From positions 1 to 30,079 of IMG/VR virus record IMGVR_UViG_3300048446_000314: a DNA stretch of 30,079 bases. One strand, written 5' to 3'. A program made the translations under genes and the position numbers. The notes under the pieces were generated by a model. The model was not told the origin of the DNA. It ran no database searches and was given only the letters and a program-made list of their open reading frames with translations. The stretch comes from a virus. This document shows, one piece after another, positions 1 through 30,079 of the stretch (positions are counted from its first letter, which is position 1; the number at the start of each line of letters is the position of its first letter).

Positions 1-56
1 TAAAAGTTTACAACACAGCATTAACAGATACAGAACTTCAAAATTTAACAAGTTAA
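1..56 (+). CDS. 3' end of fibre gene 2 (duplicate of 29933-29988)
   Basis: Reading from base 3, the sequence encodes the last residues of the LamG-like fibre protein, ending LQNLTS and TAA at 54-56. It is the same gene as 28879-29988, split here only because the circular genome was opened inside it. Confidence 0.85.
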   Translation, partial: KVYNTALTDTELQNLTS

Positions 57-147
57 GAAAATGGGATATTTATTTAAAAAGTACGAGTTTCCGAGTGAAG
101 AGGATGCACAGGCATTAATCGATGCTTTGCCACATTCTGAAGATGAG
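1..147. repeat. Terminal direct repeat, left copy
   Basis: Bases 1-147 match 29933-30079 with a single difference (T at 21, C at 29953). This is the overlap expected when a circular or circularly permuted phage genome is assembled as a linear contig, giving a unit length of 29932 bp. The mismatch is a synonymous tta/cta Leu codon change in the fibre gene, so it looks like population variation rather than a sequencing error. A genuine short terminal repeat cannot be excluded. Confidence 0.9.
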
Positions 148-387
148 CATGGAACATCATCTCCAAGCCATAATCATACGATCGTGAAGATCGGTCGTGT
201 GCTTATTGAGCAGGGAGAATGGGATAATGAAATGCAAGAGGAGATCAAAGCTCCTGTATTTGCAGAGAATTATTCAGTTGATGTTCTTTGGCAGGATATT
301 GATCAAGCTCCTGAAGATTGGGATGCTTATGAAATCTCTTTGTCAGATAATGGGGTGCATACTTTCTTTGGAATCAATTATGTATAA
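61..387 (+). CDS. Hypothetical acidic protein between fibre and tail tube genes
   Basis: Encodes 108 residues starting MGYLFKKYEF, acidic, with no signal peptide or membrane segment. The N-terminal half has a DAQALIDAL helix and a His-rich loop (residues 37-40). The C-terminal half is rich in W, D and Y (VLWQDIDQAPEDWDAYEI), like a small beta-rich virion or tail accessory protein. It sits 4 nt after the fibre stop and 3 nt before the first tail tube gene, so it is probably made with the tail proteins. I do not recognise the family; a role in tail or fibre attachment is inferred from position only. Confidence 0.75.
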   Translation: MGYLFKKYEFPSEEDAQALIDALPHSEDEHGTSSPSHNHTIVKIGRVLIEQGEWDNEMQEEIKAPVFAENYSVDVLWQDIDQAPEDWDAYEISLSDNGVHTFFGINYV

Positions 388-390
388 ATT

Positions 391-888
391 ATGGCAGCAA
401 TCAATGGCAGCAATTTCGTTCTCCTCAAGAGTGATATTGATCCAAAGGTAGCTGAATTTCAAGGCAGAGTTTTGCGAGATGGTGGCATCTTGGAAGCTTT
501 GAACTGTGTTCGGGATGCTTTTGAGGATCAAAAGATTACTCTTGGGCATTCTACATCCACAACAATCAATCTGAATGTTGATTTGCCAGAATCAACAACA
601 AAGAACTCAAATGGCTTCAGAGAGATTATTGCAGGAGTGAAATCAGGAGAGATTGCAGTTGATGGCTTGGTCGATTATTCAGATTCAGTAAACTTCAATG
701 AATTAGCCACAATGATGCTCACAAATCAAAAGGCAGAGTTTTACTTTCAAGATTCCGTTTCAAATAGATTGATTTACAATGGAGAAGGATTCATTGAATC
801 AGTTGAGCAAGTTGCAGAAATGGAGAATGCAGTTTCTTATTCTCTTGGAATTAATCTCACAGGATTGTTCATTGTGGATGCAGTTTGA
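391..888 (+). CDS. Major tail (tube) protein paralog 1, with inserted DGG/C module
   Basis: A 165-residue protein. From about residue 50 onward it is clearly homologous to the next gene (shared DLPE-TTK-S-GF, IIAGV-SGEI, DGLV-Y, EGF-S-EQ-AEME-PVSYS-type positions). The family looks like the TP901-1/HK97-type major tail protein that polymerises into the siphovirus tube. Compared with the paralog it carries an extra segment of about 30 residues (roughly 17-47) between the first two strands, containing FQGRV, RDGGILE and a Cys at 39. The same module occurs twice in the baseplate-type protein at 4538-6676. It may be a minor or decorated tube subunit. Confidence 0.7.
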   Translation: MAAINGSNFVLLKSDIDPKVAEFQGRVLRDGGILEALNCVRDAFEDQKITLGHSTSTTINLNVDLPESTTKNSNGFREIIAGVKSGEIAVDGLVDYSDSVNFNELATMMLTNQKAEFYFQDSVSNRLIYNGEGFIESVEQVAEMENAVSYSLGINLTGLFIVDAV

Positions 889-912
889 GTAATTAAAAAA
901 TAACTATATTTG
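885..912 (+). promoter_or_regulatory. Bacteroidota-type promoter before tail tube 2
   Basis: TTG at 885-887, 17 nt, then TATATTTG at 905-912. This matches the TTG-N17-23-TAnnTTTG pattern of flavobacterial vegetative promoters. It lies over the stop codon of tail tube paralog 1, 33 nt before the ATG at 946, and would let the second tube gene be transcribed more strongly than the first. Confidence 0.65.
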
Positions 913-945
913 TATAGAAATTTTAATCATTAAAAATCAAAAGCT

Positions 946-1356
946 ATGCCGACAACAGGTGTATTTAACGGAACGAATTTGTTGCTTTCAGTAGAAGGAA
1001 CTAATCTTGGTCATACGACTTCTTGTTCACTTTCATTATCAACTGATCTCCCAGAAGCCACTACAAAAGATAGCAGTGGATTTCAGGAAGTAATTGCAGG
1101 TGTAATGAGTGGAGAGATTTCTTTTGATGGATTGGTTACTTATGATGATACAAGCAATGTAACTGAATTAGCTGATTTCCTTTTAGCGAGAACACAATTG
1201 ACTTGTGTTTTCGGAACTGAAACAACAGGAGATCGTATTTTCACAGCAGAAGGATTTTTATCTTCTTTAGAGCAATCTGCAGAGATGGAATCTCCTGTGA
1301 GCTATTCTGGATCAATTACATTGACAGGAACGATCACTGCTTCAGACAAAGCGTAA
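946..1356 (+). CDS. Major tail tube protein paralog 2
   Basis: A 136-residue Thr/Ser-rich beta protein of the phage major tail protein type. It shares with the gene at 391-888 the core DLPEATTKDSSGFQEVIAGV segment, SGEISFDGLV, EGFLSSLEQSAEMESPVSYS and a terminal LTGT strand. It is the compact form lacking the inserted module. Its own promoter (905-912), its position just before the tail assembly chaperone pair and the conserved order tube, chaperones, tape measure make it the best candidate for the main tube subunit. Confidence 0.8.
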   Translation: MPTTGVFNGTNLLLSVEGTNLGHTTSCSLSLSTDLPEATTKDSSGFQEVIAGVMSGEISFDGLVTYDDTSNVTELADFLLARTQLTCVFGTETTGDRIFTAEGFLSSLEQSAEMESPVSYSGSITLTGTITASDKA

Positions 1357-1374
1357 TCTAAATAAAGTAAAATA

Positions 1375-1758
1375 ATGGCAAACAAACAAAGGGGATACTA
1401 CTCAATCAAATTGGGTGGTAAAGTTCGGAAGCTTCATTTTTCAATGAATTTCTGGGCAAATTTTACTGATAATTTAGGCATTCCACTAGACAAGATCGGA
1501 GATGTTTTTCAAGAGGGTATATCTCTTGGAACAATCCGATCTTTAGTATATTCAGCAATCTTGGCAAATGATCAAGAGGAGGGGAATGATATTGATTACA
1601 ATGAATTTAAAGTCGGAATGTGGCTTGAGGATCTCAATGCAGAGGATCTTGAAAAAATGGTAGCTGCAATGATGGAATCCAGAATCTTGGGCAATGATCT
1701 CAATATGGGAGTAAAGAGAAATGTTGTGCAATCCACAGAAAAAAAAACAGAACAGTAA
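1375..1758 (+). CDS. Tail assembly chaperone, G-like
   Basis: A 127-residue, mostly helical protein (YYSIKLGGKVRKLHFSMNFW at the start) in the position of lambda gpG: after the tube gene and before the tape measure. The N-terminal part resembles small tail-assembly chaperones that coat the tape measure during tail assembly. The gene ends in a nine-A run followed by a short tail and TAA. A -1 slip on that run joins the frame at 1788-2108, giving a GT-type fusion of about 244 residues. The chaperone call rests on gene order, size and this frameshift layout. Confidence 0.75.
   Translation: MANKQRGYYSIKLGGKVRKLHFSMNFWANFTDNLGIPLDKIGDVFQEGISLGTIRSLVYSAILANDQEEGNDIDYNEFKVGMWLEDLNAEDLEKMVAAMMESRILGNDLNMGVKRNVVQSTEKKTEQ
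1739..1747 (+). promoter_or_regulatory. A9 slippery site for -1 ribosomal frameshift
   Basis: Nine consecutive A bases. In the frame of the gene starting at 1375 the heptamer 1740-1746 reads A AAA AAA, a classical -1 slippery site. After the slip, translation continues from 1746 as N-R-T-V-T-S-E-N-L-T-F-E-S-L and runs without a stop into the ATG at 1788, in frame, ending at 2108. This is the arrangement of G/GT tail chaperones in many long-tailed phages. I see no strong downstream stem-loop. Confidence 0.75.
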
Positions 1759-2108
1759 CCTCTGAAAACCTCACTTTTGAATCCTTAATGGATTACTTCA
1801 TCGGTCAAGTGGGGATCGATCCTGATAAATTTTGGAGCAACACTTGGAAGGAGAATCATCTTCTGGGAGAAGCATATTATATCAATCACAACAAGGAATG
1901 GGAGAGGGTCAGATATCTTGCTGCAATGGTTTATAACGTCAATGCAACAAAGAGATCACAGATGATACCTCCTGAAAAGCTCTTCTCATTGCCACAGGAT
2001 ATTTACGCAAAGATGGAAAAGGATAAACCAAAATCCACACAGGAGCAATATGAAAGCTTTATGGAAAAGGTAAAATCAAGCACTTTCAATTCAAAATTCA
2101 AGACATAA
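1746..2108 (+). CDS. Tail assembly chaperone T-domain, expressed by -1 frameshift
   Basis: The open frame starts directly after the slippery run, with no stop between 1746 and the first ATG at 1788, and ends with TAA at 2106-2108. From the ATG it is 106 residues (MDYFIGQVGIDPDKFW...), basic and helical, with W, Y and K-rich stretches. By analogy with lambda gpT it would be made only as the C-terminal part of a G-T fusion that recruits tube subunits to the tape measure. Independent initiation at 1788 is possible but less likely given the seamless frame. Confidence 0.7.
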   Translation, partial: NRTVTSENLTFESLMDYFIGQVGIDPDKFWSNTWKENHLLGEAYYINHNKEWERVRYLAAMVYNVNATKRSQMIPPEKLFSLPQDIYAKMEKDKPKSTQEQYESFMEKVKSSTFNSKFKT

Positions 2109-2109
2109 G

Positions 2110-2124
2110 GATTTCGTATCTTTA
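2110..2124 (+). promoter_or_regulatory. Possible late promoter before tape measure gene
   Basis: GATTTCGTA followed by the -7-like TATCTTTA (2117-2124). The same GATTTCGTA block with TACTTTTA precedes the portal gene at 16774-16788. Both lie 17-18 nt before the ATG. The last base of the -7 box is A instead of the usual G, so this may be a variant class or a weak site. Confidence 0.4.
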
Positions 2125-2141
2125 CCCATAAATTGAGCAGT

Positions 2142-4538
2142 ATGGCAGATAATCAATTAAGGGTAACGCTTTTGGGAGATGCTTCCAAACTCAATGCAAC
2201 TCTCAACACTGCTTCAGGCAGATTAAAAAAATTCGGAAAAGGTATTTCATCAGTAGGCAAATCTCTACAAACGAGATTGGCTTTGCCATTGGCTGCAGCA
2301 GGTGGAGCATCAATCAAGATGGCTGCTGATTTTGATAAGTCAATGACAAAAATCACATCTCTTGTAGGTATTGCAGGGGATGAAGTTGATGGAATGCGTG
2401 GGCAGGTCAGAGATATGGCTACTCAATTTGCTGTATCATCTTCTGAAGCTGCTGAAGCATTATTCTTTATTACATCTGCAGGTTTGCGTGGAGCTGATGC
2501 AATGGATACTCTTGAAGCATCTTTGAAAGCTTCTGCAGTTGGATTGGGAGAAACAGCAACGATTGCTGATCTTGCCACCTCTGCGATGAATGCCTATGGA
2601 TCAGATACATTGGGAGCATCACAAGCAACGGATGTATTGACTTCTGCTGTTCGTGAAGGTAAATTGGAAGCTTCTGAATTAGCAGGAGCAATGGGAGCTG
2701 TTCTTCCTGTTGCATCCAATATGGGAGTATCATTTCATGAAGTAGGTGCTGCATTCGCTGCAATGAGTAGAACAGGAACGAATGCTGCTCATGCATCAAC
2801 TCAATTGACTGCAATCCTTTCAGGATTATTGAAGCCAACATCACAAGCTGAAGATGCTTTGAATGCAATGGGATTATCATCTGCAGGATTAAAACAACAA
2901 ATCAAAGAAGAGGGATTGTTATCTACTCTTCAAACATTAAAAACAGAATTTGATCAAAACTCGGATGCTGCTGCACAGGTGTTTCCAAATATCAGAGCAT
3001 TAAAAGGGGTTTTGGATTTATTGGGATCTGGAGCTGCAACAAACGCTGAAATCTTTAATCGGATGAACAGCACAATGGGTGCAACTCAAACAGCATTCGA
3101 TGCAACAAGTCAATCTGCAGAGTTTAAAATGAGAAAAGCTTTGGGAACTGTGAGAGAATCTTTCTCTCAATTGGGATCTCAATTACTCACAGGATTACTC
3201 CCTATATTTCAGCAAGTTACAGGAGCTATTCAGCAAGTATTTTCTGCATTCTTTAATCTTGATTCAGGCACACAGAAATTGATTCTCGGATTGGGTGTTA
3301 TTGCAACTGTATTGCCAACCATTATAACGCTTGTGGGATCACTTACAACAGTGATGGGAGTGCTTTTATCTCCCATTGGATTAGTGGCTGCTGCACTTGC
3401 AGGAGTGGCTTTCATTATATATAAGAATTGGAATGAAGTTTTGCCTGTTGTTGTGGGATTATATAATCAATTTGTTGATCTCTACAATTCATCTGATCTC
3501 TTGAGGGGGATCATCTTCTCATTAAAAGCTGCATTCGTTTCCGTTTTTGCTATTGCAAAATCACAAGTGATGATTTTTGTAACTGCATTCAAAACGATGT
3601 GGAGAGTTATTAAGGAATTTTCTGAAAAGGGATTCAAAGGATCTTTCGGAGATATAATATCTGATGGATTAGAAGAGAGCAAAGGTCATGCAAAACAGGC
3701 AGGAGAGGATATCAGCAATGCACTTACTGATGCCATTGCAGCAACTGCAGGATCACAGCTTGAAAAGAAAACTGTTCAGCAAGTTCAGGGTGCTTTATCA
3801 AATGTGGCACAACAAGCCACAGGATTCGTTCAGGGATTAATCGGAGATGTTGGTGGGGGTGGTGCTGCTGCTCCTGCAAAAGGTGCTGCAGGTGCAGGAG
3901 ATGGAGCTGCTCCTGATACAGTTACAACAGGAGGAGATACAGCAGGAATGCCAGATGAGGAGAAAGTAACAAATATTATTACAAAGCTTCAGGAATTAGG
4001 AATTTCAATGGAAGATATCAAGGATCTTGCTTATTCAATGGGAGAATCAGTTGCAACTTCTTTCAGCAATATGGGAGGAGCAATGATTGATTCTTTAAAT
4101 CTTGCAGAGAATGGATTTCAGGGATTCGTAAAAAGTATGCTCACAATGGTTTTGGATATGATTTCAATGCTTTTGGCAAACGCTGTGGCATCTGCAATCT
4201 CTGCTGCTGTTGTGGCTGCAGGAGGTACAGGATTTGCTGCTCCGTTTACGATGCCGATGTTTATTTCAACAATGGTTGGAGGAGTTACTGCTGCATTTGC
4301 TGCAATCCCAAAATTTGCTGATGGAGGTATTGTTTCAGGCACTACGCTTGGAATGATGGGAGAGTACACAGGAGCAAAACAGAATCCTGAAGTGATCGCT
4401 CCTTTAAACAAACTTGAGGGAATGCTTGGTGCAAAACAGCCACAGCAAGTCAATGTGGGAGGAGAGTTTAAAATACAAGGGCAGGATCTTGTCGTTGCAC
4501 TTCAAAGAGCTGATCGAAATCGAGGTAGATTAAAATAA
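2142..4538 (+). CDS. Tail tape measure protein
   Basis: About 798 residues from ATG 2142 (a TTG at 2133 would add three). The N-terminal third has the tape measure pattern, with a coiled-coil LNATLNTASGRLKKFGKGIS start and a TP901-like core (MAADFDKSMTKITSLVGIAG, ITSAGLRGADAMDTL, Ala/Gly/Ser-rich helices). Hydrophobic helices follow near the middle (LGVIATVLPTIITLVGSL; LLSPIGLVAAALAGVAFII). Then come a low-complexity Gly/Ala linker and a C-terminal hydrophobic helix pair ending in FADGGIVSGTTLGMMGE, a common tape measure ending. At roughly 0.15 nm per residue it suggests a tail of about 120 nm. Its stop overlaps the next start by one base (TAATG). Confidence 0.93.
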   Translation: MADNQLRVTLLGDASKLNATLNTASGRLKKFGKGISSVGKSLQTRLALPLAAAGGASIKMAADFDKSMTKITSLVGIAGDEVDGMRGQVRDMATQFAVSSSEAAEALFFITSAGLRGADAMDTLEASLKASAVGLGETATIADLATSAMNAYGSDTLGASQATDVLTSAVREGKLEASELAGAMGAVLPVASNMGVSFHEVGAAFAAMSRTGTNAAHASTQLTAILSGLLKPTSQAEDALNAMGLSSAGLKQQIKEEGLLSTLQTLKTEFDQNSDAAAQVFPNIRALKGVLDLLGSGAATNAEIFNRMNSTMGATQTAFDATSQSAEFKMRKALGTVRESFSQLGSQLLTGLLPIFQQVTGAIQQVFSAFFNLDSGTQKLILGLGVIATVLPTIITLVGSLTTVMGVLLSPIGLVAAALAGVAFIIYKNWNEVLPVVVGLYNQFVDLYNSSDLLRGIIFSLKAAFVSVFAIAKSQVMIFVTAFKTMWRVIKEFSEKGFKGSFGDIISDGLEESKGHAKQAGEDISNALTDAIAATAGSQLEKKTVQQVQGALSNVAQQATGFVQGLIGDVGGGGAAAPAKGAAGAGDGAAPDTVTTGGDTAGMPDEEKVTNIITKLQELGISMEDIKDLAYSMGESVATSFSNMGGAMIDSLNLAENGFQGFVKSMLTMVLDMISMLLANAVASAISAAVVAAGGTGFAAPFTMPMFISTMVGGVTAAFAAIPKFADGGIVSGTTLGMMGEYTGAKQNPEVIAPLNKLEGMLGAKQPQQVNVGGEFKIQGQDLVVALQRADRNRGRLK

Positions 4539-6676
4539 TGGCATACGGAGTAAAATACAGATTGGAGTTCTCTGATGTTTTAGGGAATGGAAAGAAAGTT
4601 GAAATCTTGCAAGATGGATACACAGGGGATGTTTTGCCAATGATAGGCACAGGAAATCCTGTTCAGATCAAATGGGAAAGTGATGATGATTTTTACAAAC
4701 CGATTATTGGATCAAGCTGCACATTGAATCTGATAGTTACGGATGATGTAAGTTACGATGATTTTTTCAGGGGTAATGAAGAGGAGTATCGTGTTCAAAT
4801 CTATTATGACAGGCACATGATTGATTCATTTCAGGATAGAGTTGAATCAACTGCAACAAATGCAGGTAGGATTGAAGTTTTTGAATGTATTGAAAATGAA
4901 TTTACACAGGGAAACACAATTACAAGTGATTTCAGAAACAGAGTTCGCAATGATGGAGGGATACTTGAAAACTTGGATTGCATTGGAAATGAAATAACAG
5001 ATTCAAGAACTTATGATTGGGCAATTTTTTGGGAGGGTTTTTTGTATTTGGATAATTATTCAGAAGCAATAACTTCAACTCCTTATGAAATATCTTTACA
5101 AGCTCTTGATGGATTAGGATTGCTTGATATTAATGACTCAAGAGCTTTGAACACTTTGTTTGTTAATCCTATTGTTTTGGGAGCAAGTTTTGGGGAATGG
5201 TATTATATCTCTGAAATGTTGCAGGTTTTTAATATGGATTCAACAGCAGTTGAAAGATATTTATATTGTGGTGTGATTGAGCAGTACACAGGGCAAACTG
5301 ATATTTTAGGAGATGTTCCTTCACGTCCATGGAGTACATATTCAAATATTGATGATAAATTTAATTTTTTCAATAATAAAGAAGTATTGGAGAATATTTT
5401 AAGAAAATCAAATTCAAGGATTTTTCATGCTTTTGGGGATTGGTATGTTGTTCCAAATTCAATATACTTAGATGAAGTTTTTTCGGATCAATATTATGAT
5501 CGCAATGTTTTTAAGAATGCACTTTCAAATGGGCAGAATGAGATAATTGAATTTCAAGTTTTTGATGTTGGAAATTCTCGTGATTTTGAGGGAAATGCAA
5601 CAAGGAATGTAACTAAACGGATCAAAAAAGATTTACAGCCAATAAATAATGATCTTGTTGTTGAATATTTAGCTCCATTAAATAAAGTAATAATAAATTC
5701 AGATTTAAAACAGGTCAGTAACTCTTTTGGAATGATGAGTTTTAATCAAGGATTCACTTTTGGATCTCAAACATATACAGTGCCTTATGGATCAGTTTCA
5801 GATAATCACGAATATGTTGCATCAAATAATCAATCTTACAAGCTGACAAGTTATGTAACAAGTTCATCAAAAGTCACAGCACTTACTCAATTAGGTCGTG
5901 ATAAAAAAGGTAATTTTAATCCTGCAGATAATGTGGAGTATTCTTTTGAATATCTTTTTGATTCAACTGCAACTTCAGTTACTTATGATTTATATTATTC
6001 TGTAAAAGTCAGTTATCGATTTATACCAACATCACCTGCTACTGTGAAATATTTTGATAAGGCAAACAATTCAATGAGTTCATCTATTGTTTATAATGAA
6101 ATACAATTCAGAGATGCAAGAGAATTAAAAAAATGGCAAAAAGAATCATCAAAATTGCCGAAAGATAATTTGCTTTACAATATGAAAGTTGAAATAACAT
6201 TTTACTTTCCTGAAATAACATCATCATCTGGATATTCAGCAATTTATTTAGATAATATACAATCATTCGATACAACTTCAAGCTTTGATAGTCAAAAGTT
6301 AACATCAACAATTTCAGGAAACAGAGGTGTTTATGATTTTGAATCAATACCAAATGAGGAAAATATCAATGCTTTTATAGACACATTTTATAATCCCTTA
6401 ATTGCAATTGATGATGATAAGAATACAGCTCAACAGATTTTAAATGATTATAGAGATTTTGTTCCAAGATATGAGGGAACATTTTATGGGAATAAAAACA
6501 AACCGATTTCTCCATTAAATAAATTGCATATTGATTTTGACAATCTGAAAGAGGAGCAATCTGGAATGATTGATACATTAAATTACAATCTTAGAAAAAA
6601 TGAATTTGAAGTAGTTTCTCACATTCCAAATAATGATCCAGATGTTAATGTTTCGGATCAGTTATTACAGAATTAA
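4538..6676 (+). CDS. Large tail-tip/baseplate-type protein with two DGG/C modules
   Basis: A 712-residue protein directly after the tape measure, where distal tail and baseplate hub proteins lie. It is beta-rich, with YRLEFSDVLGNGKKVEI at the start and the segment YLDNYSEAITSTPYEISLQA followed by DGLGLLD, a start I associate with tail-tip proteins of Bacteroidota phages. Between strands at residues 84-97 and 159-175 there is an insert holding two copies of a short module: FQDRV...GRIE...C (98-122) and FRNRV-RNDGGILE...C (132-153). These resemble the insert in tail tube paralog 1. No catalytic residues are recognised. It ends the late operon, before a strong hairpin. Confidence 0.75.
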   Translation: MAYGVKYRLEFSDVLGNGKKVEILQDGYTGDVLPMIGTGNPVQIKWESDDDFYKPIIGSSCTLNLIVTDDVSYDDFFRGNEEEYRVQIYYDRHMIDSFQDRVESTATNAGRIEVFECIENEFTQGNTITSDFRNRVRNDGGILENLDCIGNEITDSRTYDWAIFWEGFLYLDNYSEAITSTPYEISLQALDGLGLLDINDSRALNTLFVNPIVLGASFGEWYYISEMLQVFNMDSTAVERYLYCGVIEQYTGQTDILGDVPSRPWSTYSNIDDKFNFFNNKEVLENILRKSNSRIFHAFGDWYVVPNSIYLDEVFSDQYYDRNVFKNALSNGQNEIIEFQVFDVGNSRDFEGNATRNVTKRIKKDLQPINNDLVVEYLAPLNKVIINSDLKQVSNSFGMMSFNQGFTFGSQTYTVPYGSVSDNHEYVASNNQSYKLTSYVTSSSKVTALTQLGRDKKGNFNPADNVEYSFEYLFDSTATSVTYDLYYSVKVSYRFIPTSPATVKYFDKANNSMSSSIVYNEIQFRDARELKKWQKESSKLPKDNLLYNMKVEITFYFPEITSSSGYSAIYLDNIQSFDTTSSFDSQKLTSTISGNRGVYDFESIPNEENINAFIDTFYNPLIAIDDDKNTAQQILNDYRDFVPRYEGTFYGNKNKPISPLNKLHIDFDNLKEEQSGMIDTLNYNLRKNEFEVVSHIPNNDPDVNVSDQLLQN

Positions 6677-6700
6677 AAATTTCCCTTCCCTTTGTTTGCC

Positions 6701-6739
6701 GAAACCCTGAATGAAAACTTTTTTTTCGTTTGGGGTTTC
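6701..6739 (+). terminator. Terminator of the tail operon
   Basis: A 17-bp hairpin: 6701-6717 pairs with 6723-6739 (GAAACCC with GGGTTTC at the base, three G-U pairs, A/T-rich upper part, 5-nt loop). It lies 24 nt after the stop of the baseplate-type gene and just upstream of the early promoter. The following sequence is AT-rich but has no long pure T run. Confidence 0.65.
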
Positions 6740-6744
6740 ATTTT

Positions 6745-6766
6745 GAAAAAATTTTTTCTATATTTG
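6745..6766 (+). promoter_or_regulatory. Early promoter with palindromic box
   Basis: TATATTTG at 6759-6766 is a perfect TAnnTTTG -7 element, 19 nt before the ATG at 6785. It is directly preceded by the perfect palindrome GAAAAAATTTTTTC (6745-6758). A close variant of this box lies at the same place before the promoters at 14879 and 23208. No TTG lies at the normal 17-23 nt spacing here, so activity may depend on an activator or on the palindrome. Confidence 0.65.
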
Positions 6767-6784
6767 TGCAAATAATTTTTCATT

Positions 6785-6970
6785 ATGGAATTTAAAGATT
6801 ATTTCAAATCCGAGCTGAAGAGATTGAACTTCACAAGAGAAATGTTGGCAATTAGAATGGGATGCTCCCTTCCAACATTGAGGTCAAGGATCAACAATCC
6901 AGGCACTTTCACGATTGATGAAATCAAACAGCTTCAGGACATCGGATTCAATTTAGATCGTTTAATTTAA
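6785..6970 (+). CDS. Small helix-turn-helix regulator (Cro-like)
   Basis: A 61-residue protein that is almost only a helix-turn-helix fold: REMLAIRMGCSLPTLRSRI around residues 19-37 has the spacing of a lambda-repressor/Cro-type HTH, followed by a helix TIDEIKQLQDI. It is the first gene behind the early promoter and 13 nt before the ERF gene. It probably regulates early transcription; the palindrome at 6745-6758 is an obvious candidate operator. There is no dimerisation or protease domain as in CI-type repressors. Confidence 0.75.
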   Translation: MEFKDYFKSELKRLNFTREMLAIRMGCSLPTLRSRINNPGTFTIDEIKQLQDIGFNLDRLI

Positions 6971-6983
6971 TAAATCAGTAAAA

Positions 6984-7493
6984 ATGGCAGAAACAAATGA
7001 AGTCAGTTTACATCAAAAATTGCTGAAGGTACAATCAGAGATCGGAGCAATTTCAAAAAAGGCAAACAATCCTTTTTTCAAATCTAAGTATTTTGATATC
7101 AATATGTTGATTGCAGAGGTGCTTCCTATTCTGAATAAGCATGGGATTACATTGTTGCAGCCGATAAGTGATGGAGAAGTATGCAGTGCAATCAGTGATG
7201 GCAGTGAAGTCATTGAAAGTAGAATTGCTCTTCCTGATATCAATGATCCTCAAAAGCTTGGATCTGCAATCACTTATTTTAGAAGATATACGCTTCAATC
7301 ACTTTTGGCTTTACAGGCAGAGGATGATGATGCGAATCTTGCTTCTGGAAAGGTTGCACAGAAACAGAAGCTCACAGAGAGTGGGTTTCAAGCAGTAATG
7401 AAATCAGACAGAGATACAGCTTTGAAAGCATTAAAAACAAGAGATGTGTCTCCTGATCATTTAAATCAAATAAAAACTAAATTCAATTTATAA
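6984..7493 (+). CDS. erf: ERF-family single-strand annealing protein
   Basis: A 169-residue protein of the ERF superfamily of phage recombinases, which anneal complementary single strands during recombination and genome circularisation. Hallmarks: N-terminal helix with LLKVQSEIGAISKKANNPFFKSKYFDIN (residues 13-40), IAEVLPILNKHGITLLQPI, and the strongly conserved GSAITYFRRYTLQSLLAL followed by EDDDAN (93-118). The C-terminus is short and charged. It forms a recombination set with the SSB-like gene 2 nt downstream and the RecE-type exonuclease at 8011. Confidence 0.92.
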   Translation: MAETNEVSLHQKLLKVQSEIGAISKKANNPFFKSKYFDINMLIAEVLPILNKHGITLLQPISDGEVCSAISDGSEVIESRIALPDINDPQKLGSAITYFRRYTLQSLLALQAEDDDANLASGKVAQKQKLTESGFQAVMKSDRDTALKALKTRDVSPDHLNQIKTKFNL

Positions 7494-7495
7494 TT

Positions 7496-7750
7496 ATGGC
7501 AAATGATAAAATTTTTGCAGATGGCTTCATCGTGAAGCGTAACGATACAGCTCCTGAATTTGTGGTGGCTTCAGTATCGGTTAAAGTAGATGATTTCGGA
7601 AAGTTCGTGAAAGAGCATCAGGATAATGGATGGATCAATATGGATATTAAGAAATCACAACAGGGCAAATTCTATGCAGAATTGAACACTTGGAAACCTG
7701 ATTCAAAGGTAAAAAAAGTGGCACAAGGGGAGGATGATTTGCCTTGGTAA
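7496..7750 (+). CDS. SSB-like small protein
   Basis: An 84-residue protein with a predicted beta-rich core (residues 8-65) ending in GEDDLPW. The acidic, hydrophobic-capped tail resembles the DDIPF tip by which bacterial SSB binds partner proteins. Its position directly after the ERF annealing gene supports a single-stranded DNA-binding or recombination-mediator role. It is shorter than a normal SSB OB-fold (about 110 residues), so this is a functional suggestion, not a family assignment. Confidence 0.65.
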   Translation: MANDKIFADGFIVKRNDTAPEFVVASVSVKVDDFGKFVKEHQDNGWINMDIKKSQQGKFYAELNTWKPDSKVKKVAQGEDDLPW

Positions 7751-7757
7751 CAGGGAT

Positions 7758-7786
7758 GGGAGTGGCTTCGGCTGCTCCCTTTTTTT
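7758..7786 (+). terminator. Intrinsic terminator after SSB-like gene
   Basis: Textbook hairpin: GGGAGTGGC (7758-7766), UUCG tetraloop (7767-7770), GCTGCTCCC (7771-7779), then T7 (7780-7786). It starts 7 nt after the stop codon. No obvious promoter follows before the next gene at 7805, so it probably reduces rather than stops expression of the downstream early genes. Confidence 0.85.
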
Positions 7787-7804
7787 AACTCAATAATTAT
7801 AACA

Positions 7805-8014
7805 ATGAAAGAAGATAATAAACACATATATATAGGCAGCACAATTGAATTGTGGGGAGGTCAAAATGGAGAGGTATCCATTCAAACTGATAACGGATAC
7901 ACATTGACATTTTCTGCATTTAATCTTTACAGAGATTTACCTGCTTTGATGGAAATTTCAGAGAAAGAAATAAAGTTAGTTTTGGATGAAATAAAAAACA
8001 ATTTTAAACAATGA
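7805..8014 (+). CDS. Hypothetical small protein
   Basis: Encodes 69 residues with alternating beta-type sequence (HIYIGSTIELWGGQNGEVSIQ) and a C-terminal helix (MEISEKEIKLVLDEIKNNF). Its stop overlaps the start of the exonuclease gene in an ATGA junction, so the two are probably translationally coupled. No family recognised. Confidence 0.75.
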   Translation: MKEDNKHIYIGSTIELWGGQNGEVSIQTDNGYTLTFSAFNLYRDLPALMEISEKEIKLVLDEIKNNFKQ

Positions 8015-8772
8015 AAGAAGCAATTGAAACGAATGAGCAATATCATTCAAGTGATGCAATCTCTGCATCTGGATTAAAATTTATTGCAAAGAAATCAGTG
8101 CATCATTTTTTGAACAAGCAATTTCAGGAATCTCCTGCAATGAAGTTCGGAACTGCTGTGCATACTGCAATGCTCGAATCCGATAAATTTTATCAGGATT
8201 ACTATGTAATGCCGAAGGTTGATGGCAGAACGAAAGAAGGCAAAGCTGCAAAGGCAATGCATGAGGAGAAGGCACAGGGAAAGATTGTGATTGATGAATC
8301 AGATCATCAAAGGATAAAAGAGATTATCAAAAATCTTGAATCTCATGATCTTGCAAATCAATACTGCAATGGAGAAATCGAGGTTTCTCATTATGGGCAA
8401 ATGAATGGAGTTGATATAAGAGTTCGTCCAGATTGCAAAAATATGATTGCAGGATGGATATCGGATGTAAAAACTTGTCAAGATAACTCTCCAGATAAAT
8501 TCAAATCAGATATTTACAAATTCAAATATCATATTCAGTCAGCGTTTTATTGTGATGCATTGGGGGTTGATCCTGCTGCGTTCCGATTCGTTGCTGTGGA
8601 AGTCAATCATCCTTATTCAATCGAAGTTTATGGATTATCAGAAGCAATGATTGAGAGAGGGAGATTTGAATATCAAAAGGCATTGGAATCTTGGAAGCTT
8701 TACAAGGATACAGGAGTTGCATTAGGTTATGAATCAGAAAACAGAAATGAAGATGGATCGATTGTTATATGA
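8011..8772 (+). CDS. RecE/YqaJ-type PD-(D/E)XK exonuclease
   Basis: A 253-residue protein of the phage exonuclease family related to RecE/exonuclease VIII (DUF3799 type). Seen in order: SASGLKFIAKKSVHHFL (residues 18-34), GTAVHTAMLE (47-56), the PD at 140-141 in RVRPDCKN, the DVKT at 152-155 that supplies the D-x-K of the active site, and YHIQSAFYCDAL (173-184), the conserved helix near the catalytic centre. It would resect DNA 5'-3' to make single strands for the ERF protein. Gene order (ERF, SSB-like, exonuclease) matches a Red/RecET-like recombination module. Confidence 0.88.
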   Translation: MKEAIETNEQYHSSDAISASGLKFIAKKSVHHFLNKQFQESPAMKFGTAVHTAMLESDKFYQDYYVMPKVDGRTKEGKAAKAMHEEKAQGKIVIDESDHQRIKEIIKNLESHDLANQYCNGEIEVSHYGQMNGVDIRVRPDCKNMIAGWISDVKTCQDNSPDKFKSDIYKFKYHIQSAFYCDALGVDPAAFRFVAVEVNHPYSIEVYGLSEAMIERGRFEYQKALESWKLYKDTGVALGYESENRNEDGSIVI

Positions 8773-9151
8773 TACGAGATGGAAGGATCTCATTAAGGAT
8801 ATCAACAAGCATTTTGCTTTAAATATCAATGATAAAAATCGCAGCAGACATCTTGTGGAAGCTCGATGGATTTACTATCATATTTGCTTCAAATTCTTTG
8901 ATATGCCTGTATTGAGAATAGGCAAATCACTGAATAAAAATCATGCAACTGTGCTTTATGGATTGAATCAATTTAAGATATTTTATGAGATTGATCCTGT
9001 TTTTAAACAGAAATTTCACAAGTTTTTGACAGGCAAACAATATCATTTTATTGAGAAGGATCTTTCAAAGGAAGAGCTTGAATATCAGTTGAATATAGCT
9101 CTTTCCCAGATAGTGAAATTAAAGAAACAGATTGCAAATCTTAAAAAATGA
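8753..9151 (+). CDS. DnaA domain IV-like DNA-binding protein
   Basis: The central segment NKNRSRHLVEARWIYYHICF followed by VLRIGKSLNKNHATVLYGLNQFK matches the C-terminal helix-turn-helix of DnaA, including the NHATVLYG signature equivalent to (D/N)HSTV(L/I)Y that reads the DnaA box. There is no AAA+ domain. A C-terminal coiled coil (EELEYQLNIALSQIVKLKK) follows. The phage may use it to mark or block an origin, or to hijack host replication. ATGs at 8729, 8747 and 8753 are in frame; 8753 gives the smallest overlap with the exonuclease gene. Confidence 0.75.
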   Translation: MDRLLYDTRWKDLIKDINKHFALNINDKNRSRHLVEARWIYYHICFKFFDMPVLRIGKSLNKNHATVLYGLNQFKIFYEIDPVFKQKFHKFLTGKQYHFIEKDLSKEELEYQLNIALSQIVKLKKQIANLKK

Positions 9152-9582
9152 AATACGTTTTTATCAGATTAGCGTATTTTTTTATTAATTTAGTGCAAAG
9201 ATTTTTTCAATTGGCAGGAGGTTACAACAAATATCTGGGAAAAGAGGATCATCTTCAGCATCAAGTGATGCGATATATTGCTGCTCAATATCCATTCGCA
9301 TTGGCTACTCATATTGCCAATGAAGGCAGGAGATCTCCATTCGAGAGATTCAAATTTAAACATCTTGGAGCAAAGGCAGGGATTCCAGATATCTTGATAT
9401 TTGATCCCAATGCAAAATACAATGGATTAGCAATCGAATTAAAGGCAGGGAAAAACAAGCCAACTCCTGCACAGAAGGAATGGCTTGAGGAGCTTGAAGT
9501 CAGAGGATGGGCAGCAATGTGGCTCAATGATTTTGATAAGGTTGTGGATGTGCTAAACAAATACTTTAGAGATGAATTATAG
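9148..9582 (+). CDS. VRR-NUC domain nuclease
   Basis: A 144-residue protein. The VRR-NUC fold (PD-(D/E)XK type) spans about residues 35-140: HLQHQVMRYI, then GIPDILIF with D81, then GLAIELKAGKNKPTPAQKEW with E97 and K99 as the E-x-K pair, and a final RGWAAMWLN strand. Family members cleave branched or structured DNA and are common in phage replication regions. The N-terminal 22 residues are unusually hydrophobic for this family, so an internal start near TTG 9211 is possible. It starts in an ATGA overlap with the DnaA-like gene. Confidence 0.85.
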   Translation: MKYVFIRLAYFFINLVQRFFQLAGGYNKYLGKEDHLQHQVMRYIAAQYPFALATHIANEGRRSPFERFKFKHLGAKAGIPDILIFDPNAKYNGLAIELKAGKNKPTPAQKEWLEELEVRGWAAMWLNDFDKVVDVLNKYFRDEL

Positions 9583-9814
9583 GAAAGTTTATTTTGATGA
9601 AGATAATCAGAAAGTTAGATGGACATCAAATTCATCTGCTGATATTGCATTCACTTATCAATATGTGGGATCGATGACAAAAGTGGAGTTTGATTTATTT
9701 ATCGAAGTGCTTTGGGAATTATATCAAGATGGAGCAATCTCTTTGAATGAATTTCGAGAAATTTTCGGAGATTTGAGGGATTTTTGCGACAGTATTAAAA
9801 ACCTTGTAAGATGA
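9572..9814 (+). CDS. Hypothetical small acidic protein
   Basis: Encodes 80 residues: a short beta region (KVYFDEDNQKVRWTSN), then a long acidic helical segment (VEFDLFIEVLWELYQDGAIS) and a C-terminal helix. It overlaps the VRR-NUC gene by 11 nt and its stop overlaps the next ATG (ATGA), so it is embedded in the early operon. No family recognised. Confidence 0.75.
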   Translation: MNYRKVYFDEDNQKVRWTSNSSADIAFTYQYVGSMTKVEFDLFIEVLWELYQDGAISLNEFREIFGDLRDFCDSIKNLVR

Positions 9815-9960
9815 TGCTTTACGAGAATTTCATCTGCATTGAAGAGGAATTTGCATATACAAGATGCAGAGAGCAATGTGATCATTGCAAAGAGTACGAA
9901 AGAAACAGAGAACAAAGAAACGATGGAAGTAAACAAAATAATCAAGCCAGAATGGTTTGA
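9811..9960 (+). CDS. Small Cys-rich (zinc-knuckle-like) protein
   Basis: A 49-residue ORF starting ATGATG in an ATGA overlap with the preceding gene. Cysteines at residues 9, 19, 23 and 26 (C...CREQCDHCKEYE) suggest a small metal-binding knuckle, followed by a charged tail. It overlaps the replication gene, whose likely ATG is at 9923, by 38 nt. The coupled start and the spaced cysteines argue that it is real; function unknown. Confidence 0.6.
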   Translation: MMLYENFICIEEEFAYTRCREQCDHCKEYERNREQRNDGSKQNNQARMV

Positions 9961-10822
9961 AAAATATGCAGTAATCCCTTTTGCTATCTTCAGAGAAAAG
10001 GGAGTTTCAATGGCAGCTTCTGGATTATACGCTTGGCTTTTCTCACATGAGAGAGATCAGGAAATTACAATGAAGTTTATTGCAGGTCATTTCAAAGATG
10101 GAAGGGATGCCATAAGTTCAAAAATTAAGGAATTGGAATCACTTGGATTTCTAAAAAGAGAAGAGGTTAGAATCAATGGCAGGTTTGCAGGATACAATTA
10201 TCATCTTGATTTGCCTAACCATATCGGAAAAACCGTAGCGGAAAATACCGTTGCGGTAAATCCGCAACAAAGTAATATACATTATAATGTACAAGACAAT
10301 GTACAAGATAATATACAAGATAATGTACAATATAATATACAATATAAAAGTAATATACCTCAAAATGTTTTGGATGCCTTTCCACACTTCAAAAATCTGT
10401 TTGAGGATCGGTATCATCCAAAGACAAATCTTCAGGAGCAGAAGTGGATTGAGTGCCTTGATAAAATCCAAAGGATTGATGGCTATGACTTGAGAGAAGT
10501 ATATCAAGTGGCACAGGAGCTGCGAAATGATGATTTCTGGAAAGTCAATTTTCTATCCCTTTTGAAGCTTCGTAATCGTGATAAGAATGGAATCCTATAT
10601 GTTGATCGATTTATGGCAATGAAGCAAAGCAAAAAGCCGAAAGCATATAAGATGATTAGCAATCTGATTAAATTCTATTTATACAAAGATCCATCAGGCA
10701 GGGAGCTGATCGGTGCAAAAACTTTAAAATCAGAGCTTGATGGGTTGGCTCTGAAAAATAAACTCGGAGAGGATGAATATCGGAATCTCCATAAATACTT
10801 GAGCAATGTTGGAAATAAATGA
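9923..10822 (+). CDS. Phage replication initiation protein with winged-helix N-terminus
   Basis: About 299 residues from ATG 9923 (a TTG at 9839 would add an unlikely N-terminus that overlaps the Cys-rich gene). The N-terminal 90 residues look like a winged-helix domain: ASGLYAWLFSHER, ITMKFIAGHFKDGRDAISSKIKELESLGFLKREEV. A flexible Asn/Gln-rich linker (about residues 104-141) is encoded by direct repeats, and a C-terminal helical domain follows. This is the plan of lambda O-like initiators, which bind iterons inside their own gene and load helicase through the C-terminal part. The primase-helicase lies two genes downstream. The family is inferred from architecture. Confidence 0.75.
   Translation: MEVNKIIKPEWFEKYAVIPFAIFREKGVSMAASGLYAWLFSHERDQEITMKFIAGHFKDGRDAISSKIKELESLGFLKREEVRINGRFAGYNYHLDLPNHIGKTVAENTVAVNPQQSNIHYNVQDNVQDNIQDNVQYNIQYKSNIPQNVLDAFPHFKNLFEDRYHPKTNLQEQKWIECLDKIQRIDGYDLREVYQVAQELRNDDFWKVNFLSLLKLRNRDKNGILYVDRFMAMKQSKKPKAYKMISNLIKFYLYKDPSGRELIGAKTLKSELDGLALKNKLGEDEYRNLHKYLSNVGNK
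10232..10345 (+). repeat. Iteron-like repeat array, candidate replication origin
   Basis: Two tandem 15-bp repeats (10232-10246 ACCGTAGCGGAAAAT; 10247-10261 ACCGTTGCGGTAAAT). The second overlaps a perfect inverted repeat, GTTGCGG (10250-10256) with CCGCAAC (10262-10268). Six tandem 12-bp AT-rich units of the form AAT(G/A)TACA follow (10274-10345). All lie inside the replication initiator gene. GC-bearing binding repeats beside an AT-rich array is the layout of lambda-type origins, with the second block as possible unwinding element. Confidence 0.65.
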
Positions 10823-11324
10823 ATCATATTGGCTTGATATTCATGAGTGCGAACTTGTGAGATTCGTGGCAAATCAAAGGCAATCAAATAAAGAAGCCAC
10901 AGGATTAGATGGAAAAGGCACAGTGAATGAAAATAGCAGCGTGGAGCTTAATGCAGCAGGATTCGGAGCTGAATATCTATTTTGCAAACAGATGAATCTG
11001 ATGCCTGATTTTTCAGTGGGCAATACTTCCAAAATAAAAGGAACGGATAAATATGATGCTCTTTGGAATGGCTTGACTGTGGATGTAAAAGTAAGCAGGA
11101 AATACAACAATCCTCTGATGATTCCAACATACTCAAAATGCGATGTTGATATTTTTGCTTTCTTTGTAGGCGATTTACCCAGATATACTTTTAAAGGGTT
11201 TGCTACAAACACGATGGTGTTTGATGATAGAAACATCAGAATGACAATAGTTGAATCTTATGTTTTAAAAACAACGAAAATGCTCTCACTTGATGAGCTT
11301 AATTTTTTAATCAATGACTTATGA
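10806..11324 (+). CDS. Probable PD-(D/E)XK nuclease
   Basis: A 172-residue protein. GFGAEYLFCKQMNL (about residues 52-65), KIKGTDKYDALWNG and LTVDVKVSRK fit a PD-(D/E)XK core: the E of GAEY, the D of YDAL and the D-x-K of VDVK. The rest is beta-rich with a C-terminal helix. It overlaps the replication gene by 17 nt. A second, smaller protein of similar build is encoded at 24028-24402. It may be a resolvase- or restriction-type endonuclease; substrate unknown. Confidence 0.65.
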   Translation: MLEINESYWLDIHECELVRFVANQRQSNKEATGLDGKGTVNENSSVELNAAGFGAEYLFCKQMNLMPDFSVGNTSKIKGTDKYDALWNGLTVDVKVSRKYNNPLMIPTYSKCDVDIFAFFVGDLPRYTFKGFATNTMVFDDRNIRMTIVESYVLKTTKMLSLDELNFLINDL

Positions 11325-11449
11325 AAAATAGAATTTTAGAATTAATAAACTTTAATGCAGTGAAATACTTTTTGATTTTTTCAGGCATTTTGTTTTTTTG
11401 GAGTTTAGTAATTATTATTGTTGCAAATTGGATAATACCGATTCCATAA
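11321..11449 (+). CDS. Small single-pass membrane protein
   Basis: Encodes 42 residues beginning in an ATGA overlap with the nuclease gene. After a short basic start (MKNRILELINFNAVKY) there is one long hydrophobic segment (FLIFSGILFFWSLVIIIVA) and a short tail. It ends 16 nt before the primase-helicase start. It could modify the host membrane during replication; the translational coupling supports it as a gene. Confidence 0.6.
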   Translation: MKNRILELINFNAVKYFLIFSGILFFWSLVIIIVANWIIPIP

Positions 11450-11465
11450 ATTTAAATCAGAAACA

Positions 11466-13142
11466 ATGAGAGAAAAACTTGAAGAGCTTGGGATCTTGCT
11501 TAAAAGATCATCAGGATATGTAAAAACGAAATGTCCGAAATGCTCACATAATAGAAAAAACAAATCAGATAATTGCCTTTCCGTTGATATTGATCAGGGG
11601 GTTTATAATTGCCATCACTGTGGATGGAGTGGCAATGTTCGATTTGAAAAGAAAAAAGAATACATAAAACCTCCAAAGATAGCTGCAGAAGTAAATGAGA
11701 GAGTTGTTGAATGGTTTGCATCCAGAGGGATATCAGAGCCAACTGTTGCTCATTGGAAAATCGGAGAATCTTTGGAGTATATGCCACAGGTGCAAAAAAA
11801 GAGAAGATGCATCAACTTTAATTATTACAGGGATAATGAGCTTATCAATGTAAAATACAGAGATGCAGAAAAGAATTTCAAGCTTGTTTCAGGAGCAGAG
11901 CTGATATTTTATGGCATCGATAATCTGAAGGATACAAAGAAATGTTATATCGTGGAGGGAGAAATGGATGCTCTTTCACTGCATGAAGCAGGATTGTACT
12001 CTGTTTGTTCTGTTCCCAATGGTGCATCCAAAGGATCACAAAAACTTGAGTATCTCGATAATTGCCATTCATATTTCAAAGACAAGGAGGAGATCATTCT
12101 TTGCACTGATAATGATGATGCAGGATTGCAATTAAAAAATGAACTTGCAAGAAGGTTGGGATCATATCGCTGCAAATACGTTGATTTTAGCGACTTTAAG
12201 GATGCGAATGAGGTTTTGATACACAAAGGAGCTGAAACGCTGCGAAACATCATTAAAAATGCGAAAAACTTCCCATTGGAGGGTGTTCTTGATCTTGATA
12301 ACATTTGGAGCAATGTTTTATCATACAATGAGAATGGAGTGAAAAATTATTCTTTAGGATTAGGGGAATCGGATAATTATCTAAACATTCAGATGGGAGA
12401 ATGGAGCATCGTGAGTGGCATTCCTAATTCAGGAAAATCAGATATCGTGGATCAGATCCTTTGTAATTTAGCCACAAAGGATGATTTCAGATGTGCAATG
12501 TTCTCCCCAGAATCATTCCCTTATGAAGGACATATCAAAAGGATTGCGAATAAATTAAATGGTAAAAATTGCACTTCAGAAGATCTCAACAATACAAAGG
12601 ATTTCATTGAGGAGCATTTCTTTTGGATTAAGATTGATCTTGAGAATCTAACATTGAAAGGGATTCTGGATGCATTCAGGGATCTTGTTTTTCAAAAGGG
12701 AATCAATGTATGCGTGATTGATCCTTGGAATATGCTTGATCATTCAGCTCAAAGGGATTTCAGCTACGTTGGAAGGATACTCTCCGAGATCACACAGTTT
12801 TGCCAACAAACAAAAACGCATCTTTTCCTTGTGGCACATCCGAGAAAGATTGAATCAGTGGAGGGAGTATATAAGAAGCCAACTCTTTATGATATATCAG
12901 GATCAGCAGATTTTTTCAATAAGGCATACAATGGGATTATCGTTTACAGATGCATAGGGCAAAAGACAAGTTATAAATCCGATGCAGTGAGAATCTATAT
13001 TGAAAAGGTAAAAAGGAAAGAGAATGGGCAGCTCGGAGATTTTGAGGTTGCTCCTGATTTTCTCAATGGTGGGGTTTACAAACCTGTTGATGCAGAGAAT
13101 CGAAAATTTGAAGTAATAAAAGATACAAACATTCCGTTTTGA
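11466..13142 (+). CDS. Primase-helicase (T7 gp4-like)
   Basis: A 558-residue bifunctional replication protein. The N-terminal zinc ribbon has C23-x2-C26 and C49-x2-C52 (CPKC and CHHCGW). The TOPRIM primase domain carries IVEGEMDAL (E164) and CTDNDDAG (D215, D217). The C-terminal RecA-fold helicase of the DnaB type has Walker A GIPNSGKS (318-325) and a Walker B-like VCVIDPWNM, with AHPRK before the final strands. It would unwind DNA and prime the lagging strand. No DNA polymerase gene is visible in the genome, so it must work with the host replicase. Confidence 0.93.
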   Translation: MREKLEELGILLKRSSGYVKTKCPKCSHNRKNKSDNCLSVDIDQGVYNCHHCGWSGNVRFEKKKEYIKPPKIAAEVNERVVEWFASRGISEPTVAHWKIGESLEYMPQVQKKRRCINFNYYRDNELINVKYRDAEKNFKLVSGAELIFYGIDNLKDTKKCYIVEGEMDALSLHEAGLYSVCSVPNGASKGSQKLEYLDNCHSYFKDKEEIILCTDNDDAGLQLKNELARRLGSYRCKYVDFSDFKDANEVLIHKGAETLRNIIKNAKNFPLEGVLDLDNIWSNVLSYNENGVKNYSLGLGESDNYLNIQMGEWSIVSGIPNSGKSDIVDQILCNLATKDDFRCAMFSPESFPYEGHIKRIANKLNGKNCTSEDLNNTKDFIEEHFFWIKIDLENLTLKGILDAFRDLVFQKGINVCVIDPWNMLDHSAQRDFSYVGRILSEITQFCQQTKTHLFLVAHPRKIESVEGVYKKPTLYDISGSADFFNKAYNGIIVYRCIGQKTSYKSDAVRIYIEKVKRKENGQLGDFEVAPDFLNGGVYKPVDAENRKFEVIKDTNIPF

Positions 13143-13363
13143 AAACAAAATTTGCTCCATCAAATGAAATGCACGATGCAATGAGTTGGTGCTTGAAAAA
13201 TGGCATCAAAATGTATGTTGTGAAAAAAGGTGGGGAGCTTTCCATTATCATTGAGCAACAGATGGGAAAGACAAGATCATCAAAAACTTATCAATCACAA
13301 AGTGAAGCAGATCAAAAGATTTGGGAAATTTATTTGTATTTTTATCAAAAATTAAACAAGTGA
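13139..13363 (+). CDS. Hypothetical small protein
   Basis: Encodes 74 residues from a TTG start in a 4-nt overlap with the primase-helicase stop; an ATG at 13166 would give 65 residues. Pattern: an alpha helix (MHDAMSWCLKNG), a beta hairpin (KMYVVKKGGELSIIIEQ) and a C-terminal helix. It looks like a small single-domain early protein. No family recognised. Confidence 0.65.
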   Translation: MKTKFAPSNEMHDAMSWCLKNGIKMYVVKKGGELSIIIEQQMGKTRSSKTYQSQSEADQKIWEIYLYFYQKLNK

Positions 13364-13524
13364 TGAGCATCACATTTTTTCCGATCTATGGGATAACATT
13401 GGGGATCAACTATTGTGATAGTACCCTGCAAGAGATTGAAACTGATGAAGGAGTAGAGGAGCATGTGATTCAGATCTTGTTTTTTATTTTTGGCATAAAT
13501 ATAGTTTGGCAAACAAATGGTTAA
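13363..13524 (+). CDS. Small hypothetical protein
   Basis: A 53-residue ORF (MSITFFPIYGITLGINYC...) starting in a TGATG overlap with the previous stop and overlapping the ParB-like start by 8 nt. A hydrophobic N-terminus, an acidic middle (EIETDEGVEEHVI) and a hydrophobic C-terminal stretch (QILFFIFGINIVW) suggest weak membrane association or a compact core. The tight packing supports it as a gene. Confidence 0.55.
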   Translation: MSITFFPIYGITLGINYCDSTLQEIETDEGVEEHVIQILFFIFGINIVWQTNG

Positions 13525-14101
13525 AAAGGTAAATATCTCCGAAGTAAAGGAGAATCCAGAGAATCCGAGATACATCAGGGATTCAAAATTTAAAAAGCTT
13601 GTAAAATCAATCAAAGAGTTTCCAGAGATGCTCGAAAAGCGACCGATTGTCGTGGATGAGAATATGGTTGTTCTGGGTGGAAATATGCGTTTGAAAGCTT
13701 GTAAATCTGCAGGATTTTTTGAAATTTGGATTGACAAGGCAGTCGGATGGACAGAGCAGCAAAAGAGAGAGTTTGTTGTAAAAGACAATGTTGGCTTCGG
13801 AGAATGGGATTGGGATATATTGGCAAATGATTGGAACTCAAATCAGCTCGAAGATTGGGGATTGGATTCGTGGCAAAATATGGATGATCTGGATACTGAA
13901 GATGAGTTTGATTTGCCTGATGGATCAAAAGAGCCATTTCAACAGATGACTTTCACATTATCTGATGAACAAGCCGAGTTCATAAAAAACAAAATAAAAG
14001 ATGCAAAGGAAACAGAGGAGTTTAAATACATTGAAACTTTTGGCAATGAGAACTCAAATGGGAATGCTCTGTATTTTATGATAAGCAAGTGGGGAGAGTA
14101 A
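13517..14101 (+). CDS. ParB/Srx-fold protein next to Mom
   Basis: A 194-residue protein. The N-terminus is a ParB-like (ParB/sulfiredoxin fold) domain: ENPENPR (12-18), LVKSIKEFPEMLEKRPIVVD, and VVLGGNMRLKACK (51-63), equivalent to the GHRR-type nucleotide-binding box. The partner-binding HTH of true plasmid ParB is missing. The C-terminal half is acidic (MDDLDTEDEFDLPDGS) and then helical. It overlaps the Mom gene by 13 nt, so a role in DNA modification (sequence recognition or nucleotide-dependent step) is more likely than partition; this is inferred. Confidence 0.82.
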   Translation: MVKKVNISEVKENPENPRYIRDSKFKKLVKSIKEFPEMLEKRPIVVDENMVVLGGNMRLKACKSAGFFEIWIDKAVGWTEQQKREFVVKDNVGFGEWDWDILANDWNSNQLEDWGLDSWQNMDDLDTEDEFDLPDGSKEPFQQMTFTLSDEQAEFIKNKIKDAKETEEFKYIETFGNENSNGNALYFMISKWGE

Positions 14102-14748
14102 AGGATATAATCGTTAAGGTAATCAAATCCAAAGCAGCAAATGATTTTGTAAAGAAATATCATTACTCTGGGAAAGTTGTAAATCTTTCAAACCTTCATT
14201 TTGGAGCTTTTCTGGATGGCAAACTTCATGGAGTTCTTTCATTTGGACCTCCGATGGATAAGAGAAAGAATCTCAATCTTGTTGAAACTTCCAATAAGGG
14301 AATCAATGAAAAATGGAATGAAATGCTTGAGTTGAATCGAATGGCTTTTGATGATTATCTTCCAAAAAATTCAGAGAGCAGATGCATATCCGTTTGCATC
14401 AGATTAATCAAAAAGAATGCTCCACAGATAAAATGGATTCTCTCATATTCAGATGCAACTCAATGTGGGGATGGCACAATTTATAGAGCAAGTGGATTTC
14501 AGCTTACTCAAATAAATAAGAATGCAACGATATGGAAATTGAAATCAGGAGAGATCGTGGCAAAGAGAGGAGATTCAAGATACGATTTTGAAAGAGCTGA
14601 AAAATTGCAGGGATTCCAAAATAGATACATATATTTGATTGATAAAAAGGCAAAAATAAATTCTACAATCATTCCATTTTCAAAGATTGATGAAATGGGA
14701 GCAGGGATGTATAAGGGAGAAAAAATAAAGATATCAGAGAGAAAATAA
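14089..14748 (+). CDS. mom: Mom-family DNA modification acyltransferase-like enzyme
   Basis: A 219-residue protein starting at GTG 14089, inside the end of the ParB-like gene. It matches the Mom family (GNAT-like fold; phage Mu Mom makes N6-carbamoylmethyladenine): FVKKYHYSG (20-28), FGAFLDGKLHGVLSFGPPMD (38-57), LELNRMAFDDYLPKNSESRC (80-99), IKWILSYSDATQCGDGTIYR (114-133) and ASGF. The conserved H-Y, N-S-E-S and SYSD...GTIY positions are all present, so it is probably active. The modification would protect phage DNA from restriction. A tRNA-Gly-like element starts 4 nt after its stop. Confidence 0.88.
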   Translation: MGRVKDIIVKVIKSKAANDFVKKYHYSGKVVNLSNLHFGAFLDGKLHGVLSFGPPMDKRKNLNLVETSNKGINEKWNEMLELNRMAFDDYLPKNSESRCISVCIRLIKKNAPQIKWILSYSDATQCGDGTIYRASGFQLTQINKNATIWKLKSGEIVAKRGDSRYDFERAEKLQGFQNRYIYLIDKKAKINSTIIPFSKIDEMGAGMYKGEKIKISERK

Positions 14749-14752
14749 TCAT

Positions 14753-14823
14753 GCGACAAAGGTGTAATGGTTGCACATTTGACAATCCAGTCAAGAGGAG
14801 ACGTTCGATTCGATCTTGTCGCT
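14753..14823 (+). tRNA. tRNA-like element, tRNA-Gly(UCC) type with non-decoding features
   Basis: A 71-nt cloverleaf. Acceptor GCGACAA (14753-14759) pairs perfectly with TTGTCGC (14816-14822); discriminator is T14823. D stem is 14762-14765/14773-14776 with GG in the loop. The anticodon stem 14778-14782/14791-14795 frames the 8-nt loop CAATCCAG, with UCC at 14786-14788. T loop is TTCGATT (14804-14810). Glycine identity features are present (G1-C72, C2-G71, G3-C70, U73, C35, C36). U8 and U33 are missing, and T-stem pairs 49-65, 50-64 and 51-63 are A-C, G-U and A-A. No CCA is encoded. It follows mom by 4 nt and precedes a T8 run. It could be a decayed tRNA. Confidence 0.55.
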
Positions 14824-14835
14824 CAACTTTTTTTT
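14816..14835 (+). terminator. Possible terminator formed by tRNA-like acceptor stem and T8
   Basis: The T8 run at 14828-14835 begins 5 nt after the 3' acceptor strand (14816-14822). The folded tRNA-like RNA followed by U8 could end the early transcript after mom. There is no separate compact hairpin here. Confidence 0.35.
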
Positions 14836-14855
14836 AAAAATTTTTCCTTTTTTCC

Positions 14856-14886
14856 TTGCATAAGTGAAAAAATCTTTTCATATTTG
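14856..14886 (+). promoter_or_regulatory. Promoter with palindromic box before 14908
   Basis: TTG (14856-14858), 20 nt, then CATATTTG (14879-14886), one base off the TAnnTTTG consensus. The spacer contains GAAAAAATCTTTTC (14866-14879), the same box as before the promoters at 6759 and 23208. The ATG follows at 14908. Confidence 0.6.
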
Positions 14887-14907
14887 TATCATCAAAACGA
14901 AATAATT

Positions 14908-15201
14908 ATGAAAACAATGGAAAACATCACAATGGTAAACTTGGAAAACCCTGCACATCTTGAAGCTAAAGGATTAGCGAAATGTTGGGAAGCATATTCA
15001 GAAAACGCATCTGGAGAAGATATTATGGAAATCGGATTCAATCCTAATTCAGGTTATGTTTATATAGCTTTGGAATATGGAATCCAGATTGTAAGTTCTT
15101 TTGGGCAAGAAGTTGATTTTATTGTAACTGATTTTGAGGATGGAGAAGAGTATTTCTTTGATTCTTATGAAGATGCAGAAGATAAAATGCAATCACTATA
15201 A
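14908..15201 (+). CDS. Hypothetical acidic protein with own promoter and terminator
   Basis: A 97-residue protein from ATG 14908, 21 nt after the promoter; longer frames that start upstream run through the tRNA-like element and are not credible. It is very acidic (DFEDGEEYFFDSYEDAEDKM at the end) with a beta-rich middle (VYIALEYGIQIVSSFG). Such a negatively charged protein could mimic DNA or bind a basic partner, but this is only a charge-based idea. It forms a one-gene transcription unit closed by a clear terminator. Confidence 0.75.
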   Translation: MKTMENITMVNLENPAHLEAKGLAKCWEAYSENASGEDIMEIGFNPNSGYVYIALEYGIQIVSSFGQEVDFIVTDFEDGEEYFFDSYEDAEDKMQSL

Positions 15202-15225
15202 TTTAAAAAACACAATCAAATTCAG

Positions 15226-15250
15226 AGCCATCCATTTGGGTGGCTTTTTT
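15226..15250 (+). terminator. Intrinsic terminator
   Basis: AGCCATCC (15226-15233) pairs with GGGTGGCT (15238-15245) around an ATTT loop, followed by T6. It closes the 14908-15201 unit and separates it from the packaging genes. Confidence 0.85.
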
Positions 15251-15254
15251 GTTT

Positions 15255-15262
15255 TATCTTTG
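15255..15262 (+). promoter_or_regulatory. Promoter -7 element abutting the terminase start
   Basis: TATCTTTG matches TAnnTTTG and ends 4 nt before the ATG at 15267. A TTTG at 15235-15238 lies 16 nt upstream, at the edge of the normal spacing. Transcription would start at or next to the ATG, giving a leaderless or very short leader mRNA for the packaging/head operon. Confidence 0.6.
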
Positions 15263-15266
15263 CTTT

Positions 15267-15623
15267 ATGGCAAATAGACAAAATTCGACACTAAAAAAGG
15301 CAATGATTGAAGCTCTGGAAAAATCATTGTGCGTTGTTACAACAGCTTGTAAGCAGGTTGGAATTGATCGGCAAACTCATTATAATTGGCTAAAGAGAGA
15401 TAAAAAGTATGCAGAAGCAGTTGAGAATCTTCAGGATATCACTTTGGATTTTGCAGAGAGCCAATTGCATAAGCAAATCAAAGAAGGTAATACAACAGCA
15501 ACAATCTTCCTTTTGAAAACAAGGGGAAAGAAAAGAGGATACATTGAGAGATCAGAGCTGCAAATCGGAGGAGAAGTTGAAAGCAAAGTAATTGAATGGC
15601 ATCCATCCAAAAAGGAAAAGTAA
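15267..15623 (+). CDS. terS: Terminase small subunit
   Basis: A 118-residue protein from ATG 15267. A GTG at 15240 lies within the terminator hairpin and is not the start. The N-terminal HTH (CVVTTACKQVGIDRQTHYNW, about residues 24-43) would bind the packaging site. A helical oligomerisation region follows (YAEAVENLQDITLDFAESQL, then KQIKEGNTTATIFLLKTRGK, a typical small-terminase phrase), with a basic C-terminus. It overlaps the large subunit gene by 28 nt. Confidence 0.88.
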   Translation: MANRQNSTLKKAMIEALEKSLCVVTTACKQVGIDRQTHYNWLKRDKKYAEAVENLQDITLDFAESQLHKQIKEGNTTATIFLLKTRGKKRGYIERSELQIGGEVESKVIEWHPSKKEK

Positions 15624-16774
15624 CGGAGTATTGCAACATCCAATTCTATCAGGCACTGCAATCAAAGGAAAGGATTAAGGTTTTTCAGGGAGGTACAAGA
15701 TCTGGGAAAACCTATGCCATTTGTCAATACCTAATCTATTTACTTACTACAAGAGAAGATCCTTTGGTAATATCGATTGCCAGAAAAACGCTTCCTGCTT
15801 TGAAAGGATCTGTTCAAAGGGATTTTATCGGCATATTGGAAAAGCTTGGGATCTATTATCAGGGGGTTCATAACAAAGCTGAAAATACATATAAATTCAA
15901 AAACCATCTTGTTGAGTTTCTTTCAGTGGATGAGCCACAGAAGATCAGAGGGAGAAAGAGAACGCATTGCTTTATGAATGAAGCCAATGAGTTGCATTTT
16001 GAAGATTTTAGGCAGATATCAATGAGAACAACAGAGGAGATTATCATTGACTTTAATCCATCAGATCCTGTGCATTGGATATATGATGAAATCATTGATC
16101 GTGATGATTGCTATTTATCAATCACAACATATAAGGATAATGAGTTTTTGCCGAGAGATCTTGTCAATGAGATTGAAAGAATAAGGGAGAGAGATCCTGA
16201 TTATTGGAGGGTGTATGGAGAAGGTCAAAGAGCAATCTTTTCTGATCGGCAAATCTTCTCGAATTGGCAGTACATTCCTTTCAAAGAGTTCCCTGAATTG
16301 GAATGGCATCTGGGATGTGATTTCGGATACTCCAATGATGAAACAGCTATTGTGATGGTGGCAAAGAAAAATGATAAACTTTATATCCATGAGCTGCTTT
16401 TCAAAAAGGGAATGACAAACAGAGATATTGCCGAGTTTCTAAAGGCAGAGGGAAAGAATGGGTTGCTTATGTTTTGCGATTCCGCCGAACCAAAGAGTGT
16501 GGAGGAGCTACGTCAAATGGATTGTTTGGCAAAAAGTGCCATCAAGGGAGCAGGATCAATCAATGCAGGAATCAGCTTAATCAAGGAGTTTGATGTGATA
16601 GTTTCATCCGAATCAAAGAACATCCAGAAGGAGCAGCAAAATTATTTCTGGGAGGAGATGAAAGATGGCACAATCATCAATAAACCGATTGATCGTTTCA
16701 ATCACAGTATCGATGCAATCAGATACGGAGTTTATTCGAGATACAAAAATCGTAATGATTTCTTTGTCATTTAG
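15596..16774 (+). CDS. terL: Terminase large subunit
   Basis: A 392-residue packaging motor. The ATPase domain has Walker A GGTRSGKT (32-39) and a Walker B ending in E129 (HCFMNEANEL), with the C-motif region after IIIDFNPSDP. The nuclease domain starts at CDFGYSNDETA (D242) and includes MFCDSAEPKSVEEL and a late Asp-rich segment DRFNHSIDAIRYG, the three acidic sites of the RNase H-like fold. It pumps DNA into the prohead and cuts the concatemer. The length is compact compared with most terminases, but all motifs are intact. Confidence 0.96.
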   Translation: MASIQKGKVTEYCNIQFYQALQSKERIKVFQGGTRSGKTYAICQYLIYLLTTREDPLVISIARKTLPALKGSVQRDFIGILEKLGIYYQGVHNKAENTYKFKNHLVEFLSVDEPQKIRGRKRTHCFMNEANELHFEDFRQISMRTTEEIIIDFNPSDPVHWIYDEIIDRDDCYLSITTYKDNEFLPRDLVNEIERIRERDPDYWRVYGEGQRAIFSDRQIFSNWQYIPFKEFPELEWHLGCDFGYSNDETAIVMVAKKNDKLYIHELLFKKGMTNRDIAEFLKAEGKNGLLMFCDSAEPKSVEELRQMDCLAKSAIKGAGSINAGISLIKEFDVIVSSESKNIQKEQQNYFWEEMKDGTIINKPIDRFNHSIDAIRYGVYSRYKNRNDFFVI

Positions 16775-16788
16775 ATTTCGTACTTTTA
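16774..16788 (+). promoter_or_regulatory. Possible late promoter before portal gene
   Basis: GATTTCGTA followed by TACTTTTA (16781-16788), 16 nt before the ATG at 16805. It shares the GATTTCGTA block with the site before the tape measure gene at 2110. The -7 box has A in place of the final G. Confidence 0.4.
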
Positions 16789-16804
16789 CTGAAAATTTTT
16801 GTCG

Positions 16805-19066
16805 ATGGCATCAATACTCGAGAGATTCCGAAATCTCATTGTAAAAAATTCACAACAAACTGCAGCAGAATACAACAGGGCAATCTATCAATTTTTAGGA
16901 GAATCGATAGTTTGGAATCCTGAAAACGATGATACATATATCAGAGATGGTTACAGAAAAAATGCCACAATCTATTCACTTATCAATATAATCACAAACG
17001 CTGCAACAACAATCCCTTTTCAGATTTATGAAAGAAAGAATGAGAATGATCTCAAGAGATACAAATCACTTACTTCAGGATCAATCGATGCTCAATCTAT
17101 TTACAAGGCAAACCTCCTCAAAAAGAATGCTCTTGTTGAATTAGAAGGCACAGAGCTGCATCGATTATTGGAGCAGCCAAATGCAGCACAATCTTATTCA
17201 TCTTGGATCACTGAACTTATTGCCTTTGGAAAGCTAACAGGAAACCGATACATCTATGGGATATCTCCTGAAACAGGAATGAATCAGGGAAAATACAAGG
17301 AGCTTTATGTGATGCCTTCTCAAATTATGGAGATCGTAAGTGGAGGGATTATGCAACCTGTTCAGAAATACAGAATTGAATATCAGGGAGCTTATGATAT
17401 TGAAGCTCAAGATATTTGCCACATCAAGGATTTTAATCCCTATTATGATGGCACAGGATCTCATTTATATGGGCAATCCCCATTGAGAGCAGGATTGAGA
17501 TCACTTACAACAAACAATGAAGCTGTGCAAACAGGAGTGAAGTATCTGCAGAATCAAACTGCAAGAGGTATCCTCACAAGTGATGAAGGAGATATCAATG
17601 AAGTTCAGGCACAGCAGCTCAAAGATAAATTCAGAAAGAACTTTCAGGGAGCTGATAATGCAGGAGATATCATCATAACTCCAAAGAAATTATCTTGGGT
17701 AAACTTTGGATTGAATGCATCTGATGTATCATTGATTGAGCAATACAATGCATCGATCAAAGATCTTTGCAATATATATGCAGTGCCTGTTCAGCTTTTG
17801 AACAATACGGAATCCTCCACATATAACAATATGAAGGAAGCAAAGAAGGCATTATATCAGAATGCTGTGATTCCTGAACTCAATAAGATCCGAGATGAAT
17901 TGAACAGATGGCTTGTGCCTAAATTCGGAGAAAAGCTTTTCATTGACTTTGATTATTCAGCAATCCCAGAATTGCAGGAAGAGAATGAAAAGGTTGTTGA
18001 TCAGCTCTCAAAAGCTTGGTGGGTAACTCCAAACGAAAAGAGAAGAGTGATGAATTATGGAGTGGATGAAGAGAATCCTGCAATGGATAATTATTACATC
18101 CCTGCAAATCTTTTGCCTATTGAAACGGATGAAGATCCAATCCCTGATCCTGTGTTGCCTGATGATGATATGGATATGGATATGGACATTGAGGAGGAGA
18201 AAAGATTAATCAAAGAAGCTCTCTGGAACATCGAAGTCAAAGCAGAAGTTCAGGGAATGGCAGATGTATATACAACTCAAGAGGAAGCTGAAGCAAGAGC
18301 AGAGGAGCTTGGAGGATCTGGATTCCATCAGCATGAGTTTGATGGGGAGGTTGTCTATATGCCTTTTGAAACGCATGAGGAGTATGAAGCTGCAATGAAA
18401 GCTTATGATGATGAAGAGGAGAAGCAAGTTTCTGCAGCAGTTGAAAAGGGATTGCAAAAGAAGGTTGATGATCACAATGAGGAGTATGGAGATGATCCAA
18501 CAAAGAAGGTAACTCTTGGAATGCTTGTGAAAGTATTTGAAAGAGGAGTGGGAGCGTATCGAACGAATCCATCTTCTGTTCGTCCATCAGTAACTTCAGA
18601 AGAGCAATGGGCGTATGCAAGAGTAAACTCATTCCTTTATGCAATGCGAAATGAGAGATTCCGATCAGGAAAGCACGATACTGATTTATTTCCTGAAGGT
18701 CATAAGCTCTCAAGTAAAGAATCCAAAAAGGCAGAGATGTATGATGACTATCCTCAAACAGCATCCAACAATGCAAAGAGGATGCTTGAATGGAGAGAGA
18801 AGTATGGCAGAGATGAAGTCAAAGGTGGCACTGAAGTCGGATGGAAAAGAGCCAATCAATTAGCTAATCGAGAAGCAATCAGCATTGATGTGATATCCAG
18901 AATGGCACAATTCAATAGGCACAGAGAGAACGCAAAGATTGCCGATGAATATAAGGATGAGCCATGGAAGGATCGTGGATATGTGGCTTGGAATCTCTGG
19001 GGTGGCACAGCAGGAGTTGATTGGGCAATTAAAAAAATGGAGCAGATAAGAGATGGCAAAGATTAA
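16805..19066 (+). CDS. Portal protein with long C-terminal accessory extension
   Basis: About 753 residues from ATG 16805 (TTG 16799 adds two). Residues 1-440 are an HK97-type portal: YSLINIITNAATTIPFQIYE, ELIAFGKLTGNRYIYG, HIKDFNPYYDG, YAVPVQLLNNTESSTYNNM and the C-terminal helix region. After an Asp-rich linker come three units rare in portals: TTQEEAEARAEELGGSGFHQH...YMP (about 492-522), a DUF5824-like region with GMLVKVFERGVGAYRTNP (574-591), and NAKRMLEWREKYG...GWKRANQLANREAIS...WNLWGGTAGVDWAIKKMEQI (657-750). The extension may serve as scaffold or injected effector. It overlaps the next ORF by 14 nt. Confidence 0.88.
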   Translation: MASILERFRNLIVKNSQQTAAEYNRAIYQFLGESIVWNPENDDTYIRDGYRKNATIYSLINIITNAATTIPFQIYERKNENDLKRYKSLTSGSIDAQSIYKANLLKKNALVELEGTELHRLLEQPNAAQSYSSWITELIAFGKLTGNRYIYGISPETGMNQGKYKELYVMPSQIMEIVSGGIMQPVQKYRIEYQGAYDIEAQDICHIKDFNPYYDGTGSHLYGQSPLRAGLRSLTTNNEAVQTGVKYLQNQTARGILTSDEGDINEVQAQQLKDKFRKNFQGADNAGDIIITPKKLSWVNFGLNASDVSLIEQYNASIKDLCNIYAVPVQLLNNTESSTYNNMKEAKKALYQNAVIPELNKIRDELNRWLVPKFGEKLFIDFDYSAIPELQEENEKVVDQLSKAWWVTPNEKRRVMNYGVDEENPAMDNYYIPANLLPIETDEDPIPDPVLPDDDMDMDMDIEEEKRLIKEALWNIEVKAEVQGMADVYTTQEEAEARAEELGGSGFHQHEFDGEVVYMPFETHEEYEAAMKAYDDEEEKQVSAAVEKGLQKKVDDHNEEYGDDPTKKVTLGMLVKVFERGVGAYRTNPSSVRPSVTSEEQWAYARVNSFLYAMRNERFRSGKHDTDLFPEGHKLSSKESKKAEMYDDYPQTASNNAKRMLEWREKYGRDEVKGGTEVGWKRANQLANREAISIDVISRMAQFNRHRENAKIADEYKDEPWKDRGYVAWNLWGGTAGVDWAIKKMEQIRDGKD

Positions 19067-19187
19067 ATTTTTTGATGGTAAATTTGAAAAGCCAAAGAAA
19101 AGGAGAAAAGGAGTTCATTCCAAAAATGCTTCCAAAGGTCAAAACAAATACAAAAAGAAAAGCAGAGGTCAAGGGAAAAGAAGATAA
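19053..19187 (+). CDS. Small highly basic protein
   Basis: A 44-residue ORF overlapping the portal stop. About 40 percent of residues are Lys or Arg (FEKPKKRRKGVHSKNASKG, then NKYKKKSRGQGKRR). It could neutralise DNA in the capsid or bind RNA. I have the impression that similar Lys-rich peptides are frequent in this position in Bacteroidota phages, but cannot check it. Confidence 0.65.
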   Translation: MAKIKFFDGKFEKPKKRRKGVHSKNASKGQNKYKKKSRGQGKRR

Positions 19188-19200
19188 ATAAACTAAAAAG

Positions 19201-19473
19201 ATGAAAGAGATCTCAAAGGACACGAAATTTGCATTATCAATCGAAACCATCATCTCTTTGGTTGGTGGGTTGATCATTGTTTCAGGTTTTTACTTCAATC
19301 TGAAGGCACAAATAAATCAAGCAATGGAAATGCCAGAGCCAGTGATCAGCCGACAGGAGTATGATTTGAAGGATAATGCAATCCGATCAGAGATAATGAA
19401 TAACAGGGAGCTGATTGAAAAGAACTTTGAGAAGCTTGAAATCATTGAGCAAAGATTATATGAATTGAGATGA
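19201..19473 (+). CDS. Membrane-anchored coiled-coil protein
   Basis: A 90-residue protein with one transmembrane helix near the N-terminus (IISLVGGLIIVSGFYFNL, about residues 17-35) and a charged coiled-coil tail (NNRELIEKNFEKLEIIEQRL). Its stop overlaps the next start (ATGA). The position between portal and head morphogenesis genes is unusual for a lysis protein, but a spanin- or exclusion-type role is possible. Confidence 0.7.
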   Translation: MKEISKDTKFALSIETIISLVGGLIIVSGFYFNLKAQINQAMEMPEPVISRQEYDLKDNAIRSEIMNNRELIEKNFEKLEIIEQRLYELR

Positions 19474-19793
19474 GAGCTTTGATTGTTTTATTGTTCCTTT
19501 TGTTTTCTCCAATCGAATCAAAGGAGATTGAAAGAAATGATATTACAATCTTGCAAGTGAATGCTCAATGGAATAGGAAGCATAACATTGATTTGAATGG
19601 CTTGATTGGATGTCAGATTCAATTCGCTTGGCTTGAGGATCAAAGCAGTGATTTTCAAAATCAAGTTCAAACAGTTCCATTGATCTTAATTTATAAGGAT
19701 GGCAAACCAAAGAAACAATGGGCAGCAGATCTCTCATTCAAATTGAATATTGATTTAAGTGAAATTCAAAAAGAAATTGACAGGATAAGATGA
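19470..19793 (+). CDS. Secreted thioredoxin-fold-like protein without CxxC
   Basis: A 107-residue protein with a short signal peptide-like start (MRALIVLLFLLFSPIESKE). The body, ILQVNAQWNRKHNIDLNGL, then VQTVPLILIYKDGKPKKQW, then a C-terminal helix EIQKEIDRIR, follows a thioredoxin pattern: a TVPL-type cis-Pro loop and a YKDGK hairpin. The redox CxxC is absent; the only Cys is in GCQIQF. It is probably a periplasmic or exported structural relative of thioredoxin, not an oxidoreductase. Coupled by overlaps to both neighbours. Confidence 0.65.
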   Translation: MRALIVLLFLLFSPIESKEIERNDITILQVNAQWNRKHNIDLNGLIGCQIQFAWLEDQSSDFQNQVQTVPLILIYKDGKPKKQWAADLSFKLNIDLSEIQKEIDRIR

Positions 19794-20155
19794 TGATTAA
19801 AGACAAAGAATTGCGTGGGTATTTTGGAGCAGGAATTATCTTTTTTCTTGTGATGGGATTGCTTTTATTTTTAGCATTCTTTGAGATCCCTGAAAAGAAC
19901 AATGACATCTTCAAAGTCATTGTTGGTATGCTTGTCGGAAGTTTATCAGTGGTCATATATACTTTTATAGGTAAGAATCCTGAAGAGGTTGCTAATCTTA
20001 AGGCAAAGAGTGAAAGCTTGGAATTACAAGTTGAGCAAATCGTGGAGGAGAAAGACAAGATTGAAAAGATGCTCCGAGATTTGCAAACTGAAGTGATAAA
20101 CAAATTATCAGTTACAGGAAAGAATTTTGAATTTAGAAACATAAAAGTGAAATAA
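19790..20155 (+). CDS. Two-TM coiled-coil membrane protein
   Basis: A 121-residue protein with two hydrophobic helices (AGIIFFLVMGLLLFLAFF and VIVGMLVGSLSVVIYTFIG) and a C-terminal coiled coil (ANLKAKSESLELQVEQIVEE). This looks like a phage membrane accessory protein, possibly holin-like or involved in superinfection exclusion. The main holin candidate is at 27181. It is coupled by overlaps to both neighbours (ATGATG start; stop shared with the next ATG). Confidence 0.7.
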   Translation: MMIKDKELRGYFGAGIIFFLVMGLLLFLAFFEIPEKNNDIFKVIVGMLVGSLSVVIYTFIGKNPEEVANLKAKSESLELQVEQIVEEKDKIEKMLRDLQTEVINKLSVTGKNFEFRNIKVK

Positions 20156-21168
20156 TGCCAAAACCAAGACAAGGGGAATCAGAGCATAGGTTTATTGATC
20201 GGTGCATGAAAGATCCTGAAGCAATCAGCGACTTTCCAGATGCAGGGCAAAGAATGGCATTCTGTTATTCTCAATTCACAAGGAAATCAAAAGGGATTCT
20301 CACGAAAGCTGCAAAGGATGGATGGGGAGTTGCTTTTGAAGATCAGATGCGAAAATCTGAAAGAGGAGTTGTGCCATCAGTCAGAAGATTTTATGAAGCA
20401 GAATATCAAAAAGGAATTGATGCTTTCATCACATCTGGATTAGTAAATCCAAATACTATATTTCAAACAAATGGATTCAGGGTTATTTATCAGGAAATTT
20501 ATCAAGGGGTTGGAATGAGATTTGCAAAATGGTATGCAAAGAACTTTGACAAATACATTGAGAAGGGAGTTAATCCAAAACAATTTGAATCCAGATGGCA
20601 AAACCTATTCGCACGATATGCTCTTGCAAATGCAGGGAGCAAGATATCCCTTGTTCAGGGAACTGCAAAACAAACTCTCGTAAAGATATTGAGAGCCAAC
20701 ATGGCAGATCCAGAGTTCTCTGCTCTGGGTGCAGATGCAAAGCAAAGAGTTCTAAGAAAGCAAACAAAGAGATACTCAAAGAATCAAGCTTTGCGATTAG
20801 TGAGAACTGAATCCACAAATGCAGCAAACTATGCCACAATGCAATCAGCATTGTCAATCTTTCCTGCACAGCAGATGATGAAGGAATGGGTTTCATCTTT
20901 TGATGATAGAACAAGAGATGATCATGCAGCAGCAAGTGGACAGCAGGTCAAGTTTGAAGAGCCATTCATTGTCGGTGGGGATAGAATGATGCATCCTGCA
21001 GATTCAAGCATGGGAGCATCTTCAGCAAATATCGTTAATTGCCGATGCAGCTCATTTCCTCTTCCAATGGAGAATGCACAAGCAACTCAAGTTTTTGAAA
21101 GCATTGGATTAGGAGTTGCAGCAGCAGCAATCGTGGTATCTGAAGATGATGAAACAAGTCAATCATAA
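20155..21168 (+). CDS. Head morphogenesis protein (Mu F-like minor capsid)
   Basis: A 337-residue protein of the Mu gpF/SPP1 gp7 family. The C-terminal domain has LRLVRTESTNAANYATM, WVSSFDDRTRDDHAAASGQQ, HPADSSMGASSANIVNCRC, the conserved sequence run of the family. The N-terminus (GESEHRFIDRCMKDPEAISD, FPDAGQRMAFCYSQF) is a small module common in phage head and structural proteins. It would be a minor head component near the portal needed for assembly or DNA ejection. It sits between the accessory genes and the prohead protease. Confidence 0.9.
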   Translation: MPKPRQGESEHRFIDRCMKDPEAISDFPDAGQRMAFCYSQFTRKSKGILTKAAKDGWGVAFEDQMRKSERGVVPSVRRFYEAEYQKGIDAFITSGLVNPNTIFQTNGFRVIYQEIYQGVGMRFAKWYAKNFDKYIEKGVNPKQFESRWQNLFARYALANAGSKISLVQGTAKQTLVKILRANMADPEFSALGADAKQRVLRKQTKRYSKNQALRLVRTESTNAANYATMQSALSIFPAQQMMKEWVSSFDDRTRDDHAAASGQQVKFEEPFIVGGDRMMHPADSSMGASSANIVNCRCSSFPLPMENAQATQVFESIGLGVAAAAIVVSEDDETSQS

Positions 21169-21172
21169 TAAC

Positions 21173-21180
21173 TATATTTG
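21173..21180 (+). promoter_or_regulatory. Promoter -7 element before prohead protease
   Basis: Perfect TATATTTG, 15 nt before the ATG at 21196. No TTG lies at the usual upstream spacing. It could boost expression of the protease and the abundant major capsid protein. Confidence 0.5.
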
Positions 21181-21195
21181 TAAAAAATAAACACA

Positions 21196-21873
21196 ATGAG
21201 CATAATCTTCAAGGCATCTCCAATGGGAGAGATTGCAGACATCGATGAGAAGATGGGAATTGTCAAAGGATATGGATCTTATTTTGGCAATAAAGATTCT
21301 GATAATGATGTGATTGCAAAAGGAGCATATCAAAAGACAATCAAAGAAAACGGAGAGAGAGTTCGATATCTCTATCAACATGATATGACACAGCCAATCG
21401 GAAAGATGAAGGAGCTGTATGAAGATGAAAAGGGATTGATGTTTGTGGCAGAAATTCCAAAGACAACTCTTGGAATGGATGTTTTGGAACTTATCAAAGG
21501 AGGAGTGATCACTGAAAATTCAGTCGGCATCCTTCCGCTTCAGAAGCAAATGAAAGATGATTACAGAGAGATTACAGAGGTTAAATTGTACGAAATCTCT
21601 GCTGTTACTTTAGCAGCCAATGATCAAGCAAAGATATTGGATGTGAAGGGTAATGTTGATTACCAAAAATTGTACAAGCGTTTCGATTCATTGGCAAAGA
21701 TTATCCGAAAAGGTAATGTTTCTGATGAAATGGGATACGCAATCGAATCCGAGATACTGAAGCTGAAATCATTATTCATTGATTTCACAAAGCCGATCGA
21801 GAAAGAGATCACTTTGCCGAAAGAAGAGGATCAAGCCGATGTGTTTTCGTATTTATCAACTAGGTTTAAATAA
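21196..21873 (+). CDS. HK97-type prohead protease
   Basis: A 225-residue serine protease of the U35/S78 type. VKGYGSYFGNKDSDNDVIAK (23-42), YLYQHD with H62, and ITENSVGILP with S109 supply the catalytic His and Ser; the later LYEISAVTLAAN segment is also conserved. It cleaves the delta domain of the capsid protein and itself during maturation. The usual partner, the major capsid gene, starts 26 nt downstream. Confidence 0.93.
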   Translation: MSIIFKASPMGEIADIDEKMGIVKGYGSYFGNKDSDNDVIAKGAYQKTIKENGERVRYLYQHDMTQPIGKMKELYEDEKGLMFVAEIPKTTLGMDVLELIKGGVITENSVGILPLQKQMKDDYREITEVKLYEISAVTLAANDQAKILDVKGNVDYQKLYKRFDSLAKIIRKGNVSDEMGYAIESEILKLKSLFIDFTKPIEKEITLPKEEDQADVFSYLSTRFK

Positions 21874-21899
21874 TTTTTAATTTTTTTATTTTTTCAATT

Positions 21900-23093
21900 A
21901 TGAATGAAAATACAAAAGCACAATTAGATCAATTAGGAGATCTAATCGATGCGAAGCTTGAAAAAGCTCATGGACAGGCAGTTGATTCTGCCACAGGTAA
22001 AGCTGATGAAATGCTAAAAAGCGAAATCGGCAACCTTGCTACTCAATTTAATGAGAGAATGGATCAGATTGAAGTTGCTAACAAAAAGCAATTTGAAGCT
22101 AAAAAGGATGTTTCTTTTAAAGGTGCATTGAATGCAGCCATCAATGATGGAGCAATCGAAGGTATCGTAAAAGGAAATTCACGATCTGCTTCTTTTGAAG
22201 TAAAAGCTGATATGACTGTTGCTGCTGATTTCACAGGAGAAGTTATCCCTGCTGATCGAGTTGCAGGTTATAAGTTCGATCCAAGTCGTTCTGTTCACGT
22301 TAGAAACTTGATTCCACAGGGATCAACTGCTTCTGATGTTGTTCGATTTGTGAAAGAATCTGGATACAGCAACGGAGCTGCAACTGCAGCCGAAGGTGCT
22401 ACTCTTGGTCAATCTGATTTTGATATGACTGCATCTGATGCGAATGTTCGTAAGATTGGAACGTATTTCCGTATCTCTGAAGAGATGTTGGCAGATACTC
22501 CACAGCTTACTTCATACTTATCAGCTCGTGCACCAGAAAAACTCCTTTCTGTTGAAGATACTCAAATCCTTTCAGGAAATGGCACTGCTCCCAACTTGAG
22601 TGGTATCATCACTGATGCAGCCGATTTCGATACTTCATCTGGAGGAGCTTTCTATCAGTCAGTTGAATCTGCAAATGAATTTGATGTACTTGTTGCAACT
22701 CTTAACCAATTGGCTTTGAGTGAATATCAAGCAGATTACATTATGCTGAATCCAACAGATTTCCATAAGATTCTACTCTTGAAAGACACAACTAACAGCT
22801 ATATTAAGGATCAAGTTTACGCAGGTTTACAACCTTCTTTTATGGGAGTGCCTGTTGTAATCAACACAGCTATCACAGCAGGAACTTTCCTTGCAGGTAA
22901 CTTCGGTGTTGGTACTCAACTTTGGATTCGTGATAATGTTGGTGTTGAGTTCTTCAGAGAAGATGGAACTAACGTCAGAGATGGCTTTGTTACAGTTCGT
23001 GTATCTGAAAGAATTGCACTTACTAACTATCTTCCAAATGCGTTTGTTAATGGATCATTCTCTACTGCAAAAACTGCATTGGAAACTCCATAA
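21900..23093 (+). CDS. Major capsid protein, HK97 fold
   Basis: A 397-residue HK97-type capsid subunit. The first 100 residues or so are a helical delta domain (LGDLIDAKLEKAHGQ, LATQFNERMDQIEVANKKQ) removed by the protease. The mature part contains GEVIPADRVAGYKFDPSRSV, FVKESGYSNGAATAAEGATL, the long E-loop region, the P-domain with QILSGNGTAPNLSGIITDA and the A-domain VLVATLNQLALSEYQADYIM, then FMGVPVVINTAITAG, GNFGVGTQLWIRDNVGVEFF, all typical of the family. A strong terminator follows. Confidence 0.96.
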   Translation: MNENTKAQLDQLGDLIDAKLEKAHGQAVDSATGKADEMLKSEIGNLATQFNERMDQIEVANKKQFEAKKDVSFKGALNAAINDGAIEGIVKGNSRSASFEVKADMTVAADFTGEVIPADRVAGYKFDPSRSVHVRNLIPQGSTASDVVRFVKESGYSNGAATAAEGATLGQSDFDMTASDANVRKIGTYFRISEEMLADTPQLTSYLSARAPEKLLSVEDTQILSGNGTAPNLSGIITDAADFDTSSGGAFYQSVESANEFDVLVATLNQLALSEYQADYIMLNPTDFHKILLLKDTTNSYIKDQVYAGLQPSFMGVPVVINTAITAGTFLAGNFGVGTQLWIRDNVGVEFFREDGTNVRDGFVTVRVSERIALTNYLPNAFVNGSFSTAKTALETP

Positions 23094-23118
23094 TAACACC
23101 ATAATTATAGGATTGAAA

Positions 23119-23145
23119 AGGCAGCCACTTGGTTGCCTTTTTTTT
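23119..23145 (+). terminator. Intrinsic terminator after major capsid gene
   Basis: AGGCAGCC (23119-23126), ACTT loop, GGTTGCCT (23131-23138) and an eight-T run. It closes the head operon, 26 nt after the capsid stop. Confidence 0.88.
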
Positions 23146-23184
23146 GTGGCTTATATCTGAAAAGAAAAAAAATTTGCTTTTTTG

Positions 23185-23215
23185 TTTGGAAATGAAAAAA
23201 TCTTTTCTATATTTG
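23185..23215 (+). promoter_or_regulatory. Strong promoter with palindromic box before accessory ORFs
   Basis: TTTG (23185-23188), 19 nt, then perfect TATATTTG (23208-23215): the best match to the Bacteroidota consensus in the window. The spacer holds GAAAAAATCTTTTC (23194-23207), identical to the box at 14866-14879. The ATG follows at 23237. Confidence 0.75.
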
Positions 23216-23236
23216 CTCATATAAATAAGAAACAAG

Positions 23237-23440
23237 ATGAAAAATTTAATTAAACTACTAATCAACAGCAACAATATCATTGAGTTTGAAACTGAAGATA
23301 GTTTTGGACATTTACAATTTGATGAAAAAAATTGGTCAATCTTTTTTAATGCCAAATGCGTTCATGTTTCAAAAACTTTTGATTCAGCATTCAGGAAACT
23401 TGAAAAGCTTGGAATCAATGAAACTAATATCATATTTTAA
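23237..23440 (+). CDS. Hypothetical small protein, first of accessory cluster
   Basis: A 67-residue protein (MKNLIKLLINSNNIIEFETE...), with alternating beta strands (HLQFDEKNWSIFFNAKCVHV) and a C-terminal helix. It is the first gene behind a strong promoter between the capsid and connector genes. It is not a known head protein; more likely an accessory (moron-type) gene. Confidence 0.7.
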   Translation: MKNLIKLLINSNNIIEFETEDSFGHLQFDEKNWSIFFNAKCVHVSKTFDSAFRKLEKLGINETNIIF

Positions 23441-23449
23441 TCAAACAAA

Positions 23450-23539
23450 ATGATTGATAAAACAACAGATCTAATCTTCGGCATCATATTGATTGCAATC
23501 ATTATGGGGTTAGGCACAGGATTAATCACTTTAAATTAG
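23450..23539 (+). CDS. Tiny membrane peptide
   Basis: A 29-residue ORF with one hydrophobic helix (LIFGIILIAIIMGLGTGLI), ATG 23450 to TAG 23539. Short, but it lies in a row of similarly packed small membrane ORFs behind one promoter. Confidence 0.4.
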   Translation: MIDKTTDLIFGIILIAIIMGLGTGLITLN

Positions 23540-23544
23540 AAGCA

Positions 23545-23652
23545 ATGAGAAATAAAATTGAAAAATACTTATTCAGGGCAGCGTTTTGCTTTATGGTATG
23601 GGCAGGGATAGTTGGATTTTTATTATTTGCAACTTGGGTTGATACGCTATGA
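23545..23652 (+). CDS. Tiny membrane protein
   Basis: A 35-residue ORF: basic start (MRNKIEKYLFRAAF) and one transmembrane helix (CFMVWAGIVGFLLFATWV). Its stop overlaps the next ATG (ATGA), which supports both ORFs. Confidence 0.5.
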   Translation: MRNKIEKYLFRAAFCFMVWAGIVGFLLFATWVDTL

Positions 23653-23789
23653 AAAAAGTGAATAAAGGCATTCTGGGATGGATTTTCTTTCTCTTGGGAG
23701 TGAGATGCATTTATATCTTCAATGATGCCTTCACAGGAATCTTTATGATCCTGATTGGATTTACAATGATGTTAAATAAGGATAAATAA
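23649..23789 (+). CDS. Small two-helix membrane protein
   Basis: A 46-residue ORF with two hydrophobic segments (GILGWIFFLLGVRCIYIF and GIFMILIGFTMML) and basic ends. It starts in an ATGA overlap with the preceding ORF. A role in host envelope alteration or superinfection exclusion is plausible but not shown. Confidence 0.55.
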   Translation: MKKVNKGILGWIFFLLGVRCIYIFNDAFTGIFMILIGFTMMLNKDK

Positions 23790-23790
23790 A

Positions 23791-23949
23791 ATGTATATTT
23801 TGGAAAGCTGCAGGGAAATGATTAAGGAGTATATTCGCCTTATGGATGATGAAGCATTCAACAGGATGCCACTATCAAAACAGATAATGATCCTCAATAG
23901 AATGGAGGAGATCAGAAAGGAATTGTCAGAGAAATCTGATAGTGTTTAA
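23791..23949 (+). CDS. Small helical protein
   Basis: A 52-residue ORF, wholly helical and charged (SCREMIKEYIRLMDDEAFNR, ILNRMEEIRKELSEKSDSV). It starts 1 nt after the preceding stop and is the last gene before a terminator. Confidence 0.55.
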   Translation: MYILESCREMIKEYIRLMDDEAFNRMPLSKQIMILNRMEEIRKELSEKSDSV

Positions 23950-23984
23950 TTAGAGTTTTTTTATTATTTTTTTGGTTTGAATTA

Positions 23985-24013
23985 AGGAGTTGCAATTTGT
24001 AGCTCCTTTTTTT
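23985..24013 (+). terminator. Intrinsic terminator of accessory cluster
   Basis: A 10-bp hairpin: 23985-23994 with 23998-24007 (AGGAG with CTCCT at the base, two G-U pairs, 3-nt loop), then T7 at 24007-24013. Confidence 0.82.
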
Positions 24014-24014
24014 A

Positions 24015-24022
24015 TATCTTTA
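24015..24022 (+). promoter_or_regulatory. Possible -7 element abutting the nuclease start
   Basis: TATCTTTA, a one-base variant of TAnnTTTG, ends 5 nt before the ATG at 24028. As the site lies just after a terminator, the nuclease gene needs its own promoter, and a leaderless or nearly leaderless message is likely. Confidence 0.45.
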
Positions 24023-24027
24023 ACTGC

Positions 24028-24402
24028 ATGAATCACAATCAAAGTGGTTGCTTTGCAGAATATAAATTTGCTACAACGGCAATGGAGCAGGGATTTAATG
24101 TATCCATGCCACTTCTGGATTCATCTCCTTATGATGCTATCATTGAAAAGGATGGAGAGCTTTTCAAGATTCAAATCAAATATGTTTCGGCAGATCGTAA
24201 AAAGAGAAGAGATGATGTGCATCTGAATCTTACAGGGGTTAAAGATCCTTATGATTTGAAGTATGTTGATTTCTTTGCCATCTATCTTGAGGAGCATGAT
24301 GGTTTTTTTATTGTAAAGAATAAAGAACAAAAATCAATAAGATTGTCAATAGGTGGAATTTATAAAGATAATTTTCGTAACTTCGCATTGATTACAAGAT
24401 AA
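24028..24402 (+). CDS. PD-(D/E)XK endonuclease (PDDEXK_5-like)
   Basis: A 124-residue protein. GCFAEYKFATTAMEQGFNVS (7-26), PLLDSSPYDAII (28-39) and LFKIQIKYVSADRKKR supply the Glu, Asp and (Q)-x-K positions of a PD-(D/E)XK fold similar to PDDEXK_5 endonucleases. The catalytic acid before the Lys is Q (IQIK), which occurs in some active families. It is flanked by terminators on both sides, so it is a self-contained cassette. It could process phage DNA at packaging or attack competing DNA. Confidence 0.75.
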   Translation: MNHNQSGCFAEYKFATTAMEQGFNVSMPLLDSSPYDAIIEKDGELFKIQIKYVSADRKKRRDDVHLNLTGVKDPYDLKYVDFFAIYLEEHDGFFIVKNKEQKSIRLSIGGIYKDNFRNFALITR

Positions 24403-24429
24403 TCGTTTTTTTCATTGTTTCTGATATTA

Positions 24430-24460
24430 AGAGCTGCATTTGATGTGGCTCTTTTTTTTT
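24430..24460 (+). terminator. Intrinsic terminator after nuclease gene
   Basis: A 10-bp hairpin: 24430-24439 with 24443-24452 (AGAGC with GCTCT at the base, two wobble pairs above), 3-nt loop, then T9 (24452-24460). Confidence 0.85.
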
Positions 24461-24467
24461 ACCTTTA
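24460..24467 (+). promoter_or_regulatory. Possible -7 element before connector gene
   Basis: TACCTTTA, a TAnnTTTA variant that begins in the terminator T run, 14 nt before the ATG at 24482. It would restart transcription of the connector and tail completion genes. Confidence 0.4.
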
Positions 24468-24481
24468 CAAAAAATAAAGTG

Positions 24482-24994
24482 ATGCGACAAATAACGATAA
24501 ATAGCACAACAGGAAATGAGATTATCACTGCTCAAGATGTAAAAGATTTTGTGAGAATAGATACATCTGCTGATGATTCATTGATTACTTTGATGATTGA
24601 AACAGCTCGGATGTTTTGTGAGAATTACATATCCAGAGATATCGTGGCAAAGAATCGAACTTATTATCTGGATAAAACTGAAACAGGATTGATTGATCTT
24701 CCTTTTGCTCCTGTGGCATCGATTTCATCAGTTACTATCAATGGCAGTGCTGCAGATTACGAAATTCTGGGGTTGGATAATGAAACGATTGAATTGGATG
24801 GAGGAGCTGCAGAGAAAGTAAAAATAACTTATGTAACTTCAGGCATCAGCAATGGATTGATCAAACAAGCTCTTTTGCAAACTGTTTCGACTTATTATGA
24901 TAACAGAGCTGATTTCATTACAGGGCAAAGCTTACATCTGATCCCATCTTCATCAAAAAACATTTTGGCATCATATAAATCAATGTTCGTTTAA
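24482..24994 (+). CDS. Head-tail connector protein (gp6-like)
   Basis: A 170-residue protein from ATG 24482; the in-frame upstream TTG at 24440 is inside the terminator hairpin. The N-terminal half is the HK97 gp6/SPP1 gp15-type connector: ITAQDVKDFVRIDTSADDSL, ITLMIETARMFCENYISRD. It continues with a beta region (LPFAPVASISSVTINGSAAD) and a C-terminal helix (ALLQTVSTYYDNRAD). It forms the ring below the portal. Its stop overlaps the next start (TAATG). Confidence 0.85.
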   Translation: MRQITINSTTGNEIITAQDVKDFVRIDTSADDSLITLMIETARMFCENYISRDIVAKNRTYYLDKTETGLIDLPFAPVASISSVTINGSAADYEILGLDNETIELDGGAAEKVKITYVTSGISNGLIKQALLQTVSTYYDNRADFITGQSLHLIPSSSKNILASYKSMFV

Positions 24995-25320
24995 TGGATG
25001 CAGGGAAATTAAATAAAAGAGTAAAAGCAATCCGATTGACAAAATCATCAGATGGATTTGGAGGTTTCACAAGTTCAGAAGCTGTGGCAGGAACGTATTG
25101 GTGCCACCTGAAGCAAAATAAGGGCGAAATTAAGCAGGAAAACGGAATCAGGGAGCAAAGAGTTGAAATTGAATTAATCTTGCGTAAAAAGGCAGCAAAT
25201 GAGATTTTAACAACGGATGTGCTGCAAATAGAAGGTCAATCAGAAAAGCATCGGATCATTGATAAATTTGATTCGGAGATTGATTTTTATACAACGATAA
25301 AAGCAGTGAGAATCCAATGA
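24994..25320 (+). CDS. Head closure protein (SPP1 gp16-like)
   Basis: A 108-residue beta-barrel protein of the head-tail joining type: KLNKRVKAIRLTKSSDGFGG, the W in GTYWCHLKQ, EIELILRKKA and VLQIEGQSEKHRIID follow the stopper family pattern. It binds below the connector and keeps DNA in the filled head. The gene overlaps the connector by one base and the next gene by four. Confidence 0.83.
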   Translation: MDAGKLNKRVKAIRLTKSSDGFGGFTSSEAVAGTYWCHLKQNKGEIKQENGIREQRVEIELILRKKAANEILTTDVLQIEGQSEKHRIIDKFDSEIDFYTTIKAVRIQ

Positions 25321-25751
25321 GTGCAAAGATAAATCAATCGGATTTGAATAAGCTCAACAAAAAGATTGCAAATCTTAAATTGTACTCAAAGCAGGGTTTA
25401 TCAACTGAAGTTGGGAGAACTGCAATGGAGATTGTTGGAAGGGCAAAAGGAGCTGTGAGAAAAGATACAGGGAATTTATCACAGCAGATTGCCACTGAAA
25501 CATCTGGAAAGGGGATTGATATTATTTCGAGAGCAAAGTATTCTCCCTATGTAGAGTTCGGAACAGGAGGATTGGTTGATTTGGATGATATGCTCAAGCT
25601 TGGGATCTCTGCTGATTATGCAGCACAATTCAAAGGCAAAGGAATCAAAGAAGTGAATCTCCCTGCACGACCATTTTTCTTTTCATCTGCTAGGGTTGGA
25701 TTTAAGAATATGCTCAAAAGAATTGAAAAGCAACTAAAGAAAATGACATGA
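25317..25751 (+). CDS. Tail completion protein (HK97 gp10-like)
   Basis: A 144-residue protein with the HK97 gp10 pattern: an N-terminal helix region, GRAKGAVRKDTGNLSQQI, IISRAKYSPYVEFGTGG and LPARPFFFSSARVGFKNML. The family sits at the head-tail interface. Overlaps both neighbours by four bases. Confidence 0.88.
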   Translation: MSAKINQSDLNKLNKKIANLKLYSKQGLSTEVGRTAMEIVGRAKGAVRKDTGNLSQQIATETSGKGIDIISRAKYSPYVEFGTGGLVDLDDMLKLGISADYAAQFKGKGIKEVNLPARPFFFSSARVGFKNMLKRIEKQLKKMT

Positions 25752-26233
25752 GAGAAGTGATCCACAGAATAAGAAAAGCAATCATTGATGCTCTCACAGG
25801 GAATGTTGAATTAAGAGGATCGGCAATCCCTATTTATGGGAGAGTGCCAACAGATGCAAGATATCCTTTTGTGAGGATTTATTCAGTTTCAAATGATGAA
25901 ATTGATCAGAATCAAACATCATATAATATGGAAGTGATCACAAGGATTGAAGTGGTTACAAGATTTGAATCCGATTCAGGTGGGGAGCTTGATTGCAACC
26001 TCATTGTTGATGAATGCTTATCTTTGTTGAGAACAAGATCTGCAGGATACTTTGATCTCACAGAGCAAGGATTCAACGTATATACTTCAGTGAATGAAGG
26101 AATTAAGTATCTGGAAGATGATTTTTCCGATCATACTTATTTCAGAGCAATCATTGAGTTGAGCAATCGAGTTCAGCAGATACCACCTTCAGGAGGGTTG
26201 CAAAATGAATTACAAATTGAATTACAATCATAA
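25748..26233 (+). CDS. Tail terminator-like protein
   Basis: A 161-residue protein in the usual slot of tail terminator/DUF3168-type proteins. IRKAIIDALTGNV, IPIYGRVPTDARYPFVRIY and EVITRIEVVTRFES agree with that fold, as does the late FRAIIELSNRV strand. The C-terminus has a short repeat-like tail (NELQIELQS). It would cap the tube at the head-proximal end. The assignment rests on position and pattern. Confidence 0.72.
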   Translation: MREVIHRIRKAIIDALTGNVELRGSAIPIYGRVPTDARYPFVRIYSVSNDEIDQNQTSYNMEVITRIEVVTRFESDSGGELDCNLIVDECLSLLRTRSAGYFDLTEQGFNVYTSVNEGIKYLEDDFSDHTYFRAIIELSNRVQQIPPSGGLQNELQIELQS

Positions 26234-26826
26234 TGGCAAAGATTACTTTTACAAATAAAACGGACAATCAAACTTCGGCACTTGCAGAGATTTACAAGGT
26301 AACTGCTGCAAATGTGAATGAGATAAAAACAAGCGTGAATGCATTGTATGATGATCAGGGAGGGTTTGCATTTTATGAAGATGCAGCAACTTCAGTTACT
26401 CCAATCAATCTCACACAGGATACATGGACAGATCTCACAAATGACAAAGCAGGATCAGGAACTCTCACAACTCACAAGCCATCATACATCACAGGGGATC
26501 TGTGGGATTCGGCAACAAACACAATCGATCTTTCAGAAGTGCCTGTTGGAAAAGTGATATTGATTCGCAATGATTATGATATAACAACAGGAGCAGCCAA
26601 TACAAGGATGGATTCAAGATTATATTTTCCAGATACATCCAAAAGCGTGGAGTTTGCTCACGATTTGATTTCAACTTCAGGGGATGAAGTGAGATACAGC
26701 AGGACAACTCAATTCTTTGTTACTGCTGCAATCAAAACAACAGGAGTGAAGATTCAAGTGAAAGTGGATAAAAATAATGCATCAGCAAGAGTTGAGGATT
26801 TCCATATCACGATTTTAAGTTTCTAA
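26233..26826 (+). CDS. Probable virion surface/fibre-associated protein
   Basis: A 197-residue protein. The N-terminus is a short helix (ITAANVNEIKTSVNALYDDQ-like region, residues 20-43), of the kind that trimerises fibre proteins. The remainder is a beta-sandwich-like region (VGKVILIRNDYDITTG, RLYFPDTSKSVEF, AIKTTGVKIQVKVDK), resembling jelly-roll heads of fibres. It lies between tail terminator and lysin genes. I do not recognise an enzyme. Start overlaps the previous stop (TAATG). Confidence 0.6.
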   Translation: MAKITFTNKTDNQTSALAEIYKVTAANVNEIKTSVNALYDDQGGFAFYEDAATSVTPINLTQDTWTDLTNDKAGSGTLTTHKPSYITGDLWDSATNTIDLSEVPVGKVILIRNDYDITTGAANTRMDSRLYFPDTSKSVEFAHDLISTSGDEVRYSRTTQFFVTAAIKTTGVKIQVKVDKNNASARVEDFHITILSF

Positions 26827-26827
26827 A

Positions 26828-27181
26828 ATGAAGTATTTTAAGATTTCAGAGTTTGATTCTCCTGATTTGAAAGAAAGTGGAGAGGGAATGAATAAGGATC
26901 TTTTGCAGATAATCGACAAAGCAAGAGATCTCTTTGCAAAGCCGATTCATATCAATTCAGGAATGAGAACTGTTGAGAGAAATGCTCTTGTTGGTGGGAG
27001 TGAAAATTCAAGCCATTTGCGTGGATTGGCGATTGATGTGGCTTGTGATAATTCAAGAGATCGATACAGATTGATTGAAATCTTTATGCTGTTAGGCATC
27101 AATCGGATAGGGATTGCAAAGACGTTTATTCATATTGATATTGATCCTGAAAAGGATACTGATGTAATTTGGACATATTGA
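26828..27181 (+). CDS. M15-family peptidase endolysin
   Basis: A 117-residue protein, the size of a Peptidase_M15_3-type domain. NSSHLRGLAIDVA (61-72) gives zinc ligands H63 and D70 in the SxHxxGxAxD motif, and FIHIDID gives H102. PIHINSGMRT before it is also typical. Members cut peptide bonds in peptidoglycan. There is no signal peptide, so access needs the holin encoded directly downstream (TGATG overlap). Confidence 0.9.
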   Translation: MKYFKISEFDSPDLKESGEGMNKDLLQIIDKARDLFAKPIHINSGMRTVERNALVGGSENSSHLRGLAIDVACDNSRDRYRLIEIFMLLGINRIGIAKTFIHIDIDPEKDTDVIWTY

Positions 27182-27567
27182 TGAAAGGATTGTTGGCAAA
27201 ATTATTGGGTTTGAATGGAAACGGGCAGTCATCTCTTGGAGAGTTTGCCAAAGATATTCGTGAAGCAATAAAAGGAAAAGAGATTGATCCAGATAAAATG
27301 ATGGAGCTTGTCAAAGTACAAAGCGAGATCAACAAGATGGAAGCACAGCACAGATCAGTATTTGTGGCAGGATGGCGTCCATTTATCGGATGGATTTGTG
27401 GATTGGCACTTGCATATAATTTCATCATCAGAGATATTATTGCTTGGGTTTCTCCTGATGCCATTCCTCCTGCAATCCAAATGGATCAGCTCATAACAAT
27501 TTTGTTAGGTATGCTCGGATTGGGAGGATTGCGTACCTTTGAAAAAATAAAAGATAAAACAAAATAA
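27181..27567 (+). CDS. Holin of the 3-TM type
   Basis: About 128 residues from ATG 27181, which overlaps the endolysin stop; the upstream in-frame TTG at 27169 is less likely. The N-terminal half is charged (EFAKDIREAIKGKEIDPDKM). The C-terminal half has hydrophobic helices, FVAGWRPFIGWICGLALAYN, FIIRDIIAWV, ITILLGMLGLGGLRTFEKIK, with the WRP...LAYN...GLRTFEK phrase typical of 3-TM holins. It would permeabilise the inner membrane and release the lysin. Confidence 0.82.
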   Translation: MKGLLAKLLGLNGNGQSSLGEFAKDIREAIKGKEIDPDKMMELVKVQSEINKMEAQHRSVFVAGWRPFIGWICGLALAYNFIIRDIIAWVSPDAIPPAIQMDQLITILLGMLGLGGLRTFEKIKDKTK

Positions 27568-27568
27568 T

Positions 27569-28879
27569 ATGGCAATTCAAGATGATTCTAGCGTAGCTCT
27601 GATTCCTTCAGCTTATGGCACATCAAAGGTTTATTCTGTAATCCCTTCAAATGGGAATGGGGATTTTACTTTCTCAAGATCTGGAAATGCCACAAGAGTA
27701 AACAAGGGAGGATATATTGAAACTATGGGATCGAATGTGCCCCGTTTAGATTACCCTTTAATTGATGGCGTAGTACAGGATTGCCCCGCTTTACTTTTAG
27801 AGCCGAGTAGAACAAACTTGATTGCTGACAGTGATGATATGACAGGTTTTCCTTTTACAAATGCTGCAATAGATTTAAATAGTGGTATCGCACCTGATGG
27901 AAGTAATACAGCTATTAAGTTTAAGGATAATAGCGCAGGTGGGACAAGTTCTGTTAGAATGTTTAGATCATACACAGTAAGCACATCAACTGATTATCAA
28001 ATGAGTGTGTTTATGAAAGCAGGCACTTTAAATTATGCAGGATTAAGAACAGGTAGTTTTACTACCCCTGCAAATGGCGATACTGTTTTTAACTTGTCTA
28101 TCGGAGCTATACACAGTCAATCGTCAGCACACACAAGAGCGTCAATAGAGTACTATGGGAATGGTTGGTACAGATGTTCTATTGGATTTACAACACATAG
28201 CTCTGATACATCAGGGAATTTTGTTATCATTTTAGCAAATAATAATGGTGACCCAAATAGTGTTCCGATTGATGGAACGTCAAACGTTTTAATATGGGGT
28301 GCACAGTTTGAGGCAGGAAACTATACAACAAGCCATATACCAACGTCAGGCAGCTCAGTAACACGCTCAGCCGACGTTTGTAACGGCTCAGGAACAAGTG
28401 CAGAGTTTAACGACAGCGAAGGGGTTTTGTTTGCTGAAATTGCAGATTTTTATGATAGTGCAACTTCAAGAGTAATATCAATTTCGGACAGTACGTTAAA
28501 CAATAGAGTATTTTTCAAGTTTTACACTGTAAGTAATGGGATTCAAGCTACGTTGATTTCGAGTACAGGGGGAACTAACCCACAAATAACAGCAACCACA
28601 AACAACACAAGTGATTTTAACAAAATTGCCTTAAAATATAGTGCTAATGGTTTTAACTTATGGGCAAATGGTTTTGAATTAGGTTCAGATACAATAACCA
28701 ACTTACCTAACAATTTAAACGATTTATCCTTTGATACGGCAACACTAAACGACTTCTACGGAAAAACAAAACAATTAATGACTTTCAAAACAGCACTAAC
28801 CGATAGCGAACTTGAAACAATTACAAGTTGGGACAGCTTTAATGCTATGGCAACAGGACAATTATATACAATAGAATAA
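27569..28879 (+). CDS. Tail/head fibre protein with LamG-like domain 1
   Basis: A 436-residue fibre protein. The N-terminus has the phrase FTFSRSGNATRVNKGGYIET...LLLEPSRTNLI (about residues 29-86) of phage spike/fibre N-domains. A carbohydrate-binding-like beta domain follows (about 90-270), then a LamG-like C-terminus (EGVLFAEIADF...GFNLWANGFELG...FYGKTKQLMTFKTALTDSEL). It is probably the receptor-binding fibre. Base and codon use switch at about 27738 from the genome's normal style to a GAC/AAC/CTA-richer one with almost no GATC, suggesting a transferred tip on a native N-terminus. Confidence 0.83.
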   Translation: MAIQDDSSVALIPSAYGTSKVYSVIPSNGNGDFTFSRSGNATRVNKGGYIETMGSNVPRLDYPLIDGVVQDCPALLLEPSRTNLIADSDDMTGFPFTNAAIDLNSGIAPDGSNTAIKFKDNSAGGTSSVRMFRSYTVSTSTDYQMSVFMKAGTLNYAGLRTGSFTTPANGDTVFNLSIGAIHSQSSAHTRASIEYYGNGWYRCSIGFTTHSSDTSGNFVIILANNNGDPNSVPIDGTSNVLIWGAQFEAGNYTTSHIPTSGSSVTRSADVCNGSGTSAEFNDSEGVLFAEIADFYDSATSRVISISDSTLNNRVFFKFYTVSNGIQATLISSTGGTNPQITATTNNTSDFNKIALKYSANGFNLWANGFELGSDTITNLPNNLNDLSFDTATLNDFYGKTKQLMTFKTALTDSELETITSWDSFNAMATGQLYTIE

Positions 28880-29988
28880 TGGCAAATACTTTTAAATTCG
28901 GTAATGGTAATTGGGCAGTCAAAGATGGCTTTGCCTTAGCATATAATGACGAAAACAATAACTTCAAACCTTTGCCCTTTGAATTTACAAGGGCATCGTC
29001 AGCTACTACGCTTAATAGACAGGGGTTGATTGAAACAGTAGGAAGTGGCAAACCTCGTATTGACTTTACAGATAACACAAGTGGGCATCTACTACTTGAA
29101 CCGAGTAGAACGAATAAAATTACTTATTCGGAATTACTATCTAATTGGACACAAGACGGCGCTTCAACAGCAGACAATAATACCATATCGCCCGACGGCA
29201 CACAAAATGCAAGTAAAATTACGTTCAGTTCAGGAAGTAAAAGATTAGTTTTTACAGTTTCGTCTACTCAAGCTATTTATTCGGCATATTTTAAAGGTGT
29301 TTCAGGTACACAGATAAAACTAAGAAATGCAAGCGGAGCTATATCTAATACGATTACGCTAACCGATGAATGGGTAAGATATGAATTAGACATAAACGCT
29401 TCTAACAGTAATGTTCAAATACAGAGTATAAACGCTGATTATGTTTACGCTTGGGGTGTTCAATTAGAGGACGGAAGCTACGCAACAAGCTATATACCAA
29501 CAGAGGGGTCAAGTGTAACGAGGGTTGCAGAAGTAGCTAATGGTGCAGGTAATTCAACTGTATTTAATGCAAGTGAGGGTGTACTGTTTGTAGAAATAGA
29601 AGCACTTGCAGATGATTTAACCTTTAGAAGATTAACTATATCAGATAATAGTTATAGTAATACTATTGATGTTTTAATGACAAATATCACAAATCAAATA
29701 AGGGTTCTAATTAGAGACAATAATGTTACTACCTCTCAAATGTCGCACACTGTTAGTAATATAGTTGAATCTAATAAGGTTGCTATTAAATATAAAAGCG
29801 GCAATTCTTCTTTATGGATTAATGGAAATAATGTTGGCAACATATCAGATACATTCACATTACCAACTTTGACAGATTTATCATTTGACAGGGGCGATGG
29901 AACAAGTAATTTTTACGGAAAAGTAAAGAATTTAAAAGTTTACAACACAGCACTAACAGATACAGAACTTCAAAATTTAACAAGTTAA
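28879..29988 (+). CDS. Tail/head fibre protein with LamG-like domain 2
   Basis: A 369-residue paralog of the preceding fibre with the same order: FEFTRASSATTLNRQGLIET...LLLEPSRTNKI, a beta domain, then a LamG-like end (EGVLFVEIEAL...SLWINGNNVG...FYGKVKNLKVYNTALTDTEL). It lacks the first residues of the longer protein's binding region and is shorter. It overlaps fibre 1 by one base (TAATG). It lies wholly within the compositionally different segment. The two may form alternative or paired receptor-binding tips. Confidence 0.83.
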   Translation: MANTFKFGNGNWAVKDGFALAYNDENNNFKPLPFEFTRASSATTLNRQGLIETVGSGKPRIDFTDNTSGHLLLEPSRTNKITYSELLSNWTQDGASTADNNTISPDGTQNASKITFSSGSKRLVFTVSSTQAIYSAYFKGVSGTQIKLRNASGAISNTITLTDEWVRYELDINASNSNVQIQSINADYVYAWGVQLEDGSYATSYIPTEGSSVTRVAEVANGAGNSTVFNASEGVLFVEIEALADDLTFRRLTISDNSYSNTIDVLMTNITNQIRVLIRDNNVTTSQMSHTVSNIVESNKVAIKYKSGNSSLWINGNNVGNISDTFTLPTLTDLSFDRGDGTSNFYGKVKNLKVYNTALTDTELQNLTS

Positions 29989-30079
29989 GAAAATGGGATA
30001 TTTATTTAAAAAGTACGAGTTTCCGAGTGAAGAGGATGCACAGGCATTAATCGATGCTTTGCCACATTCTGAAGATGAG
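29933..30079. repeat. Terminal direct repeat, right copy
   Basis: Right-hand copy of the 147-bp end repeat. It holds the last 18 codons of the second fibre gene and the first 27 codons or so of the gene at 61-387, so both genes are intact on the circle. Confidence 0.9.

Follow-up and report, generated by a model that had tools for sequence, protein, structure and literature searches.

The DNA analysed here (the window) comprises 30,079 bases of an IMG/VR virus record, in which genes for phage head, tail, primase/helicase and terminase functions are present. On its plus strand lies a gene of ParB/sulfiredoxin-like fold (13517–14101), for which the Pfam ParB_N match (E = 0.0017) was under the cut-off and PHROG ParB-like/methyltransferase families were matched with E-values down to 2.9e-25. 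This gene is located immediately 5′ of, and overlaps, a mom gene for a GNAT-fold DNA adenine modification enzyme (14089–14748), which is followed on the same strand by a tRNA-Gly-like RNA (14753–14824) and by a gene resembling those of terminase small subunits (15240–15623; PHROG 309, E = 3.2e-10). The cassette consists of the ParB-like gene and mom, joined in most members by the RNA, and it adjoins terminase, being directly upstream of it in the window and likewise in the gene table of Psychrobacter phage Y8A. A ParB-like homologue was found 5′ of mom at all 147 loci examined of the Mom clade that bears the RNA element, versus none of 34 Mu-type loci, and its product may have a role in DNA targeting. 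It should also be noted that an AT-rich promoter-like stretch lies right behind the element (14836–14886), with a copy of 81% identity 8.3 kb downstream (23166–23215).

The mom ORF has a GTG start and a TAA stop codon (14746–14748). Its placement in the Mom family by the initial annotation was borne out by matches to the Pfam Mom family (PF25680, 159 bits against a curated cut-off of 27.1, E = 1.4e-46) and to PHROG 1384 ‘Mom-like’ (E = 1.3e-50). An AlphaFold model of the protein (pLDDT 89) had Mom of phage Mu (8bv8) as its closest fold in the PDB (Foldseek E = 8e-17), with CoA-dependent acetyltransferases of the GNAT fold ranking next and FemX not among the top matches. Residue S124 of Mu Mom, which is altered in the inactive 8bv8 mutant, aligns with S97 of the window Mom, presuming that the numbering of the 8bv8 entry is that of the 241-residue protein, and S97 is invariant in 52 sequences. 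A phylogenetic tree of Mom placed all element-bearing proteins within one clade (SH-aLRT 99), in which 36 of 44 representatives have the element, the presence label requiring four changes. The Moms of Mu, Pseudomonas, Enterococcus, mycobacterial and other sources fall outside this clade and are without the element. A C-terminal GAGMYKGEK-type motif was also found in 145 of 159 members of the element-bearing clade versus none of 34 Mu-type proteins.

The initial annotation had described a tRNA-like element 4 nt behind the mom stop codon, with G1-C72, C2-G71, G3-C70, U73 and UCC, and all of these marks proved correct (mom ends at 14748, the element begins at 14753). Its acceptor helix is formed by GCGACAA (14753–14759) and UUGUCGC (14816–14822) and is followed by the discriminator U73 (14823) and C74 (14824). 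The D arm (14762–14776) has a stem of 14762–14765 with 14773–14776, in which three of four pairs show compensatory changes among relatives. The anticodon arm (14778–14795) has a 6-bp stem (14778–14783 with 14790–14795), all six pairs showing compensatory changes, and a loop AAUCCA (14784–14789) in which C35 and C36 occupy 14787–14788. The T arm (14800–14815) has a stem of 14800–14803 with 14811–14815 that contains an unpaired bulged A at 14813. ARAGORN called no tRNA at the element in the window, and Rfam 15 gave no match in the element region, even at E ≤ 1. The single-sequence folding energy was unremarkable (z = −1.5) and the minimum free energy structure was not a cloverleaf. As both of these tools are blind to the element and its folding energy is unremarkable, the window by itself would not establish it. 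A covariance model (R1) was built from the distinct elements of a first set of 82 close mom loci; on the window it gave a single match, at the element (80.6 bits, E = 1.3e-18), and none elsewhere.

Scoring of stem covariation, as the initial annotation had proposed, was done with 45 distinct sequences. A 21-pair cloverleaf, with a 7-bp acceptor helix and three arms, was found to have 99.9% of its cells paired and compensatory changes in 17 of the 21 pairs. The covariation score was 0.84, versus 0.26 for shuffled alignments and at most 0.18 for slid registers, and RNAalifold returned the same cloverleaf with no structure supplied. In a set of 81 diverse sequences compensatory change was seen in 19 of 21 pairs, this alignment having been made to the model and being therefore biased towards its structure. 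Base statistics were taken from covariance-model matches, since a permissive cloverleaf finder that set no sequence requirements was too noisy. That this RNA family is real is beyond reasonable doubt, and the decisive covariation indicates a conserved cloverleaf RNA encoded beside mom in one Mom clade. The sequence is tRNA-derived and tRNA genes often serve phages as att sites, so that the element could be imagined as the decayed remnant of a tRNA after integration or recombination (an att site or pseudogene). However, the strong compensatory covariation, the retention of identity nucleotides over very diverse phages and the constant position between mom and the gene that follows all contradict this explanation, and its probability is next to nil.

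To relate the RNA to mom, IMG/VR was searched with the window Mom, which gave 80 loci with 59–98% identity; together with Psychrobacter phage Y8A (53%) and the window these form the set of 82. In 79 of them no more than approximately 80 nt separate the element from the 3′ end of mom. In the other three (L040, L042 and L052) it lies approximately 680 nt farther on, behind a second tandem mom copy, so that the search of related mom genes suggested by the initial annotation found an element at every close locus. The element pattern matched nowhere else in the same 459 kb, and shuffled control sequence gave three matches in 9.2 Mb. Among 79 more distant loci of the same clade, on which R1 had not been trained, 64 have a match near mom (E ≤ 0.005), and several of the 15 others have diverged yet recognisable versions. 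A further set of 73 sources gave matches in 56 loci.

In the reverse direction, two nucleotide patterns that describe only the RNA were run against IMG/VR, so that sampling was independent of mom. Among the 239 acceptor-helix matches listed, 227 were within 300 nt of mom, two more within 340 nt and one at 1.3 kb. The remaining nine had no mom in the available piece, and in eight of these the contig ends, on the flank at which mom would be expected, within approximately 260 nt of the element. One clear exception among the matches listed is L335, a phage fragment in which an element with the bulged A (8192–8264, minus strand) occurs without mom in 12.7 kb; additional tRNA-like model matches are present in it at 11379–11531. 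Taken together, the RNA is almost certainly functionally coupled to Mom. No element was found in 80 Mu/Pseudomonas-type Mom loci, where the lone confident match (L528) was rejected as an ordinary tRNA with anticodon CCT. A match in Pseudoalteromonas Pq0 was likewise set aside, being a tRNA-Gly-like gene that adjoins a further tRNA-like gene and has no annotated mom near it. Within the clade, no element was detectable in the locus DNA searched of Treponema (L177), Clostridia (L175) and several gut contigs. Because some clade members and the Mu-type Moms are without the element, the RNA is not universally required, and Moms lacking it would have to depend on the tRNA-Gly of their host or on a different donor.

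Several variants of the arrangement were seen. In phage Y8A (vB_PmaS_Y8A, OQ059336.1; L083) two tandem elements, one at 3623–3688 and one approximately 70 nt on, lie behind a mom gene annotated as a hypothetical protein. In the published description of this phage, tRNA genes are reported to be absent and another Mom, of Mu type (ORF69), to be encoded elsewhere in the genome (PMC10434257). As a cultured phage, Y8A is open to direct tests. Tandem element pairs also occur in L426 (573–725), L435 (2193–2345), L475 (3281–3432) and relatives, and in L425, L426 and L435 tandem elements are found together with tandem mom copies. On plasmid pCB82_1 of Bradyrhizobium sp. CB82, a mom of the clade is accompanied by a D-armless element (L591, 6654–6725) that the covariance model missed and that lies within the annotated CDS WP_283043203.1.

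A spare tRNA-Gly(UCC) aiding phage translation would be the most ordinary explanation of such an RNA, and descent from tRNA-Gly(UCC) is clear; ARAGORN accepts the elements of L006 and L068 as tRNA-Gly(UCC), only a few relatives being called. A translating tRNA would keep the T stem, anticodon loop, D-loop GG and T-loop motif, however, and these are the features that were found to be altered. The uninterrupted 5-bp T stem, where EF-Tu binds, is absent: a near-invariant A is bulged from it, being invariant and unpaired on the 3′ side in all 45 distinct sequences, and a canonical T stem is 61% paired versus 100% when the bulge is allowed. The 7-nt anticodon loop with U33 is not kept, since a sixth stem pair (positions 32-38) that covaries (C-G in 39, U-A in 6) closes it and leaves a loop of mostly 5–6 nt. 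Roughly half of the elements have A or G as N33, and N34 drifts among U, A and G. The D-loop GG is absent in 45 of 81 elements, the T-loop motif is gone in 47 of 81, and the D arm is reduced in some relatives. The bulged A falls in the same T-stem region in which the cell-wall tRNA-Gly of Staphylococcus aureus has lost pairs 49-65 and 51-63, by which it escapes EF-Tu (PMC9976931). Judged by its T stem, anticodon loop, D-loop GG and response to standard finders, the predicted RNA does not qualify as a translating elongator tRNA. As it also occurs essentially only beside mom among the RNA-pattern matches listed, a role as a spare tRNA is considered very unlikely.

In contrast to these losses, the marks by which glycyl-tRNA synthetase (GlyRS) recognises its substrate are kept. 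The glycine identity set is reported to consist of G1-C72, C2-G71, C35, C36 and N73, the latter being U in bacteria and A in archaea and eukaryotes (PMC9976931; PMC3990555; PMC9908026). Among 81 elements fetched through Mom and found by the model, the only sequence bias of which is the preference of the model, pairs 1-72 (G-C) and 2-71 (C-G) were present in all 81, 3-70 was G-C in 77, with C-G and G-U among the remainder, and the anticodon loop contained CC in 78. It should be noted that the model learned from the first set, which had been picked by GCG...CGCTC and CC, both of which every locus of that set had. The CC has been lost from the loop in three elements (L116, L132 and L452), and in L156, L161 and L173 a G3-U70 pair, which is an alanine identity pair, occurs with U73. 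N73 was U in 78 elements and A in three. Two of the latter (L112 and L422) belong to haloarchaeal viruses, as judged from terminase relatives in such viruses, and A73 is likewise present in the tRNA-Gly genes of HGTV-1, a haloarchaeal virus. This occurrence of A73 in haloarchaeal viruses is the strongest single argument of all. The third A73 element (L500, 2762–2833) is in a phage, the host of which is predicted to have A73 in its own tRNA-Gly. A gene-encoded CCA terminates 103 of 227 distinct elements among the matches listed and marks one large subgroup; CCA was a requirement of one of the two sampling patterns, yet many of the loci fetched through Mom show it as well. From these nucleotides the RNA is very probably charged with glycine.

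The RNA could instead be a decoy or sponge that titrates GlyRS, DTD or a host tRNA-targeting defence or toxin (for example GNATs that acetylate Gly-tRNA, or anticodon nucleases) and is merely carried with Mom in an anti-defence cassette. The setting does resemble a counter-defence cassette, the GlyRS marks are kept, and the GNAT toxin TacT reads U73 and G71 of Gly-tRNA-Gly (PMC9976931). However, a decoy of this kind would be expected beside other genes as well, while the element tracks one Mom clade in both bacterial and archaeal viruses, which makes a decoy function very unlikely.

The orientation of the element bears on a further explanation, in which it would act in cis as a regulator in the mom 3′ UTR, a terminator or a processing signal. 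In most loci it directly adjoins the stop codon of mom or overlaps with it, a run of eight T follows it in the window, and the mom mRNA of Mu is regulated at the RNA level by Com (PMC6483171). In the first set, however, 35 of the 82 element occurrences share the strand of mom, whereas 47 are antisense to it. The motif TAnnTTTG, which we take to be the Bacteroidota −7 box, was found 4–12 nt before the antisense RNAs in 11 of 30 distinct upstream sequences, versus a mean of 1.6 and a maximum of five in shuffled sequences. No terminator-like site was found, and a cis function has no role for the glycine identity letters, the A73 switch or the encoded CCA. With more than half of the occurrences antisense and often behind a −7 box, a cis role is very unlikely. 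For the same reason cotranscription with mom, which the initial annotation had put forward, could apply at most to part of the family and fails as a general arrangement.

The element is most likely a trans-acting, phage-encoded, non-proteinogenic tRNA-Gly which would serve Mom as glycine donor. In the proposed mechanism, the RNA would be processed at its 5′ and 3′ ends, CCA would be added (being gene-encoded in one subgroup) and host GlyRS would charge it with glycine. Because its T stem is broken, the charged RNA would bind EF-Tu less well and stay available to Mom, which as a GNAT-fold transferase would take the glycyl group from the RNA and not from a CoA thioester, and place it on the N6 of adenine in phage DNA, whereby restriction would be blocked. 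Acyl transfer by a GNAT would first yield N6-glycyl-adenine, an isomer of the glycinamide-type base; in a hypothetical rearrangement, its glycyl amine could then attack C6 and, with ring opening, convert it into that base. The modification made by Mu Mom is a carbamoylmethyl group, giving a glycinamide-type base and adding C2H3NO. In composition, glycine less one water (C2H3NO, +57.02) is identical to this group in the Mu base, and glycine as the source is supported since carbamoylmethyl adds exactly one glycyl residue. Reading the bulged A or the glycyl end of the RNA as a substrate or activity switch of Mom, instead of as a donor, would fit an enzyme that targets adenine, and, identity letters aside, no unpaired position varies less than the bulged A. 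This explanation would leave the conservation of the complete set of GlyRS identity nucleotides and of the CCA, as well as the A73 switch, unaccounted for, and it is given very little credence.

For Mom, an acyl-CoA donor, for example glycyl-CoA or acetyl-CoA, has been stated or assumed in reviews (PMC7824862; PMC11340752), and this assumption counts against a glycyl-tRNA donor, as do the clade members and Mu-type Moms without an element, the three elements that lost the loop CC, the A73 of L500 and the CoA-dependent GNAT neighbours of the Mom fold. A dedicated, GlyRS-chargeable tRNA-Gly-like donor had been suggested in the initial annotation. Near one-to-one linkage in both directions, covariation, the identity set, the encoded CCA and the A73 switch give it strong comparative support, but it does not extend to Mom enzymes as a whole. 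Of the refuting conditions named in the initial annotation, an absence of elements beside related mom genes and a lack of stem covariation were checked, and neither was observed.

It is suspected that the conserved ParB-like/Mom/tRNA cassette of these bacterial and archaeal viruses represents the first tRNA-fed DNA modification, in which a tRNA-Gly excluded from translation would be charged by host GlyRS and act as the glycine donor of Mom; we regard this broader claim as fairly likely. In the literature searched, which was mostly open-access with preprints outside its scope, no report of tRNA- or glycyl-tRNA-dependent Mom or DNA modification was found, and earlier publication is possible. If the proposal is true, aminoacyl-tRNA would gain a role as donor for DNA modification, one not met in that mostly open-access literature, and could supply Mom enzymes at large; Mu would then draw on the tRNA-Gly of its host. 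An RNA family present in hundreds of viruses and overlooked by standard tRNA finders would acquire a function, and a glycyl-tRNA scaffold orthogonal to translation would become available, together with a prediction of which Moms depend on their own RNA. The question of the Mom donor can thereby be put to a direct test, for which the ingredients are GlyRS, glycine and an RNA and an enzyme that are both small.

Compared with Mu Mom (8bv8; PF25680), the window Mom shares enzyme family and fold as well as the serine equivalent to Mu S124, but Mu-type loci are without the tRNA-like element, the ParB-like partner and the GAGMYKGEK motif of the window clade. Phage-encoded tRNA genes are also tRNA-derived and phage-borne; those serve in decoding, whereas the Mom-linked RNA accompanies mom and no longer has the features used in decoding and by EF-Tu. 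FemABX, MprF and L/F-transferase use an aminoacyl-tRNA donor, as is proposed for Mom, but their acceptors are peptidoglycan, lipids and proteins, and to our knowledge no aminoacyl-tRNA transferase outside translation acts on DNA. TacT is likewise of GNAT fold and recognises glycyl-tRNA-Gly by U73 and G71, but it acetylates the glycine and does not donate it (PMC9976931). There is also a likeness to the non-proteinogenic tRNA-Gly of S. aureus, from which FemX builds cell-wall glycine bridges and which is also dedicated and set apart from EF-Tu by T-stem changes (PMC9976931; PMC4810233). In that system the genes are those of the host and the acceptor is peptidoglycan, whereas the Mom-linked RNA is phage-encoded, has a bulged T stem and is accompanied by a DNA-modifying partner.
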